DNA from: Schauerella fraxinea
GTDB lineage: Bacteria > Pseudomonadota > Gammaproteobacteria > Burkholderiales > Burkholderiaceae_B
NCBI GenBank assembly: GCA_030849965.1
Contig: JAVDKL010000001.1
Coordinates: 868,001 to 932,000 of the forward strand
Direction of reading: 5' to 3'
DNA length: 64,000 bases
The notes under the pieces are model-generated. The model was not told where the DNA came from. It made no database searches and worked only from the letters and a program-made list of their open reading frames with translations. Below, in pieces: positions 1-64,000 of the stretch. Numbering within the stretch: the stretch's first letter is position 1; the number at the start of each line of letters is the position of its first letter. A program made the position numbers and the translations under genes.

Positions 1-834
1 CTGGATCTCACGGCCGACGATCCCGAAGGACTGAAAGCCTTTGGCGAGCGCGTGGCGCAATGGCAACTCAAGTCAGTGCGTGAAGCCAAGCTGCGCAGCA
101 GCTGGATTTCGCCTGACGAGCAGTACGAGAAAAGCTGCCAGCGTCTGCTCGACCGCCTCTTGAATACCGAGGGTGCAGACTCCCCGGCAAGCGACCTGGC
201 GGTTTTCGTGCGCGAGATCGCCGCGGCCGGCGCGATCAACAGCCTGACGCAAACCGTGTTGCGGCTCACCTCGCCGGGCATTCCGGATAACTATCAGGGC
301 ACCGAGTTCTGGGACTTCAGTCTGGTCGATCCGGACAATCGCCGGCCCGTCGATTTCGAGGCGCGCGAAGCCGGCTTGAAGGCGCTGCAGGACGGCAGCG
401 TAACGGACGCCACCTTGTTGCGCGACTGGCACGATGGTCGCATCAAGCAAGCCGTGTGGTATCGCGTGTTGCAACTGCGTCGCGCGCAGCCGGAAATTTT
501 CGAGCACGGCCGCTATATCCCCTTGCATGCCGAAGGCACGCATTCGCGTCATGTGCTCGCCTTTGCGCGCGTGCACGACGGCGAAACCGTGATCGTGGTG
601 GTGCCGCGACTGGCGGCGGCCGGAATCGATCACGCTGCGCCCGAAGGTGTGGTGCCTGCCATCGATCCCGATTTCTGGGGTGACACCACCATTACGCTGC
701 CGCTAGATCTGGCGGGAACCGGGCTCACTGACATTATCAATGTGTGCGACCGTCACGTGGCGGCCGACGGCGTGGTGCCGGTGGCGAGCTTGCTTGCCGA
801 CTGGCCGGTTGCCGTGCTGGTGCGAGCAAAGTAG
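1..834 (+). CDS. treY: Malto-oligosyltrehalose synthase, C-terminal part (5' end outside window)
   Basis: TreY converts the reducing end of malto-oligosaccharides to a trehalosyl unit in the cytoplasmic TreY/TreZ route from glycogen to trehalose. The reading frame is open from base 1, so only the last 277 residues of a roughly 850-950 residue enzyme are present. The family C-terminal signatures are visible: the stretch QWQLKSVREAKLRSSW near the start and TSPGIPDNYQGTEFWDFSL at about 268-330, followed by VDPDNRRPVDF. The GTG at 52 is internal, not a start. A strong stem-loop follows the stop codon, so this is probably the last gene of its operon. The partner treZ would be expected to the left but cannot be seen. 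The identification is firm. Confidence 0.93.
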   Translation: MDLTADDPEGLKAFGERVAQWQLKSVREAKLRSSWISPDEQYEKSCQRLLDRLLNTEGADSPASDLAVFVREIAAAGAINSLTQTVLRLTSPGIPDNYQGTEFWDFSLVDPDNRRPVDFEAREAGLKALQDGSVTDATLLRDWHDGRIKQAVWYRVLQLRRAQPEIFEHGRYIPLHAEGTHSRHVLAFARVHDGETVIVVVPRLAAAGIDHAAPEGVVPAIDPDFWGDTTITLPLDLAGTGLTDIINVCDRHVAADGVVPVASLLADWPVAVLVRAK

Positions 835-842
835 AACTGAGC

Positions 843-872
843 CCTTTCCGCCACGTCGTCGTGGCGGAAAGG
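843..872 (+). terminator. Stem-loop terminator after treY
   Basis: A perfect 13-bp stem (CCTTTCCGCCACG and its complement) with a four-base TCGT loop starts nine bases after the treY stop. The tail after it is CTTTG rather than a long T run, so intrinsic termination is likely but may be incomplete. Confidence 0.7.
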
Positions 873-1028
873 CTTTGCGAGGTGTGTTCCGGTTGTCATT
901 CAAAGTAGAGATGCGCCGACGTTCGCGCGCCGCCGCGATCAACCTCCGCACCCCAAAGGTGCCCACGCTCAAGGCAGCCCTCGTTGGATGCGGCCCACGA
1001 AAATTAGGCACGTTTGCCTTTTATTTCA

Positions 1029-1060
1029 AGCCTATTAGATAGGATGCTAATAAATAGGCT
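1029..1060. promoter_or_regulatory. Overlapping palindromes upstream of the MarR gene (candidate operator)
   Basis: Two nested inverted repeats lie just before the MarR start. AGCCTATT at 1029-1036 pairs with AATAGGCT at 1053-1060, and CCTAT at 1031-1035 pairs with ATAGG at 1039-1043. A TACAAT hexamer at 1060-1065 could be a -10 box. MarR proteins usually bind palindromes of this size over their own promoter, so autoregulation of the efflux operon from here is a reasonable inference. Confidence 0.5.
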
Positions 1061-1071
1061 ACAATGCAGTC

Positions 1072-1548
1072 ATGAACACGCCATCCGATTCCGACCTCAG
1101 CGCCATGACCGCCAATCTTCTCGTGGTTTCCCGAGCTTATCGCGGCGTTGCCGATCGCGCGCTGGCCGATCTTGGCTTATCGCAGGCCACGGCCTGGCCC
1201 ATCGTCATGACCGGCCGTCTGGGCGACGGGGTGCGCCAAGGCGCGCTTGCTGAAGCCCTGGGCGTGGAAGGTCCGTCGCTGGTGCGCATTCTCGATCAGT
1301 TGGTCGCGGCAGGCCTCATGCAACGCAAGGAAGACGCCAACGACCGGCGCGCCAAGACGTTGCACCTCACCCCTGCCGGCAACGCTCAGCGCGTACAGAT
1401 CGAAGCATTGCTTGTGCAACTGCGCCGGACGCTTTTTGCCGACATCGATGCGAGCGATCTGAAGACTGCGCTGCGCGTGCTCGAGTCACTCAAATGCACG
1501 CTCGGGCGCAGTGCCGCCATGTTGGATACAGGCACCCCCTCGACCTAA
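1072..1548 (+). CDS. MarR-family transcriptional regulator
   Basis: A 158-residue cytoplasmic winged-helix regulator, normal length for MarR. The recognition helix region reads GALAEALGVEGPSLVRILDQL. The wing carries the typical DRRAKTLHLTPAG pattern (about residues 91-103). It is the first gene before a four-gene efflux set on the same strand, with only 13 bp to the FUSC start, so it very likely controls that pump in response to a phenolic or aromatic ligand. This fits the many MarR-FUSC-DUF1656-HlyD-OMF clusters known in proteobacteria. The ligand cannot be read from sequence. The palindromes at 1029-1060 are the probable binding site. Confidence 0.9.
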   Translation: MNTPSDSDLSAMTANLLVVSRAYRGVADRALADLGLSQATAWPIVMTGRLGDGVRQGALAEALGVEGPSLVRILDQLVAAGLMQRKEDANDRRAKTLHLTPAGNAQRVQIEALLVQLRRTLFADIDASDLKTALRVLESLKCTLGRSAAMLDTGTPST

Positions 1549-1561
1549 TTTTCACCTTGCC

Positions 1562-3625
1562 ATGAAACCGTTTACCGCCGAAGAGGCGATCTTCTCTCTC
1601 AAATGCTACGCGGGCGCTTTGCTCGCGTTGTACGTTTCGTACCGGATCGGTCTGCCCCGGCCGTTCTGGTCGATGACGACGGCGTACATCGTCTCGCAGC
1701 CCTTCGCCGGCGCCGTGCGCTCAAAAGCGGTGTATCGCTTGATCGGTACGTTTACCGGCTGTGCGGTCGTCGTGTATCTCGTCCCCTTGCTCTCCAACGC
1801 GCCCGTGCTGATGACCGGCGCCATGGTGTTGTGGGTGGGCGTGTGCGTGTATTTCTCGGTGCTCGACCGCACCCCGCGCGGCTATCTGTTCATGTTGGCC
1901 GGCTATACCGCCGCAATGATCGGTTTTCCGAGTGTGCTGGCGCCCGAGGCCGTATTCGACACCGGCCTGGCACGCGTTGAGGAAATCTCGCTCGGCATCC
2001 TGTGCGCCACGCTGGTTCACACGCTGATCCTGCCGCGCAGTGTGGCACCTATCGTGCTGGCCGGACTGGATCGCACCTTGAAGGATGCGCGCAGTTGGAT
2101 TGGCGACACGCTCTTGCGCGCCACCGACGAACGCCGCCGCAAGGAGCGCCGCACGCTCGCCAACGACATCACGCAATTGCGCGTGCTCTCCACCCATGTT
2201 CCCTACGACACCAACAACATCCGCTGGACCGCCCGCGCCGTGCGCGCCATCCAGGACAGCATGGCCACGCTTACGCCGCTCGTCTCGGCGATCGACGATC
2301 GGCTGATCGCGTTGACGCCCGCAGGCGAAGCGCTGCCGCGCGACGTGACCGATGTGCTGACCCGCGTAGACGCCTGGTTCGAACAAGGCACCGATGCCAG
2401 TGCCGAAGACACCACCGCATTGCGCGCCGCCATCCAGGCCCTCGCGCCGCCCCTGAACGCGGCAACCGACTGGCGCGGTGCACTGCTCACCAGCTTGAGC
2501 GCACGCTTGCTGGCGTTGATGGATACTTATCGTACTTGTCTCACCCTGCGCGCCACGATCCAGGCCGGCGTGCGCGGCCGCCGCCGTGCCCTCAAGGAAA
2601 AGCCCTTGCCGTCGGCCCGCAATGTGTTCCACCGCGATCACGGCATCGCCTTTCTTTCGGCGATCGCCGCGGGCATCGCCATCAGTGCCGTCTGTACGTT
2701 CTGGATCTTTACCGGCTGGAGCAACGGTGCCACAGCAGTCTTGATGGCCGCCGTGTTCAGCAGCTTCTTCGCGTCGCAAGACAACCCCGTGCCGGGCATC
2801 GTGCAGTTCCTCACGTACACGATTCTCTCGATGCCGATTTCGGGCCTGTACCTGCTGGGCATCATGCCGGCCGTGCACTCGTTCGAGATGCTCGCCATGA
2901 CGATGTTTCCGGTGTGCCTGGTGCTCGGCATGTTCCTGGCGCGCCCGGCCGTGTTCGGCAAGGCCATGGCCATGCTGTTCGGCTTTTTGGGCACACTCGC
3001 CTTGCACGACACCCAAACCGCCGATCTGGTCTCGTTTCTCGATACGTACACCGCACAAGTGATTGGCGTGGGCTCGGCAGCCTTGGTGGCCGCCCTCTTC
3101 CGTTCGATCAGCGTGCAGGCCAGCGCGCGCCGCATTCAGGCGGCCAACTGGAATTCGCTGTCGGGCTACGCCGCCGCCGAGCGCGCGCCCGATGCCCGCA
3201 GCTTCAACGCGCGCTTGCTCGATCGCATCGGCCTCTTGCAGATGCGCCTGGGCCTCACCGCGGATAACGAAAAAGCTGCCGCCAGCGATGCGCTGAAAGA
3301 CTTGCGCGTGGGCCGCGACATCGTCGATCTGCAACGCATCAAGAACGACCTGCCCGCTGCGCGGCCTGCCATCCAGACCGCCCTGCGGGGTTTGTCGACC
3401 TTCTTTCACGACCGTCCGCGGATGGCGCAAGGAGAAGGCCAGACGCCGGCGCTCCTGGCCTGCATCGATCGCGCGTTGGCCAGCGTGATCGCCATCGATC
3501 GCGACAGCGCTGCGCGCGGGCAAGCCGTGGTCGCGCTGGTGGGCATCCGCCGCGGTTTGTTTCCCGAGGCGCAAGCGTATGTGCCCGGCGGTTTTTCGGT
3601 CGCTGTTTCGGAGTCCGCGGCATGA
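1562..3625 (+). CDS. FUSC-family efflux permease (AaeB-like)
   Basis: A 687-residue inner-membrane protein of the fusaric-acid-resistance / p-hydroxybenzoate efflux family (E. coli AaeB is of similar size). Two hydrophobic blocks of about five helices each, near residues 15-165 and 360-520, flank a cytoplasmic segment, as usual in FUSC. The start at 1562 gives the standard MKPFTAEEAIFSLK opening. An in-frame start at 1511 would lie inside the MarR gene and is less likely. The stop overlaps the next start (ATGA at 3622). With the following DUF1656 protein, HlyD adaptor and outer-membrane factor it forms a complete three-membrane export system for aromatic acids or similar toxic compounds. The substrate is not known. 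Confidence 0.9.
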   Translation: MKPFTAEEAIFSLKCYAGALLALYVSYRIGLPRPFWSMTTAYIVSQPFAGAVRSKAVYRLIGTFTGCAVVVYLVPLLSNAPVLMTGAMVLWVGVCVYFSVLDRTPRGYLFMLAGYTAAMIGFPSVLAPEAVFDTGLARVEEISLGILCATLVHTLILPRSVAPIVLAGLDRTLKDARSWIGDTLLRATDERRRKERRTLANDITQLRVLSTHVPYDTNNIRWTARAVRAIQDSMATLTPLVSAIDDRLIALTPAGEALPRDVTDVLTRVDAWFEQGTDASAEDTTALRAAIQALAPPLNAATDWRGALLTSLSARLLALMDTYRTCLTLRATIQAGVRGRRRALKEKPLPSARNVFHRDHGIAFLSAIAAGIAISAVCTFWIFTGWSNGATAVLMAAVFSSFFASQDNPVPGIVQFLTYTILSMPISGLYLLGIMPAVHSFEMLAMTMFPVCLVLGMFLARPAVFGKAMAMLFGFLGTLALHDTQTADLVSFLDTYTAQVIGVGSAALVAALFRSISVQASARRIQAANWNSLSGYAAAERAPDARSFNARLLDRIGLLQMRLGLTADNEKAAASDALKDLRVGRDIVDLQRIKNDLPAARPAIQTALRGLSTFFHDRPRMAQGEGQTPALLACIDRALASVIAIDRDSAARGQAVVALVGIRRGLFPEAQAYVPGGFSVAVSESAA

Positions 3626-3840
3626 TCGGCGAATTCAATTTCTACGGTATCTATTTCCCCTGGCTGCTGGTGCTGGCCGTGCTCACCGCAGGCGTGGCCT
3701 GGGTCGTGCGCCGCGTGCTCGCCCGCGTCGGCTTCTATCGCCACGTGTGGCACCCGGCGCTGTTCGACCTGGCGCTTTTTGTCGTGCTGCTTTATGCGGC
3801 CGTGCAGCTTTCACCTTATCTTTTTGAGCGTGCAGTATGA
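3622..3840 (+). CDS. DUF1656 small membrane protein (AaeX-like)
   Basis: A 72-residue protein with two hydrophobic helices (about residues 10-30 and 48-66), starting MIGEFNFYGIYFPWLL. Proteins of this family are nearly always encoded between a FUSC permease and a HlyD adaptor, as here. Translation is coupled on both sides by ATGA-type overlaps, with the upstream stop at 3623-3625 and the next ATG at 3837. A role as an accessory subunit of the pump is inferred from context. Its biochemical function is undefined in the family. Confidence 0.85.
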   Translation: MIGEFNFYGIYFPWLLVLAVLTAGVAWVVRRVLARVGFYRHVWHPALFDLALFVVLLYAAVQLSPYLFERAV

Positions 3841-4781
3841 AATACCCCAATGCATTGCGTCCCGCAGCGATCGGCCGGTTTGCCGTCACGATGGTCGTCG
3901 TGGTGGCGGCCATCTATGCCGGCATGAAGCTCTGGGACCACTACGAAGTCGAACCCTGGACACGCGACGGCCGGGTGAAGGCCAACGTGGTGCAAGTCGC
4001 CCCCGACGTGTCGGGCCTGGTGGCCGAGATTCCCGTTCGCGACAACCAGGATGTCAAAGCCGGCGACGTGCTCGTCGTGCTCGATGGCGCCCGTTTCGAT
4101 CTCGCCTTGACGCAAGCGCGCACCTCGGTCGAAACCGCCGAAGTTGCTCGCCGCCAGGCCGAACGCGATTTGAAGCGCAACCGGGGCCTGGGCGATCTGG
4201 TGTCGACCGAAATCCGCGAACAGAGCCAGACCAAGCTCGAGCAGGCCCAGGCATCGCTTGAGCAGGCGCGCGTGGCTGTGCAGGCCGCGCAGCTCAATCT
4301 GGACCGCAGCCGCATCGTGGCACCCGCCGATGGCCGCGTCACCAATCTCGATCTGCGCGCGGGCAGCTACGTCACCGCAGGACGCGGCGTGATGGCGCTC
4401 GTCGAAACGCAAACGTTTTACGTTGAAGGCTATTTCGAAGAAACCAAGTTGCCGTCGATCCGTGTGGGCGACAGCGTGGATGTGACGCTGATGGGCGAAT
4501 CGCGCGTGATCCGCGGCCATGTGGACAGCATCGCGCTGGGCATCACCGATCGCGACCGCAGTACCGGCAGCAACTTGCTGCCCAACGTCAATCCCACGTT
4601 CAATTGGGTGCGCCTGGCGCAACGCATTCCCGTGCGCGTGGCCATCGATCACGTGCCGGACGGTGTGCGGCTGGTCGCGGGCCAGACGGCGACGGTCGCA
4701 GTGGTGGCAAAAGCCGCGCAGGACGCCAAGGCGAAGGCTGCCACAAACGCCGATCGGGCGGCAAACGGAGGTGCACAATGA
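3837..4781 (+). CDS. HlyD-family periplasmic adaptor subunit (AaeA-like)
   Basis: A 314-residue membrane-fusion protein. There is one N-terminal membrane anchor (about residues 15-33) and the lipoyl-like half-motif VAPDVSGLVAEIPVRDNQ with KAGDVLVVLD. A coiled-coil hairpin rich in Glu, Gln and Ala follows (about 85-150), then the second lipoyl half and a beta-barrel domain. It would bridge the FUSC pump and the outer-membrane channel encoded next, whose ATG overlaps this gene's stop. The length matches AaeA of E. coli (about 310). The assignment to the family is firm and the exported substrate is unknown. Confidence 0.92.
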   Translation: MKYPNALRPAAIGRFAVTMVVVVAAIYAGMKLWDHYEVEPWTRDGRVKANVVQVAPDVSGLVAEIPVRDNQDVKAGDVLVVLDGARFDLALTQARTSVETAEVARRQAERDLKRNRGLGDLVSTEIREQSQTKLEQAQASLEQARVAVQAAQLNLDRSRIVAPADGRVTNLDLRAGSYVTAGRGVMALVETQTFYVEGYFEETKLPSIRVGDSVDVTLMGESRVIRGHVDSIALGITDRDRSTGSNLLPNVNPTFNWVRLAQRIPVRVAIDHVPDGVRLVAGQTATVAVVAKAAQDAKAKAATNADRAANGGAQ

Positions 4782-6196
4782 ACGCCTTTCGCCCGCTTCT
4801 GCTGAGCATGCTGGTGCTGTCGGGGTGCAGCGCCGTTGGCCCGGATTATCAACGCCCAGCTGACGCCGTCATCTCCCGCGATGCCGCGCAAGCGCCCTTT
4901 GCCGGCACGAACGACACCACCGCCGTTGCGCTCAAGCCGCTGCCGGCACACTGGTGGCGTCTATATAACGATCCCGCGCTCGACGCCTTGATCGAACGCG
5001 CATTGACGGCCAATACCGATCTGCGTGTGGCCGCAGCCAATCTCGACCGCGCGCAAGCGGCACTCGAGGCCGTGCAGGCCCAGGCCAAGCCCACCGTGGG
5101 CGTGACCGGCGGCCCGACGTTCGGTCATGTGTCCGGTGTGCAGGCCCTTCAGCCGGATGCCCGCCCCAAGAGCCGGTGGTCGTACTCGGGCGGCGTGTCG
5201 GTCGCTTACCAAGTCGATCTCTTCGGCCAGATCCAACGCGCCATCGAAGCGTCCACGCAAGACGCCGCCACCGCGCAAGCCGCGCTGGACGCCACTCGCG
5301 TGACCGTCGCGGCCGAAACCGCACGCGCCTATGCCGATGCGTGCGCCTCCGGCATGCAGATCGACTCCGCGCAAAACTCGGTCGACGTGCAACGCCGATC
5401 GTTGGACGTAACCTCGCGCCTGCAGCAAGCCGGCCGCGGCACCGCGCTCGACGTTACCCGCGCGCGCAGTCAGTTGCAGCAGTTGCAAGCCAACATTCCG
5501 CCGCTGATCGCGCAACGTCGCACCGCGCTCTATCGCCTGGCCACCTTGACGGGCGACGTGCCCACCGCTTTCCCGAAGGCCCTGGCGCAATGCGACAAGC
5601 CGCCTGTGCTGGCGCAACCGATCCCCGTTGGCGATGGCGCTGCGCTCCTGCAACGCCGGCCCGATATCCGGCAAGCCGAAAGCGCGCTCGCGGCCGCCAC
5701 CGCGCGCATTGGCGTCGCCACCGCCGATCTATATCCCAAGATCAGCCTGGGGCTTTCGGCGGCATCGGGCGGCCCGGTGAATCTGCTGGGCGAACGCGGC
5801 ACAGTCAGCTGGAGCCTGGGACCATTGATCTCGTGGACGATTCCAAACACGGGCGCCGCGCAAGCGCGCATCGCGCAATCGGAAGCCGATACGCGTGCGG
5901 CGTATGCAAAGTTCGATGGCACGGTGCTCGGTGCGCTGCGCGAAACCGAAAGTGCGTTGACCGTTTACGCACAACAGCTCGATCGCAATCAAGCACTGGA
6001 AGCGGCGCGAGATGAGAGCCGTGAAGCAGCCAGCCAGGCCAGAAGAGTATTCCAGGCCGGCAAGGCCGATTTCCTTACCGTGCTCGACGCCGAGCGCACG
6101 CTGGCCGCTACCGAAAGCGCGCTGGCCGCATCGCAAGCCGCGCTGACGAGCAATCAGATTGCGCTGTTCCTGGCGTTGGGTGGCGGGTGGGAGTGA
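4778..6196 (+). CDS. Outer-membrane efflux lipoprotein (NodT/OprM type)
   Basis: A 472-residue RND-type outer-membrane factor forming the trimeric exit duct of the pump. The start at 4778 has a good ribosome site (GGAGG five to six bases upstream) and overlaps the adaptor stop by four bases. The signal peptide ends in a lipobox with Cys17 (VLSGCSAVGPDY). Two internally repeated OEP regions follow, with the family features HWWRLYNDPALDALI, the RRPDIRQAES motif near the middle, and a closing helix rich in Ala, Glu and Gln. It is the last gene of the MarR-FUSC-DUF1656-HlyD-OMF operon. Confidence 0.93.
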   Translation: MNAFRPLLLSMLVLSGCSAVGPDYQRPADAVISRDAAQAPFAGTNDTTAVALKPLPAHWWRLYNDPALDALIERALTANTDLRVAAANLDRAQAALEAVQAQAKPTVGVTGGPTFGHVSGVQALQPDARPKSRWSYSGGVSVAYQVDLFGQIQRAIEASTQDAATAQAALDATRVTVAAETARAYADACASGMQIDSAQNSVDVQRRSLDVTSRLQQAGRGTALDVTRARSQLQQLQANIPPLIAQRRTALYRLATLTGDVPTAFPKALAQCDKPPVLAQPIPVGDGAALLQRRPDIRQAESALAAATARIGVATADLYPKISLGLSAASGGPVNLLGERGTVSWSLGPLISWTIPNTGAAQARIAQSEADTRAAYAKFDGTVLGALRETESALTVYAQQLDRNQALEAARDESREAASQARRVFQAGKADFLTVLDAERTLAATESALAASQAALTSNQIALFLALGGGWE

Positions 6197-6342
6197 AGCG
6201 TCACGCGCCGCGCTGACCGCACGCGTGGCGCGCACGGCCGGCGGCTTCCAAGATAGAGGGATTGCGTAGCGTTAAACGCTTGAGCACCGCTTCAAACTTT
6301 GCCATGATCTCGTCTTCGATGCTCCCCTTTATTCAGGCGCCC

Positions 6343-6588
6343 ATGCTTCAACTTCGACCCAGCTGTGAATGTTGCGATCGCGACCTTCCGAACGAATCGC
6401 TCGACGCCAGAATCTGCACCTTCGAATGCACGTTTTGCAGTACATGCGCCGAAGGAAAGCTCGGCAATGTATGTCCCAACTGCAGCGGCGAACTGGTGCG
6501 CCGCCCGATTCGGCCCGCTGCGGCGCTGGCGCGCCATGCGGCGTCTACCGAACGGGTCTTCAAGCCGACCGGGTGCAGCACCGCGTAG
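6343..6588 (+). CDS. DUF1272 cysteine-rich protein
   Basis: An 81-residue soluble protein. The ATG at 6343 is chosen because the conserved family block starts there (MLQLRPSCECC); in-frame ATGs at 6304 and 6319 add only non-conserved residues. Eight cysteines sit in a zinc-ribbon-like layout: CECC, then CTFECTFCSTC, then CPNC, ending in the typical RRPIRP. Metal binding, probably zinc, is inferred from this pattern. The family has no established function. It stands alone after the efflux operon. Confidence 0.85.
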   Translation: MLQLRPSCECCDRDLPNESLDARICTFECTFCSTCAEGKLGNVCPNCSGELVRRPIRPAAALARHAASTERVFKPTGCSTA

Positions 6589-6654
6589 TCATTACTGTCA
6601 TTGCCCTTAAACAATGCATGGCTAGCATGCAGCGCTTCTCAATCAGCATGTTGA

Positions 6655-8655
6655 ATGGCAATGTACTCTGCACACCCCAGCCTCAAGGCGCTCTCCTCCT
6701 ACGCGTTGCGCGCAACGTCGGTCGCAGTGCTGTTGGCGCTTGCCGCTTGCGGCGGTGACGACAATGACGATTCACCCGCCGTCGAAACGCCTGTCGTAGA
6801 AGCGCCTTACGTTATTCCCTCGCCGCCGGTCGGGCTGGGGCAGGCCGAGACGGCGCCGTTGCCAGACGCGCCAGCCTTCGTCGATTTTGCGGCCACGAAC
6901 CAACGCGGCGATCCACGCTACGCCACGCTCGACACCAATGCCGGCGTACGCGTGCTCGGTGGTTTCCTCGAGATCTGGGAGCCGCGCACGCGCCTGGTCG
7001 ATGCCGGCGTCAATGCGAATGCCGCCAACGGTTTCCCGGCGATCGTCGCCTCGGACTGGACCGGCACGCCGGGTGACGCCACCGATGGCAAGATCAAGAA
7101 CCAGGCCGTTCACAACGAGAACATCGACTACGTGGTTCGCACAACCGCGAAGCGCACGCCCGAGCAGGCGATCGCCGCCTATCTGGACGACCGCCGCGGC
7201 AAGAACTACAGCGTGACCGATGGCCTGGGCCCGCTCACCGCGGCATGGCGCGCCGCTGCCCGCCAGACCACCAGCATCAACGATATTCCCGCCAACGCCA
7301 CCACCGTTAAATACGACGACACCGGCAACAACACGGGGGTTTCCGGTGCGGCCAATCCTGAATTCGGCAAGGTCATCGCCTTCGTGCAAAGCATGGGTGA
7401 GAATGCGTCGACCGAGCCCGGCAAGCGCTTCTACAAATACGCTCGCCCCTGGCGCTGGAGCAACAGCGTGCAAGTGGTGCCTGCGCTCGAACCCGCCAAG
7501 AGCGGCACGGCCGCCACCGACGGCGGCTTTCCCAGCGGCCACACCGCCGAATCGGTGCGCAACGCGATCGGCATGGCCTATCTCGTGCCCGAACGCTTTC
7601 AGGAATTGGTCGCGCGTGGCGTGGAGCTGGGTGAAAGCCGCATCATCGCCGGCATGCATTCGCCGCTCGACGTGATCAGCGGGCGCATGCTGGGCCAGGC
7701 CTCGGCCGTGGGCAACATCTATGCGACCGATGAAGGCACGCGGGCCGTGGCCGTTGCGCAGGCGCGCCAAACGCTGATGGCGGCCGTGGGCGCGGCCTCG
7801 CCCGAACAATTCATCACGCTGGCGCGATCCACCGATGCAAGCATGGACCGCTTCGCCGATCATGCCGTCAATCAAGCCGAATATCGCCGTCGCCTCACGT
7901 TCGACTTCACGCCGATCGCCGATACCAGCCGCCCCGCCGTTGTGCCCAAGGGCGCGGAAGTCATCCTCGAAACGCGTCTGCCTTACTTGAGCGGCGAGCA
8001 GCGCCGCGTGGTGCTCAAAACCACCGCCCTGCCCTCGGGTTATCCGATTCTCGACGATGTCGAAGGCTACGGCCGTCTCAACCTGTTTGCCGCAGCCGAT
8101 GGGTATGGCGCGTTCAACGGCGATGTCGACGTGACGCTCGATGCCAGCCTGGGCGGCTTTCACGCGCAGGATGCGTGGCGCAACGATATCGGCGGCGCCG
8201 GCAAGTTGACGAAGAACGGCTCGGGCACCTTGAGCCTGACCGGCAACAACACCTACACCGGCGGAACGCTGGTGGCGGCAGGCACCGTGCGGGCGGCATC
8301 GGCCAACGCGCTCGGCGCCGGGCAGGTCTACGTGGGCGCCGGCACGCTGGCGATCGCGGCGGCCCAACCGGTCGAGGTCAAAGGCACCTATACCCAGATC
8401 GGGGCAAGTGTGTTGGCCGTCACAGTGGGAGACAACAACGCCGGGCAAATAACGGCATCGGCCGACGCGGCATTGTCCGGACAGTTGACCGTGGATTTTG
8501 CGGCAGGCTACACGCCGCGCGTGGGTGACACTTACACCATCCTGCGCGCACGCAAGGTGCATGGCCAATTCGACGGCATCACGGTGGCCGGCTTCAAAGC
8601 CACCGCGGTATACGGTCCGGACAGCGTCCAGGTGCGACTGGATGCGGTGAGCTGA
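6655..8655 (+). CDS. PAP2-family acid phosphatase lipoprotein with C-terminal autotransporter-type repeat
   Basis: A 666-residue envelope protein. A lipobox ends at Cys32 (LLALAACGGDD), so it is likely lipid-anchored. The phosphatase core has the three PAP2/vanadium-haloperoxidase motifs: K257-x6-R264-P265, P293-S-G-H296 and S328-R-x3-G-M-H335. After about residue 480 the sequence changes to glycine- and asparagine-rich beta-strand repeats, including the hallmark LTKNGSGTLSLTGNNTYTGG of the autotransporter-associated repeat. No translocating barrel domain follows. It probably removes phosphate from an unknown ester in the periplasm or at the surface, and the repeat may be a stalk or passenger-like beta-helix. 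An alternative ATG lies at 6661. Confidence 0.85.
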   Translation: MAMYSAHPSLKALSSYALRATSVAVLLALAACGGDDNDDSPAVETPVVEAPYVIPSPPVGLGQAETAPLPDAPAFVDFAATNQRGDPRYATLDTNAGVRVLGGFLEIWEPRTRLVDAGVNANAANGFPAIVASDWTGTPGDATDGKIKNQAVHNENIDYVVRTTAKRTPEQAIAAYLDDRRGKNYSVTDGLGPLTAAWRAAARQTTSINDIPANATTVKYDDTGNNTGVSGAANPEFGKVIAFVQSMGENASTEPGKRFYKYARPWRWSNSVQVVPALEPAKSGTAATDGGFPSGHTAESVRNAIGMAYLVPERFQELVARGVELGESRIIAGMHSPLDVISGRMLGQASAVGNIYATDEGTRAVAVAQARQTLMAAVGAASPEQFITLARSTDASMDRFADHAVNQAEYRRRLTFDFTPIADTSRPAVVPKGAEVILETRLPYLSGEQRRVVLKTTALPSGYPILDDVEGYGRLNLFAAADGYGAFNGDVDVTLDASLGGFHAQDAWRNDIGGAGKLTKNGSGTLSLTGNNTYTGGTLVAAGTVRAASANALGAGQVYVGAGTLAIAAAQPVEVKGTYTQIGASVLAVTVGDNNAGQITASADAALSGQLTVDFAAGYTPRVGDTYTILRARKVHGQFDGITVAGFKATAVYGPDSVQVRLDAVS

Positions 8656-8786
8656 TCGGCCTGCCGGCAGAGGGTCGCGCGGCAACAACACCGCCGACCC
8701 ATACCGACGGGCGACACCCCTGAATCTCATCCTTTACCAGTAAGATTGCGGCACACGCCGCGCTAGATCGGCGAACTGTCCTTACG

Positions 8787-9962
8787 ATGCTCGTCGATCT
8801 CCTCACCCTCTACCTGATTGCCGTCGGAACGCTTCTCGTCAGTGCGGGGATGACGTTCTGGGAGCATCTCACCCATCCGGAGCGCAGCAAGACGCTGCGC
8901 ATCCTCGCCTCGGGTTATGCCACGCTCGCGATCGGCTGCGCTGCCGTGCTGTTTCGCCGCGACCTGCCCGGTGCGTGGGGGTCTGCGATCAGCAACCTCA
9001 TCCTGCTCAGTGGCTATCTGCTGATTTTGCACGGCGTTGCCTCGTTCAGGGGCCGGGCGTATCGGGGGTTGTCGGCCGGCCTGCTCGGGGTGATGGCGCT
9101 GATCTGGATCATTTCAGGCGCCCGATGGCAAGACGTGGTCTGGAATTACGCGAGCTCGATCCCGATTGCGATCGTGAGCGCCGTGACTGCCCTGGAAATG
9201 CTGCGCAACCGCACCATGGTGGCGTTTCCCGCGCGGCGTTTCGTGGTGGCGATCACAGCCATCCACACGTTGTTTTATACCTTCCGCGCCCTGATTTTGC
9301 CGTGGCTGGTGGCGGAGTTCGGCGCCCCCTTGCAAGCCGCTGCCAGCAAAATCACGTTGTACGAAGGCGCCCTGTATTCCGTCATCCTGCCGATGACGCT
9401 GCTCAAGCTGGTGCGCGAAGAGCGGCATAGTCATCTGATGCGCGAATCCCATACCGACTACCTCACCCGTATCGGCAATCGCCGCTGGTTTTTCGAGGAG
9501 GGCAAGCGCGTGATCGAAGGCCGTGGCACGCGCGGGCCCATCGCCGTGCTGGCGTTCGACATGGATCATTTCAAGGCGATCAACGACCGCTACGGCCACC
9601 AGACGGGTGACGACGTTCTGCGGGCCTTTGCCGACATTTCACGCGGCGTGATCGGCCCCGATGCCATCTTCGCGCGTTTGGGCGGAGAAGAATTTGCCGC
9701 GCTGGTCTGGAGCGACGACGCCCGCCGCAGCCAGGCGCTGGGTGCAACCGTAGCCAAAACCTTTGCCGAAACGATTTCCAACGGCGTCCATGGCCTCGGG
9801 ATACCCGCCACGGTAAGCGTGGGCCTGGCCCAGTTCGACGACGACGTGCCTGAGCTGGCGCAGGCGCTGTCGACCGCGGATCGCGCGTTGTATCGAGCCA
9901 AATCGCTGGGCGGCAATCGCGTCGAAGTGGCGCATGCGACGACGCTTACTGTGGCGGCTTGA
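8787..9962 (+). CDS. Membrane diguanylate cyclase (GGDEF protein)
   Basis: A 391-residue protein. Residues 1-210 hold about six hydrophobic helices forming an unassigned membrane sensor. The C-terminal GGDEF domain begins with SHTDYLTRIGNRRWF and has the active-site variant GGEEF at 299-303, normally competent for making cyclic di-GMP from two GTP. An RxxD inhibitory site is not obvious just before the signature. It stands alone, and its stop lies within a small direct repeat shared with the 3' end of the convergent mechanosensitive-channel gene. Its signal and target are unknown. Confidence 0.9.
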   Translation: MLVDLLTLYLIAVGTLLVSAGMTFWEHLTHPERSKTLRILASGYATLAIGCAAVLFRRDLPGAWGSAISNLILLSGYLLILHGVASFRGRAYRGLSAGLLGVMALIWIISGARWQDVVWNYASSIPIAIVSAVTALEMLRNRTMVAFPARRFVVAITAIHTLFYTFRALILPWLVAEFGAPLQAAASKITLYEGALYSVILPMTLLKLVREERHSHLMRESHTDYLTRIGNRRWFFEEGKRVIEGRGTRGPIAVLAFDMDHFKAINDRYGHQTGDDVLRAFADISRGVIGPDAIFARLGGEEFAALVWSDDARRSQALGATVAKTFAETISNGVHGLGIPATVSVGLAQFDDDVPELAQALSTADRALYRAKSLGGNRVEVAHATTLTVAA

Positions 9963-10022
9963 TCGTCACGTCCCGGACTGAACCTACTACCGCGGCCCGA
10001 TCATCACGTCCCTGGATTGAAC
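9961..10022. repeat. Imperfect direct repeat at a convergent gene junction
   Basis: Two copies of a roughly 23-base sequence, GATCrTCACGTCCC followed by a diverged GAC/GGA and TTGAAC, lie at 9961-9983 and 9999-10022. The right copy encodes the last codons of the minus-strand channel gene; the left copy lies just past that gene's stop. It looks like a small local duplication of the gene's 3' end. Confidence 0.6.
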
Positions 10023-12577
10023 ATACCCTCTCCCGCTGTGGCATCGGGCGGCTTGGGCACGGAACGCACATGCACGTCGACCTGGCGATAAGGGATCGAG
10101 ATTCCCGCCGCGTCCAGCGCCGCGAGCATGCGTGCAAGCAGCTCCCCGCGCAGTGTCCCCAAGGCGCTGAGATCGAGGGTCCAGACACGAACGACGAAAT
10201 TCAAGGCATCGTCGCCATAACCGGTCATCAGCACCACTGGCTCGGGCTGTTCGGCCACCCCTGGCGTGGCTCGCGCCACGTTGCCAAGCACCGTCAACAC
10301 CGTTGCCGGATCCGAGCCATACGCCACGCCCACCAGGATTTCGATCCGCCGGCTGCGATCGAACATGGTCCAGTTGGTCAGGTTGCCGCTGAGCAGCACG
10401 CCATTGGGCACGATCACGTCGGCGCCATCGAACGTGCGAATCGTGGTAGCCCGCAACCCAATCTCGCGAACCGATCCCGATGTTCCCGCCGCATCCACCA
10501 CATCGCCCGGCTGGATGGGGCGTTCGAACATCAGAACCAGGCCTGAAACAAAATTGTTGACCACGCTTTGCAGTCCGAAACCGATGCCCACCCCGAGCGC
10601 GCCAAACACCAATGTCAGTTGACTGACCTTGAAGCCCGCTGCCGACAGCGCGACCAGCAAGCCTAACAACAGCACACCGTAGTAGCTCAGTGACGCGATG
10701 CTGTTGCCCACCCCGCGAGGCAGTCCGGCATGACCGGGCAACTCGTCGCGCAGCAACCGCTGCACCACGCGCGCGGCCCACACCGCCAGCCAAGCCGAGA
10801 AAACGAACACCAGCACATCGCCCAGTTGAATGGACACTTCGCCCACCGCGATGCCCACATCCATCACGGCGGTCGCGGCGGTACGCAGGGGCCGCAACAT
10901 GCGAAAGCGATCAACGGTGTAGAGCAGCCATCCCGCCAACGCACCCAGCATCAAGAGTCGCTTGACGGCCCGTTCCAGCACCGCGCTGTAGCGCCGGACA
11001 AACCGGCGATTGATGAGCTCGGGCTGGCACAACAGCGCACGCAGCAACCCGAGACACGCCGCCACACTGGCATACAGCATCAAGGCCATGTAGCCGCTAT
11101 CGATGACGCCCCTGGTCAACATCTCGGCCAACGAGACGTTGCCGAAAATATTGGCGCCGAGAGCGGCGATCAGAACCCCCAGGACGATCCATCCTGTGGC
11201 ATGGATGGCGCGGCGCACGGCGCTACGATCCAACGTCGCAGAGGCGGCGGTATGGCGCAGCAACAATACCGTCAGCACGAGCGCCAAGGCATTGAGCGTC
11301 AAAAGGAACAAGCGGTACAGACCGCCTTCGCCCACCATCACGACGCTCAACCGATCCACCGCGTACAGCGCGATGGCCACGTAGGGCCAAACACCCAACG
11401 GACGCAGCGTACCGGCGGGAAGCAGGCGCAGCACCGGCACCAGCGCAATCAGCAACGCAAACTCCAGAATGAGCTGTGGGGCATCCGGCTCGAGCACCAG
11501 GACGGCGAGCATGGACAGCAGGAGCCAAGTCGAAAACGGGCGGCGCAATGCGCGCGTGATGCGCCTGGATGTCGCCGCTTGATCAACGGCTCGATCGCCT
11601 GCCGGGCGGCCCGTCGGGCTGGCGGCTGTCCTTGCAGTGGGGCTGGCGGTTGAGCTGGCCGCCGATCGTTCTGGTGAAGCGCTCGCGCTTCGACTGCGCA
11701 GAAACAACCACAAAATCAAGGGCAGCAGCAGCAACTGCACAACCCGCAAAGCGAGCTGATTGCCATTACCGGCCGCGTGATAATCGATGGCGAACTGCTC
11801 TTCGATATCCAATCCGCGGTCGAATGAACCCATTGCGGACACCGAATCGGCACGCCCCAGTCCTTGCCACAGGGGCGGTGCATCGGTTTGCATCAACCGG
11901 CGGTCGATATCGTCGATCGCCGCGGCAACGTCGTTGCCACCCGCCTGAATGCGGGTCTTGAGTTCGCTGGCACGTCTTTTGAGGTCGAATTGGCGCGTCA
12001 GCCTGGCGCTCAGATCGGCCTCGGTCGCATCGAGCTGCGCGAGGACGTCGTCCACATGATCGCGTAGCGCCGGCGGCAACACGTCGAGCTTGCCCTCGGC
12101 ACGTGCGGCGGTCCATGCTGCACGGCGTTGCGCCAGTTGCAGCGCGCTGTCGGCATAAGGGGCAAACAGTTGCCCCGCCTGCACCTCCCACTGCTCGAAA
12201 CGCCGGTCGTCGAACGCCCAATGGCGCGCCAGGCTTTCCAGTCGCAGCACCGATAGATCGCGCAGTTGCAAGACCATCGAATTGTTCAGCTTGGCGTTTA
12301 CCGGGCGCGCGATGTCGTCCAGGGTCGCACTGAGCGGACCGACGGGGTCCGGGGCCGACAGGAGATGCCGGGCCCAGTCCACACGCTGCTGATCGTCGTC
12401 CGCCCGCGCAAGAACGTCCAATATGGCGACCGGTTTATCGGCAGCGGCAACACCTGCAGCAGACACGGCCGCGGCAGCGTGCGCCCACGCCGGCACCCAG
12501 ATCAGCACCCATATCGCGCGCCTCAACCAAATCAAGAGCCGCTGCACACCGTCATGGGCAGAAGTGTGGGATTGCAT
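10004..12577 (-). CDS. Large MscS-family mechanosensitive channel
   Basis: An 857-residue inner-membrane protein. The start at 12577 (MQSHTSAHDGVQ) puts a signal peptide at the N-terminus; a longer in-frame start at 12622 is less likely. A long periplasmic, partly coiled region (about 40-270) is followed by many membrane helices and then the MscS pore and beta domain. The pore helix includes LVFGALGVGIGFGLQSVVNN, followed by PIQPGDVVDAAGTSGSV and DVIVPNGVLLSGNLTNW. Channels of this type open under membrane tension and protect against osmotic downshock. It appears to be a single-gene unit and is one of two large MscS proteins in the window. Confidence 0.9.
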   Translation of the reverse strand: MQSHTSAHDGVQRLLIWLRRAIWVLIWVPAWAHAAAAVSAAGVAAADKPVAILDVLARADDDQQRVDWARHLLSAPDPVGPLSATLDDIARPVNAKLNNSMVLQLRDLSVLRLESLARHWAFDDRRFEQWEVQAGQLFAPYADSALQLAQRRAAWTAARAEGKLDVLPPALRDHVDDVLAQLDATEADLSARLTRQFDLKRRASELKTRIQAGGNDVAAAIDDIDRRLMQTDAPPLWQGLGRADSVSAMGSFDRGLDIEEQFAIDYHAAGNGNQLALRVVQLLLLPLILWLFLRSRSASASPERSAASSTASPTARTAASPTGRPAGDRAVDQAATSRRITRALRRPFSTWLLLSMLAVLVLEPDAPQLILEFALLIALVPVLRLLPAGTLRPLGVWPYVAIALYAVDRLSVVMVGEGGLYRLFLLTLNALALVLTVLLLRHTAASATLDRSAVRRAIHATGWIVLGVLIAALGANIFGNVSLAEMLTRGVIDSGYMALMLYASVAACLGLLRALLCQPELINRRFVRRYSAVLERAVKRLLMLGALAGWLLYTVDRFRMLRPLRTAATAVMDVGIAVGEVSIQLGDVLVFVFSAWLAVWAARVVQRLLRDELPGHAGLPRGVGNSIASLSYYGVLLLGLLVALSAAGFKVSQLTLVFGALGVGIGFGLQSVVNNFVSGLVLMFERPIQPGDVVDAAGTSGSVREIGLRATTIRTFDGADVIVPNGVLLSGNLTNWTMFDRSRRIEILVGVAYGSDPATVLTVLGNVARATPGVAEQPEPVVLMTGYGDDALNFVVRVWTLDLSALGTLRGELLARMLAALDAAGISIPYRQVDVHVRSVPKPPDATAGEGMFNPGT

Positions 12578-12703
12578 GTCGCGTATTTTCCGTCTTGTCC
12601 ATGACCAGTTGTCGGGGTGCAATGGTGTGATGTGCCGTGTTGTGTGTGCCGTAGGCGGTGTACGCGAGCAGGCGAGCAGCGCTCGCGGTGCCCTGCAGGG
12701 CGC

Positions 12704-13411
12704 TCAATGCAACGTGTATCCCGGCGGTGGCGTCTGATCCAGTCCCAGCGCCGCGGCCCAACTGCGTAACGGCACGCACGTCTGCAAGCGCACGATGGCG
12801 CGTTCGATCAACACCGGATGCATTTCATGGCCCACGTTCGATGCAATATCGATCGTGGCATCGCCTTGCAACTGCGTGAGCCGTGATTGCGCGGCCTTCA
12901 CGTAACGCACCGGCACGACGTCGTCGGCTTGCCCATGCAGTAAATGAATGGTGGCAAACTGCGGCGGCACTTTGGGCAGCTCGGCATACCGCCCGCCAAA
13001 CGCCAGGATGCGGCCGGCCAATCCGTCATAACGCACGGTGGATTCCAAAGCGAGCGTGGCGCCCTGCGAAAATCCGGCCAATGCGGTATCGCTTTGCAGC
13101 AGACCGAAGCGCGCTTGCGCCGCGCGAATCCAGTGCGCCAGCGGCCCCAAGGCTTCGGTCAGCGCGGCGTCTTCGGTATCCGAGGATTGATAGGTGTGGG
13201 CAAACCACTCGCGACAGGCCGAACCTTCCGGACCCAGGTCGCCGGCGGCGGGAATGAGGATGGCGGCCGCCGGAAACGCGGTCTCGATGGCACGGGCCAG
13301 CGGCATCATGGCTTGCGGCAATTCGCCCGCAGCATGCAGCAACACGAACAGTTGCTTGATCGCTGCGTCGCCGGGAACGATTTCAATGGTCCGGTCGGGT
13401 GAGAACGACAT
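12704..13411 (-). CDS. Alpha/beta-hydrolase esterase (YpfH/carboxylesterase 2 type)
   Basis: A 235-residue cytoplasmic serine hydrolase. The ATG at 13411 is preferred over the adjacent GTG at 13414 because AAGGAG sits six bases before the ATG but only three before the GTG. The nucleophile is Ser115 in GFSQGA, the acid is in QADDVVPVRY and the histidine is in NVGHEMHP. Length and motifs match small phospholipase/carboxylesterase-like enzymes such as YpfH. The substrate is unknown, probably short acyl esters. It is divergent from the SOS cassette and separated from it by the LexA box region. Confidence 0.85.
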   Translation of the reverse strand: MSFSPDRTIEIVPGDAAIKQLFVLLHAAGELPQAMMPLARAIETAFPAAAILIPAAGDLGPEGSACREWFAHTYQSSDTEDAALTEALGPLAHWIRAAQARFGLLQSDTALAGFSQGATLALESTVRYDGLAGRILAFGGRYAELPKVPPQFATIHLLHGQADDVVPVRYVKAAQSRLTQLQGDATIDIASNVGHEMHPVLIERAIVRLQTCVPLRSWAAALGLDQTPPPGYTLH

Positions 13412-13518
13412 CACACTCTCCTTGAAGACGACAGACCATTCTAGACCGCCCCACTCCGGATGAAACCAAGACTTACGGATTGAAGGGTCGAAATGCTGGC
13501 AAGGCAGGCATTTTTATA

Positions 13519-13534
13519 CTGTATATTTATACAG
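13519..13534. promoter_or_regulatory. LexA (SOS) box of the imuA-imuB-dnaE2 operon
   Basis: CTGTATATTTATACAG is a perfect match to the proteobacterial LexA operator CTGT-N8-ACAG, with the favoured AT-rich core. It lies 17 bases before the imuA start and overlaps a TATACT sequence (13515-13520) that could be the -10 element, so bound LexA would block transcription until DNA damage. Confidence 0.92.
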
Positions 13535-13550
13535 TACTGTTGTCTGACTG

Positions 13551-14432
13551 ATGCTTCTCATGCCGCGTTTGATGCCGCGTTCGGCCCCCCTGCCCGATCT
13601 GTTCGATCCCCCTGCTTCTACCTTGGCTCCGGCCTTGGCGGCTGAGGTCGAGCACGCCCGGATTCAGGGTGAGGACGAGGGCACGCGCGCCCCGATCCCG
13701 GCCAAGACGCCGTCTGCGGGCACGCCCCGGCACCCCGAGCATATCCATCCGGCATTGTGGCGGGCCACGCAGTTGGCGAGCACCACGGCGCGCTGTGTGC
13801 CCACCGGCCATCCGCAACTCAATGCCGAGTTGCCCGGCGGGGGCTGGCCGCTGGGCAACTTGATCGAGCTGTTGTCTGCGCAGGCCGGCGTGGGCGAGAT
13901 GCGGTTGCTTCGCCCGGCGCTGGCCGGCATCGAGCGCACGCGTCCCATCGCGCTGGTGCAGCCCCCTCATACGCCCAATCATGTATGTGCGGCAGGTTGG
14001 CGCATGGATGTGCAGCAATGGCTTTGGGTGGCGCCCGCCGACGATCGCGATGCCCTGTGGGCCGCCGAGAAAATTCTCAAAAACGGCAGTTGCGGTGCCC
14101 TCTTGCTGTGGCAAACACGCATCCGGCCCGAGTCGCTGCGCCGGCTGCATCTTGCCGCACAGGGCAGCGACACCTTATTCCTCATGCTTCGTCCCGCCCA
14201 AGCCGCCGATCGGGCGTCACCTGCCCCGCTGCGGCTGGTGCTCACCCCGGCAACGGGCGGGCTGGATATCCACATTCTCAAGCGGCGCGGCCCGGTCAGC
14301 ACGGGCGATCTGCATCTGGCGCTCGATGCGCCCGCGCCGGTTTTTTCACCCTTTCTTCCGTATGCGCCTCTGGATCGCCCTACACCTCTCCCGGTTGCTG
14401 CTGGACGCGTTGCGTCCGCCGTGGCCGCTTGA
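13551..14432 (+). CDS. imuA: ImuA, SOS mutagenesis accessory protein (RecA-like/SulA-like)
   Basis: A 293-residue protein of the ImuA family, which works with ImuB and the error-prone polymerase DnaE2 in damage-induced translesion synthesis. The recognisable part begins near IHPALWRATQLA and continues with PTGHPQLNAELPGGGWPLGNLIELL, a degenerate RecA-like start. It contains RPIALVQPPHTPN and LLLWQTRIRPESLRRLHLAAQ. The N-terminal 60 residues are variable. It is the first gene behind a perfect LexA box, and its 3' end overlaps imuB by 71 bases, suggesting coupled translation. Alternative starts at 13560 and 13572 would not change the domain. Confidence 0.9.
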   Translation: MLLMPRLMPRSAPLPDLFDPPASTLAPALAAEVEHARIQGEDEGTRAPIPAKTPSAGTPRHPEHIHPALWRATQLASTTARCVPTGHPQLNAELPGGGWPLGNLIELLSAQAGVGEMRLLRPALAGIERTRPIALVQPPHTPNHVCAAGWRMDVQQWLWVAPADDRDALWAAEKILKNGSCGALLLWQTRIRPESLRRLHLAAQGSDTLFLMLRPAQAADRASPAPLRLVLTPATGGLDIHILKRRGPVSTGDLHLALDAPAPVFSPFLPYAPLDRPTPLPVAAGRVASAVAA

Positions 14433-15849
14433 CGCTACTGCCTGCGCCGTCATGGATCAGGGTTGCGTACTCGCGTTGACGCCTACGGCTCAGCGCGATG
14501 GCGTGCGCCTGGGGATGCGGGCGGGCGGCGTCAATGCGATCGCCCCGCACGCCATCCTGCTCGATCGCGATACGGCCGCCGAAGATCTGGCCAGGGAAGG
14601 CGCGGCCCTGGCGATGCTGCAGTACACCCCCGAAGTGGCGTACGCGCTCGACAACACCTTGCTGATGGACGTCACCGCCAGCCTGATGGTGTTTGGCGGC
14701 CCGCACGCGTTAAGCCATCGCGTGGCGCACAGCCTGCGCGCGCTGGGGTTGGCGCATACGATCGGCATGGCGCCCACGGCGCGCGGCGCCTGGCTATTGG
14801 CGCGGCATCCCCGCCCGGCAGCACGCCGGCTGGTGCGGTTACCGCAATTGCGGCAGCGGCTGCAACGGTATCCTCTGGCGCGGGTGCCTGAGGCGCAGCC
14901 GCGCCTGGCATGGCTCGAAGGCATCGGTTGCCACACGATCGGCGATATCCAGGCGCTGCCGCGTGCAAGCTTGCAGCGGCGCGTGGGCACCGCCTTGCTG
15001 CACGCGCTGGATGCAGCCTGCGGGCTGAGCCCCGAGGTGCATGCCTGGGTGATTGCGCCCGAAACCTTCGAGCGCCGCATCGATCTCAATGAGCGTCTGG
15101 AGCACACCGATGGCGTGCTGCATGTGGCGTGCGTGTTGATCGAACAATTGAGCGGCTGGCTCACGCAGCGCCGCAGCGCGATTCAATCCATGACGCTCTC
15201 GATGCTGCATGAACGGGGCCGTCATGCGCGTCCACCTACGCCATTGCATCTGACGCTGGGCGAGCCGGCCTGGCAGGCCTCGCATCTGATCGGGTTGCTG
15301 CGCGAGCGGCTGCACCGCATGGTGCTCGAAGCGCCGGTAATCGCCATCGTGGTGCTGGCCGACGATACGGTGCCCCAGCCCATGGCCAGCACCACCTTGT
15401 TTCCCGAACCGGGCGGCACGGCCGCCGACCGCGCGCGGCTGCTGGAATTGCTCACTGCGCGGCTGGGTGCAGAACGCGTACGGCGCCCGGCGCCCGTTGC
15501 CGATCACCGGCCTGAGGCCGCCAATCGGTGGGGCGAAGCGTTGAGCAAACCCGCCCGCATGCCAAACACGGTATCGGGGCCGGTCGATCCGCCCTTCTGG
15601 TTGCTCGATCCGCCACTGCCGTTGCAAACCCGGCGTCATCGCCCGTATTACCGTGCGCCGTTGCGCCTGGTGCGCGGTCCCGAACGAATCGAAAGCGGCT
15701 GGTGGGATCCGGACATGGCGTTGCGCGACTATTTCATCGCCGAAGATCCGGCGCACGCGCGCTATTGGATCTACCGCAATCGCAGCGCGGCCCATCAAGA
15801 TAACGATGGCGACGACGGGCAATGGTTTCTGCATGGGTTGTATGCCTGA
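14362..15849 (+). CDS. imuB: ImuB, catalytically degenerate Y-family polymerase homologue
   Basis: A 495-residue Y-family DNA polymerase-like protein. The start at 14362 gives the family opening MRLWIALHLSRLLLDAL. In active Y-family enzymes the corresponding place reads like HLDMDAF (as in the dinB of this window), so the first metal-binding aspartate is missing, as is usual for ImuB. The middle contains the palm/finger remnants TIGMAPTARGAWLLARHP and a helix-hairpin-helix-like WLEGIGCHTIGDIQALP. In known systems ImuB is a hub bringing DnaE2 and the beta clamp together. It overlaps imuA by 71 bases and dnaE2 by 8 bases, so the three are one operon under LexA. Confidence 0.92.
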   Translation: MRLWIALHLSRLLLDALRPPWPLDATACAVMDQGCVLALTPTAQRDGVRLGMRAGGVNAIAPHAILLDRDTAAEDLAREGAALAMLQYTPEVAYALDNTLLMDVTASLMVFGGPHALSHRVAHSLRALGLAHTIGMAPTARGAWLLARHPRPAARRLVRLPQLRQRLQRYPLARVPEAQPRLAWLEGIGCHTIGDIQALPRASLQRRVGTALLHALDAACGLSPEVHAWVIAPETFERRIDLNERLEHTDGVLHVACVLIEQLSGWLTQRRSAIQSMTLSMLHERGRHARPPTPLHLTLGEPAWQASHLIGLLRERLHRMVLEAPVIAIVVLADDTVPQPMASTTLFPEPGGTAADRARLLELLTARLGAERVRRPAPVADHRPEAANRWGEALSKPARMPNTVSGPVDPPFWLLDPPLPLQTRRHRPYYRAPLRLVRGPERIESGWWDPDMALRDYFIAEDPAHARYWIYRNRSAAHQDNDGDDGQWFLHGLYA

Positions 15850-18800
15850 GATGCCATCGCCCCTGTTTTCGCCTGAACTGGCGGGCTACGCCGAACTCAC
15901 GTGCATGAGCAATTTCACGTTCTTGCGCGGCGCCTCGCATCCCGAGCAATTGGTGGATCGGGCGCGCGAGTTGGGCTATACGGCGTTGGCCATTACCGAC
16001 GAATGTTCGTTGGGCGGTGTGGTGCGCGCGCACGTTGAAGCACGTAAAAGCGCTAAAGAAGTCGACGCGCAGAACAGGCCCCCTCAGGTCGACGATTTTC
16101 CAGAATCGGATACCGGGATCGAAGGCGACACGCTGCCGGGTATCGACCCTCGTGCGGGCACAGAATCGGATGACGACGCCAGCGACGCGGCCGACGCGGC
16201 CCCCAAGGCGCAAGCCGACCCCGAGGCGCCGGCGCTGCATCTGATTGTGGGCAGCACCTTTACGTTATCGCCGCCGCGCGCACGCCCGGCGCGCCCGGCA
16301 CGCAAACGTTCAGCGCACGCAGCGGCCCTTCCTGCCGAAACCGAGGATGGCGCCAAGACCGACGCGAGCGACGACACCAGCGAGGGCGACGTCCCCGCCC
16401 TCACCCTGGTGCTGCTCGCGCAAAACCGCGAGGGGTACGGCAACCTTTCCGAGTTGATCACGCTGGCGCGCACCCGGGCACCCAAAGGCGAGTATTACCT
16501 TACCCGCGATGACTTCACGCAACCGCCCGCAGGTTACGCCCATCTGGCGCACGTGCCGGATTGCCTGGCCTTGCTCACACCGCCCTACGGCATCGATGCG
16601 GCCACGCTGACCGCCCAAGCCTGTTGGCTGGCCGCGACCTTTCCAGGCCGGGCAGCGCTGGGGCTCACGTTGCTGCATCGGTCGCGCGACGATCTGCATC
16701 GCGCCGCCGTCGAGCAGGCAGCTGCCGCCAGCGGCCTGATCGTGGCGGCGGCGGGCCAGGTCGAAATGCATACGCGCAGCCGCAAGCCGCTGCACGATGT
16801 GGTCGCGGCGATCCGTCTGGGCACGCCCGTGGCGGCATGCGGCTATGCCCTCAAGGGCAATGCAGAACAGCACTTGCGGCCACGTCTGCGACTGGCCAGT
16901 TTGTACCCGCCCGCCGCCTTGGCCAATACCCTCGCACTGGCATCGCGATGCACCTTCTCACTGAACGAACTCAAATACGAGTATCCCGATGAGATCGTGC
17001 CGGAAGGCATGACGCCCGCGTCGTTCTTGCGCCAGGAAACCTATGCCGGCGCCGTCCGCCGTTTTCCTGACGGCTTGCCTGAAAAGGTACGCCATCAGAT
17101 CGAGAAAGAGCTCGATCTGATTGCACAACTGCGCTACGAGCCTTATTTCTTAACGGTGTACGACATCGTCAGATTTGCGCGTGGGGAAGGCATTCTGTGC
17201 CAAGGGCGTGGATCGGCCGCCAACTCGGCCGTGTGTTATTGCCTGCACATTACCGAGGTCGATCCCGCGCGCACCAGCGTGCTGTTCGAACGTTTCATCA
17301 GCATCGAACGCAATGAGCCGCCCGATATCGATGTCGACTTCGAACACCAGCGCCGCGAAGATGTCATTCAGTACATCTACAAAAAATACGGCCGCATGCG
17401 CGCAGCGCTTACTGCTGTGGTGATCGCGTATCGGCCGCGCAGTGTGTTGCGCGATACCGGACGTGCGCTGGGCATCGACGCCGACGTGATCGATGCGGCC
17501 GCCAAGTCGCATCAATGGTGGGACGGCAAAACCGAATTGCTGCGTACCTTTGCCACCTGCGGTCTCGATGCCGAATCGCCGGTGGCACAGCAATGGGCGG
17601 CATTGGCCGAAATGCTGATGGGTTTTCCGCGCCATATGTCGCAGCATCCGGGCGGCTTCGTGATCGCGCGCGACAAGCTCTCGCGCCTGGTGCCCATCGA
17701 AAACGCCACCATGGCCGACCGGAGCGTGGTGCAGTGGGACAAAGACGATCTGGATGCCATCGGACTGTTGAAAGTGGACGTGCTGGCGCTGGGCATGCTG
17801 TCGGTCATTCGGCGCGCGCTCGAAGGCGTGGCCTGGCGCCGCGGCAGGCCGTTCGTCATGCAGGATATTCCTGACGACGACAGGCATACCTTCGACATGA
17901 TCTGCGAGGCCGATACGGTGGGCGTCTTTCAGATCGAATCGCGCGCGCAGATGACCATGTTGCCGCGCCTGCGTCCACGCGAGTTTTACGATCTGGTGAT
18001 CGAAGTCGCCATCGTGCGGCCCGGCCCCATTCAAGGCGGCATGGTGCATCCCTATCTGCGGCGGCGCCAAGGACTCGAAGACGAAACCTATCCCAGCGAA
18101 GCCATTCGTGAAGTGCTCAAGCGCACGCTGGGCGTGCCGATCTTTCAGGAGCAAGTCATGGAGATTGCCATGAAAGGCGCGGGATTCAGCGGCGGTGAAG
18201 CCGATGCGCTGCGTCGCTCCATGGCCGCCTGGAAACGTAAAGGCGGAGTAGAAAAGTTCCGCGGCAAACTCATCGGCGGTTTGATTTCCCGCGGCTACAG
18301 CGTCGAGTTCGCCGAAGCCATTTTTCGCCAAGTGGAAGGCTTTGGCGAATACGGGTTTCCGGAAAGTCATGCGGCCAGTTTCGCGTTGCTGGCTTATGCC
18401 AGTTCGTGGCTCAAGTGCCATGAACCCGAAGCCTTTCTGACGGCACTGCTCAATTCACAACCGATGGGGTTTTATTCGCCTTCGCAACTGGTGCAGGATG
18501 CGCGCCGTCACCGCGTGGTGGTGCAGCCGGTGGACGTGATGCATAGCGATTGGGATGCCACCATGCATCTCGGCACGTTGGCCTCAAACGCGGCGCAGTC
18601 CAAGATCCAAGGCGAAGTGCCCTATCACCTGGCGGACCATCTGGTACCCGCAACCCACCCCAGACCCTATGTGCGGTTGGGATTGAACCTGATCAAAGGC
18701 CTGCAAAAAGAAGCTGGCCTTCGCATTGCGCAGGCCCGGCGCGAAGACGCCTTCACGGACGTGGCCGATATGGCGCGCCGCGCGGGGCTGGATCGCGCGG

Positions 18801-19372
18801 CACTGGAGGCGCTGGCCGCCGCCGACGCATTGCGCACGTTGGTGGGGCATCGCAGGCAAGCGCGTTGGCAGGCGGCCGCCAGTCAACCGCAGACAGGGTT
18901 GCTGCGCGATGCCGCCATCGTCGATGACGAGCAGCCGCAACTGGCCGCGCCGCGCGAATCGCAAACCATCTTCGACGATTACGGGTCGGTAGGGCTTACC
19001 CTCAACCGCCACCCGTTGCATCTGCTACGCGACGAATTGGGCAAGCGGCGCTTTGTGACGGCAGCGGTGCTGCGCGACTTTCCCAGCAAGCGCCTGTCGC
19101 GCGCCTGCGGACTCGTCACCATGCGGCAACGGCCGCAAACCGCCAAAGGCACGATCTTCGTCACACTCGAAGACGAAACCGGCGCCATCAATGTGATCGT
19201 GCGTCGTGCGTTGAGCGAGCGGCAACGCAAGGAACTGTTGGGTGCCACCCTGCTGGGGGTGTACGGGATCTGGCAGAACGAAAATAATGTGCGGCACTTG
19301 ATCGCCGAACGGCTGATCGACCTATCGATGCTGCTGGGCGATATCGATGCGCCCAGCCGTAATTTTCATTGA
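15842..19372 (+). CDS. dnaE2: Error-prone DNA polymerase DnaE2 with insertions in the PHP region
   Basis: A 1176-residue C-family polymerase that copies past lesions after SOS induction. The start at 15842 overlaps the imuB stop; an alternative ATG lies at 15851. An N-terminal PHP domain (MSNFTFLRGASHPEQLVDRA) is followed by the polymerase core with the catalytic PDIDVDF at 494-500 (Asp495, Asp497, Asp499). A helix-hairpin-helix region and a C-terminal OB fold (KGTIFVTLEDETGAINVIV) follow, ending SRNFH. Two low-complexity, charge-rich insertions interrupt the PHP domain at about residues 70-128 and 144-184, which explains why it is longer than most DnaE2 proteins (about 1030-1080). The rest is canonical. 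Confidence 0.94.
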   Translation: MPEMPSPLFSPELAGYAELTCMSNFTFLRGASHPEQLVDRARELGYTALAITDECSLGGVVRAHVEARKSAKEVDAQNRPPQVDDFPESDTGIEGDTLPGIDPRAGTESDDDASDAADAAPKAQADPEAPALHLIVGSTFTLSPPRARPARPARKRSAHAAALPAETEDGAKTDASDDTSEGDVPALTLVLLAQNREGYGNLSELITLARTRAPKGEYYLTRDDFTQPPAGYAHLAHVPDCLALLTPPYGIDAATLTAQACWLAATFPGRAALGLTLLHRSRDDLHRAAVEQAAAASGLIVAAAGQVEMHTRSRKPLHDVVAAIRLGTPVAACGYALKGNAEQHLRPRLRLASLYPPAALANTLALASRCTFSLNELKYEYPDEIVPEGMTPASFLRQETYAGAVRRFPDGLPEKVRHQIEKELDLIAQLRYEPYFLTVYDIVRFARGEGILCQGRGSAANSAVCYCLHITEVDPARTSVLFERFISIERNEPPDIDVDFEHQRREDVIQYIYKKYGRMRAALTAVVIAYRPRSVLRDTGRALGIDADVIDAAAKSHQWWDGKTELLRTFATCGLDAESPVAQQWAALAEMLMGFPRHMSQHPGGFVIARDKLSRLVPIENATMADRSVVQWDKDDLDAIGLLKVDVLALGMLSVIRRALEGVAWRRGRPFVMQDIPDDDRHTFDMICEADTVGVFQIESRAQMTMLPRLRPREFYDLVIEVAIVRPGPIQGGMVHPYLRRRQGLEDETYPSEAIREVLKRTLGVPIFQEQVMEIAMKGAGFSGGEADALRRSMAAWKRKGGVEKFRGKLIGGLISRGYSVEFAEAIFRQVEGFGEYGFPESHAASFALLAYASSWLKCHEPEAFLTALLNSQPMGFYSPSQLVQDARRHRVVVQPVDVMHSDWDATMHLGTLASNAAQSKIQGEVPYHLADHLVPATHPRPYVRLGLNLIKGLQKEAGLRIAQARREDAFTDVADMARRAGLDRAALEALAAADALRTLVGHRRQARWQAAASQPQTGLLRDAAIVDDEQPQLAAPRESQTIFDDYGSVGLTLNRHPLHLLRDELGKRRFVTAAVLRDFPSKRLSRACGLVTMRQRPQTAKGTIFVTLEDETGAINVIVRRALSERQRKELLGATLLGVYGIWQNENNVRHLIAERLIDLSMLLGDIDAPSRNFH

Positions 19373-19419
19373 GCCAGCACGACCAGTAAGGTCAAGTTTC
19401 TTCAAGTGCCTGGGTTCGC

Positions 19420-20667
19420 TCAAGGCTCAAAAGGCGCCGCATCTATCGGCGTCGATGTCCCCGCGATCAAGCGCGTCAACAACGCCGCGCTGCCGCACGC
19501 CAAAGTAAATCCCAGCGCGCCCTGCCCCACGTTCACCCACAGGTTGTCGGCGGCCGGGCTTTTGCCGATAAGCGGCTTGCCGGTTGGCGTGGCCGGTCGC
19601 AATCCCGCCCATGCCACCGCGCGGTCCAGATCCAGATGCGGAAACAAGGCGTGCACTTGCTCCTTCAGCAACGCAATGCGAACGGGGTCGATCTTGGCAT
19701 CGCGGCTACCGATGTCCACCATTGCCGCAATGCGCAGCACGCGTCCGATGCGTGCATACACGATGCGCCGTTCGTAATCGGTCACGCTGATGGACGGCGC
19801 GGTGATGTCGTCGTCTGCCAACGGCACACTCAAGCTGTACCCCTTCAAGGGATAGATCGGTACGTCATGGCCCACGGGGCTCAGCAATTGCCGGCTGCCG
19901 GTGCCAGTCGCCACCACATAGGCATCCGCGCGGATGTCGCCCAACGCGGTTTCAACGGCCTCGATGTGGCGACCCCGGCGGCGCAGCTTGCGCACGGGGT
20001 TGCTCATTGTGCGCGTCACGTTGGGCAATCCGCCCAAGAGATCGAACACGCCTTCGGTAAACAAGCGGCAATCGCCGGCCTCTTCACCCGGCGTAAAAAT
20101 CGCACCAGCCAGATCGCTGCCCATAGCGGCCAACGACGGTTCCAGCGCCAACGTTTCCGCAGCACTCAACACCCGTTGCTCAGCGCCGCGCGCGGTCTGA
20201 TACGCGACCAGGGCACGCGCTTTCTCGAGTAATTCGGGACTGCGATACGCGATGATTTTGCCGTTGCGCACATGACCGAATTCGATCGGCGTTTCCGCCA
20301 ACCAGGCATTCATCGTGTCGCGGCTCAGATACGACAAGCGCAGCATCTGGGCCGTGGTTTCGTCCGATACGCTCGCCCGGCATGCCTGCACGAACGCCAG
20401 GCTCCAGCGCCACTGATGCACATCCATCCGCGGGCGAAATCGCAACGGCGACTCCTGCCGCAGCAACCAGCCCGGCACATTGGGCAATACACCGGGCCCG
20501 GCCAACGGCGCCACATAGCTGTAGCTCAATTGACCGCCGTTGGCGAAACTGGACACCTCGGCCGGCCGCTCGCGCGCATCGGTCAATGTGACCGTATGAC
20601 CGGCTTTGGCCAAGCTGTAGGCGGTGGTGACGCCTATCACGCCCGCACCGATGACGCACACATGCAT
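19420..20667 (-). CDS. FAD-dependent D-amino-acid dehydrogenase (DadA-like)
   Basis: A 415-residue flavoprotein of the DAO/DadA family. It starts with a dinucleotide-binding fold, MHVCVIGAGVIGVTTAY (G7-x-G9-x2-G12). The family blocks ANGGQLSYSYVAPLAGP and YPLKGYSLSVP, and the closing RPATPTGKPLIG, are visible. Such enzymes oxidise D-amino acids to 2-oxo acids and pass electrons to the respiratory chain at the inner membrane. A LysR regulator is divergently encoded 94 bp away and probably controls it. Several DadA paralogues are common in Burkholderiales, so the exact substrate is open. Confidence 0.87.
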   Translation of the reverse strand: MHVCVIGAGVIGVTTAYSLAKAGHTVTLTDARERPAEVSSFANGGQLSYSYVAPLAGPGVLPNVPGWLLRQESPLRFRPRMDVHQWRWSLAFVQACRASVSDETTAQMLRLSYLSRDTMNAWLAETPIEFGHVRNGKIIAYRSPELLEKARALVAYQTARGAEQRVLSAAETLALEPSLAAMGSDLAGAIFTPGEEAGDCRLFTEGVFDLLGGLPNVTRTMSNPVRKLRRRGRHIEAVETALGDIRADAYVVATGTGSRQLLSPVGHDVPIYPLKGYSLSVPLADDDITAPSISVTDYERRIVYARIGRVLRIAAMVDIGSRDAKIDPVRIALLKEQVHALFPHLDLDRAVAWAGLRPATPTGKPLIGKSPAADNLWVNVGQGALGFTLACGSAALLTRLIAGTSTPIDAAPFEP

Positions 20668-20761
20668 GACGCATTCCTATCGAGAATGGATTTTTTCAAT
20701 TCTCGACCACGCGTTCCAAGTCAACAAATGCCAAACACGCCAGCATCCATAACCTCAGGCT

Positions 20762-21715
20762 ATGATCCCGAGTACGATGCGACTTCGCCATATTGAACTG
20801 ATTCAAGCCATTCTCGCTACCGGCTCGCTTACCCAGGCCGCAGCGGCGCTGCACATTTCCCAGCCCGCGGCGAGCAAAATGCTCGCGCACGCCGAGGCGC
20901 AATTGGGCTTCAAGCTCTTCGAACGGGTAAAGGGAAGACTGCGCGCGACGCGCGAGGCCGATATCCTCACGCCAGAAATCGATCGTTTATCGACAGATCT
21001 GGATGGCATTCGTCGGCTGGCGATCAATCTGCGCCATCACCCCAGCGGTCACTTGCGGGTGGGGTGCGCACCCGGCCTGGGCCTGGGCTTGTTGCCGCAT
21101 GCAATCCGGATCAGCCGCGACCGGCACCCCGGCATCACATTCGCCGTGCATACCCATCACACCAGCGAACTCATCAACAAGCTGCAACTGCGCGAGATCG
21201 ATATCGCGCTGACCTTCGAACCTCCCGTCGCACCTGGTATCGCAGCGGTGCCGTTGGGGCATTCGCAACTGGTGATACTGGACGCGCTACCGGCCGAGGG
21301 CATCGGCCACGACACAGTCTCGTTGAGCGATATTCCGCACGATGCGCTCATCGCGCTGGATATGCACGATCCGCTTGGCGGCAAGGTGCATCGCGCGCTC
21401 AATGTCGACGCGGCCTCCCCGCCCATCGCCCCGCTTCAAGTGCAAACCCACTACGTGGCCTGCGCGCTGGCCGATGCAGGCTGCGGCGTCGCCATCGTCG
21501 ACGCCTATACCGCCCACGCCATGCGTCGCGCCCACACCCGCATCCGCCGCATCACGCCCATGATCGGTTTTCGCGTGGATGCCTTGCTCCTGGCCAGCGA
21601 CGCCCCCTCGGCCTTGATACGCGGCTTTATCGAGAGCTTGCGTACGGCGTGTGCGCAAGCGCCCGACAGCACGGGCGCGCTTGACGCCGTTGATACAATG
21701 GCGGCTTCCGATTAA
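20762..21715 (+). CDS. LysR-family transcriptional regulator
   Basis: A 317-residue LysR regulator. The N-terminal helix-turn-helix reads LTQAAAALHISQPAASKMLAHAEAQLGFKLF. The remaining part is a LysR-type ligand-binding domain with LRVGCAPGLGLGLLPHAI and DIALTFEPPVAPGI. It is divergent from the D-amino-acid dehydrogenase-like gene, the usual arrangement for a LysR activator and its target, so that gene is the first candidate target. An alternative ATG at 20777 gives MRLRHIELIQ. The effector is unknown. Confidence 0.9.
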   Translation: MIPSTMRLRHIELIQAILATGSLTQAAAALHISQPAASKMLAHAEAQLGFKLFERVKGRLRATREADILTPEIDRLSTDLDGIRRLAINLRHHPSGHLRVGCAPGLGLGLLPHAIRISRDRHPGITFAVHTHHTSELINKLQLREIDIALTFEPPVAPGIAAVPLGHSQLVILDALPAEGIGHDTVSLSDIPHDALIALDMHDPLGGKVHRALNVDAASPPIAPLQVQTHYVACALADAGCGVAIVDAYTAHAMRRAHTRIRRITPMIGFRVDALLLASDAPSALIRGFIESLRTACAQAPDSTGALDAVDTMAASD

Positions 21716-21735
21716 GACTTTCCAGGTTCATCGCC

Positions 21736-22197
21736 ATGACTTCGCCCGTCCTTAAAGAGCAACTTTCCCAGGCCATCAAGGACGCCATGCGCGCCCGCGC
21801 CAGCGAACGGTTGACGACGCTTCGTCTGCTTTCCGCCGCGATCAAGCAAAAGGAAGTCGACGAGCGACGCGAATTGAGCGATGCCGACGTCACCGCGATC
21901 ATTGAAAAACAGGTCAAGCAACGTCGCGAGTCGATTGCCGCCTACGATCAGGCGGGCCGCACCGAGACTGCCGATCAGGAACGTGCCGAAATCGTCATCC
22001 TGCAGGAGTTCTTGCCGAAAGCCGCCACGCAGGAAGAGATCGATGCCGTGGTCGACGCTGCCGTGGCAGAAGTGCAAGCGACCGGCGTGACCGGCGCACC
22101 CGCCATGGGCAAAGTCATGGCAATCGTCAAGCAGGCACTGGCCGGCAAAGCCGAAATGACGGCCGTCTCCAAGCAAGTGAAAGCCCGCCTGGGCTGA
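21736..22197 (+). CDS. yqeY: YqeY/GatB-like protein
   Basis: A 153-residue cytoplasmic helical protein of the GatB/YqeY family. It shares the C-terminal helical domain of the amidotransferase subunit GatB; its own function is not firmly defined, though a tRNA-related role is often proposed. The motifs LKEQLSQAIKDAMRA, TLRLLSAAIKQKEVDER and VTGAPAMGKVMAIVKQ are typical. It starts 20 bp after the LysR stop and might be co-transcribed or have its own promoter. In many betaproteobacteria it lies between rpsU and dnaG, which is not the case here. Confidence 0.9.
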   Translation: MTSPVLKEQLSQAIKDAMRARASERLTTLRLLSAAIKQKEVDERRELSDADVTAIIEKQVKQRRESIAAYDQAGRTETADQERAEIVILQEFLPKAATQEEIDAVVDAAVAEVQATGVTGAPAMGKVMAIVKQALAGKAEMTAVSKQVKARLG

Positions 22198-22248
22198 GAC
22201 GATAACCTGAACGCACACGGCGGGGTTGATCGCGACCGCTAGCCCCCA

Positions 22249-25047
22249 CTATCGCGGGTTGCGGTTGACTTCAATCGTCAACGCCGCTGCCAAGGTATCG
22301 ATACCGCGCCCGATCGTCGACCAGACGACGGGCGCTTTTTCTTCACTGGCAGCCAGTTCGATCGCCAACGCCGCTTCGGCCGAACGCGAAAAGCCCATCG
22401 AAAACGCCGCGCCCTTGATGCGGTGGGAATACGCAAACACCCCCTTGCGATCGCGCGATTCGAACGCGGCGCGCAAGCCGCTCATGTCCTCGTCACAGGT
22501 TTGCACAAACAACGCAACAAGCGCCGCCGTGTCGCGGCGCGGCGGCACGCTGTCAATGATTTCGTCGGTGGTGATGGGGGCCGCCTCGTCGGCCAGCGCC
22601 TCAGCCACCGACTCCAGCCAGAGCGCCAAGGTGTCACGCAGCAACGCCACGTCGAGCGGTTTGAGCATCACGCCGTCCATGCCGCTCTTCAGGCAACGTT
22701 GCACGTGCGCCGGCTCGGAATGGGCCGATAACGCGAGGATGGGCGTGCGCGCAGAGCCGCGCATGCCTTCGTCCAGCCGCATGCGCCGCGCGACTTCATA
22801 ACCATCGGGCTCGGGCATATGGCAATCGAGCAGCACCGCATCGAACTCGCCCACTTCCCACGCTGCCAGCCCGCTATCGCCGCCGTCGCACAGTTCGAAC
22901 GTCCAGCCCAGCACACCGAGCTGCGCGGCGACGACCTCGCGGTTGACCGGATTGTCGTCGATGACCAATAGGTGCGGCACCCGCACCCCATCGATCAGCA
23001 GCGTCGGCCCCAAGTCCGGCGCCTTTGGTGCCATCGGTTCTACAGCCTCCGATGGCACCAAAGGCACCGACTCGCGATCGTCATCACTCTTGCCTGACAC
23101 CGACGGCATGGACGGGGCGGAGGGCACGAGATACATCGTGGGTGCTGCCGCCGTCAAGCCGGCAGGCACACGGACGCCATCGCGATCGACCGCACCCCCA
23201 AAATCGTCGCCTGCGTCGCGGTGACGCCCATCACCTGCATCGGGGTCGATATCGCCCACCCCCACCATCGGTGTCACATCGCGCAGCGCGGCCTCGACAT
23301 GGCGATCCATCGGCGCCAACGTCGCCACGTCGATCGCCTGCACAGCAGGCCGCTCCAATGCCAATGGGGCGGCACTTCCCGAAGCGAGCACCGCCGCCGG
23401 CAAGACCCCACCCACCACCACGATGGGAATCGTGAACATCGCGGAGGTGCCTTGTCCGGGTCGCGACGTCAACGCGATATCGCCCCCCATCAAGGTGACG
23501 ATCTCACGGCAGATCGCCAGACCCAAACCGGTGCCCTGCCCCTGCGCGCCTTTGCCTGACTGTTCGTAATCCTCAAACACGCGATCGATATCCGCTGACG
23601 CAATGCCCACCCCGGTGTCGCTCACGGTCGTCATGAGCACCGTGCCGCGCGGGCCCTGCTCCACGCGCAACGACACGTCGATCCGGCCACTGGTGGTGAA
23701 CTTGAGCGCATTCGATAGCAGGTTGAGCAGCACCTGCCGGTAGCGCCCGCCGTCGACTTCAACCATCAACGGCCGCGGTGCATCGGTTGCCAGCAGCACG
23801 CCTTTTTGATTGGCCGGCACACGAAATACATCGAGGGTTTCGTGCACCAGCGTGGCGATATCGAACGCGGCCGGTGCGACCGAAATCTTGCCTGCGCGCA
23901 ATTTGGAAAGGTCGAGCAGATTGTTGACCGTATCCAGCAGCACATGCGCGCCAGTTCGCGCGGTAGCCAGCAGGCGCGCGCGGTCGGGGGAATCGGGTTG
24001 GTGGGAAAGGACGTCGATCGGGCCGACCACGGCATTCATCGCGGTGCGGATCTCGTGGCTCATCACGGCCAGAAAACGCGACTTTTCTTCGGCGGCGTGT
24101 CGCGCGGCGCGGCGCGCCTTGATCGAGAGCACCGCCACCGTTACCAGCGAAATCAACAGCAACAGCACCAACGCGCCTTCGCGCCAGTAGTACGCCAGCA
24201 GCGCCCGCGCATTGGGCCGGCCAAAATCGGCGAGGTCGAACCAGCGATTGAAAATGACGTCGGTTTCGAACGCGGTCTGCGCAAGCAGTGCTTTGTTGAG
24301 CACGCTTTGCAGCAGCAGCGCGCGCGGTTGCACGCGCATGCTGAGCACCACCGGCAGGTCGGACACCGTGCCGGCCACGCTCAGCACGCCTCGGTAAGCC
24401 CGTCGCATGATGGGCAGAAACGCGACCTCAGGGCCCATGGCGACGTCTGCCTGGCCTTGAATCACGGCCTCGAGCGCCGCGATCGGACTGTTGCGTGTGA
24501 CCACGATGGCGCCGGGCACACGATCCTCGAGCCAATCGGCTTCTCGCCCCCCCTTGGTGATGGCCACGCGCAAACCATCGAGATTGGCCGCCTCGAGCAC
24601 GACCGGCTGCGAGTCGCGCCCCACCACGATCGTGGCACCGCTGTAATGCGGCGACACGCGCAACGAGGCGCCCAGGGGTTCACTCAAACGGCGCTGTCCG
24701 GTCAAGCCCGGCAGAAGGTCGATCCAATCGGCGTTGAAAAGCCGCACCGCATCGGCGCCGGACGCAGCAGGCACGAAGGCAAATCGCAACCCGGTATCGG
24801 CCTCGATGGTTTTCAGAAACTCGACCATCAATCCCTGCGGCGTGCCGTTCTCGACATACTCGAGCGGGCGCAGATTGGGATCGACGCTATAACGCACCAC
24901 CGGCTCGGTCGCGAGCCAGGCCTTTTCCTCGGGAGTGAATGCGATGCTGTCTGCCGCATGCGCCCATTGCATGCCAGCCGCGCACACCAGAGTGAGCGCG
25001 AGCATCACGCCCTTTCGCCATGCGCGTAGGCGTTTCGCGGCGATCAT
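22249..25047 (-). CDS. BvgS-like hybrid sensor kinase (VFT-HisKA-HATPase-REC-HPt)
   Basis: A 932-residue inner-membrane phosphorelay kinase. The ATG at 25047 overlaps the stop of the upstream regulator gene (TGATG) and is preferred to GTGs at 25050 and 25053. Order: signal peptide (to about 32), one periplasmic solute-binding (Venus-flytrap) domain, a membrane helix near 285-310, then a dimerisation/phosphoacceptor domain with His331 (SHEIRTAMN). The ATPase domain (NLLSNALKF, DTGVGI, GTGLGLAI) is followed by a long loose linker, a receiver with Asp741 (LLDCHMPEPDG) and an HPt with His875 (SHRIKGAAF). BvgS of Bordetella has two flytrap domains and a PAS domain; here there is one flytrap and no PAS. 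It should signal to the LuxR-type regulator encoded just upstream. Confidence 0.92.
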   Translation of the reverse strand: MIAAKRLRAWRKGVMLALTLVCAAGMQWAHAADSIAFTPEEKAWLATEPVVRYSVDPNLRPLEYVENGTPQGLMVEFLKTIEADTGLRFAFVPAASGADAVRLFNADWIDLLPGLTGQRRLSEPLGASLRVSPHYSGATIVVGRDSQPVVLEAANLDGLRVAITKGGREADWLEDRVPGAIVVTRNSPIAALEAVIQGQADVAMGPEVAFLPIMRRAYRGVLSVAGTVSDLPVVLSMRVQPRALLLQSVLNKALLAQTAFETDVIFNRWFDLADFGRPNARALLAYYWREGALVLLLLISLVTVAVLSIKARRAARHAAEEKSRFLAVMSHEIRTAMNAVVGPIDVLSHQPDSPDRARLLATARTGAHVLLDTVNNLLDLSKLRAGKISVAPAAFDIATLVHETLDVFRVPANQKGVLLATDAPRPLMVEVDGGRYRQVLLNLLSNALKFTTSGRIDVSLRVEQGPRGTVLMTTVSDTGVGIASADIDRVFEDYEQSGKGAQGQGTGLGLAICREIVTLMGGDIALTSRPGQGTSAMFTIPIVVVGGVLPAAVLASGSAAPLALERPAVQAIDVATLAPMDRHVEAALRDVTPMVGVGDIDPDAGDGRHRDAGDDFGGAVDRDGVRVPAGLTAAAPTMYLVPSAPSMPSVSGKSDDDRESVPLVPSEAVEPMAPKAPDLGPTLLIDGVRVPHLLVIDDNPVNREVVAAQLGVLGWTFELCDGGDSGLAAWEVGEFDAVLLDCHMPEPDGYEVARRMRLDEGMRGSARTPILALSAHSEPAHVQRCLKSGMDGVMLKPLDVALLRDTLALWLESVAEALADEAAPITTDEIIDSVPPRRDTAALVALFVQTCDEDMSGLRAAFESRDRKGVFAYSHRIKGAAFSMGFSRSAEAALAIELAASEEKAPVVWSTIGRGIDTLAAALTIEVNRNPR
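23021..23065. repeat. Perfect 17-bp inverted repeat inside the kinase linker
   Basis: GCCTTTGGTGCCATCGG at 23021-23037 is repeated in perfect inverted form at 23049-23065 with an 11-base loop. It falls in the coding region for the low-complexity linker between the ATPase and receiver domains of the BvgS-like kinase. The mRNA would form a strong hairpin here. No T run follows on either strand. Confidence 0.75.
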
Positions 25048-25751
25048 CACCACGCGCCCGATCCGTCGCGCAACGAGGCGAGCTCCGCAATCGAGCGGAT
25101 GCCGAGCTTCTTAAAGGCGGTCTGCTTTTGATTGCTGATGGTTTTCACGCTGCGTGAGAATTTCGCCGCCACTTCCCCCACCAGCATGCCGTCCAGAAAA
25201 CAGCGCATGACCTCTTGCTCACGCCGAGACAGGCGTGCCATCAGAAGGGCCAGGGCTCGGTCGTCATTGTCATCGGCAGGCGTATCGGCATGGGACGCGT
25301 CCGACGCTTCGGCCAGGCCCGCCATGCGCGCCGTGGAAATGTCGCTCAAGTACCGCTGCCCCATGGCGACCGCGCGCACCGCCATGAGCAGGCTGCTGAC
25401 CGGTTCGCGTTTGCTGATGAACCCCAATGCCCCGGCCTGAAGCACGAGCGATACCGTGGCGGCATTGTCGTGTGCCGACGCCACCAGGAGCGCCAGATCG
25501 GGATAGCGGCTGCGCAACGCGGCAATGAGGTTGATGCCATCGACGTCGCGCGCGCCCAAGGCGTAGTCCATGACCAGCACGTCGAGCGCCAGTCCGGCGC
25601 GCAGCGCCGCAGACAACGCCGCCGACGATTCGAACAACCCCGCCACGATGATCGATTCATCGCGTTGCAGGGCGGCAGCGTAACCCTCGCGCACCACGGC
25701 ATGGTCGTCGAGCAGGGCAACACGAGTGATCTTCGGCGATTTTGCTGTCAT
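25047..25751 (-). CDS. BvgA-like response regulator (NarL/FixJ family)
   Basis: A 234-residue response regulator. The ATG at 25751 places the receiver at the N-terminus (ITRVALLDDHAVVREGYAAAL); a longer frame upstream adds only non-conserved residues. The phosphoacceptor is the Asp in VLVMDYALG, and the fold ends with the conserved lysine in FISKREP. A LuxR-type helix-turn-helix follows (LSRREQEVMRCFLDGM, then IGEV-like VGEVAAKFSRSVKTISNQK). Its stop overlaps the start of the hybrid kinase, so the two are co-transcribed in bvgA-bvgS order and form a cognate pair. Target genes are unknown. Confidence 0.92.
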   Translation of the reverse strand: MTAKSPKITRVALLDDHAVVREGYAAALQRDESIIVAGLFESSAALSAALRAGLALDVLVMDYALGARDVDGINLIAALRSRYPDLALLVASAHDNAATVSLVLQAGALGFISKREPVSSLLMAVRAVAMGQRYLSDISTARMAGLAEASDASHADTPADDNDDRALALLMARLSRREQEVMRCFLDGMLVGEVAAKFSRSVKTISNQKQTAFKKLGIRSIAELASLRDGSGAW

Positions 25752-25853
25752 GGCTTTCGAGTGTGTTGCGCCAGCCCGCAGACGACGTGAGGAGCACAGT
25801 CTAGCAGCGCACCGGGCTTCCCAAAAGAGCGGGTATGTTGGCAAACGTCGACG

Positions 25854-27005
25854 TCACTCGGCAAACAAATCTCCTTGCGAGGGCCCACTGTCTTCTTCGG
25901 TCGCACCCGCGCCGGACAAGGCGCCCACGCGCACGCCCAACAATCGAATGCGCTGATCGGCTGGTACCCGACGGGTGCATTCGGCCGCGGCGCGCCGGAT
26001 CACGGCGGCATCCGCCGTGGCCACCGGCAGCGTCACATCGCGCGTCACCGTCCGAAAATCCGCATATCGGAGTTTGATCCCGATGGTGCGACCCACGCAG
26101 CCTTTGCGGCGCAGATCGTCGGCCACCTTGGCGCACAGCTCGGCAAACTTGACCGTCAAGACGTCGCGGTCGTGACGCGTATGCAGATCGCGTTCGAAGG
26201 TGGTTTCGCGGCTGATCGACTTGGGATCCGAGTGCGTGCTGATCTCACGATCGTCGATGCCGCGCGACGCGTTGTGCAACCACGCGGCATAGGTGCGCCC
26301 GAAGTTCGCTTGCAACAAATCAGCGCTCGCTCGCGCCAGATCGGCCACGGTATGAATGCCCAGCAAGCTCAATTTCTCGCTCGCCTTGGGGCCGATGCCG
26401 TTGATCTTGCGCGCCGCCAGCGGCCAGATGCGCGCCTCGATGTCGTCGTGCGTCAGCACGGTCAACCCATTGGGCTTGTCGAGCTCACTGCTGATCTTGG
26501 CCAATAATTTATTGGGCGCCACGCCGATCGAACAGGTCAGGCCCGTGGCAGTGTGTACTGCTTCTTTGATACGCGCGGCCAACGCACGCGTTTCGCCCGG
26601 TTCCGGCGTCAGATCGATATAGATTTCGTCGATGCCACGGTCTTCGATCAGCGGCGCGATGCTCGCCACCGCCGCCTTGAACAAGCGCGAATAATGCCGG
26701 TAGGAGTCGAAATCGGCCGGCAGCAAAATTGCCTCGGGCGCCAGTTGCGCGGCTTTCATCAGGCCCATGGCCGAAAACACGCCCAATGCACGCGCCTCGT
26801 AGGTCGACGTGGTCACCACCCCGCGGCCGGCGTACCCCTGCAGTTTGGGAAACAGACTCCCGTCGTGTTCGCGATCGGCGGGCTTTGCCGATCGGCCGCC
26901 GATCACGACCGGCAGGCCTTTCAATTCGGGATAGCGCAGCAGCTCCACAGACGCGTAAAACGCGTCCATATCGAGATGGGCAATGCGACGGGTGGCGGCA
27001 GTCAT
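25854..27005 (-). CDS. dinB: DNA polymerase IV
   Basis: A 383-residue Y-family translesion polymerase. The ATG at 27005 is used; the in-frame TTG at 27020 is less likely. Catalytic residues are intact: [12 protein letters not shown] near the N-terminus and [13 protein letters not shown] helix-hairpin-helix ([24 protein letters not shown]) and little-finger domain follow. The last residues QGDLFAE form a standard beta-clamp-binding motif. No CTGT-N8-ACAG LexA box is visible in the 90-bp divergent region shared with the thioesterase gene, so SOS control is not supported by sequence. Confidence 0.95.
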
Positions 27006-27095
27006 GGGCCGGTCAATCAAATTAAGTGTTCAAAGCGAATATTATTGCCGCTGATCCGAGCGACTGCGGCAACCGACCCTTTTTCACATTCACCG

Positions 27096-27524
27096 ATGAC
27101 CGACACCTCACCTTCCCCGTCTCCCACACTGTATTTCGGCTGGGACATTCCATTCATGGCATACGTTGGCCTGGTGCCGATCAGTCTCGATGAGAACGGC
27201 ATGCGCGGCAGATTGCCGTTCAAACCCGAACTCACCAATAATCGCGGCGACGTGCACGGCGGCACATTGATGAGCGTGCTGGATTTTGCCATGGGATCGG
27301 CAGCCCGCTTCGGCAACGACACCGGCAGCGGCGTGGCCACCATCAATATGAATACCGATTTTCTGTCGCCCGGCACAGGCGATTTGTCGATCGAGGGGCG
27401 CTGCACGCGCCGTGGCCGCTCGATCGCCTTCTGCGAAGGCATCATTTACGACAGCCAAGGCCAGATCGTAGCGCGCGCCACGGCCGCGTTCAAAATCCTG
27501 CAACGCCGCCCCGGTGGCGACTGA
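27096..27524 (+). CDS. PaaI-type hotdog thioesterase
   Basis: A 142-residue protein of the hotdog-fold acyl-CoA thioesterase family, which hydrolyses CoA thioesters in the cytoplasm. The ATG at 27096 begins the conserved part; the open frame extends upstream only through the divergent promoter region. The active-site segment [20 protein letters not shown] carries the HGG motif. The later strand [17 protein letters not shown] and the closing [10 protein letters not shown] are typical. The stop lies directly before a 14-bp tandem array. The acyl substrate cannot be predicted. Confidence 0.85.
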
Positions 27525-27527
27525 GCG

Positions 27528-27609
27528 TGCTCATTGCAGTTTGCTCAGTGCGGTTCGCTCAGTGCTGTCCGCTCAGTGCAGTTTGCTCAGTGCAGTTTGA
27601 TCAACGCGG
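27528..27609. repeat. 14-bp tandem repeat array (about 5.8 copies)
   Basis: The unit TGCTCAGTGCAGTT occurs five times head to tail from 27528 to 27597 with one to three changes per copy, and a decayed sixth copy runs to 27609. It fills the space between two convergent genes; the sixth copy covers the stop codon of the minus-strand lipoprotein. There are no spacers, so it is a minisatellite, not a CRISPR array. Confidence 0.85.
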
Positions 27610-28047
27610 CTTTTTGACCGGTTCGTGCGGCATATAAGACGTGCAACCGGTCACGCCGTAGACGATGGCGTCGTGCATGGCATCCACGGCCACCTGGTTC
27701 CAGATGCCCTCGCCCCACATGGCGATGCGCACTTCCGAACGGGATGCATCCAGCGCTTTGATCTCTACCCGCACGATATCGTTGCGGGTGAACGGCGCTT
27801 CGACCAGCGTTTGCGCCGTTCGGCCCACACTATCCACGCCGCCGCGCACCGCATACGCGGAGTCGCCGGTCAGGCATTGCTTAGCCTGCGCGTCGGCCAT
27901 GCGCCACGCCTGCTGATACTCGACGTTGGCGGTAAAGTTCGAGGACGGCGAACCGCTCTCGGGGGTAATGCCCAAGGCGCAGCCCGACAAGCTGGCTGCC
28001 AACACCACCGTTGCCGCCACGGCACGGAAATTCATTCGGTCATTCAT
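27601..28047 (-). CDS. Predicted lipoprotein, function unknown
   Basis: A 148-residue protein starting MNDRMNFRAVAATVVLAASLSGCALG. A signal peptide with lipobox Cys (LSGC, about residue 23) predicts a lipid-anchored envelope protein; a start at 28035 (MNFRAV) is also possible. The mature part contains YQQAWRMADAQAKQCLTG and a C-terminal pair of segments, MWGEGIWNQVAVDAMHDAI and TGCTSYMP. The two mature cysteines could form a disulfide. I do not recognise a characterised family. It is divergent from the S9 peptidase gene, and its 3' end runs into the 14-bp tandem array. Confidence 0.75.
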   Translation of the reverse strand: MNDRMNFRAVAATVVLAASLSGCALGITPESGSPSSNFTANVEYQQAWRMADAQAKQCLTGDSAYAVRGGVDSVGRTAQTLVEAPFTRNDIVRVEIKALDASRSEVRIAMWGEGIWNQVAVDAMHDAIVYGVTGCTSYMPHEPVKKPR

Positions 28048-28107
28048 CGGATTTCTCACAAAAGCGCACGGCGCATTATGCGACAAGTCGGGCCCGGGCC
28101 GCCGGCG

Positions 28108-28133
28108 CCCCGGTAAGCGACCCCGGTAAGCGA
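28108..28133. repeat. 13-bp tandem duplication
   Basis: CCCCGGTAAGCGA is present twice in direct succession, at 28108-28120 and 28121-28133, in the divergent region between the lipoprotein and the S9 peptidase genes. Its role, if any, is unknown; it could alter spacing in a promoter region. Confidence 0.6.
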
Positions 28134-28261
28134 TCCTGCCACCAACCGTGCCGCAACGGCGCACGGGCCGGTTCGACAGCCCCGGCGGGCCTATGGCATG
28201 ATCGCCGATTGGGCCAGCGCCAGGCAACGCCCCGCGTTGGCCGCTATCGGAGATTCTCTAC

Positions 28262-30181
28262 GTGCGTCATCTTATGAGCTATACCCTCATCGCCGCCAGC
28301 CTGATCGGCGCGTCCGCCGGCGCCGCCAGCGCCCCGCCCGTGTATCCGCTGCAAGATTTCTTCCGCAATCCCGAAAAGGGCTTCTTCCGGTTGTCCGACG
28401 ACGGCAAGACGCTCGGCTTCATGCAGCCGGCCGCCATCGACGGTCAGGCCGCCCGCATGAACATCTTCGTGCAGCCGCTCGACGGCGCCAAGCCGGTCGG
28501 CGAGCCCCGCAAGCTCACCAGCGAATCCGCCCGCGACATCAGCAACTTCTTCTGGAAAGGCAACCGCACGGTGCTCTTCCAGAAGGATTTCGGCGGTGAC
28601 GAAAACTTCCACGTGCTGGCGGTGGACACCGAAACCGGCAAAGTCACCGATCTCACGCCCTTCGAGCAGGTGCGCGCGGGCATTACCGACGACCTCGAAG
28701 ACGATCCCGACCACGTGCTCATCACGCACAACCAGCGCGATGCGCAGGTATTCGACATCTATCGCGTCAACGTCCACACGGGCGAAGCCAAAATCGTGGC
28801 GCAGAATCCCGGCAACGTCGTGGGCTGGCAAACCGACCATGCCGGCCAAGTACGCGCCGCCATCACGAGCGACGGGTTGAACACCACGCTGCTGTACCGC
28901 GAGAAAGAAGCGGACGAATTCAAGCCGCTCATCACGACCGATTACAAAACCAATGTCAGCCCGGCGTTCTTCACGTTCGACGACAAGCAGATGTACGCGA
29001 TCAGCAATCGCGGCCGCGACAAACTCGCGCTGGTGGTGATCGATCCGGCGACGCCCGACCAGGAAAAGCTCGTCTTCGACCCGCAAGTGGCCGATCTTGC
29101 CGGTGTGGACTATTCGCGCCGCCGCCAGGTGCTCACCCAGGCCAGCTTCGAGACGGACAAGGTGCAGCGCAAGTTTTTCGATGCCGAAACCGAAGCGCTC
29201 TACAAGAAGCTCGAAGCCCAGTTGCCCGGCTACGAAGTGATGGTGCAAGGCGCCACGCGCAACGAAGATAAGTTTGTGGTGGCGGCCTACAACGACCGAA
29301 CGGCAGGCGCCCGCTATATCTACGACCTCAAAACGGATGCGCTGACCAAGCTTGCCGATATCAATCCCGCCTTGTCCGAACAACACATGGCCCCGATGAA
29401 GCCGATCAGCTTCACCAGCCGCGACGGCAAGACCATTCACGGTTACCTGACCGTGCCGGTGGGCCGCGACCCCAAGCAACTGGCTTGCGTGGTCAATCCC
29501 CACGGCGGGCCGTGGGCGCGCGACAGCTGGGGCTACAACCCTGAAGTGCAGTTTCTGGCCAACCGCGGGTATTGCGTGCTGCAGATCAACTTCCGCGGCT
29601 CGACGGGCTATGGCCGCGCGTTCTGGGAAGCCAGCTTCGGCGAATGGGGCCTGAAGATGCAGGACGACATCACCGACGGCGTGAAATGGATCGTGGACCA
29701 AGGCATCGCCGATCCCAAGCGCATCGGGATCTATGGCGCCAGTTACGGCGGTTATGCCACGTTGGCCGGGGTGACGTTTACGCCCGACCTGTATGCCGCA
29801 GCCGTGGACTATGTGGGCGTATCCAACCTGTTCACGTTCATGAACACCATTCCGCCCTACTGGAAGCCGCTTCTGGCCAAAATGCAGGATATGGTGGGCG
29901 ATCCCGAACGCGACAAAGCCCGCCTGACCGCCACATCGCCCGCGCTGCACGTGGACAAGATCACCACGCCGCTTTTCATCGCTCAAGGTGCCAAAGACCC
30001 GCGGGTCAACAAGGACGAGAGCGATCAGGTGGTCGCTGCCTTGAAAAAGCGCGGCGTTGAAGTGCAGTACATGGTCAAGGACAACGAAGGCCACGGCTTT
30101 CATAACGACGAGAACAAGTTCGAGTTTTATGACGCCATGGAGCAGTTTCTTCGCACCCACCTGAAGCCCGACGCGCGCTGA
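28262..30181 (+). CDS. S9-family (prolyl oligopeptidase-like) peptidase, exported
   Basis: A 639-residue serine peptidase with a signal peptide ending around GAASA, so probably periplasmic. The GTG at 28262 is chosen because GGAGA lies eight bases upstream; the ATG at 28274 is the alternative. Residues 30-370 form a beta-propeller-like region, and the C-terminal alpha/beta-hydrolase domain carries the triad Ser494 (GASYGG), Asp579 (AKDPRVN) and His611 (EGHGFH). Enzymes of this group cleave short peptides, often as dipeptidyl or acylaminoacyl peptidases. The exact specificity is not clear. It is a single-gene unit. Confidence 0.9.
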   Translation: MRHLMSYTLIAASLIGASAGAASAPPVYPLQDFFRNPEKGFFRLSDDGKTLGFMQPAAIDGQAARMNIFVQPLDGAKPVGEPRKLTSESARDISNFFWKGNRTVLFQKDFGGDENFHVLAVDTETGKVTDLTPFEQVRAGITDDLEDDPDHVLITHNQRDAQVFDIYRVNVHTGEAKIVAQNPGNVVGWQTDHAGQVRAAITSDGLNTTLLYREKEADEFKPLITTDYKTNVSPAFFTFDDKQMYAISNRGRDKLALVVIDPATPDQEKLVFDPQVADLAGVDYSRRRQVLTQASFETDKVQRKFFDAETEALYKKLEAQLPGYEVMVQGATRNEDKFVVAAYNDRTAGARYIYDLKTDALTKLADINPALSEQHMAPMKPISFTSRDGKTIHGYLTVPVGRDPKQLACVVNPHGGPWARDSWGYNPEVQFLANRGYCVLQINFRGSTGYGRAFWEASFGEWGLKMQDDITDGVKWIVDQGIADPKRIGIYGASYGGYATLAGVTFTPDLYAAAVDYVGVSNLFTFMNTIPPYWKPLLAKMQDMVGDPERDKARLTATSPALHVDKITTPLFIAQGAKDPRVNKDESDQVVAALKKRGVEVQYMVKDNEGHGFHNDENKFEFYDAMEQFLRTHLKPDAR

Positions 30182-30378
30182 CGGAAGTGCCGCCCCCGCC
30201 ACTGGTTTGTAACAGCCAGGTGTGCATGCGGGGCGGCCCCATTTGCCGGGGCACGCCTGCCAGGCGCGTGCCCAGGCGCTCCCCCCTCCCCAAGGCGCGG
30301 CAATCGCGTTAAATTTAGTTACGGAAACTCATTGCCCCATCTTGGGTCTGAGCGGTTCCGCGAATAGAATGCGAGTCG

Positions 30379-32943
30379 ATGAATACCCGCCACCGCTCTA
30401 CCCCACCTGACGCCGCTCCCGCCTCCCGCTTCTCGATCAAACGACTGGTAGTCCGCCTTGCCGTGCTTTGCGCAGGCCTGGGCGCGTGCGTCGTCATCAT
30501 GCTGGGACTGGCCTTTGCCATTACGTGGCCGAGCCTGCCCGAACTGCATGCGGTCACCAATTACCGGCCAAGCGTGCCGCTGCGCATCTACACCGCCGAC
30601 AAGGTGTTGATCGGCGAATATGGTGTGGAGCACCGCAACGTGCTGCGCTTCGATGAGTTTCCCGAGGTGATGCGCCACGCCATTCTCGCAGCGGAAGACA
30701 GCAATTTCTACCAGCACACAGGTGTGGATTTCATGGGCGTGGCGCGGGCCACCGTCAAGAACACGATGCGCATGTCGGCCAGTGAAGGGGCGAGCACGAT
30801 CACCATGCAGGTGGCGCGCAACTTCTACCTATCGTCGGAAAAAACCTTCCTGCGCAAGTTCTACGAATTGCTGTTCACGTACAAGATCGAGTCGGAGCTG
30901 TCGAAAGACCAGATCCTCGAGCTGTACATGAACCAGATCTACCTGGGCCATCGCGCCTATGGCTTCTCGGCCGCGGCGCGCACGTACTTCGGCAAACCGC
31001 TGTCGGAGGTTACCCCCGCCGAAGCCGCGATGCTGGCTGGCCTGCCCAAGGCGCCGTCGGCCTACAACCCGATTGCCAACCTGAAGCGCGCCACCCTGCG
31101 CCAGCATTACGTGCTGGGCCGCATGCGCACGCTGGGCTATCTGAACGAAGCCGACTACCAAACGGCCATGAACCAACCGCTCTCGATCGGCCGGGCCGAC
31201 GACAGCCCGGATCGCGTGGCCAACCATGGCGAGTATCCGTCCGAGCTGGCGCGCCAATTGGTGTTCTCGGTGTATGGCGATGAAACGTACTCCAAGGGTC
31301 TGGACGTTTACACCACGATCGATTCGAAAGATCAGCGCGCGGCCTATCAATCGGTGCGCAATGGCGTGCTCGACTACACCCGCCGTGCCGCCTATCCCGG
31401 CCCGGAAGGCCGCGTCGAGCTGCCGAACGACATTGAAAAAGATGCGGACGCGTTCGATGACCTGCTGGACGATATGCGCACCAGCCATCCGAACAGCGAT
31501 GACCTGATCGCGGGCGTGGTGCTCGCCGCCAGCCCCACCGAAGTGACGGTGGCCGTGCGGGCCGACACCCTCATCAAAATCACCGACAAGAAAGTGCTGG
31601 CAGTGGTGGCCCGCGCGCTGGCGCCCAAGGCGAGCGACGACCTGAAGCTTTCGCGTGGCGCCGTCGTTTACGTGCGCAATACCGGCGAGAACAACTGGGA
31701 AATCCTGAACATGCCGGCGCTGCAAGCGGCGCTGATCTCGATGGCACCCGAAAACGGCGCGATCAAGGCGATGGTTGGCGGTTTCGACTTCTCGCGCGGC
31801 AAGTTCAATCGTGTGACGCAGGCTTGGCGCCAGCCGGGCTCCAATATCAAGCCGTTCCTGTATGCCGCCGGTCTCGAGCGCGGATTGACGCCCAGCACCG
31901 AAATTTCCGACCAGCCGTTTACCATGACGGCCGCGCAAACCGGCTCACGCGCCTGGGCGCCGAAGAACGACAACAACCGCTACGAGCCTTTCCTGACGTT
32001 GCGCCAGGCGCTCTACCGCTCGAAAAACATGGTGTCGATCCGCATCATGCAAGCCATTACGCCGGAATACGGTCGCGAGTATTTTTCGCGCTTCGGGTTC
32101 GACAAGAACCGCTGGCCGGCGGTGTTGCCGATCGCGTTGGGCGCGGGCAGCGCCACACCGCTTCAGGTGGTCAACGCCTATTCGGTGTTCGCCAACGGCG
32201 GTTATCGCGTAGCGCCGTTCCTGATCGACCGTGTTACCGACCGCTCGGGCAAGGTGCTCATGACGGCGCAGCCGGACGTGGCCGGCGACAACGCTGTGCG
32301 CGCCATCGATCCGCGCACCGCATGGCTCATGAACGACATCCTGCGCGGCGTGGCCCGCTACGGCACGGGCGCGCGCTCCTATCGCACGCTCAAGCGTGAC
32401 GACGTCGGCGGCAAGACCGGCACCACCAACGATTCGGTGGACGTGTGGTTCTCGGGCTACACACCCAAGCTGGCGACGACGGTGTGGATGGGCTTCGACC
32501 AGCCGCGTTCGTTGGGCTCGACCGAGTTCGGCAGCGGCCTCGCCTTGTCGGCCTGGCTGGATTACATGCAGCCGGCGCTCAAGAGCGTGCCGGTTACGCC
32601 CCCGCCCACCCGTCCCGAAGGTCTTCTGGTCGAGAACGGCGAGTATTACTATGCCGAATTCCCGCCGGGCCAATCGGTGGCCTCGCTCGACTTGCCGTCG
32701 GACGAAAGCTCGCTGGATGCGTTCCTGAACAATGCCCGACCGGCAGACGGCAGCGGGATGATGATCCGACCGATGGACAATGGTTTGAACAACAGCGGCT
32801 CGACGACGCCCGCCATGCCGGCCAATCCCGACGGCGCGATCCCCGTGCCGCAAGCGCCGCCGCAACGCGGCCAAATGCCATCGGGCAGCGCGCCTCCGGC
32901 GGCACAACCGGTGCCGATTCCGGCGATTCCCGTACCGCGTTAA
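30379..32943 (+). CDS. Class A penicillin-binding protein (PBP1A family)
   Basis: An 854-residue bifunctional peptidoglycan synthase, anchored by one N-terminal helix (about residues 28-50). The glycosyltransferase domain has catalytic Glu106 in AEDSNFYQHTGVD plus ASTITMQVARN. The transpeptidase domain has the nucleophile Ser488 and Lys491 (SNIK), the SKN motif in YRSKNMV and Lys679 in the KTGT box. The tail after about residue 800 is rich in Pro, Ala and Gln and likely disordered. It lies away from the pil genes that often flank the main mrcA in Burkholderiales, so it may be a second PBP1A paralogue. A strong terminator follows. Confidence 0.93.
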   Translation: MNTRHRSTPPDAAPASRFSIKRLVVRLAVLCAGLGACVVIMLGLAFAITWPSLPELHAVTNYRPSVPLRIYTADKVLIGEYGVEHRNVLRFDEFPEVMRHAILAAEDSNFYQHTGVDFMGVARATVKNTMRMSASEGASTITMQVARNFYLSSEKTFLRKFYELLFTYKIESELSKDQILELYMNQIYLGHRAYGFSAAARTYFGKPLSEVTPAEAAMLAGLPKAPSAYNPIANLKRATLRQHYVLGRMRTLGYLNEADYQTAMNQPLSIGRADDSPDRVANHGEYPSELARQLVFSVYGDETYSKGLDVYTTIDSKDQRAAYQSVRNGVLDYTRRAAYPGPEGRVELPNDIEKDADAFDDLLDDMRTSHPNSDDLIAGVVLAASPTEVTVAVRADTLIKITDKKVLAVVARALAPKASDDLKLSRGAVVYVRNTGENNWEILNMPALQAALISMAPENGAIKAMVGGFDFSRGKFNRVTQAWRQPGSNIKPFLYAAGLERGLTPSTEISDQPFTMTAAQTGSRAWAPKNDNNRYEPFLTLRQALYRSKNMVSIRIMQAITPEYGREYFSRFGFDKNRWPAVLPIALGAGSATPLQVVNAYSVFANGGYRVAPFLIDRVTDRSGKVLMTAQPDVAGDNAVRAIDPRTAWLMNDILRGVARYGTGARSYRTLKRDDVGGKTGTTNDSVDVWFSGYTPKLATTVWMGFDQPRSLGSTEFGSGLALSAWLDYMQPALKSVPVTPPPTRPEGLLVENGEYYYAEFPPGQSVASLDLPSDESSLDAFLNNARPADGSGMMIRPMDNGLNNSGSTTPAMPANPDGAIPVPQAPPQRGQMPSGSAPPAAQPVPIPAIPVPR

Positions 32944-32961
32944 CGCCGAAGCGTGATCGAC

Positions 32962-32992
32962 AAGGGCCTCTATCTCAGAGGCCCTTTTTTTT
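32962..32992 (+). terminator. Intrinsic terminator after the PBP gene
   Basis: A perfect 10-bp stem (AAGGGCCTCT and its complement) with an ATCTC loop is followed by eight consecutive T residues, a textbook rho-independent terminator 18 bases after the stop. Confidence 0.92.
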
Positions 32993-33063
32993 ATTGGCTG
33001 AACCGCCAGTCCTTGATGAGTTGCCGTTCCTTGGCGCAAGCCGCCATCGACCGGGCAAACCCA

Positions 33064-34041
33064 TCAGTGCGAAGACACATAGTCCGACGCGGCATGCGCT
33101 GGCGGCACGGCAAAATTATCCCGCATACGTTTTGCCTCTTCGGCAGGCGGCCGCCCAAACAGGCGTTTGAATTCACGGTTGAACTGCGACGGACTTTCAT
33201 AACCCACCGCGTGACTGGCGGTGGCGGCCGTGATGCCTTGACGCACCATCAAGAGCCGCGCCTGATGCAATCGCGTCGACTTCACATACTGCATGGGCGA
33301 CGTGCTGGTGATCGCCTTGAAATGGTTGTGAAATGTGGGCGCGCTCATTCCGGCTTCCCGCGCCAATTGCGAGAGATCCAAAGGCTGGGCGTATGTGGCA
33401 TGAATACGGCGTAACGCCTTGCCGATCTTCCCGAACTGCCCCTGCATCGCCAAGGCGGACCGCATGGTCTGCCCCTGCGGTCCGGTCAGCACACGAAAGT
33501 AAAGCTCACGCACCAATGCCGGGCCGAGGATTGCGGCCTCGAGCGGCGTTGCCATGGCCTCGAGGAAGCGCAGCAGCGATGCGCCGAACGCCGCGTCGAT
33601 CGGACTGGACAGCATGCTTTGCGGCGCGGCCACCGGCATCGCCGTCCCCGCGCGATCGATCTGAATCATCAATTCGGCCGCCATCTGAAAATTCAGATGG
33701 AGATAGACCGCAAGCAATGGCTGTTCGGGTGAGGCATCGGTTTCCATCACAAAGGGCACCGGCACTGAGACGGCAAGATAATGCTGTGCGTCGTACAGAT
33801 ACACCTGATTGCCGAAGTAGCCGCGTTTGCGCCCTTGGCAGACGATCACGATGCCCGGATCGTACAGGACCGGCGTGCGTGACAACGGACGGTCAGATCG
33901 CAGGATGCGAACATCCGGCAAGGCCGTCAGGTTGTAGCTTTCGTGCGCGGCCAAGCCCCGGAGCAGCGTCACCATGCGCGATTGCAGGGTGACATCAGGC
34001 CACACGCCTGCGGCGTCATGCGACGCGTTTTCCAATGACAT
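33064..34041 (-). CDS. AraC-family transcriptional regulator
   Basis: A 325-residue regulator. The N-terminal half matches the AraC_N ligand-binding type found with YqhC-like regulators (LYDPGIVIVCQGRKRGYFG, then YLAVSVPVPFVMETDASP). The C-terminal half has two helix-turn-helix units, LDLSQLAREAGMSAPTFHNHFK and ITAATASHAVGYESPSQFNREFKRLFG. YqhC-type regulators often respond to aldehydes and switch on a neighbouring oxidoreductase. That fits the divergent short-chain dehydrogenase gene 110 bp away, which is the probable target. Confidence 0.9.
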   Translation of the reverse strand: MSLENASHDAAGVWPDVTLQSRMVTLLRGLAAHESYNLTALPDVRILRSDRPLSRTPVLYDPGIVIVCQGRKRGYFGNQVYLYDAQHYLAVSVPVPFVMETDASPEQPLLAVYLHLNFQMAAELMIQIDRAGTAMPVAAPQSMLSSPIDAAFGASLLRFLEAMATPLEAAILGPALVRELYFRVLTGPQGQTMRSALAMQGQFGKIGKALRRIHATYAQPLDLSQLAREAGMSAPTFHNHFKAITSTSPMQYVKSTRLHQARLLMVRQGITAATASHAVGYESPSQFNREFKRLFGRPPAEEAKRMRDNFAVPPAHAASDYVSSH

Positions 34042-34151
34042 GAGCCCTCAAGCCTTGATATGAATAGGCAACGAAATCAGATTTTTCGATCTTATTATTG
34101 CCCTTCGCTGAGAATACCATGCAAGGACTCTGAATCTTAAAGGTCCTCTCC

Positions 34152-34985
34152 ATGTCATCCCCAAAGCTCATTTTCATCACCGGCGTCAGCAGTGGCTTCG
34201 GCCGCGCACTGGCACAAGAGGCACTGTCTGCCGGCCATCGCGTGGTGGGTACGGTACGCAGCCTCGAAGCAAAACAATCCTTCGAAGCACTTGATCCTGC
34301 CCGGGCGTTCGGGCGCCTGCTGGACGTCACAGATGCCGCTGCAATCGGCATCGTCGTGAACAGCGTGGAAGCGCATATCGGCCCGGTGGATGTGTTGGTC
34401 AACAACGCGGGTTACGGCCACGAGGGCGTCATGGAAGAATCGTCGCTGGATGCCATGCGCCGGCAATTCGATGTCAACGTGTTCGGCCCGGTAGCTGCGA
34501 TGAAGGCGGTCCTGCCCTACATGCGCGCGCGTCGACGCGGCCATATCCTCAATATCACTTCGATGGGCGGCTTCATCACGATGCCCGGCATCGCGTATTA
34601 CTGCGGCAGCAAATTTGCCTTGGAGGGCATTTCCGAAGCGGTGGGCAAAGAAGTGAAGCCATTCGGTATCGCCGTAACGGCCGTGGCGCCCGGCTCCTTT
34701 CGAACGGACTGGGCCGGCCGTTCCATGATCCGGGCAGAGCGCGCTATTTCCGACTACGACGCCCTCTTCGACCCGATCCGCCTGGCGCGTGAAGCCAAGA
34801 GCGGTGCGCAACTTGGCGATCCAGTCAAAGCCGCGCGCGCCATGCTGGCAGTCATCGAGAGCGAGACGCCGCCCGCTCATCTGCTGCTCGGCAGCGACGC
34901 GTTGACGTTGGTGCGGAACAAACTGACCGCGTTCGCCGTCGAGATCGACACTTGGGAAGCCGTCACACGATCGACCGACGGTTGA
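34152..34985 (+). CDS. Short-chain dehydrogenase/reductase
   Basis: A 277-residue classical SDR. The cofactor-binding motif is T10-G-V-S-S-G-F-G17, followed by VLVNNAGYG and the catalytic Y150-C-G-S-K154 with an upstream Ser in NITSMGG. A basic residue after the second strand (VVGTVRS) suggests NADP(H) preference. It has the oxidoreductase form seen in many AraC/SDR divergent pairs. The substrate is unknown, probably a carbonyl or alcohol sensed by the AraC regulator. It stands alone on this strand and is convergent with the phosphatase gene. Confidence 0.9.
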   Translation: MSSPKLIFITGVSSGFGRALAQEALSAGHRVVGTVRSLEAKQSFEALDPARAFGRLLDVTDAAAIGIVVNSVEAHIGPVDVLVNNAGYGHEGVMEESSLDAMRRQFDVNVFGPVAAMKAVLPYMRARRRGHILNITSMGGFITMPGIAYYCGSKFALEGISEAVGKEVKPFGIAVTAVAPGSFRTDWAGRSMIRAERAISDYDALFDPIRLAREAKSGAQLGDPVKAARAMLAVIESETPPAHLLLGSDALTLVRNKLTAFAVEIDTWEAVTRSTDG

Positions 34986-35066
34986 TCCGCACCCCCGGAT
35001 TTCACGGCTGGCGGCAAGGTCCATTCGGCAAGGAGCCGCGCTTGCCGGCCAAACGCCTTCGCTCAA

Positions 35067-35747
35067 CTACAACGGCGTCAACGACGCCAGATCAAGCAAT
35101 GTGAAATACCCATCCGGTTGCCAGCCGGCGGTGTCGATATGCAGCACGTTGCCGAGCGTGCGCGGTTCCGTCACAGGCGTATGCCCCACCACGATGGCGC
35201 GCACGCCGACCACGCCGCGGCTGTCGTCGTCTTGCAGGCGGCGGCGCGACCATTGCGCATGGGTGCGGGTGCGGCGACGGTGGCTGCTGAACGCGCCAGA
35301 TAACGTCTGCCAATCGGCCACCGGGCTGTCGGCGTGCAAGATGCCTACCTTGCCTTGCGCCGTGTCCACCTCAATGGCCACCGGCAGCACGGCAAACGCA
35401 TCGACGAACTCGCGTTGCCGGTCTCGAGGCAAGTCCAGAAACCACCCTCCGCCGTAGGTGCGCCAGTTGTCGATGTCGACTTGGCCCGTGCGCAAGTGGC
35501 GGATCGCGTAGTCCTCATGATTGCCCTGCACCGCGAAAAACCACGGCTGCGCCAGCCAGGCCAGCGCGTGTTCGCACTCCGGGCCGCGATCCACGAGATC
35601 GCCCACCGAGAACAGCCGATCGCGGTCAGGATCGAAGGCGACCCGATCCAGCGCGGCGCGCAACTTGGAAAAATGGCCGTGGATATCGCCCACGGCGATG
35701 TCCCGTCCCAGCGTGTTGCGGGACACCAAAAGCACGTCTGAAATCAT
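35067..35747 (-). CDS. Metallophosphatase (PrpA/lambda-phosphatase type)
   Basis: A 226-residue cytoplasmic protein phosphatase of the calcineurin-like fold. The three metal-binding motifs are clear: GDIHGHFSKL, GDLVDRGPE and GNHEDYAI, with the later VVGHTPV. These match the PrpA/PrpB and lambda phosphatases, which remove phosphate from serine, threonine, histidine or tyrosine residues. No kinase is encoded nearby, so a target is not evident. It is divergent from the PepSY operon. Confidence 0.88.
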   Translation of the reverse strand: MISDVLLVSRNTLGRDIAVGDIHGHFSKLRAALDRVAFDPDRDRLFSVGDLVDRGPECEHALAWLAQPWFFAVQGNHEDYAIRHLRTGQVDIDNWRTYGGGWFLDLPRDRQREFVDAFAVLPVAIEVDTAQGKVGILHADSPVADWQTLSGAFSSHRRRTRTHAQWSRRRLQDDDSRGVVGVRAIVVGHTPVTEPRTLGNVLHIDTAGWQPDGYFTLLDLASLTPL

Positions 35748-35845
35748 AGGTTTAGTGTAACCGGCGGTGGGCCAAAGTGCCGAGAATCGATACCATTCGT
35801 GTTAACGTCTGCGACTTGCGCAATCGGTGTGCTGCCCGTACTCAT

Positions 35846-37015
35846 ATGACCGCCGCTTCTAAGATAAAAACCTGGTATGTCGTCCACAAATGGACAAGTC
35901 TGGTCTGTACGTTGTTCCTGCTGATCATCTGCCTGACCGGGCTGCCGTTGGTGTTCCATCACGAAATCGAGCACTGGTTGGACGACTCGGCGCCGTACGC
36001 CACGTTGCCTGCCGATGCGCCGCGCGCATCGCTCGATACGCTGATCGCCAAGGCCCGCGAGCGCTATCCCAACGAAGTCGTCATGCATACGTTCATCGAC
36101 GATGAAGAGCCGCAAGTGCTGATCGGCATGGCGCCGTCCACCTCTAGCCCTTTCGATCTGATGCATAGCGTCAAATTCGATGCGCGCACGGGTGACATTC
36201 TGCAGGACGGCCCCAAGCTTGGCGACGAAAAGTTCACGTTCATGGGGATCATGCTGGCCTTGCATGTGGACCTCTATGCGGGATTGGCGGGCGAATTATT
36301 CCTGGGCTTCATGGGCTTGCTCTTCGTCATCGCCATCGTGTCGGGCGTGGTGCTGTACGGCCCTTTCATGAAAAAACTCCCGTTTGGCACGATCCGCGCC
36401 GAACGTTCGCGGCGCCTCAAATGGCTCGATCTGCATAATCTGCTGGGCGTGGTGACGTTGGTATGGGCCTTTGTGGTGGGTCTCACCGGCGTGATCAACG
36501 AACTCTCGACGCCACTCTTTCAATTGTGGCAATCGCAGGCGTTGCCGCCGATCATGGCCCAATATCAAGGCAAACCGCCGCCCACCACGCTGGCTTCCGT
36601 GCAGTCAGCCTACGAGACAGCGCAAGCGGCCGTCCCGGGCAATGCGCCGATCTCGATTACCTATCCGGGTAGCCCTTTCGGCACACCGCGCCATTACGTG
36701 ATCTGGACCAAAGGCGATACCCCTTTAACCTCGCGCCTCTTCACGCCGGTGCTGGTGGACGCTGGCACCGGCGCGCTGTCGCAAGTGGTGCAGATGCCGT
36801 GGTACTTGAAAGCGCTCGAGATTTCGCGGCCCCTGCACTTTGGCGATTATGCGGGGCTGCCGCTGAAGATACTCTGGGTGATTCTCGACCTGATCACGAT
36901 CGTGGTGTTGGTGAGCGGCGTGTACTTATGGCTCGCACGCCGCAAGGCCACCGATGCACGGGTTGCCGAACTCGTGCGACGGCATGAACAAGCACGCACC
37001 ACGGTGCCGGTATGA
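35846..37015 (+). CDS. PepSY-associated membrane (PepSY_TM) protein
   Basis: A 389-residue inner-membrane protein. The ATG at 35846 begins the conserved WYVVHKWTSLVCTLFLL; an earlier in-frame ATG at 35777 adds non-conserved residues. Four membrane helices are visible (near residues 15-40, 145-170, 200-225 and 350-375), with periplasmic PepSY-like segments between them. Proteins of this family are often found in iron-uptake loci and may include a ferric-chelate reductase function, but no siderophore genes lie here. Its stop overlaps the start of a 71-residue membrane protein. Confidence 0.85.
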   Translation: MTAASKIKTWYVVHKWTSLVCTLFLLIICLTGLPLVFHHEIEHWLDDSAPYATLPADAPRASLDTLIAKARERYPNEVVMHTFIDDEEPQVLIGMAPSTSSPFDLMHSVKFDARTGDILQDGPKLGDEKFTFMGIMLALHVDLYAGLAGELFLGFMGLLFVIAIVSGVVLYGPFMKKLPFGTIRAERSRRLKWLDLHNLLGVVTLVWAFVVGLTGVINELSTPLFQLWQSQALPPIMAQYQGKPPPTTLASVQSAYETAQAAVPGNAPISITYPGSPFGTPRHYVIWTKGDTPLTSRLFTPVLVDAGTGALSQVVQMPWYLKALEISRPLHFGDYAGLPLKILWVILDLITIVVLVSGVYLWLARRKATDARVAELVRRHEQARTTVPV

Positions 37016-37227
37016 CACCGCCGAGAAGCCGATTCTGGTTTGTATGGGGAGCGCCCATCGTGCTGGGCGTGCTGAGCGTGCTCGGCCTCTTGTCTGCCCT
37101 GCTTGGTACCGGCGTGTGGCACTGGGGCTCCTGGCTCATGCTGGCGATACCGATCGTTGTCATCGTGCGTTATTGGTGCGGTCCGAAGCCGGCTTCCGCT
37201 TCGCAGGCGACCCACAAGCGCCAATAG
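37012..37227 (+). CDS. Small two-helix membrane protein, hypothetical
   Basis: A 71-residue protein starting MTPPRSRFWFVWG. There are two hydrophobic segments (about residues 10-32 and 37-55) and a basic tail. Its ATG overlaps the PepSY_TM stop by four bases, so the two are translationally coupled, and a role with that protein is likely. I do not recognise the family. Confidence 0.7.
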   Translation: MTPPRSRFWFVWGAPIVLGVLSVLGLLSALLGTGVWHWGSWLMLAIPIVVIVRYWCGPKPASASQATHKRQ

Positions 37228-37242
37228 GCGGATAATGCGGCC

Positions 37243-39186
37243 ATGTCCGCGCCCCTTGAATCACCTGCCGTTCCACCGAAGGGTTTCGCCGCCCTGCGCG
37301 TGCTCTTCCCCTTTTTGTGGCCGCGCGGACGCGCAGATCTGCGCTGGCGCGTTGTGGGCGCCGTCTTTTGTTTGATCGTGGCCAAGGGGGCTACCGTCTA
37401 TGTGCCCCTTTGGTATAAAGCAGCGGTCGACCGGCTCGATCAGGGCATTCCCGCCGGATTGGGGCTGCCGATCGGCCTGATCTTCGCGTATGGCGCCACC
37501 CGGGTCGCCTCGCTTGTTTTTGCCGAACTGCGCGACGCCATCTTTGCCAAGGTGGGCCAGCACGCTATTCGCGCGATCGGTCTGCAAGTTTTCGAACATC
37601 TCCACGCGTTATCGCTGCGCTTTCACCTGGCGCGCCAGACGGGCGGGCTCACGCGCGCCATCGAACGTGGCACGAAAGGCGTGCAAAGCCTGCTGTCATA
37701 TCTGCTTTTCAGCGTGCTGCCCACCCTGTTCGAGATCACGCTGGTGTGCATCATCTTGTGGCGCATGTTCGACGGGTGGCTGGCGCTCACCACGGCCATT
37801 ACCGTGCTGCTGTACATCGGCTATACCCTCTCGGTGACCGAATGGCGTATTCAGTTTCGCCGCAATATGAACGAAACCGACTCGCAGGCCAACACGCATG
37901 CGATCGAAAGCCTGCTCAATTACGAAACGGTCAAATACTTCGGCAACGAACGCCATGAAGCGGCGCGCTACGACGGCGCCTTGAAGCGCTACGAGCAAGC
38001 GGCCGTGCGCAGCAATGTCAGCCTGTCGCTGCTGAATATCGGCCAAGCCTTCATCATTTCGATCGGCCTGACGCTCGTCATGTGGCAGGCGGCGATCGGC
38101 ATCGCGGACGGCCGGTATACGTTGGGCGACTTCGTGCTTGTGAACACCTACCTGCTTCAGCTCTATCAGCCGCTGGGCTTTTTCGGCTTCGTGTATCGCG
38201 AGGTCAAACAGTCGATGATCGACATGGAGCGCATGTTTGCGCTGCTCGCCGAAAACGTCGAAATTGCCGATAAGCCTGATGCGCCAAGCCTGCAACTCAG
38301 CGGCGGCGCCATCGCCTTTCGCAACGTGGCCTTCGGCTACGACACCCGCCGGCCGATCCTGCGCGGCATCAGCTTCGACGTGCCATCGGGGCACACCGTG
38401 GCCATCGTCGGCCCGTCCGGTGCGGGCAAATCCACTATCGGACGCCTGCTGTTTCGCTTTTACGACGTGGACGCGGGCGCCATCCTGATCGATGGCCAGG
38501 ATATCCGCGACGTGACCCAGCACAGCGTGCGAGCGGCGGTCGGCATCGTGCCGCAAGACACCGTGCTCTTCAACGACACGATCCGCTACAACATCCGTTA
38601 CGGCAGGCCTGACGCCACCGATGCCGAGGTAGAAGAAGCCGCCCGCCTGGCGCACATCGAACGCATGATCATCGCCATGCCGGACGGTTACGACACAGCC
38701 GTGGGCGAACGCGGGCTGAAATTGTCGGGTGGCGAAAAGCAACGGGTCGCGATCGCCCGCACGCTGCTCAAGCAACCCGCAATCTTCATGTTCGACGAAG
38801 CCACGAGCGCGCTGGATACGCATACCGAACGCGACATCCAACGTAACCTGCGCGAGGTAAGCGTTGGGCGCACCACTCTCATCATTGCGCACCGCCTATC
38901 CACGGTGGTGGATGCCGACGAGATCATCGTGCTGGACGACGGGATCATCGTAGAGCGCGGCCGGCATGTGGCCCTGATGGCACAAGGTGGGCGCTACGCC
39001 GCCATGTGGGCGCGGCAACAGCATGGCGCGGCCGATGATCCTGCTTTTGCTCGTACACCGGATGCTGCCTTAGCTGCCACCTCTTCTCCGGCCTCCGCTC
39101 CGGCATCCGCTTCGGATGCTACTTCTGCTCCGCCTGCTACTTCTGCGTCGACTGCCGCGGGAAGCGCTCCCAAAGTGGAATCCTGA
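37243..39186 (+). CDS. Atm1/HMT-type ABC exporter (permease-ATPase fusion)
   Basis: A 647-residue half-transporter. About six membrane helices (residues 35-330) are followed by an ATPase with Walker A GPSGAGKST, Q-loop VPQDTVLF, signature LSGGEKQRVAIAR and Walker B FMFDEATSALD. The membrane part contains NYETVKYFGNERHE, characteristic of the Atm1/HMT1 group that exports glutathione-linked metal or sulfur species from the cytoplasm. It should act as a homodimer. The last 40 residues are Ala/Ser/Pro/Thr repeats that look disordered and are not part of the fold. It starts 15 bp after the small membrane protein and may be in the same operon. Confidence 0.9.
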   Translation: MSAPLESPAVPPKGFAALRVLFPFLWPRGRADLRWRVVGAVFCLIVAKGATVYVPLWYKAAVDRLDQGIPAGLGLPIGLIFAYGATRVASLVFAELRDAIFAKVGQHAIRAIGLQVFEHLHALSLRFHLARQTGGLTRAIERGTKGVQSLLSYLLFSVLPTLFEITLVCIILWRMFDGWLALTTAITVLLYIGYTLSVTEWRIQFRRNMNETDSQANTHAIESLLNYETVKYFGNERHEAARYDGALKRYEQAAVRSNVSLSLLNIGQAFIISIGLTLVMWQAAIGIADGRYTLGDFVLVNTYLLQLYQPLGFFGFVYREVKQSMIDMERMFALLAENVEIADKPDAPSLQLSGGAIAFRNVAFGYDTRRPILRGISFDVPSGHTVAIVGPSGAGKSTIGRLLFRFYDVDAGAILIDGQDIRDVTQHSVRAAVGIVPQDTVLFNDTIRYNIRYGRPDATDAEVEEAARLAHIERMIIAMPDGYDTAVGERGLKLSGGEKQRVAIARTLLKQPAIFMFDEATSALDTHTERDIQRNLREVSVGRTTLIIAHRLSTVVDADEIIVLDDGIIVERGRHVALMAQGGRYAAMWARQQHGAADDPAFARTPDAALAATSSPASAPASASDATSAPPATSASTAAGSAPKVES

Positions 39187-39215
39187 ACGGGTTTAACGCG
39201 TCGGGGGTGAGTGCG

Positions 39216-39890
39216 TCATGCCGCGGGCGGCCCCGGCTCAGGCGCGAGGTCGGTATACAAATCCACATCCCGAATCACGCCGGGATCATCCGTCACCCAC
39301 ACGTGCGCACCGTGCGCCTGCACCACCGAACGGGCGCCGGTGTCGCCCGCCAGTTGCGCCAGCGCCGGCCAGAGCACGCGCGCAAACGTCACCGGATGGC
39401 CGCGTTGCCCATCAAACACGGGCGTGACGACGGCGTGTTGTCCGGCCTGCGCGCGCAAATCCTTTAGCGTGTCAGGGCTCATCCAGGGCATATCGCCCAG
39501 GGTCAGCATCAATGCCGTCGCGTCGCACGCCGCCGCATCAGCCAGCAAGTGCCGTACGCCGGCGGCAATCGAAGCGCCCATGCCTTGCGTGGTTTCCGGT
39601 GCCTCGATTACCCGGCAACCGATATCCTCCAGCAAGCGGCGCAAGCGGTCTGCGCCCACCGGGATCACCGCCCACACCTCGCCCACCGCCTCGTAAAGGG
39701 CCAACGCGGCCGCCGCCACGACCGGCCGTCCATCGGGCAAGAGGGCCAACAACTTGCTGCCCGCGTCGATGCGTTCATTTTCAGGCGCGGCGTTTGCGGG
39801 CAGCGACGCACGAAATCGCCGCCCCAACCCCCCGGCCAGCAGCAAACCGATACATCGATCGCCCTGAGCATGCGACATGTCATCAATCAT
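39216..39890 (-). CDS. MobA-like nucleotidyltransferase (MocA type)
   Basis: A 224-residue NTP transferase. The nucleotide-binding signature LLLAGGLGRRFRAS is near the N-terminus, and the metal-binding block LMLTLGDMPWMSPDTL and the RGHPV segment follow. This is the pattern of MocA/MobA enzymes, which attach CMP or GMP to molybdopterin to make the dinucleotide cofactor of molybdenum hydroxylases. A start at 39878 (MSHAQG) is also possible. The divergent neighbour is xdhC, the chaperone that loads sulfurated cofactor into the same enzyme class, which supports this reading. Confidence 0.85.
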   Translation of the reverse strand: MIDDMSHAQGDRCIGLLLAGGLGRRFRASLPANAAPENERIDAGSKLLALLPDGRPVVAAAALALYEAVGEVWAVIPVGADRLRRLLEDIGCRVIEAPETTQGMGASIAAGVRHLLADAAACDATALMLTLGDMPWMSPDTLKDLRAQAGQHAVVTPVFDGQRGHPVTFARVLWPALAQLAGDTGARSVVQAHGAHVWVTDDPGVIRDVDLYTDLAPEPGPPAA

Positions 39891-39959
39891 ATAAACTGAA
39901 CTCCATTGCTCCCGCCGCCATACCGACCGCGCCTGTCATTGTGACGGAGCGCCGATGCC

Positions 39960-41036
39960 ATGTACAACACCGACCTCGAAGTTCTCAAAACCGCCCAGGA
40001 ATGGGTGCGCCAAGAGCGCGCAGCCTTGCTTGTTACCGTGGTGCACACGTGGGGCTCGTCCCCCCGCCCCGTCGGCTCGATGATGGCTATCCGCGAGGAC
40101 GGTCACGTGCGCGGTTCGGTATCGGGCGGGTGCATCGAAGATGACCTCATTGCGCAAATGCGCGAGGGCACACTGCTGCAAGCCCGCCCCTTCACCACCA
40201 AGTACGGCTTGACCGCCGACGAGGCTCATCGCTTCGGATTGCCGTGCGGGGGCACGCTCGAACTCGTGCTGGAACCCCTGAGCCAGAACGCCCAACTCGA
40301 GCCACTGATCGAGCGGCTTGAAGACGGCGAACTGGTACAGCGGACGCTCGATCTCGAAACGGGTGCCGTGGCGCTCGCCACCGGCGCCGTCAACGGTCAG
40401 ACGGCCTGCACCGAAGGCGCGTTGGTCAGCTTTCATGGTCCGCGCTATCGCTTGATCATCATCGGTGCGGGCCAACTTTCACACTACGTGGCGCGCTTTG
40501 CGCAAGCGCTCGATTACGCGGTCACCGTGTGCGATCCGCGCGACGAGTACATGCAGGAGTGGGATATTCCGGGTGTGGTTTGCGCGCGCGAGATGCCCGA
40601 CGACCTGATCCTGGCCGCCAAGCTGGACGCCCGCACGGCCGTGGTCACGCTCACGCACGACCCCAAACTCGACGACATGGCGTTGCTCGAAGCGCTCAAC
40701 TCCCCTGCCTTCTACGTGGGTGCGGTGGGGTCGCGCAGCAACAACGCAGCGCGGCGCGATCGACTGAAACTGTTCGATCTGCATGACGACCAGATCGGGC
40801 GACTGCACGGCCCCATCGGCTTGCACCTCGGCGCGCGAACGCCGCCCGAAATCGCATTGGCCATCATGGCCGAGATGACCGCCTGTCGCAACGGCGTGCC
40901 GATTTTGCAGACGCATGCCATGCGCGACGAGCCGGCGGCTTCCGCCCCGGCCGTGAATCCGGCAACAACCATGGCTTCTGCGCCCGCTGCGGCAACTGCT
41001 GTGGCGCCGATGCCCGCAACCTCTCCCGCCCAGTAA
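39960..41036 (+). CDS. xdhC: XdhC-family molybdenum-cofactor chaperone
   Basis: A 358-residue cytoplasmic protein. The N-terminal XdhC/CoxI domain carries VTVVHTWGSSPRPVGSMM and GSVSGGCIEDDL. The C-terminal Rossmann domain has LIIIGAGQLSHYVARFA and the family end block IGLHLGARTPPEIALAIMAE. XdhC binds and protects the sulfurated molybdenum cofactor and delivers it to xanthine dehydrogenase-type enzymes. A good ribosome site (GGAG) lies four bases before the ATG. The last 40 residues are Ala/Pro-rich and look disordered. No hydroxylase subunit is encoded in the window, so the client is elsewhere. Confidence 0.9.
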   Translation: MYNTDLEVLKTAQEWVRQERAALLVTVVHTWGSSPRPVGSMMAIREDGHVRGSVSGGCIEDDLIAQMREGTLLQARPFTTKYGLTADEAHRFGLPCGGTLELVLEPLSQNAQLEPLIERLEDGELVQRTLDLETGAVALATGAVNGQTACTEGALVSFHGPRYRLIIIGAGQLSHYVARFAQALDYAVTVCDPRDEYMQEWDIPGVVCAREMPDDLILAAKLDARTAVVTLTHDPKLDDMALLEALNSPAFYVGAVGSRSNNAARRDRLKLFDLHDDQIGRLHGPIGLHLGARTPPEIALAIMAEMTACRNGVPILQTHAMRDEPAASAPAVNPATTMASAPAAATAVAPMPATSPAQ

Positions 41037-41049
41037 CCCCGCTGCAACC

Positions 41050-41436
41050 ATGACTCACACCCCACCCGAAGCAGTACGCGTGTGCGCGGCTGACGATCTG
41101 ATCAACGGCGGCCTGGGCGTGAAGGTGCCCGTGCGCGATCGCCTCGGCGAAACCACCGCGTTTTTCATTCGCTACCAGGATCGTGTTTACGGCTATGTAA
41201 ACCGCTGCGCCCACGTCGGCGTCGAGCTCGACTGGGAGAACAGTTTCTTCACCCGCGCCGGCGACCTGATCATGTGCGCCCGGCACGGCGCCACCTATGC
41301 GCCTGATACGGGCGTGTGCGTGGGCGGGCCCTGCCGCAACGGCAAACTCAAGCCGTTGAGCGTGCAGGAGCACGATGAGGCATCAGGTCAGGCGGTGTTC
41401 TGGTTGCCCGCGGACGGCGTGGCGCCGCGCGCGTAA
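41050..41436 (+). CDS. Rieske [2Fe-2S] protein
   Basis: A 128-residue soluble Rieske-type ferredoxin. The cluster ligands are Cys53-x-His55 (NRCAHVG) and Cys76-x2-His79 (MCARHG), followed by ATYAPDTGVCVGGPC. It starts 13 bp after xdhC and is probably co-transcribed. It could pass electrons to an oxygenase or hydroxylase, or be a redox carrier of its own. No oxygenase gene is adjacent. Confidence 0.88.
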   Translation: MTHTPPEAVRVCAADDLINGGLGVKVPVRDRLGETTAFFIRYQDRVYGYVNRCAHVGVELDWENSFFTRAGDLIMCARHGATYAPDTGVCVGGPCRNGKLKPLSVQEHDEASGQAVFWLPADGVAPRA

Positions 41437-41453
41437 TGCTTCGGCGATAGCGG

Positions 41454-41879
41454 TCAGGCTACCGAACGCGACGCATAGGTGGTTGTGCGTTGCGCGATGT
41501 CGCCCGGCTGCGCTTTGAAGATATCGGGATGACTGCGCACGATCTCGTGTTCGACAATCTGCAGCGCTTGGCGCCATGGTTCTTCATCGTCGCTTACCGG
41601 CCACATCGTCTGGCTCAAAAAGCGCTCGGGTTGCCGAAGCTTGAACAGAAAATCGATGAGATAAGTGCTGACTGTTTTGCGAACGGCCGCTTCGCAGTTG
41701 CCCCAGCCGTCGGCGTTCGAACCACGCAGCGCCAGCAAAAATCGCAGGGCCATGCATTCGGTGTGGGGAGGACGTTGAGGATGTGCCCAGACGCCGCCGT
41801 CCTTGAGCCATTCCTTTTCTTCGAGCAGCGAAAACAGCAGCTGAACTGCCTTATCACCATCTACCAAGAAATGAGCCAT
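41454..41879 (-). CDS. Hypothetical protein
   Basis: A 141-residue protein starting MAHFLVDGDKAVQLLF. It is soluble with mixed charge, no signal peptide and no motif that I recognise. Conserved-looking parts are the helical LFSLLEEKEWLKDG and the tryptophan-containing WPVSDDEEPWRQALQIVE. Codon choice is normal for the window, while the 230 bases upstream (41880-42112) are clearly AT-richer and contain no other gene that I can support. It is convergent with the Rieske gene. Expression is plausible but unproven. Confidence 0.55.
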   Translation of the reverse strand: MAHFLVDGDKAVQLLFSLLEEKEWLKDGGVWAHPQRPPHTECMALRFLLALRGSNADGWGNCEAAVRKTVSTYLIDFLFKLRQPERFLSQTMWPVSDDEEPWRQALQIVEHEIVRSHPDIFKAQPGDIAQRTTTYASRSVA

Positions 41880-42112
41880 GTTGGACGATTCAAAAGATTT
41901 ACGATAAGAAATAGTAACAACAATTAGGTTATAGAAGTATTTCAGTCGGCGAATAAATCCGTACTAGTACACAACAATTTTGTTCAAAACACGCCTTTCG
42001 TGCGCGAATTAACCGATTTTGCCGAATTTCAAGATGTCGTAACACGAATCATACTCGGCCAGCATCTTCACAATTGGACGAAATATGTCGCGATGTAATC
42101 CTAAAGTAACGG

Positions 42113-42682
42113 TTAGTTCGCAGAGGATTGCTGGGGCGTTGAACTTTTTTGGAGCGTCGCACTCGCCTGCCGAGCGGCAAAAAAGGTCGAGTCGCACAGA
42201 TTTGTAAGCGAGGCAGCGGAATCGTCGTTACTGCCCACAAAGCGTTGCGCAGAAGTATCAAAAACGAAATGCCGCTCGCGGGGCTGGCAGTCGTGCGCAT
42301 CGAAACCGCACACGCGAAACGACACGCCGAAGCCGTCAGTCGTCTCATACAGGCTGACGCCATCGGCGCTGGCACCGTCGATCACGTCGTCGAACATGGT
42401 TTGCACATGCCATAGCGATTCGCCGTTGGCGCGCCAGGCGACCTCGATCACGTTACGCGCCAACCCGAAGCCGATCGACTCCTGGCCCATCACGTAATGC
42501 AGCGCATCGGGTGGATGCGATTCCAGATCGATCCGGCCTTCTATCCGTTCGACATCGGTGCCGCGCAGGTTCAGACAACCGGCGGCCGTTTCCCCCATGG
42601 CTTGCGCAGCCATGCCGAGCATCAGCACCAAGGCGGTATGACGAACGCAGAGGGAAAAGGCAGTGGACAAGGTGCGGGACAT
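42113..42682 (-). CDS. Hypothetical exported protein
   Basis: A 189-residue protein. The ATG at 42682 gives MSRTLSTAFSLCVRHT followed by a hydrophobic stretch ending near AAQAMGETAAG, a likely signal peptide; an in-frame start at 42721 adds 13 residues. The mature part has four cysteines, including CGFDAHDCQPRERHF, which could form disulfides in the periplasm. I do not recognise the family. It sits alone in the same AT-richer pocket as the 141-residue orphan, upstream of and divergent from the sulfonate-type operon. Confidence 0.55.
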   Translation of the reverse strand: MSRTLSTAFSLCVRHTALVLMLGMAAQAMGETAAGCLNLRGTDVERIEGRIDLESHPPDALHYVMGQESIGFGLARNVIEVAWRANGESLWHVQTMFDDVIDGASADGVSLYETTDGFGVSFRVCGFDAHDCQPRERHFVFDTSAQRFVGSNDDSAASLTNLCDSTFFAARQASATLQKSSTPQQSSAN

Positions 42683-43031
42683 GACCGAAAGGCAAAACAG
42701 CTTCAAACGGTACCGAACCAAGCCGCTTGCAACAACCTTTCTACCCTGTCGGGGTCGATTTAGCAGTCGATATGTCTGTTACTCGCAACGCCCTGTCACT
42801 TTTGTCCGCTTTATCTCTACCGTGCTTGCGCCATCGATCCAGGCGCTGCGCTTCGCTGGCGCTAACGGGATCTCACCACCGCTCTCCCCGCGTGCCCAAG
42901 ACTTCGGCGCTTCTCGCATAAGTACATGACTTTGAAGGTCATGCCTAAACAGTCGTTTGTTTCGGCGCTTCCGGCTCGTAGTGTGTGACTTCCACGTTGT
43001 GTCACGTCCACGTAGTGTCACGGAGCCTTGC
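42683..43031. promoter_or_regulatory. Gene-free leader of the amidohydrolase/ABC operon with repeats
   Basis: No coding region is supportable in these 349 bases. The right part has two repeat structures before the operon start. CATGAC at 42925-42930 is inverted as GTCATG at 42938-42943 (7-base spacer). A roughly 16-bp unit resembling GTTGTGTCACGTCCAC is present in about 2.7 imperfect direct copies at 42980-43027, the last running almost to the ATG at 43032. Either could be a regulator binding site. I cannot match them to a known CysB or Cbl site. Confidence 0.45.
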
Positions 43032-44579
43032 ATGAACGACCGACTCGAGCGCTTGCGCGCCTCCCCTTCAGCTGCCGTCAAAGCACGGCTCACTCACCCC
43101 GTCATCGACACCGATGTGCACGTCAACGATTACGCCCCGGTGCTCGAAGAATATGTGCAGCAGTACGGCGGCGGCAAACTGGTGGATGCACTGCGGCGCG
43201 CGCTGGGCTCGCGATTCACCACGCGCAGCGAGGGCCGCGACTGGTACCAGCAAAGCCCGGCCGAGCGCCAGACGCAGCGCACGCTGCGTGCGCCCTGGTG
43301 GGCGCGCGTCACCGGCAACACACTCGACTTGGCCACCTATACCCTGCCCGCGCTCCTGGCCGAACGACTCGAGGAACAAGGGGCGGATTACTCGGTGCTG
43401 TTTCCGAACGATGTGCTTGCGCCATTGGCCGCCAGCGCCGATACCCGCCAACAACTGCATCGCGCCATCAATCACTTTCATGCTGACCAATATCGCCCTT
43501 ATGCCGACCGGCTGACGCCCGTCGCGGGCATACCGATGCACACGCCACAGCAAGCGATCGAAGAGCTGGAATTCGCTGTCAATGTGCTGGGGTTGAAAGT
43601 CATCAACATCCCCGGCGGCATCAAGCGCCCGATTCGCGCCATTGCGGAAAAGTATCCGTCCGCCGACCATCCCGACGTGGCGCGCCATGCGTCCTACGTA
43701 GACTTCTTCGGCATCGACAGCGAGTACGATTACGACCCTTTCTGGGCCAAGGTCGTGGAACTGGGCGTGCCCGTCACCACCCACTACGGCAGCCAAGGCT
43801 GGACGGGCCGGCAGTCCATCAGCAATTACATGTTCAATCACATCGGCCACTTTGCCGATGGCTCCCAGGCGTTTGCCAAGGCGCTCTTCTTCGGCGGGGT
43901 AACGCGCCGATTTCCCCAGTTGCGCGTGGCCTTGCTGGAAGGGGGTGCCGACTGGGGGGCGCATGTGTATACCCACCTCGTGGATCGTTGGGAGAAGCGT
44001 AATCGCGTGGCGGTACAGCACTACAACCCGGCACACGCCGATATCGACTTGCTCGCCGATCTTTTCGGCCGCTACGCGCCGGAATTTGCCGCGCACGAGG
44101 GATTCGACCGATCGCGGCTGTTGCAGGACAGCCTGGGAATTTCCGCCTTCCCCCACAGCCGTCAACCGGAAGGCGATGAGCTCGACGATTTTGCCGCAGC
44201 GGGCATCGAGTCGGTGGAAGACATCCGCAGCCGTTGGGTCGACAGTTTCTATTTCGGTTCGGAGGCCGACGACCGCACCGTGTCGAGCGCATTCAATGCG
44301 CGCGCGCTGCCGCTGAACGCCAGGATCAATGCCATCTGGTCCTCGGATATCGGTCACTGGGACGTGCGCGACCTGACCGAACCGTTGGCCGAAAGTTGGG
44401 GTTTGGTGGAGCAAGGCGTGATCTCCACGGCCGACTTCCGCGCCTTCGTCTTCGACAACCCGTATCGCTTCTACACCCAGGCCAATCCGGCGTTCTTTGC
44501 CGGCACGGAAGTCGAACGCAAGCTCAATGTGGAGCGGGCATCGACGATCGCCCCCACCCCGCACGCCCGCGCGGCCTGA
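43032..44579 (+). CDS. Amidohydrolase (amidohydrolase_2 / ACMSD-like family)
   Basis: A 515-residue cytoplasmic metal-dependent hydrolase or decarboxylase. The ATG at 43032 starts just before the conserved block PVIDTDVHVNDYAP, which supplies the first metal ligands. Others are probably in VPVTTHYGSQG, LLEGGADWGAHVY and the late Asp in WSSDIGHWD. Family members decarboxylate aromatic acids or hydrolyse ring products. It is the first gene of a six-gene operon, 38 bp before the binding protein, so it likely processes the imported compound or its product. No signal peptide is present. Confidence 0.85.
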   Translation: MNDRLERLRASPSAAVKARLTHPVIDTDVHVNDYAPVLEEYVQQYGGGKLVDALRRALGSRFTTRSEGRDWYQQSPAERQTQRTLRAPWWARVTGNTLDLATYTLPALLAERLEEQGADYSVLFPNDVLAPLAASADTRQQLHRAINHFHADQYRPYADRLTPVAGIPMHTPQQAIEELEFAVNVLGLKVINIPGGIKRPIRAIAEKYPSADHPDVARHASYVDFFGIDSEYDYDPFWAKVVELGVPVTTHYGSQGWTGRQSISNYMFNHIGHFADGSQAFAKALFFGGVTRRFPQLRVALLEGGADWGAHVYTHLVDRWEKRNRVAVQHYNPAHADIDLLADLFGRYAPEFAAHEGFDRSRLLQDSLGISAFPHSRQPEGDELDDFAAAGIESVEDIRSRWVDSFYFGSEADDRTVSSAFNARALPLNARINAIWSSDIGHWDVRDLTEPLAESWGLVEQGVISTADFRAFVFDNPYRFYTQANPAFFAGTEVERKLNVERASTIAPTPHARAA

Positions 44580-44617
44580 TACCGCACGCTTTCCATCACG
44601 TTTGCAGGAGCTCTGCC

Positions 44618-45892
44618 ATGATTCATCCCACCCCTCAGCCGCCAATCGCGGCATCGCGCGCCCCCTCACGCCTGCTTGCCCAGGTGCGTAGCTTATGCGT
44701 GGCCGTGTGGTGCGTGGCGGGCTTTTTATGGAGTGCGACGACGCACGCAGCACCGGACGTGGTGCGCATCGGCGTGGCCACCGCCGGTGGCGGCAATCCC
44801 ATCACCTGGGGCGGCTCGCCGGGCAGCGTCGCCCGCGCCAATCGCTGGCTCGAAGAAGCATTCGACAAGCAAGGCGTGCGCGTCGAATGGTTTTTCTTCA
44901 AAGGTGCCGGCCCCGCTGTCAACGAGGCCTTGTCGAACGACCAGATAGACTTCGCCTACCAAGGCGACCTGCCCTCGGTCATCGGGCGCGCGAATGGTTT
45001 GAAGACGAAGATTCTGCTTGGCAGCGGGACCCGAAATAATCTTTACCTCGTCACGCCGCCCCAGTCGGACATCACCGGCATCGAAGATCTCAAACATCGC
45101 AAAGTGTCGATTTTTCGCGGCACCAACGGACATCTCGTCGCCAATAAATTGCTTGCCAGTCACGGGCTCACCGAACGCGACGTGAAAGGCGTCAATCTCG
45201 ATACCGGCAGCGCGCAGGCTGCGTTGGTGTCCAACGGCGTGGATGCCGCGTTCGGCGGCTACGAGTACTTCAAGCTGCGCGACCAAGGCTTGGTGAAGAT
45301 CGTGTATTCAAGCCAGGGCAAAGATCCCACGTTCACACGCCAGGCGTCGCTCCTGGTGAGAAACAGCTTCGAGGAAGCTCATCCCGATGCCGTGCAAACC
45401 GTGGTCGATGTATTCGTGCGCGCCGCGCAATGGGCATCGGACGAACAACACCGCGCCGCACTCTTCGAATTGTGGTCCCGCAGCGGCACGCCGCAAGCGT
45501 CGTTCGAGGCTGAGTTCAAAGATCAATCGCTGGCGGCGCGCAACTCGCCATTGCTCGACGGCTTTCTGGTGGCGCGTTATCAGGACGTGGCCGACCAGGC
45601 GCGCGAGCTGAAGTTGATCCGTCGCGATGTCACCACAGAAGGCTGGTTCGAGCCGCGCTATCTGCAGGCCGCCCTCAAACGCCAGGGTCTGGAACGAAAC
45701 TGGCAAGCTTTCGATGCCAAGGGCCTCGTGGATGCCGGCGCACACGCCAATGCACCGGCGGCGAGCACATCGCCCGCGCCACACGCCCAATCTTCTCCGG
45801 TCGACGCCAGCGTTGCAGCCACGACAACGACCACGACGCTACCGCTTGCCTCGCATGCCATCGCCGTTGCACCGCAAGGCGCGTTGCGATGA
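44618..45892 (+). CDS. Periplasmic substrate-binding protein of an SsuA/TauA-type ABC importer
   Basis: A 424-residue exported protein with a ribosome site GGAG eight bases before the ATG. The signal peptide probably ends at THA near residue 45. The body is an aliphatic-sulfonate/nitrate/taurine-type binding protein, with VRIGVATAGGGNP, VEWFFFKGAGPAVNEAL, FAYQGDLPSVIGRANG and KVSIFRGTNGHLVANK. The last 50 residues are low complexity, rich in Ala, Pro and Thr (ATTTTTTLPL), and fall after the usual end of the family. The stop overlaps the first permease start (ATGA). The ligand may be a sulfonate or a related organic anion. Confidence 0.88.
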   Translation: MIHPTPQPPIAASRAPSRLLAQVRSLCVAVWCVAGFLWSATTHAAPDVVRIGVATAGGGNPITWGGSPGSVARANRWLEEAFDKQGVRVEWFFFKGAGPAVNEALSNDQIDFAYQGDLPSVIGRANGLKTKILLGSGTRNNLYLVTPPQSDITGIEDLKHRKVSIFRGTNGHLVANKLLASHGLTERDVKGVNLDTGSAQAALVSNGVDAAFGGYEYFKLRDQGLVKIVYSSQGKDPTFTRQASLLVRNSFEEAHPDAVQTVVDVFVRAAQWASDEQHRAALFELWSRSGTPQASFEAEFKDQSLAARNSPLLDGFLVARYQDVADQARELKLIRRDVTTEGWFEPRYLQAALKRQGLERNWQAFDAKGLVDAGAHANAPAASTSPAPHAQSSPVDASVAATTTTTTLPLASHAIAVAPQGALR

Positions 45893-46737
45893 ATACGGCC
45901 GCCATTGCCCGTGCGCACGCGTCATTGATGCAAGGCCGCAGCATCGCCCGTGTGCGCGGCTTCGCAGGCACAGCCGGTCATGCACTCTTGCCGATCCTGT
46001 TGCCGATGGCATTGCTGGCGATCTGGCAAACAGGTGCGGCACAAGGTTGGATTTCACCGCAAGTGCTGCCCTCGCCCACTGACGTCTGGCTCACGCTGCA
46101 CGACCTGGCAGTGAGTGGCGATCTGTGGCTAAACGTCGCGGCCAGTCTGTCGCGGGTGCTGGTGGGGTTCGCCATCGGCGCGCTATTGGGCATCATGCTC
46201 GGCGCAGCCATGGGCGCGTCGCGCACGATCGAGGCCTACGTGCTGCCTACGTTCAATGCGTTGGTGCAAATCCCCGTGCTGGCATGGCTGCCGTTCGTGC
46301 TTCTCCTGGTAGGCATCGGCGAGCCCCTCAAGTACATCCTCATCGCTAAAGCCGCCCTGGTACCGGTCACGTTGAACACGGTGCAAGCGTTTCGCCAGGT
46401 ACCCACCTCTTATCTGGATGTGGCGCGCGTCTACGGCTTCACGCCACGCCAACGCATCCTCGAAGTCGTCCTGCCCCTGGCCACACCCACGTTGTTTACG
46501 GGCCTGCGATTGGGGTTCACCAAAGCCTGGTTGTCATTGGTGGTGGTCGAGCTGGTCGCGTCCAGTGAGGGCCTGGGGTATCTCATCGTATATGGCCGCC
46601 AGCTCTTTCAGCTCGATCTCGTGATGGCGGCCGTCATCGTGGTGGGCGCCATCGGCTATGCGATCGATCGCGTGCTCGACTTCTGCGAGCGGCGTGCCAA
46701 ACGCCACGGTACCGCGGTGGTCGGAGCCAGCACATGA
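45889..46737 (+). CDS. ABC transporter permease (SsuC/TauC type), first copy
   Basis: A 282-residue inner-membrane permease with about six helices. The N-terminal part has QVLPSPTDVWLTLHDL, and the ATPase-contacting EAA loop region reads SYLDVARVYGFTPRQRILEVVLPLATP. It overlaps both neighbours by four bases (ATGA at 45889 and at 46734). With the second, clearly related permease (258 residues) it probably forms a heterodimeric channel; the standard Ssu system uses one permease as a homodimer. Confidence 0.9.
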   Translation: MNTAAIARAHASLMQGRSIARVRGFAGTAGHALLPILLPMALLAIWQTGAAQGWISPQVLPSPTDVWLTLHDLAVSGDLWLNVAASLSRVLVGFAIGALLGIMLGAAMGASRTIEAYVLPTFNALVQIPVLAWLPFVLLLVGIGEPLKYILIAKAALVPVTLNTVQAFRQVPTSYLDVARVYGFTPRQRILEVVLPLATPTLFTGLRLGFTKAWLSLVVVELVASSEGLGYLIVYGRQLFQLDLVMAAVIVVGAIGYAIDRVLDFCERRAKRHGTAVVGAST

Positions 46738-47510
46738 GCGGCCCCACACGCCAAACGCGCGGCCGGTGGCGCGGCGCAGTGCTGCCTTTGGCGGCGCTGG
46801 CGTTGTGGTGGATCGCGGCCGACCGCCAATGGGTGAACTCCGCGCTGCTTGTGTCGCCCGCGAAAGTGCTGGACACCGCCTGGGAGCAGATCTTCTCCGA
46901 CAAACTATGGCGTGCCCTCGCGGCCAGCCTCGCCCGCGAATTGAGCGGCTTCGCGATCGGCACGGTGGGCGGATTGGTGCTGGGCACGTTGCTCGGGTCG
47001 TGGCCGCGTTTCAACCGCATCGTGGGTCCGAGTTTCAACACCTTCAAGCAGATTTCATTGTTTGCCTGGATTCCACTGATCTCGGTCTGGTTCGGGCTCG
47101 GCGACGTGGCGAAGGTGGTGTTCCTCTCGCTGGCCGCTTTGGTGCCGGTGGTCGTCAACACCTGCGACGGCATCGCGCGCACGCCCCCACACCTGCTGGA
47201 GGTCGCGCGCGTCTACGGCTTCACGCGCTGGCAAACCTTTGCGGAAGTGGTGTTGCCCGCGGCCGTGCCGGCCATTTTCACCGGCATCTATCTGGCGCTG
47301 ATCTATTCGTGGCTCGCCACGATCGGCGCCGAGTATCTGCTCGTCTCCGGCCTGGGGATCGGCAATCTGTTGATCGAAGGCAGCGAGCATTTCCGGATGG
47401 ATCTCGTGCTCTTCGGCATGGTGGTGATCGGCACTGTCGGTTGGGCCATGAATGCGTCGGCGCGTCTCGTCGAAGCCCGCATCGCCCGTTGGAGCGGGCG
47501 TCTTGCTTGA
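46734..47510 (+). CDS. ABC transporter permease (SsuC/TauC type), second copy
   Basis: A 258-residue inner-membrane permease similar to the previous gene product. The EAA loop [26 protein letters not shown] is almost parallel to that of its neighbour. About six helices are present. The ATG overlaps the first permease stop, and the ATPase follows 13 bp after its stop. Two tandem permease genes suggest a heterodimer and an ancient duplication. The transported compound is inferred only from family and operon context. Confidence 0.9.
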   Translation: MSGPTRQTRGRWRGAVLPLAALALWWIAADRQWVNSALLVSPAKVLDTAWEQIFSDKLWRALAASLARELSGFAIGTVGGLVLGTLLGSWPRFNRIVGPSFNTFKQISLFAWIPLISVWFGLGDVAKVVFLSLAALVPVVVNTCDGIARTPPHLLEVARVYGFTRWQTFAEVVLPAAVPAIFTGIYLALIYSWLATIGAEYLLVSGLGIGNLLIEGSEHFRMDLVLFGMVVIGTVGWAMNASARLVEARIARWSGRLA

Positions 47511-47523
47511 TCAAGGAATTGAC

Positions 47524-48336
47524 ATGACTCATACCTCCCACAACAGCACATTGCGTTTGCGCCACGTGGGCAAGCGTTATCCCAACACGCAGGCGGCAGG
47601 CGGCGCGTTGCAGGTGCTGCAAGACATCAACCTGGATGCGGCGCCAGGCCGCTTCATCAGCATCGTGGGGGCGAGCGGCTGCGGCAAGTCGACACTGCTG
47701 CGCCTGATCCTGGGGCTCGACCCGGAATACGAGGGCGATATCACCCTCGACGACAAGCGCATCACCCAAACCGGCAGCGAACGCGGCATCGTGTTTCAGG
47801 ATCACAGGTTGTTTCCCTGGCTCACCGTGGCGCAGAACATCGGCATCGGCTTGCGCAATGCCGATGCGACGCCCCGCGAACGCGCCCAGCGCGTCGCCGA
47901 GCATGTCGCGCTCGTCGGACTTGAAGGTTTCGAGGCCGCTTACCCCCATCAGATTTCAGGCGGCATGGCCCAACGCGTCGCCATTGCGCGCGGGCTGGTG
48001 AATCGGCCGCGCGTGCTGTTGCTGGACGAGCCGTTCGGCGCACTGGACGCGCTCACCCGCGCGCGTTTGCAGATCGAACTGCAAACCATCTGGCAGCAGG
48101 AGGGGCTCACCATGATTCTGGTCACGCACGACGTCGAAGAGGCCGTCTATCTGGGTGACGAGGTGATCGTGATGGCACCCAATCCCGGTCGCATCCGGCG
48201 CACCGTGGCGGTCGATCTGCCCCACCCGCGCGACCGCAGCGACCCCGCCTTCCTTCGCGTGCGCGACGACGTGCTCAGCGACTTCATTGCCCTTCCCCGG
48301 CATTCCGCCCACCCTACCCCTCAGGAGGCCGCATGA
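47524..48336 (+). CDS. ABC transporter ATPase (SsuB/TauB type)
   Basis: A 270-residue cytoplasmic ATPase. Walker A GASGCGKST, Q-loop region QDHRLFPWLTV, signature ISGGMAQRVAIARGL, Walker B VLLLDEPFGALD and switch histidine VTHDVEEA are all intact. The Q-loop sequence is typical of the SsuB/TauB/NrtD branch. The ATG at 47524 follows a GGAATT stretch, and upstream in-frame codons lie inside the permease gene. The stop overlaps the monooxygenase start. It energises the two permeases encoded upstream. Confidence 0.92.
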   Translation: MTHTSHNSTLRLRHVGKRYPNTQAAGGALQVLQDINLDAAPGRFISIVGASGCGKSTLLRLILGLDPEYEGDITLDDKRITQTGSERGIVFQDHRLFPWLTVAQNIGIGLRNADATPRERAQRVAEHVALVGLEGFEAAYPHQISGGMAQRVAIARGLVNRPRVLLLDEPFGALDALTRARLQIELQTIWQQEGLTMILVTHDVEEAVYLGDEVIVMAPNPGRIRRTVAVDLPHPRDRSDPAFLRVRDDVLSDFIALPRHSAHPTPQEAA

Positions 48337-49799
48337 ACGGCACCGCACGTCAGATCAAGCTCGGCGCGTTTCTCATGCAAACGGGCCATCACATCGCCGC
48401 GTGGCGCCACCCCGAGGCGCAAGCCGATGCCGGGCAAAACTTTCAGCACTACGTCGAACTCGCACGCCTTGCCGAAGCCGCCAAATTCGACGCCATCTTT
48501 CTCGCGGACTCCGTCGGTATTCGCAATGCCCACCAAACCTCGCTCTACCGCACCGCGCGCGCGGCGCATTTCGAACCGCTCACGCTGCTCTCCGCGCTGG
48601 CCGCCGTCACAAGCAAGATCGGGCTGATCGCTACTGCCTCCACCACCTATAACGAGCCGTATCACATCGCCCGCAAATTTGCCTCACTCGATCTCATCAG
48701 CGGCGGACGCTCGGGTTGGAACCTCGTGACGTCCAGCGGCGAAGGCGAAGCGCAGAATTTCAATTTATCCAGTCACGTGGCCCATGCCGATCGCTATGCC
48801 CGAGCGGAGGAGTTTCACGATGTGGTCACCGGCCTCTGGGATAGCTGGCAAGACGACGCACTAATTGCCGACAAGGCCGAAGGCATTCACTTCGATCCGA
48901 GCAAACTCAGCCCATTGCATCACGCCGGCGACCATTTCACGGTACGCGGCCCGCTCAACGTCGCCCGCTCGCCGCAAGGTCGGCCCGTGGTGGTGCAGGC
49001 CGGCGCCTCGGAGGCCGGCCAGGCGCTGGCGGCGCGCACGGCTGAGGTCATCTTCGTCGCGCATCAAACCTTCGAAGAGGCGCAAACGTTCTATCGCGCC
49101 ATCAAAACGCAAGTCGCACAGCAAGGCCGCGCGCCCGATGACGTCAAAATCATGCCGGGCATCTTTCCGGTCGTCGGCCGTACGCAAGCCGAGGCCGAAG
49201 AAAAATTCGAGACCTTGCAGTCGCTTATTCATCCCGATGTGGGCTTGGCGCTTCTAGGCAATATGATCGGCGGCGTCGACCTGTCGTCCTACCCAGTGGA
49301 CGGGCCGATTCCCGATCTACCTGAAACCAACGGCGGCAAGAGCCGACAGCGGCTGCTGCTGGATCTGGCGCGGCGCGATGGTCTCACCATCCGCCAGTTG
49401 TATTTGCGTATTGCCGGCGCACGCGGCCACCAGCAAGTGGTGGGCACGGCAGAAAGCATCGCGGATCAACTGCAGCACTGGTTCGAAAACGAGGCGGCCG
49501 ACGGCTTCAACATCATGTCGCCGTGGCTGCCGGGCGGGTTGACCGATTTCATCGAACACGTGCTGCCCGAATTGCGCCGCCGCGGCCTGGTCCGCACCGA
49601 CTATACGGGCACTACCCTGCGCGACCACCTGGGGTTGGCCCGCCCGCTGAACCGTCGGACGCCGTCGGCGACTCAGACGCAGCCGGTGCCTCAGGTTGGA
49701 CTGCCCCCTCAGGCGGGATCGCATCGCGCACCCACGTCTCACGCGGATTCGCCAACGGAATCCCCAGCTCGCGAAAGCGCAGCCATACCCGTCGGTTGA
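48333..49799 (+). CDS. FMN-dependent monooxygenase (LLM class, NtaA/SnaA/DszA branch)
   Basis: A 488-residue luciferase-like flavin monooxygenase. The fold is evident from KLGAFLMQTGHHIAAWRHP, RKFASLDLISGGRSGWNLVTS, GRPVVVQAGASEAGQ and GFNIMSPWLPGG. Relatives oxidise nitrilotriacetate, dibenzothiophene sulfone, dimethyl sulfide or EDTA, using reduced FMN from a separate reductase, which is not in this window. Family similarity ends near LRDHLGLARPLNRR (about residue 438). The last 48 residues are translated from the antisense of the neighbouring channel gene and look non-native. As the last gene of an uptake operon it probably oxidises the imported substrate, with sulfite release as one option. 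Confidence 0.9.
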   Translation: MNGTARQIKLGAFLMQTGHHIAAWRHPEAQADAGQNFQHYVELARLAEAAKFDAIFLADSVGIRNAHQTSLYRTARAAHFEPLTLLSALAAVTSKIGLIATASTTYNEPYHIARKFASLDLISGGRSGWNLVTSSGEGEAQNFNLSSHVAHADRYARAEEFHDVVTGLWDSWQDDALIADKAEGIHFDPSKLSPLHHAGDHFTVRGPLNVARSPQGRPVVVQAGASEAGQALAARTAEVIFVAHQTFEEAQTFYRAIKTQVAQQGRAPDDVKIMPGIFPVVGRTQAEAEEKFETLQSLIHPDVGLALLGNMIGGVDLSSYPVDGPIPDLPETNGGKSRQRLLLDLARRDGLTIRQLYLRIAGARGHQQVVGTAESIADQLQHWFENEAADGFNIMSPWLPGGLTDFIEHVLPELRRRGLVRTDYTGTTLRDHLGLARPLNRRTPSATQTQPVPQVGLPPQAGSHRAPTSHADSPTESPARESAAIPVG

Positions 49800-52017
49800 A
49801 CTCGCGCTGCACCGGCCAACGCCCGCGATCGATCGTGCGGATCTGGCCAGCGATCGTGGCGGACGCGCCATCGATCTGGTCCACACCCCAGATATCGATA
49901 TCGGCTAGGATCAGGGTGCTGTACGCATCCTCTTCCCGCATCTGCGCACCGATGGCCTTGAGGGTATCGATGACCTGCGCAATATCGGCATCCGCGCCCA
50001 CGCTCACCCGCACGGCGGCATTGCCGATGCCGCGATTGGTGTTGTTGACGGTGGTGACCGAACTGAACGGCACCACGTGCAACGAACCGTCGCCGGCACG
50101 CAAGCGCACCGTGCGAATCGAGAGGTGCTCCACCGTACCGGACACCCCGGCAACGGTGACCGAATCGCCCACCTGCATCGCATTTTCCATCAAGAGGAAA
50201 ATGCCCGTGATGAAATCCTGCACCAGCTTTTGCGAACCGAAACCCAACGCCACGCCGATGATGCTGGCGCCGGCCAGAAGCGGCGCGGTGTTCACGCCCA
50301 ATTGGCTCAATGCCGTCAGCAACACGATGACGCCGATCACGATGAACACGATCGTGCGCATCATCGGGATCAGCGTGCGCAGGCGCGCCACACGCATCAT
50401 GTCGCCCGCGTCGGTCCACCGCTCGATGCGGCGGCGCAAGCCCCACCCCATCGCCTCCCACGTCACCACGGCGAGAATCGCCGCAATCGCAATCGTGAGC
50501 ATCGCCGACGCCAAGCGACGTCCGATCGTGCCGGTGGCGAAGTTCTGCCACACATCCAGGCCCCAAGACTGCAGCAGGATCAGCACCGTCAGGACGGCAA
50601 TCGTGGCATGCACCACGCCGCGCAACCAGCGCCGATAACGCAACGCCGCGCTGGACATCGGCACAGCGGCGTTCCCGTCGGCGTCCGCGGCGGGTGCCGT
50701 GCGCTGAAAACCATTTTCGATGGCACCGGTCACGATGATCGTCACGATGTGCGCGCCGATCAGCACCGCGGCCGACACAGCGAAAAAGTGCAGCACCCGC
50801 TGAAAGCCGTTGTTCACGCCCAGGGCCCAGACCAGCCAGATCGCCGCGATAAAGATGATCGCAGCCACCGTCCAGGCGTCGGCCGCAAACGCGCGCAAAC
50901 CCGCAAACCGAACGGGCGCGACCCCTGCCTGCGTGCCCCGGATCAACGCCTTCACACGGTGCCGCGTCTGCACGATCATCACGATCAACATGATGTGTAC
51001 GATCAACGAAGCCGTCTTCAAAAGGAGTGTGCGAAAGATCGGATCCACGCCCACCGCGACCAGAATCTCGGCCACGGCCATGCCATAGGCCGAAATGAAG
51101 AAGATGGCGTACGCCCAGCGGAACAGATACCGCGCTCGGGCATCGGTCATGTGCAAGAGCCGCAAGCCTTGTCCACGCGGGGAGATCAACAGGCGCGACA
51201 CAGCCACTGCGACGCGCACGGAAACGAAGGCGTTCACGAGCAGCAGCACGACACGTTGGCCCAACGTGCCGGCGCCAAACAGCGACGCGGTCATCAAGCC
51301 ACTGGCGGCCAGCAGCGCCAGCATCGGGAGTACATCCAGCAGCGCATCGCCCACGGCATAAGGCACCCGCCGCAATAGCGCCAGGCGGCTGTGCCCAACG
51401 CGTGCGGCATGATCGGCGATCAGCTTGCGAGGCCGCCGCAAGCCGAAGCGTCCGATGGCTTCGCACACCACAGCGACCAACACCACCAACAAAAACGACC
51501 CCACATCGCGCAGCACATCGGCACGCGATTGCCCGTCGAACGAAAACGACTGATGCCAGACGCCGGCACTGCGGATCTGACTCAGTGCCGCCAGCGACTC
51601 GCGGCCTTGTTCCGTCATGCTGGCAAACCAGCGCTCGATCGCGTTGAATACCTGGTCGAGCAACCCGTTTTCCACCAGCGGGCTTTCGGCGGCCGGCGGC
51701 GCCGCAGCCGGCGTCTCGGCCGGTGCGGGCGCTTCGCCGGTTGGCGTCGAAGACTCGGCCGGCGCCTCGGCGGCGGGTGCGTCGGGATCGCCGCGGCGCG
51801 GCGTGGTCACACCGCTGCGGCGATCGGCATCGTCACTGGTCGGCGGCTTCACCGCCGGGTCGGCATTGCGGGCGTCTGCCGGCGCGGCCCGTGTCGCAGA
51901 CGCGGGTTCGCGCTCGGCCGCCATTGCCTGCATGCCCACAAGCGCGCAGGCGAAGCCCAAGGCGCCAACTGCAACCGCAGCGCCCAAACGGTGTTTTACG
52001 TCTTGCCAACCAAACAT
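49612..52017 (-). CDS. Large MscS-family mechanosensitive channel (YbiO/KefA-like)
   Basis: An 801-residue membrane channel. It has a signal peptide, then a Pro/Ala-rich, probably disordered periplasmic segment (about 35-110). About ten membrane helices precede an MscS core with LLAGASIIGVALGFGSQKLVQDFITG, MQVGDSVTVAGVSGTVEHL and VPFSSVTTVNNT. The C-terminus continues past the conserved fold for about 40 residues of Pro/Ser/Ala into the antisense of the monooxygenase gene, giving a 188-bp tail-to-tail coding overlap. The ribosome site AGGA lies about eight bases before the ATG. It starts 12 bp after the aldo-keto reductase and is probably co-transcribed with it. Confidence 0.9.
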   Translation of the reverse strand: MFGWQDVKHRLGAAVAVGALGFACALVGMQAMAAEREPASATRAAPADARNADPAVKPPTSDDADRRSGVTTPRRGDPDAPAAEAPAESSTPTGEAPAPAETPAAAPPAAESPLVENGLLDQVFNAIERWFASMTEQGRESLAALSQIRSAGVWHQSFSFDGQSRADVLRDVGSFLLVVLVAVVCEAIGRFGLRRPRKLIADHAARVGHSRLALLRRVPYAVGDALLDVLPMLALLAASGLMTASLFGAGTLGQRVVLLLVNAFVSVRVAVAVSRLLISPRGQGLRLLHMTDARARYLFRWAYAIFFISAYGMAVAEILVAVGVDPIFRTLLLKTASLIVHIMLIVMIVQTRHRVKALIRGTQAGVAPVRFAGLRAFAADAWTVAAIIFIAAIWLVWALGVNNGFQRVLHFFAVSAAVLIGAHIVTIIVTGAIENGFQRTAPAADADGNAAVPMSSAALRYRRWLRGVVHATIAVLTVLILLQSWGLDVWQNFATGTIGRRLASAMLTIAIAAILAVVTWEAMGWGLRRRIERWTDAGDMMRVARLRTLIPMMRTIVFIVIGVIVLLTALSQLGVNTAPLLAGASIIGVALGFGSQKLVQDFITGIFLLMENAMQVGDSVTVAGVSGTVEHLSIRTVRLRAGDGSLHVVPFSSVTTVNNTNRGIGNAAVRVSVGADADIAQVIDTLKAIGAQMREEDAYSTLILADIDIWGVDQIDGASATIAGQIRTIDRGRWPVQREFNRRVWLRFRELGIPLANPRETWVRDAIPPEGAVQPEAPAASESPTASDGSAGGPTPGGRAG

Positions 52018-52029
52018 CGATGTTTCCTG

Positions 52030-53037
52030 CTACTTGCGCGCGGGGCGCCCTTCGATCGGATAAGCGGGGTCGTTGTACCCCGGCGTGGAGGGATGGCCGG
52101 CTGCGATCAGCGAATCGACAAACGCGTCGTCTTCGGCCGTGACGTTGAAGTCCAGCACACGTGCATAACCATCCCAGTGCGCCTGCGTGCGCGGACCCAC
52201 GATCGCCGATGTGACGATGGGGTTGCCCAGCACCCAGGCGAGCGCGAAGTCAGCAGCCGTCATGCCGCGCGTTTCAGCGTGCGCTTTGATGCGTTGCGCA
52301 ATCTCGATCGATTCCGCACGAAACTCCGTCTGCATCAGGCGCTTATCCTTGCGAGCAGCGCGAGAGTCCTCAGGCGGTTCGGCGTTGGGCACGTACTTGC
52401 CGGTCAATACACCCCGTGCCAACGGACTATACGGAAACACCCCGATGCCGTAGTGCGCCGCAGCGGGCAACTGCTCGTTTTCAGCCTGGCGCGTCAACGC
52501 GTTGTACAAGGGCTGGCTGGCCACGGGGCGATCGATGCCCATTTCGTCGGCCAGGCGGCACACTTCGGCGATTCGCCAGCCGCGAAAGTTGGATAGGCCA
52601 AAATAACGGATCTTGCCCTGACGGATCAGGTCGGCAATCGCCCGCACGGCTTCGCCCAAGGGCGCCCCCGGCACTTCCTTGTGCAAGTACAGAATATCCA
52701 GATGCGGCGTATCGAGCCGCTTCAAACTCGCCTCGACGGCCTGATTGATCCACTTGCGCGAAATACCCACGCCATTGGGCCCTTCGCCCGTCGGGTTGGC
52801 CAGCTTGGTCGCAAGCACCCACCAATCGCGATCTTGCTTCAGCGCCCGGCCCACGACCCGCTCCGACTCGCCACCGTTGTATACGTCGGCGGTATCTATC
52901 GAATTGACCCCCAAGGCACGTGCCGATGCAATGATGTTTTGCGAGGTCGCCTCGTCGGTAGCGTCGCCAAACATCATCGTTCCCAACGTCAACGGCGACA
53001 CCTTCAACCCACTGGCACCAACGTAGCGATATTGCAC
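52030..53037 (-). CDS. Aldo-keto reductase
   Basis: A 335-residue NADP-dependent aldehyde/ketone reductase of the TIM-barrel AKR family. The GTG at 53037 is chosen because AAGGAG lies seven bases upstream and the conserved part starts there (YRYVGASGLKVSPLTLGTMMFG). Active-site residues include Asp and Tyr in SIDTADVYNGGESE, Lys in VLATKLANP and His in DILYLHKE. The cofactor pocket has YFGLSNFRGW and SAIVGPRTQAHW. It resembles YajO/Tas-type reductases. The mscS-type gene follows at 12 bp, and the cspA terminator lies just upstream. Confidence 0.9.
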   Translation of the reverse strand: MQYRYVGASGLKVSPLTLGTMMFGDATDEATSQNIIASARALGVNSIDTADVYNGGESERVVGRALKQDRDWWVLATKLANPTGEGPNGVGISRKWINQAVEASLKRLDTPHLDILYLHKEVPGAPLGEAVRAIADLIRQGKIRYFGLSNFRGWRIAEVCRLADEMGIDRPVASQPLYNALTRQAENEQLPAAAHYGIGVFPYSPLARGVLTGKYVPNAEPPEDSRAARKDKRLMQTEFRAESIEIAQRIKAHAETRGMTAADFALAWVLGNPIVTSAIVGPRTQAHWDGYARVLDFNVTAEDDAFVDSLIAAGHPSTPGYNDPAYPIEGRPARK

Positions 53038-53103
53038 AGGCCTTCTCCTTGAGGTGAGAGGACGCCACACCACATGCGCCCCCGAATAGACAAAAGATAG
53101 ACG

Positions 53104-53130
53104 AAAAAAAAGCCCCGCATGCGGGGCTTT
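53104..53130 (-). terminator. Intrinsic terminator of cspA
   Basis: Read on the minus strand, AAAGCCCCGC-AT-GCGGGGCTTT forms a tight hairpin followed by a run of T residues (eight A on the plus strand at 53104-53111). It lies 17 bases after the cspA stop and separates it from the aldo-keto reductase gene. Confidence 0.93.
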
Positions 53131-53146
53131 CTGAATTCTGCAGGCT

Positions 53147-53350
53147 TTACAGGACCTGAATCTTCGTGGCTTGCGGGCCCTTTTGGCCTTGGCCGGACAC
53201 GTAGCTTACTTTTTGGTTTTCTTCAAGCGTCTTGAAGCCATTGCCCTGAATTTCAGAGAAGTGGGCGAAAAGGTCTTTGCCACCGGCGTCGGGGGTAATG
53301 AAACCAAAGCCCTTTTCCGAGTTGAACCACTTAACAATACCGGTTTCCAT
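53147..53350 (-). CDS. cspA: Cold-shock protein (CspA family)
   Basis: A 67-residue single-domain RNA-binding protein. [19 protein letters not shown] contains RNP1 (KGFGFI), and DLFAHFSEI contains RNP2. It is standard length. Such proteins melt secondary structure in mRNA, and their genes are often regulated by temperature-sensitive long leaders. An AGGA lies eight bases before the ATG. The space upstream (53351-53668) contains no other gene and could hold such a leader. It is a single-gene unit with its own terminator. Confidence 0.95.
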
Positions 53351-53668
53351 GCTGTCTTTCCTAAATTAAGAACACGTCAGCTTCGGGTCGAATGAGACCG
53401 AATTCAATGCAGACGCACGCCATAATACCCCTTCCGATCCATCTTGGATACGGGAAAGCGACAGCGCAATGATAAGTAAACGTAAGCGAGCGCAAAACAG
53501 ACCGTTGCAGATAGGCTAGATCCAACAATGGCGCGGCTTGCGAGCCGACTGCGCGACCGCAACGCTGTGTCAGGCCCACTACTTGCTATGAATTGTACAA
53601 ACGCCTTCACTAGGCGCGGCACTTAAAACGCTGCATGGGGCAGCACAGCCGGAAAGAGGAGTAATCAC
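53351..53668. other. Gene-free region between cspA and the DUF3309 gene
   Basis: These 318 bases carry the divergent promoters and 5' leaders of cspA (minus) and the DUF3309 gene (plus). Short open frames exist but show no conserved composition. A long cspA leader of the cold-shock type is likely from family knowledge, but I see no motif that proves it. Confidence 0.4.
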
Positions 53669-53824
53669 ATGCTAGGCACCATTCTACTGATCGTATTGAT
53701 TCTGTTGTTGGTCGGCGCGCTGCCCAACTGGAACCACAGCCGCAACTGGGGCTACGGTCCCACGGGCGGTCTGGGCTTGGTCCTCATCATCGTTATCGTC
53801 TTGTTGTTGATGGGACGAATCTGA
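53669..53824 (+). CDS. DUF3309 small membrane protein
   Basis: A 51-residue protein starting MLGTILLIVLILLLVGALP and ending VLLLMGRI. Two hydrophobic helices flank a central NWNHSRNWGYGPTGGLG, the hallmark of DUF3309. GAGGAG lies six to eight bases before the ATG. The function is unknown; relatives are common, often stress-associated small proteins in proteobacteria. A terminator-like hairpin follows about 17 bases after the stop. Confidence 0.9.
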   Translation: MLGTILLIVLILLLVGALPNWNHSRNWGYGPTGGLGLVLIIVIVLLLMGRI

Positions 53825-53841
53825 CGCTCCTCAGTCAGACG

Positions 53842-53867
53842 CCCCTTACTCAATAAGGGGACGTTTT
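53842..53867 (+). terminator. Terminator-like hairpin after DUF3309 gene
   Basis: CCCCTTA at 53842-53848 pairs with TAAGGGG at 53854-53860 with a five-base loop, followed by ACGTTTT. It is probably a weak intrinsic terminator for the DUF3309 transcript. Confidence 0.6.
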
Positions 53868-53870
53868 GAA

Positions 53871-53905
53871 CAATGGGCCGGCTTGCCTCGCAAGCCGGCC
53901 CATTG
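53871..53905. terminator. Perfect 16-bp hairpin between convergent genes (bidirectional terminator)
   Basis: CAATGGGCCGGCTTGC at 53871-53886 pairs perfectly with 53890-53905 across a CTC loop. It abuts the stop codon of the minus-strand dioxygenase-rhodanese gene. On the minus strand it is followed by TTCAAAAC, so the T tract is poor, but the stem is very stable and probably ends both convergent transcripts. Confidence 0.75.
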
Positions 53906-56137
53906 TCATTCTGCCGCCAGCACCGTGAAGCCGTGGGTACCGTCGCGCGCCAACTGATCGACCAGCCCATACTCCCAGTCCAGATAGCCCTGCATCGCCG
54001 CAACCGGATTATCCGTGCCCTCGTAGGGACGCCGATAACGGTCGGTTGGCTCGACCACCCAATCCGGCGCTTCCGCCGTCAGGCGTTCGCCCGCTGCCGT
54101 CCATCCTTGCGAGCCGTCACGCAGCACGTAAACCGTGGCCGCAATCCCCCACACCCGCAGCATCTCAACCACGTCCGACCACCCATGCGCCGCCAAGGCG
54201 CCATCCGGGGAGGTCAGCACCACGCGCGTGATCCCAGGTGTGGACGCCAACACCTTCGCCAACGCTCGCGCATCGGCGCGGCGAACATGCGACGCACCGG
54301 GCACATGCTGTTTGCGATAGTCCGCACTCGCGCCCATATCCACGATTCGCAATGCTGGTGCCACTGTGGGATCGTCCAGCCACCCTGCCAGTGCAGCGCC
54401 ATCGACCCATCGATCTTCCGGCACGTCCACGGCGCGCCATCCCGCCGCCGCAGGTTCGGCGGCCGGCCATTCGGTCACCGGCGGCGCATCATCCACCACG
54501 TGCACGTCCCATCCCATCTGGGCCAGCCACGACGCCGTCATGTTTGCCCGGACGCCATCGTCATCGACCAGCACGATACGCGCCCCGCGCACCGCTGCCA
54601 CATGATCCGTCTCCTGCACGAGTTGACCGCCGGGCGCACTGGCAAATCCAGGCAAGTGGCTGCGCGCGTATTCCTCAGGCGTACGCACATCCAGCCAATA
54701 GCAGGTGCGATCGGCCGGCTGCTGGAGCGCCTGCGCCAGCGATACGCGGGCCACGCCGGCGCGGTCGGCCAGCCGCCGTGCGCGCGTTCGCGCATCGGTG
54801 CGCCATGCGTCCGCCACGCTCCCCGCATGCCGGCGCGACTGGCCTCGTTCGAGCGCCTGACCCGCCAACGTCCAACCGATGGTGCCGTTGCGCAGAGCGG
54901 CCACTGGATTGGGAATCCCTATATTCACCAGCGACTGCGTGCCGATAATGCTGCGGGTGCGGCCAGCGCAGTTAACGATCACCTGCGTGCGGGGATCGGG
55001 CGCCAGATCCTTGATCCGCAAGGCAAGCTCCGCCCCCGGCACGCTGATTCCGCCGGGAATGCTCATCGTGTTGTATTCGTCGAAACGGCGGGCATCCAGT
55101 ACCACCACATCGGCGCGTGCATCGATCAAGGCCTGCACCGCCTCCGCAGAGAGCGACGGCGTATGGCGCTGCGACTCCACTAATTCGCCGAACGACTTGC
55201 TCGGCACATTGACGTCACGAAACAACTCACCTCCCGCGCGCCTCCAGCCAGCCAATCCGCCCGCCAGCAGGCACACGTCGACATAACCCAGTGCACGCAG
55301 CCGTTGCGCGGCCCGCCGTGCAAGGCCTTCACCGTCGTCGTAGACCACGATCGGCACATCGTGCCGCGGCAGGCGCCGCGCTGCATGCGTTTCGATCACG
55401 CTGTACGGCATATTGGCGGCGAATAACGGATGCGCCTCGGCAAACGGCGCCTCCTCGCGCACGTCGAGCAGCGCCACTTCGCGCCGCGCCATCAACGCCG
55501 CGCGCACGTCTTGCACGCTGCGATCGGGAATATCGCCGGGCAGCACACGCCATAAATTAGGCAAGCCGATATCCGCATACCCGGAGATGAACGGCTTCAC
55601 CGTGCCATCGGGTAGATACACTGCGCGCCGGATGGCACCGATATTGGCCCCGTAAACGTGAATGCTGATCGATACCCGATCGCTGAAGGTATTGGCCACC
55701 TGGTGAACGTCGCCGATCGATGGCGACACCGCTTCCACATCGCCCGGCTGCAACGTTTTTTCGGCGCCGTGCACGCGCGGCACCCCATTTTCCAGCGTGA
55801 ACGATTGCGCCCGTTCCGCGCCGCGCAGCATGCCGATCAATCCCCATACCGTATGGTCATGGATCGGTGTGCCTTGACCGGGACCCCACACAAAGCTCAC
55901 CACACTGAATCGCCCTGCCGGATCGGCATACAACAGATATTGCGTGTAGTGATCTGGATGGGGCGCAGCATATGCCGGATCGAGCCAATCGTCGTATGCG
56001 ACGAGCTGCCGCAAAAGCGCACCGCCATTATTTAATAGTTCAGATTCTGAATTATTAAAATCGGCAAGTTTGGAAAACCCCTCAATAAAATCGCGAAAAC
56101 GCGACCAATCGGGTTTTTCACGTCCGTACTCATCCAT
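53906..56137 (-). CDS. Thiol dioxygenase (cupin) fused to four rhodanese domains
   Basis: A 743-residue cytoplasmic fusion. Residues 1-190 are a cysteine-dioxygenase-fold cupin: iron ligands His93, His95 (PIHDHT) and His145 (GDVHQV), and the S158-x-H160-x-Y162 catalytic triad. The residue matching the carboxylate-binding Arg of true cysteine dioxygenase is Gln66 (HYTQYLLY), as in 3-mercaptopropionate-type enzymes. Four rhodanese modules follow (about 190-325, 335-445, 470-575 and 600-695). Only the second keeps the catalytic cysteine (Cys390, NCAGRTRS); the first and third have Asp near that place and the fourth reads TSPDG. It probably oxidises a thiol to a sulfinate and moves sulfane sulfur. 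AGGA precedes the ATG by about five bases. Confidence 0.88.
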   Translation of the reverse strand: MDEYGREKPDWSRFRDFIEGFSKLADFNNSESELLNNGGALLRQLVAYDDWLDPAYAAPHPDHYTQYLLYADPAGRFSVVSFVWGPGQGTPIHDHTVWGLIGMLRGAERAQSFTLENGVPRVHGAEKTLQPGDVEAVSPSIGDVHQVANTFSDRVSISIHVYGANIGAIRRAVYLPDGTVKPFISGYADIGLPNLWRVLPGDIPDRSVQDVRAALMARREVALLDVREEAPFAEAHPLFAANMPYSVIETHAARRLPRHDVPIVVYDDGEGLARRAAQRLRALGYVDVCLLAGGLAGWRRAGGELFRDVNVPSKSFGELVESQRHTPSLSAEAVQALIDARADVVVLDARRFDEYNTMSIPGGISVPGAELALRIKDLAPDPRTQVIVNCAGRTRSIIGTQSLVNIGIPNPVAALRNGTIGWTLAGQALERGQSRRHAGSVADAWRTDARTRARRLADRAGVARVSLAQALQQPADRTCYWLDVRTPEEYARSHLPGFASAPGGQLVQETDHVAAVRGARIVLVDDDGVRANMTASWLAQMGWDVHVVDDAPPVTEWPAAEPAAAGWRAVDVPEDRWVDGAALAGWLDDPTVAPALRIVDMGASADYRKQHVPGASHVRRADARALAKVLASTPGITRVVLTSPDGALAAHGWSDVVEMLRVWGIAATVYVLRDGSQGWTAAGERLTAEAPDWVVEPTDRYRRPYEGTDNPVAAMQGYLDWEYGLVDQLARDGTHGFTVLAAE

Positions 56138-56344
56138 TATTTCCTACCCTTCTTCGCTGCCCGCCCCCTGCCGAGGGCGGCATCTTTTGAAAATAAACAT
56201 CACGCATTAAAGAACAAACACTGCCTTGCCGTAATTCTTTTCGGTAATATCCATTGGATGGTTCAACTAGGAATCAGAATTGCTTAGGCCGACACTGTGC
56301 AGATGAAAGTCTCGTCTTTATGTATTCCGCGAGCGAGGTGTTAA

Positions 56345-58486
56345 ATGCCGTCGATCATGCAATCGCTGCAAATCTGGCCGGCCTCCGCGTGCAAGCCCAA
56401 CGCCGTGCCTTACGGTATACCACCCGGACTTGATCGGCGCGCCCGCGTGATTGCCAAGGCCCTGCGTGTGCCCTTCGCCGCAATCGCTCCCAAGGGCTTT
56501 CATGCTGTGAGCTGCCAGACCAATCGAGGCAGCCACGACGAACGGATAGCGCGCGCGGTCGTGGATGTGGAAACGTCCATGAAACCGGTCAACCTCGACT
56601 TACCGGCGCGGCATGGCGGCAAAGTCGCGTCATTCAGCGGCGTACCGATCTTCGACGATTGCCGGACGTTCCTGGGCGTGTTGTATGTAGTCGGCGACAC
56701 GCCCCTGGCCGGCGCCGAACCGGCTCAGGCCGAGTTGATTGCGTCGTTTGCCGACATCGTGGCTGAGCGCTTCGTCGCCCATCGTGTGGGTAGCGCCCGC
56801 AGACAAGCGCTGGCGCGTTTTCAACATGTGGCGGCAACGGCGTCCGATGGCATCGTCTGTACCAACGATCACGGCCACATCACATACGCCAATGCGGCAG
56901 CCGGCCAGATTTTCGGCTACAAGTCGAACGAATTAGCCGGCAAACATATCGGGGTGCTGCTGCCCGCAGTCGTGCAAGATAACCACCAGCCCGTAATCAA
57001 TTCGGACTATTTCGACGAAGAGAACGTGCCGTCGCGCGAGCCGATCGAGACCGAAGGCGTGCGCGCCGATGGCGGCGCTTTCCCCGCCGAACTGTTGCTG
57101 TCGACGTGGGAGGAAGACACACGCCGCGCGTTTGCTTTCATGGTGCGCGACGTATCTACCCGCAAGCGCAATGACGAGCATCTCTTCAACCTGGCGCATT
57201 TCGACCCACTCACCGGTCTGCCCAATCGCCAGACGTTTCGCGTCATCATGGACGAGTACGTCGCAGCCGAGCGCGAGTTTGGGCTGCTGCTGCTCGACCT
57301 GGATGCGTTCAAGGACGTCAATGACGCGCATGGGCACCACGCGGGCGACGACGTATTGATCGAGATTTCAGCGCGCCTATTGGCCGCCTTTCCGGATGTA
57401 CCGGTCGTGGCGCGCTTAGGGGGCGATGAATTTGCCGTCATCGTGGTCGACGAGATCGACGGCGACGCGTTGCGTGCCCTGGGCAACAACGCTATCCGCC
57501 AGTTGATGGCACCAGTATCGACCGAACACGCGCAGGTGCGCGTGGGCGCGAGCGTCGGCATCTCGATCCACCCCAGCCACGGTGCCGATGGTCCAACCCT
57601 GCTCGCCAACGCCGACTTGGCACTTTACAAAGCCAAGGGCCGTGGCCCCGGCCGCGTCGAGTGCTTTACCGATCCCCTGCGGGCCGCGCTCGTGGCGCGA
57701 CGCGACCTCGAAGATCAATTGCATGCCGCATGGCGCAACAATGAATTCGAGCTTTTCTATCAACCCCAGTTCAACATGACCGATGAACGGCTCATCGGCG
57801 CCGAAGCCTTGTTGCGCTGGCGGCATCCCGAACGCGGCCTGCTCACACCCGCGGCGTTTCTGGCGGTGCTCGAATCGTCTTCCCTGGTTGGCCCGGTGGG
57901 CGAATGGGTGCTGCAGGAAGCCTGTCGGCAAGCCCGCGCATGGCGCGCGCACGCACCGCGCGATTTTCGGATCGCGGTCAACCTGTTCGCGGCTCAAGTA
58001 CTCGGCGACGATCTCGAGCGCCAGGTGCTTGCCGCACTCAATGCGGCCGACATCCCGGCCTGCGCCCTTGAGCTCGAGATCACCGAGAACACCGTCCTCG
58101 CTCAAAACGATGCGTTGAACACGATGTGGCGGCGGCTCGTCGATGCGGGCGTGTCGCTCGCCTTCGATGATTACGGCACCGGCTATGCCGCCCTCAATCT
58201 GCTCAAATCGCTCCCGATTTCGCGTCTGAAAATCGACCGCACCTTCGTGTCGGATGTGGTTTCCAATCGCGAGGATGCCGCCGTTGTTCAGGCAATTGTG
58301 TATTTGGGTAAGAACTTTGGGATGCGCGTGGTCGCCGAAGGCGTCGAAACACGCGAGCAGGCGCGCATGTTGCGAGCATTGCAGTGCAGCGAGGTGCAGG
58401 GCTATTTGTACAGCCCCCCCATCAGTGGGGCCGAATTTGCGGAACGTTTCCTGGATACCGTCCACGCAAAAGCCCGTCACATCTAG
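56345..58486 (+). CDS. GAF/PAS-GGDEF-EAL cyclic di-GMP protein
   Basis: A 713-residue soluble signalling protein with GAGG about seven bases before the ATG. Order: an N-terminal GAF-like sensor (about 25-145, VASFSGVPIFDD), a PAS domain (about 155-275, ASDGIVCTNDHGHITYANAA), GGDEF with an intact motif at 359-363, and an EAL domain beginning about 470 with Glu487 in EALLRWRHP. The EAL domain also has ELEITENTVL, FDDYGTGYAALNLL and VAEGVET. Both catalytic domains look intact, so synthesis and hydrolysis of cyclic di-GMP are both possible. The signal is unknown. The hybrid kinase gene follows and may be linked. Confidence 0.92.
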   Translation: MPSIMQSLQIWPASACKPNAVPYGIPPGLDRRARVIAKALRVPFAAIAPKGFHAVSCQTNRGSHDERIARAVVDVETSMKPVNLDLPARHGGKVASFSGVPIFDDCRTFLGVLYVVGDTPLAGAEPAQAELIASFADIVAERFVAHRVGSARRQALARFQHVAATASDGIVCTNDHGHITYANAAAGQIFGYKSNELAGKHIGVLLPAVVQDNHQPVINSDYFDEENVPSREPIETEGVRADGGAFPAELLLSTWEEDTRRAFAFMVRDVSTRKRNDEHLFNLAHFDPLTGLPNRQTFRVIMDEYVAAEREFGLLLLDLDAFKDVNDAHGHHAGDDVLIEISARLLAAFPDVPVVARLGGDEFAVIVVDEIDGDALRALGNNAIRQLMAPVSTEHAQVRVGASVGISIHPSHGADGPTLLANADLALYKAKGRGPGRVECFTDPLRAALVARRDLEDQLHAAWRNNEFELFYQPQFNMTDERLIGAEALLRWRHPERGLLTPAAFLAVLESSSLVGPVGEWVLQEACRQARAWRAHAPRDFRIAVNLFAAQVLGDDLERQVLAALNAADIPACALELEITENTVLAQNDALNTMWRRLVDAGVSLAFDDYGTGYAALNLLKSLPISRLKIDRTFVSDVVSNREDAAVVQAIVYLGKNFGMRVVAEGVETREQARMLRALQCSEVQGYLYSPPISGAEFAERFLDTVHAKARHI

Positions 58487-58596
58487 ATTCTCTATATGGC
58501 TTCGGCCCTGGATGCCACTCGTATCATTACAATCTACGATTCGCTTCTTTGCGGCTTTTGGCCGTTCCTCAGGCCCACATCCGCGCAGGTGTCCGT

Positions 58597-60243
58597 GTGA
58601 CCCTTGATCCATTAGATGCTCCCTCCGCAACCACGCCCGGCACTGACGGGCCGTCGGTGTCGGCCGACGTCGAGCGAGCCGAGTTGTTCCGTAGTCTGGC
58701 CGATGGATCGCCCTCGCCGTTATGGCTGCAAACGCCGGCGATGACCCTGCATGTCAATGAGGCGTTTTTCCGGTACTTCGGGCGCGATGGCGAGGACGTC
58801 CAACGCGCTGGCTGGCACACCCTTCTCCACCCCGAGGACGCGCAGGCCTATCAGGATGCGGTGCAAGAGGCCTGGCGCCAAGCGCAGTCGTTTTCCGTCT
58901 CGGCCCGCATGCGGCGTTTCGACGGTGAATGGCGCTGGGTCGAATCGCGTGGCGCAGCGCGCTTTCGTGCCGACGGCGCCTATCTTGGCCTCAGCGGCAG
59001 TGCGACCGACATCACCGAGCAATACGAATTCGAAGCGCGTCGCGATGCGCTGCTCGCCGACGAGCGCGCGGCCCGCACCACGGCAGAGACCTCCGCACGA
59101 TTCAAAGACGAATTTCTCGGCACCCTGTCGCACGAGCTGCGCACCCCGCTGTCGGTCGTGCTGGGCTGGAGCAAGCTGCTCAAAAGCAAAAGCGATCCCG
59201 ACAACGCCCTGCTGCAACGCGGCCTGGAAGCCATCATCCGCAGCGCTGAAGCGCAGACCGCGTTGATCTCCGACATGCTCGACGCCAGCGGCCTGCAGTT
59301 GGGTGAAGTTGAACTGGCTGTGTCTACGCTCGAGATGAGCCACATCATGCAGCAAGCCATCGACCGCATCGCCGCACTCGCCTCAGCCCGCGGCGTCACC
59401 TTCGCCTGGTCGCCGCCCGACACGCCCATCTGGGTGCGCGGCGACGCCGATCGGTTGCGCCAGATCTTCGCCAACTTGCTGTCGAATGCCGTCAAGTTCT
59501 CCACCACCGGCGGACTGGTGCGCATCCGCGTGGATCAAAGCGACGATCATGTTTTCAGCATTGCGGTGGAAGATGACGGCGAAGGAATCGATCCGAGCTT
59601 TTTGCCGCACATCTTCGATCGTTTTCGGCAAGGCGACGCCTCGCAATCCCGGCACAACAGCGGTGTGGGTTTGGGCTTGGCCATCGTGGATCGCCTTGTG
59701 GCCATGCATGACGGCGACGTTGTCGCGCATAGCGACGGCAAGGGCCGTGGCGCCACCTTTATCGTCACGCTGCCGCATTACTTTCCGGACCCCGCTGAAG
59801 CCGCCGATATCCTGGCACCGCACGACGCGTCGGTCATCGACACCCATCCCGACAACGCGCTGGCTGGCCTGCGCGTACTTGCGGTGGACGATCAGGAAGA
59901 CATTCTCGAACACCTTCGCCGCATTCTCGAGGATCAGGGCGCACAGGTGCATGCCGTCAGCTCCGCCGCCGCCGCGCTCGCCGCGCTGCGATCGACGGCA
60001 CATACCTTCGATGCCGTGGTTTCGGACATCGGCATGCCCGAGATGGATGGCTACCAAATGATGCGCACCGTACGTGCAGAACTCAAGCTCGATCCCGCCA
60101 TGCTGCACAGCGTGGCTGTCACGGCATTGGCACGTGAACAAGATCGCCTTGCCGCACTGGCTGCGGGCTATCAGGCGCACGTGACCAAGCCCTATGAAGT
60201 GGCGCGATTGATCTCGGCATTGACGACGCGCGCGACGCTTTAA
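58597..60243 (+). CDS. PAS-containing hybrid histidine kinase (soluble)
   Basis: A 548-residue cytoplasmic kinase without membrane helices. The GTG at 58597 is the best start before the PAS domain (ERAELFRSLADGSPSPLWL); in-frame codons further upstream lie in or just after the GGDEF/EAL gene. The PAS domain (about 25-150) is followed by HisKA with His179 (LSHELRTPLS) and the ATPase (NLLSNAVKF, EDDGEGI, GVGLGLAIV). A C-terminal receiver carries Asp477 (VSDIGMPEMDG) and ends in HVTKPY. No response regulator or HPt gene is adjacent, so it is an orphan. It lies 110 bp after the GGDEF/EAL gene. Confidence 0.88.
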   Translation: MTLDPLDAPSATTPGTDGPSVSADVERAELFRSLADGSPSPLWLQTPAMTLHVNEAFFRYFGRDGEDVQRAGWHTLLHPEDAQAYQDAVQEAWRQAQSFSVSARMRRFDGEWRWVESRGAARFRADGAYLGLSGSATDITEQYEFEARRDALLADERAARTTAETSARFKDEFLGTLSHELRTPLSVVLGWSKLLKSKSDPDNALLQRGLEAIIRSAEAQTALISDMLDASGLQLGEVELAVSTLEMSHIMQQAIDRIAALASARGVTFAWSPPDTPIWVRGDADRLRQIFANLLSNAVKFSTTGGLVRIRVDQSDDHVFSIAVEDDGEGIDPSFLPHIFDRFRQGDASQSRHNSGVGLGLAIVDRLVAMHDGDVVAHSDGKGRGATFIVTLPHYFPDPAEAADILAPHDASVIDTHPDNALAGLRVLAVDDQEDILEHLRRILEDQGAQVHAVSSAAAALAALRSTAHTFDAVVSDIGMPEMDGYQMMRTVRAELKLDPAMLHSVAVTALAREQDRLAALAAGYQAHVTKPYEVARLISALTTRATL

Positions 60244-60367
60244 CGGTCAATCGGGCGAGGGAGCAAGCGCGCGAGCGTGATCGCTCAGTCTGTGCTCTCG
60301 CGTGGTTCGGCATGTGAGTTGCGCGTGAGGAATGTGGATCACCGCCGATCACATCAAAGGAGCGACC

Positions 60368-60571
60368 ATGGTCACCGATAAATCCCAACCCGCCAAGCAA
60401 CCACCTATCGAACAATCGCCTGCCAAGGGCATTCCGGACGTGCGCAACCCGGAAGGCGAACCGGCCGATACAGGCCATGGCACCGAGAAGACTGCAGTTC
60501 ATCCCGAGACCACCGGCAATGAAGATCCGGGCAGTGAGCTGAATTCGCCGCCAGAACGCGACAAGCAATAG
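60368..60571 (+). CDS. Small hydrophilic, probably disordered protein
   Basis: A 67-residue protein starting MVTDKSQPAKQPP, with a strong ribosome site AAAGGAG five bases before the ATG. It is rich in Pro, Glu, Lys, Thr and Gly, has no hydrophobic core and ends SPPERDKQ. I do not recognise the family. The good translation signal favours a real gene; a longer in-frame start at 60332 lacks such a signal. A 19-bp repeat array follows. Confidence 0.65.
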   Translation: MVTDKSQPAKQPPIEQSPAKGIPDVRNPEGEPADTGHGTEKTAVHPETTGNEDPGSELNSPPERDKQ

Positions 60572-60651
60572 ACAAAACGCTAGGCGAGGCGCCATTGCAG
60601 TCGTCGGGCGGAAGTGCACTGACAAGACTCAACTGCGACGACGATGCGAAA

Positions 60652-60778
60652 CTGCAGTGACAGAGCGGAGCTGCAATGACAAAGTGGAGCTGCAATCACA
60701 AAGCGAAGCTGCATGACAAAGCGGAGCCGCAATGACAAGGCGAAGCCGCATTAACAAAGCGAAGCTGCAATGACAAAG
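60652..60778. repeat. 19-bp tandem repeat array (about 6.7 copies)
   Basis: The unit CTGCAATGACAAAGCGAAG is repeated head to tail at 60652, 60671, 60690, 60709 (18 bp), 60727, 60746 and 60765 with one to four changes per copy. It lies between the small hydrophilic protein gene and the terminator of the tRNA gene. A degenerate extension may start near 60612. There are no spacers. Confidence 0.85.
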
Positions 60779-60802
60779 GGCCAACATCAATGATGTTGGC
60801 CC
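60778..60802 (-). terminator. Hairpin terminator of tRNA-Pro
   Basis: GGGCCAACATCA at 60778-60789 and its complement at 60791-60802 form a near-perfect stem just downstream of the tRNA on the minus strand, followed by CTTTGTCATT. It is likely an intrinsic terminator with a short T tract. Its left edge touches the 19-bp repeat array. Confidence 0.75.
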
Positions 60803-60810
60803 TTCGAATT

Positions 60811-60889
<79 letters not shown>

Positions 60890-60944
60890 AGAACGAAAGT
60901 ATATCAGAGTTTTTTCACTGCTGTGTGCAAGTCACACAACTTTT

Positions 60945-61367
60945 TTAAGGTGCCGATGTGGGCGACGTATCGCGCGCATGCGACGAGGCAACGGCGTGCT
61001 TTAACACGTTAGCAATGCCCTCAAGCTCGGCACGCAACGACTGCACTTCCGCAGGCGACAAGCGCACGGCCGCGTCTTGCTCGTAGGCCGCATCGCGTAC
61101 ATCGCCCAAGCGATTGCGCGCGCCGCTGATCGTGAAGCCTTGCTCATACAACAGCGAGCGGATCTTGCGGATCAACAGCACTTCGTGATGTTGATAGTAG
61201 CGGCGATTACCACGACGCTTGACGGGTTTGAGCTGCGTGAACTCTTGCTCCCAATAACGCAGAACGTGCGGCTTGACGCCACACAGGTCCGACACTTCAC
61301 CGATGGTGAAGTAGCGTTTTGCGGGGATGGGGGGCAGCGGCGTGGCGGTAGGTTCGGGTCGAGTCAT
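60945..61367 (-). CDS. MerR-family regulator (MlrA-like, ihfA-linked)
   Basis: A 140-residue regulator with an N-terminal winged helix: [26 protein letters not shown], followed by [19 protein letters not shown]. The C-terminal half is a short coiled helix without the cysteines of metal-sensing MerR proteins. This kind of gene regularly follows pheT-ihfA in beta- and gammaproteobacteria. Its target is not known here. It lies 58 bp after ihfA on the same strand and before tRNA-Pro. Confidence 0.9.
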
Positions 61368-61425
61368 AACGCTATTTTAGGTCTCCACGGTGGGGCGCAC
61401 CGATAACAAATGCCGACAAAGAGTA

Positions 61426-61758
61426 TCACTCCCCCGAAGCGCTGTCGTCGTCGCCGGCTGGTGCCTGCTCGACGACGCCTTTGAGCTTCTGGCTGGCGTG
61501 AAACGTGACGACGCGGCGCGCCGCGATAGGAATGGTCTCGCCGGTTTTGGGATTACGTCCCGGACGCGCGGGTTTATCGCGCACCTGGAAATTACCGAAC
61601 CCCGACAGCTTCACGGCCTCGCCGCGAGCCAGCGCATCGCGAATCTCTTCGAAAAAAGTGTCGACGATATCTTTGGCTTCGCGTTTATTGAGCCCTACCC
61701 GCTCAAACAACAATTCCGCCAGCTCGGCCTTGGTCAATGTACGCAATTCGGTCTGCAT
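61426..61758 (-). CDS. ihfA: Integration host factor subunit alpha
   Basis: A 110-residue DNA-bending protein; the ATG at 61758 gives the standard [18 protein letters not shown]. The DNA-binding arm signature [20 protein letters not shown] is exact for the IHF/HU family. It forms a heterodimer with IhfB that bends DNA in recombination, replication and promoter control. It lies 13 bp after pheT, so the two are co-transcribed in the classic pheST-ihfA operon. The C-terminal 15 residues are acidic and poorly conserved. Confidence 0.96.
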
Positions 61759-61771
61759 CACAATTCCCGAT

Positions 61772-64000
61772 TCAAATACGCTGACGCGCGTCGTGCTGCG
61801 CAATGATGGCATCCCGCAAGTGCGCGAGACTGGCCTCGACACGAGCATCGTCCAAGGTCACCTCAGTGTCCTGAAGCCAGAAGCGGAACGCAAGACTTTT
61901 TTCAGCGCGCGCCTGATCGCTGTCGCTCTTGTCGCGCCACACATCGAACACCTTCACATCCTGCACGATGGCCAGTTCGGGCAAGCGTGCGATTGTTTGT
62001 GCGATCGTGTCGAGCACGGCTTGCGCCGTCACCGACACATCCACCCACAGTGCCAGGTCGCGCACCACGATGGGCTGGCGCGAAAGCTCAGTCACCTGTG
62101 GCAAGGCGCCTTGCATGACGGCTTCGGCATCCAGCTCGAAGACGATCGGCGGATGCTGCAACTCGGCCTGCTGGGTCCAACGCGGATGCCATTCGCCGAT
62201 CCAGCCAATCTCGCGACCGTCCAGCGAAATGCGCGCACTGCGGCCGGGATGCAAGGCGGGATACTGGGCGCTTTCGAAGCGCACCTGCGATCCGCGGGCG
62301 CCGAAGAGTGCCTGCACGTCCATCTTCACGTCAAAGAAATCGACCTGGCGCGAAGCCACGCCCCACTGCTCTTCGACCACCGGTCCCCATGCTGCGCCGG
62401 CAATGCGCATCGGCTGATGTATACCGGCAACGGTGAGGTCGCCTTCGGTCACGCTATCGTCGCGGCTGAACACCCGGCCGAATTCGAACACGCGCACACG
62501 GCTTTGCTTGCGGTTGGCGTTGTGGCGGATATTGGCCACCAAGCCCCCGAGCAAACTCGAACGCATGACCGCCAATTGACTGGCGATCGGATTCAACAAA
62601 TTGATCGGATTGTCGTTGCCGGCAAAGTCGCTTTCCCAAGCGCGTTCGACGAAGCTGAAATTGACGACTTCCTGATAGTCCTGCAGCGCGAGCACGCGGC
62701 GCACGGCATGGGCCGGACGAATCGCTTCGGGCTCCGAACGCATCTTGGCGCGCGCCACCGGCGGCACATCGGGAATACGCTCAAAGCCATAAACGCGTGC
62801 CACTTCTTCGATCAGATCTTCTTCGATCGTGATGTCGAAACGGTACGACGGCGGCGCCACGACAAAGGCATCGCCTTGCTTCTCGAACGGCAGATTCAAA
62901 CGGGTGAAAATATCGCTCACGGCTGCTGCGTCGACATCGATGCCGAGCACCTGACGGCAACGCGCCAGGCGCATCGTCACGGGCATGCGTTTGGGCAGAT
63001 TGACGATCTGATCGTCGACCGGGCCCACTTGTCCGCCGCAAATATCCACCAGCAAACGCGTGATGCGCTCGATGTGATCGGGGATGCTGTCGTAATCCAC
63101 GCCGCGCTCGAAACGATGGCTGGCTTCGGAGCTGAACTTGAAACGGCGCGCGCGCCCGGCGATGGCCTCGGGCCACCAGAACGCGGCTTCCAGATAGATG
63201 TTCTGCGTATCGAGCGTCACGGCCGACGCATCGCCGCCCATGATGCCGGCCAGGCTTTCTACCGTATCGCCCACCGCGACCACACCGATGTCGGTGTCGA
63301 GCGCCACCGTTTGGCCATTGAGCAGCAGCAGCGATTCGCCTGCCTTGCCCCAACGTACCGTCAGTCCGCCGGCGACCCGGTCGAGGTCGAACACGTGCGT
63401 AGGACGGCCCAGCTCGAGCATCACATAATTCGAGATATCGACCAGCGCCGAAATGCTGCGCTGACCGGCGCGCTCGAGACGCTCACGCATCCAGTCGGGC
63501 GTTTGCGCGCGTGCATTGACACCGCGAATCACACGACCGGCAAAGCGACCGCACAGATCGGGCGCCTGTACGTCGACCGCCAGACGGTCGTCAATCGACG
63601 GCGCCACTGGCGTGTAGGTCGGCATCTTGAGCGGCACGCCGGTGAGCGCGGACACCTCGCGCGCCACACCCAGCATCGACAAGCAGTCGGCGCGATTGGG
63701 CGTGAGCTTGAGGGTGAAGAGCGTGTCGTCCAGGTCGAGCGCGTCGCGCACCGACGTGCCCGGCGCGAGCGTATCGGCCAGCGGCAGCAAACCGGCATGG
63801 TCTTGCGACAAGCCCAGTTCGCGTGCGGAGCACAACATGCCGAACGACTCGACGCCACGCATCTTGGCTTTGCCGATTTTCATGCCGCCCGGCAGTTCGG
63901 CGCCGATGCGTGCTAACGGCACCGTCAGGCCAGCGGCCGCATTCGGCGCACCGCACACGATCTGCACCAAGGGGCCGGTGCCGTCATCGACTTGGCACAC
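61772..64000 (-). CDS. pheT: Phenylalanyl-tRNA synthetase beta subunit (N-terminus outside window)
   Basis: The last 742 residues of an enzyme of about 800. PheT is the large subunit of the cytoplasmic (alpha-beta)2 synthetase that charges tRNA-Phe. The visible part begins in the tRNA-binding (EMAP-like) domain ([35 protein letters not shown]). It continues through the B3/B4 editing domain and the B5 domain, and ends with the ferredoxin-like anticodon-binding domain ([18 protein letters not shown]). The codon at the very edge is not the real start. The gene order pheT, ihfA, merR is standard. Confidence 0.96.

Follow-up and report, generated by a model that had tools for sequence, protein, structure and literature searches.

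The window (the whole 64,000-nucleotide stretch of Schauerella fraxinea DNA analysed) carries on its minus strand a single gene that joins a thiol dioxygenase-type cupin to four rhodanese modules. Its features, in window coordinates, are:

53906..56137, minus strand: fusion gene of 743 aa (ATG start at 56137, open frame; same-length orthologue at 88% identity, pN/pS 0.13)
55550..56104, minus strand: 3-mercaptopropionate-dioxygenase-type (3MDO) cupin, residues 12-196 (phmmer and Foldseek)
55538..55567, minus strand: putative flexible junction, residues 191-200 (pLDDT < 50; pN/pS 0.084 for residues 196-206)
53918..55531, minus strand: tetra-rhodanese part, residues 203-740 (phmmer to 1yt8, Foldseek)
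54968..54970, minus strand: codon of Cys390 in the module 2 loop CAGRTRS, the only retained catalytic Cys (conserved in all 86 alignment rows)
54209..54211, minus strand: codon of Ser643 in module 4, where 78 of 86 rows have Cys
53869..53907, no strand assigned: strong hairpin overlapping the stop codon at the gene's 3' end (minus strand: 18 pairs, -35.2 kcal/mol, z -7.0)

The reading frame runs for 743 codons from an ATG that, on inspection of the sequence, has AGGA four bases ahead of it. Pfam finds in its product one CDO_I domain (residues 55-169, 3e-9) and Rhodanese matches in four stretches, and the open frame, the Pfam domains and the PDB matches given below agree with the initial annotation of a cupin and four rhodanese modules in one frame. 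The residues that it named, Gln66, His93/His95/His145, Ser158/His160/Tyr162 and Cys390, are all found at those positions, and the protein contains only three cysteines (289, 390 and 479). Among the best 80 of 522 relatives, the closest named record with the same 743-aa fusion is that of Achromobacter aestuarii KS-M25 (88% identity). Compared to this gene, the window gene shows a dS of about 1.0 and a pN/pS of 0.13 overall, with values of 0.084 (residues 196-206) and 0.131 (residues 187-215) across the junction, 0.032 for module 2 and 0.244 for module 4, the least constrained module. A stop-free frame of 743 codons that is conserved to this degree is far beyond chance, and the independent A. 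aestuarii orthologue, together with purifying selection over the junction, rules out both a decaying fusion and the frameshift or sequencing error that had been raised as a concern.

The neighbours of the gene in the window are a cold-shock-like ORF, an aldo/keto reductase and a GGDEF/EAL protein, and the gene is flanked by a small convergent ORF and the divergent GGDEF/EAL gene. The hairpin lies between the fusion gene and the small convergent ORF; it has no long T run after it and is absent from the list produced by the terminator scan. The promoter and terminator scan returned plus-strand sites only, one of them promoter-like and two terminator-like, and none rose above the level of shuffled sequence.

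Residues 12-198 matched the 3MDO structures 4QMA, 6XB9, 3USS/4TLF and 4WVZ by phmmer (E 6.3e-73 to 3.5e-66 for 4QMA, 6XB9, 3USS and 4WVZ), and Foldseek superposed the domain on chains of 4wvz, 6xb9, 4tlf, 4qma and 3uss with TMt values of 0.89-0.95. Residue conservation was read from an 86-row alignment of 33 fused and 53 split sequences, in which the iron ligands His93, His95 and His145 are each present in 85 rows with a gap in one (L107, a truncated sequence), the triad of Ser158, His160 and Tyr162 is present in all 86, and position 66 is Gln in 84, Asn in one and a gap in one. Arg171 is likewise kept in 86 of 86 rows, and alignment to 6xb9 pairs it with Arg168 of the Azotobacter enzyme and Gln66 with Gln63, an offset of 3. 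Arg168 of this enzyme (Av3MDO) binds the carboxylate of a substrate analogue, as described in PMC8050391. Retention of Gln66, the His ligands, the Ser-His-Tyr triad and Arg171 gives the dioxygenase part the residues expected of a 3MDO, and the earlier assignment to the Gln-type thiol dioxygenases holds, with Gln66 at the Arg/Gln position and 3MDO structures matched. The fold, three-His site, triad and equivalents of Gln and Arg168 are shared with the 3MDOs of P. aeruginosa (PA2602; 3USS/4TLF/4WVZ) and Azotobacter (6XB9) and with a Ralstonia homologue (4QMA); known 3MDOs, however, are separate proteins of about 210 residues, whereas here the enzyme forms the N-terminal domain of a 743-aa chain. 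The substrate is probably a small carboxylated thiol such as 3-mercaptopropionate.

Other identities were considered for this domain and rejected. Position 66 is Gln rather than the Arg of an Arg-type cysteine dioxygenase, and 8VNI, the mercaptosuccinate dioxygenase comparison, matched at only 1.3e-6 compared to 6.3e-73 to 3.5e-66 for the 3MDO structures. A fusion of the persulfide dioxygenase type has the wrong fold, with a metallo-beta-lactamase 2-His-1-Asp site in place of the CDO_I cupin with three His found here, and Pfam results for the 743-aa protein up to an E-value of 1 contained no beta-lactamase family.

Residues 203-740 matched residues 6-529 of the 539 in 1YT8 (phmmer against the PDB, E 1.5e-197), which was also the top Foldseek match (TMt 0.94, 61% identity), with 3MDO structures next. 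We consider it nearly certain that the two parts of the protein are a 3MDO-type dioxygenase and a tetra-rhodanese. 1YT8, titled thiosulfate sulfurtransferase, is a P. aeruginosa protein that we take to be PA2603; it shares the four modules and the module 2 loop CAGRTRS, but is a separate protein with a Cys in its module 4 loop, where the fused window protein has Ser643. The initial annotation stated that only the second module keeps its cysteine, which is correct for the window protein, with Cys390, but not for the family: at position 643, 78 of 86 rows have Cys, seven (the window gene and six others) have Ser and one has a gap. This distribution suggests that the fourth catalytic site was probably lost in the window lineage, and the single live site would then probably be in part a lineage-specific loss of the module 4 Cys. 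Module 3 has Asp525 and Arg530 (each 86 of 86 rows) in place of a Cys loop, yet retains a conserved PGGQLVQ motif. The literature searched assigned no role to tetra-rhodaneses, despite the solved structure, and did not name 1YT8.

An AlphaFold2 model built from 72 sequences has a mean pLDDT of 89.8 and a pTM of 0.75, and its pLDDT falls below 50 over a run of at least three residues in just one place, residues 191-200. Across the 33 fused proteins, the gap between the two domain matches ranges from -2 to 68 residues. A low-confidence junction and a variable gap fit a loose tether better than a built tunnel, and they fail to support the proposed channel that would link Cys390 with the iron site for sulfane sulfur. 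The linker may instead act as a flexible tether that provides proximity rather than channelling.

We then placed the fusion among its relatives. A scan of genome contigs yielded 522 relatives, from which the best 80 loci by score were kept; these, together with the window, L022, L023, L028 and two pairs of L021, make up an 86-row tree with 33 fused and 53 split rows. The tree requires five state changes, of which at least four are forced by starred branches, in a count that does not tell gains from losses. One fused group comprises the window gene, A. aestuarii and Bordetella genomosp. 1; a second is a 26-row clade made up of Limnohabitans, further Comamonadaceae and other Burkholderiales or Betaproteobacteria. 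Outside these groups, fused rows occur in one Burkholderia, next to which ten others are split, in one more MAG from the Comamonadaceae, in Pararobbsia and in a MAG of the Hyphomicrobiales. The search for the same domain order that the initial annotation proposed thus found it in several branches, and the tree indicates that the 3MDO-tetra-rhodanese fusion recurs in separate lineages.

Because the 80 loci were ranked by score, fusions are over-represented among them, and we took rates from an order sample and a family sample instead. A close tetra-rhodanese (E up to 1e-140) was present in 11 of 250 genomes of the order sample and fused to 3MDO in one of the 11, the window genome. The family sample contained a close tetra-rhodanese in 38 of 268 genomes: it was fused to 3MDO in four and a separate protein in 34, and in two of the 38 the dioxygenase and tetra-rhodanese genes shared a frame and were separated by a single stop codon. 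Fusion to 3MDO is therefore uncommon (1/11 order and 4/38 family positives). A class-wide survey was positive in one of 369 genomes, the window genome itself, and so gives no measure of the fusion rate. Split pairs overlap by four bases in 19 of 51 cases, mostly in Pseudomonas; this spacing comparison covers 33 fused and 51 split loci (all but the two pairs of L021), and over-extended ORFs account for the large negative values in it.

The tetra-rhodanese is also joined to a second type of dioxygenase. The window genome holds two further tetra-rhodanese genes, one of which follows, with a four-base overlap, a dioxygenase gene whose product is closest to 8VNI (E 5.5e-41), while the other adjoins a gene for an NtaA/DmoA-family FMN monooxygenase (567 bits, cut-off 279.7). 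In two related genera, a mercaptosuccinate-dioxygenase-like domain is fused to a tetra-rhodanese in proteins of 735 and 750 aa, the former matching 8VNI at 2.9e-35. A search of the family sample with the 735-aa protein matched 36 of 268 genomes (E up to 1e-175), 31 of them near full length; 23 of these second-type fusions have no stop inside the match, and the other eight are single frames of 746-783 codons with both motifs. The remaining five comprise four matches in the rhodanese part only and one split over two contigs. Two genomes (G359 and G361) contain both fusion types.

Partners were surveyed for all 35 tetra-rhodanese genes in the first 61 genomes. Seven are partnered with a 3MDO (two fused) and 18 with a mercaptosuccinate-dioxygenase-like protein (two fused), the class being the better phmmer score against window-genome proteins, with two of the 18 compared with 8VNI itself. 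The non-fused mercaptosuccinate-dioxygenase-like partners lie on the same strand within about 1.4 kb of the tetra-rhodanese gene; in all, 25 of the 35 have a thiol dioxygenase gene either fused to them or no more than about 1.4 kb away, and no dioxygenase partner was found in the flanking stretch examined for the other ten. Near these ten we observed acyl-CoA dehydrogenases (three loci), one PLP enzyme, one luciferase-like monooxygenase and also unrelated genes. Where a gene between dioxygenase and tetra-rhodanese was scanned, it encoded a Cys/Met-metabolism PLP enzyme (4/4 cases), in line with the gene content given for Advenella and Variovorax clusters in PMC5373536.

Gene neighbourhoods differed between the two arrangements. 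On the split side we compared 91 of 119 neighbouring genes from 26 of 52 split loci, and on the fused side 61 of 94 genes from 18 of 33 loci. By Pfam, the split-side neighbours include at least 13 NMT1-type binding proteins, at least nine luciferase-like monooxygenases, at least five LysR regulators and at least five acyl-CoA-dehydrogenase-type proteins. The SsuA aliphatic-sulfonate-binding model gave 13 matches among the same 91 genes, the same number as NMT1, although such NCBIfam counts are E-value matches to which no curated cut-offs were applied and the Pfam counts are safer. Among the fused-gene neighbours, by comparison, a luciferase-like protein occurred once in 61, and NMT1 was absent from the 25 of 55 families listed. 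The sulfur-scavenging context is thus evidence from the split relatives and not from the window gene. Two of the 61 fused-gene neighbours match the SoxA/TsdA cytochrome family, probably the genes in L084 and L089 that are the only two of the 61 with a CXXCH motif. TsdA-type cytochromes act on thiosulfate, and these neighbours give a weak hint of thiosulfate chemistry.

In the desulfinase route, 3-sulfinopropionate is converted to its CoA ester and then to sulfite. No 3-sulfinopropanoyl-CoA desulfinase in the window genome exceeded the curated cut-off (best 268.6 bits, cut-off 600), so this CoA route is not recognisable there; a control search likewise found none over the cut-off in 14 genomes. 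The desulfinase Acd is named beside 3MDO in Advenella in PMC5373536.

The closest described system is the two-gene arrangement of P. protegens CHA0, in which 3mdo and tst, homologues of PA2602 and PA2603, form an apparent transcription unit with 3mdo upstream, according to PMC12947264. The window has one gene with homologous parts. Deletion of 3mdo raised extracellular 3-MPA in P. protegens, compared to a non-significant effect of tst deletion (3-MPA 1716 versus 1457 at 4 h and 1968 versus 1750 at 8 h; PMC12947264). A rhodanese that works downstream of thiol oxidation, or independently of it, would give this pattern; the non-significant tst effect, which counts against the explanation that we prefer below, also fits a rhodanese that has no role in 3-MPA metabolism. 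In Variovorax and Advenella, a mercaptosuccinate dioxygenase gene clusters with genes for cystathionine beta-lyase and a rhodanese domain (PMC5373536), a similar thiol dioxygenase and rhodanese content with a different dioxygenase subfamily. Persulfide dioxygenase-rhodanese fusions are known from Paraburkholderia phytofirmans and, as type III, from S. aureus (PMC6060420, which cites Motl 2017); they too combine an iron dioxygenase with rhodanese, but have a metallo-beta-lactamase fold and a single rhodanese, compared to a cupin and four modules here.

The titles and abstract openings searched, a coverage that left out most subscription papers, held no description of a thiol dioxygenase-rhodanese fusion. 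The initial annotation, which knew of no characterised protein with this architecture, was right in that a single chain of this kind, recurring with two subfamilies of dioxygenase, seems undescribed, but the protein is not an isolated oddity: the fusion recurs, and both parts (from solved structures) and the split operon (PMC12947264) are already known.

We propose, with a probability of about 0.5, that the gene is a single-chain form of the 3MDO-tetra-rhodanese operon in which the dioxygenase and Cys390 would be coupled on the product side through the tether. First, the non-haem iron cupin would use O2 to convert 3-mercaptopropionate, or a closely related thiol, into the sulfinate, with Arg171 holding the carboxylate. 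Second, Cys390 of module 2 would bear sulfane sulfur as a persulfide and exchange it with oxidised sulfur formed in or after the first step, most likely sulfite, to give thiosulfate, and possibly the sulfinate itself. Modules 1, 3 and 4, with no Cys at the catalytic position, would most likely serve as scaffold and substrate-binding parts, and the linker would confer 1:1 stoichiometry and proximity rather than a fixed tunnel. Sulfite is an acceptor for rhodaneses, and sulfane sulfur can be passed to sulfinates. The type of dioxygenase, and so presumably the thiol, varies against an unchanging tetra-rhodanese, which points to a common product side (sulfinate or sulfite). We put the chance of coupling to a Cys390 persulfide, taken by itself, at slightly short of even, and of the two options in the initial annotation we favour coupling to sulfite or thiosulfate handling. 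The 3mdo and tst deletion pattern, the split-side neighbours, the SoxA/TsdA matches and the lack of a desulfinase over the cut-off in the window genome speak for this explanation. Architecture, residue conservation, selection, the recurrent fused state, the pairing with two types of dioxygenase and the sulfur-scavenging surroundings of many split operons are seen directly; substrate, product-side coupling and the direction of the reactions in the cell are deduced. Counting against this explanation, the fused-gene neighbours that were compared do not show the sulfonate-scavenging genes, ten of 35 tetra-rhodaneses have no dioxygenase partner in the flanking stretch, and fusion to 3MDO is uncommon.

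The strongest alternative, which we judge clearly less probable, is that the two activities have no chemical link, so that fusion secures only co-expression and 1:1 amounts while the rhodanese has a function of its own, for example thiosulfate:thiol transfer or sulfur relay. The tst deletion result (PMC12947264), the -2 to 68 residue range of the domain gap and the ten tetra-rhodaneses with no dioxygenase partner found are all in keeping with it, and the same-frame genes with a single stop between them in two of 38 family genomes suggest that fusion may be an easy accident. However, recurrence with two dioxygenase types and frequent adjacency exceed what would be expected of unrelated functions. 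It is more doubtful that Cys390 supplies the iron site with sulfane sulfur or a persulfide substrate, somewhat like a possible transfer of glutathione persulfide in persulfide dioxygenase-rhodanese fusions. The metallo-beta-lactamase enzymes set a precedent as a known enzyme type (PMC6060420), but the linker here is variable and modelled with low confidence, the residues for binding plain 3-mercaptopropionate are intact, and loss of tst in P. protegens brought no significant rise in 3-MPA (PMC12947264). We consider it improbable that the degenerate modules control the dioxygenase as sensors of sulfur species: the invariant Asp525 and Arg530 and the conserved PGGQLVQ of the Cys-less module 3 would suit such a role, but Pfam found no signalling domain in the chain and most family genomes that hold this kind of tetra-rhodanese (34 of 38) encode it as a protein of its own. 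Finally, the chance that a sequencing or assembly error joined two genes is negligible. Relatives often carry a gene pair (53 of 86 rows in the tree and 34 of the 38 family genomes), but an independently assembled genome of another species has this 743-aa frame too, at 88% identity and with purifying selection at the junction, which refutes the idea.

Returning to product-side exchange with Cys390, repeated fusion with two kinds of thiol dioxygenase suggests that both activities belong together, and a single polypeptide makes the joint activity testable in one purification. A broader and decidedly speculative extension, which we hold to be unlikely as a whole, is that the two thiol dioxygenase subfamilies with the tetra-rhodanese constitute a general sulfur-release module, in which the Cys390 persulfide would act on sulfite or sulfinate to form thiosulfate or thiosulfonate and so free sulfur from organic thiols with no CoA desulfinase, the fused proteins being a single-chain form fixed several times independently. 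Matches also occur on plasmids (88 of 72,556 plasmid records at E up to 1e-50), and the annotated matches among the 20 listed name two products rather than one.

In the 743-residue fusion protein P0001, the 3-mercaptopropionate dioxygenase-type protein with four rhodanese modules, two of the most conserved stretches are the module 3 motif PGGQLVQET (residues 502-510) and the C-terminal tail (DRYRRPYEGTDNP, residues 698-740), for neither of which we know of any role. At L009 and L117, in two relatives (G026 and G496), the dioxygenase and tetra-rhodanese genes share a frame and are separated by a single stop codon. Two loci carry a probable cytochrome gene about 1 kb upstream of the fused gene:

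L084:2961-4007, probable SoxA/TsdA-type dihaem cytochrome gene
L089:3235-4047, probable SoxA/TsdA-type dihaem cytochrome gene

Further tetra-rhodanese and dioxygenase-like genes were found in the window's genome (G000), and a three-gene cluster in the sister species (G001):

L026:4589-6250 (G000 contig C4:157000-167000), third tetra-rhodanese of the window's genome
L027:4024-5367, additional cysteine dioxygenase-like protein of the window's genome, the C-terminal part of an over-long ORF
L128:2014-5571 (G001 contig C7), mercaptosuccinate-dioxygenase-like gene, one more gene and tetra-rhodanese, consecutive

The third tetra-rhodanese adjoins genes for an NtaA/DmoA-family FMN-dependent monooxygenase and a peptide-type ABC transporter, and no dioxygenase was found near it within the 10-kb stretch. 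The additional dioxygenase-like protein best matched 3-mercaptopropionate dioxygenase (8.2e-15), followed by cysteine dioxygenase structures. Apart from locus L025, the window's genome yielded no cluster like that of the sister species in a search with a query that detects the mercaptosuccinate-dioxygenase-like type only poorly.

The window also holds two small ORFs, the second of which we take to be DUF3309-like:

53147-53350 (-), cold-shock-protein-like ORF, 67 aa
53669-53824 (+), small hydrophobic ORF, 51 aa
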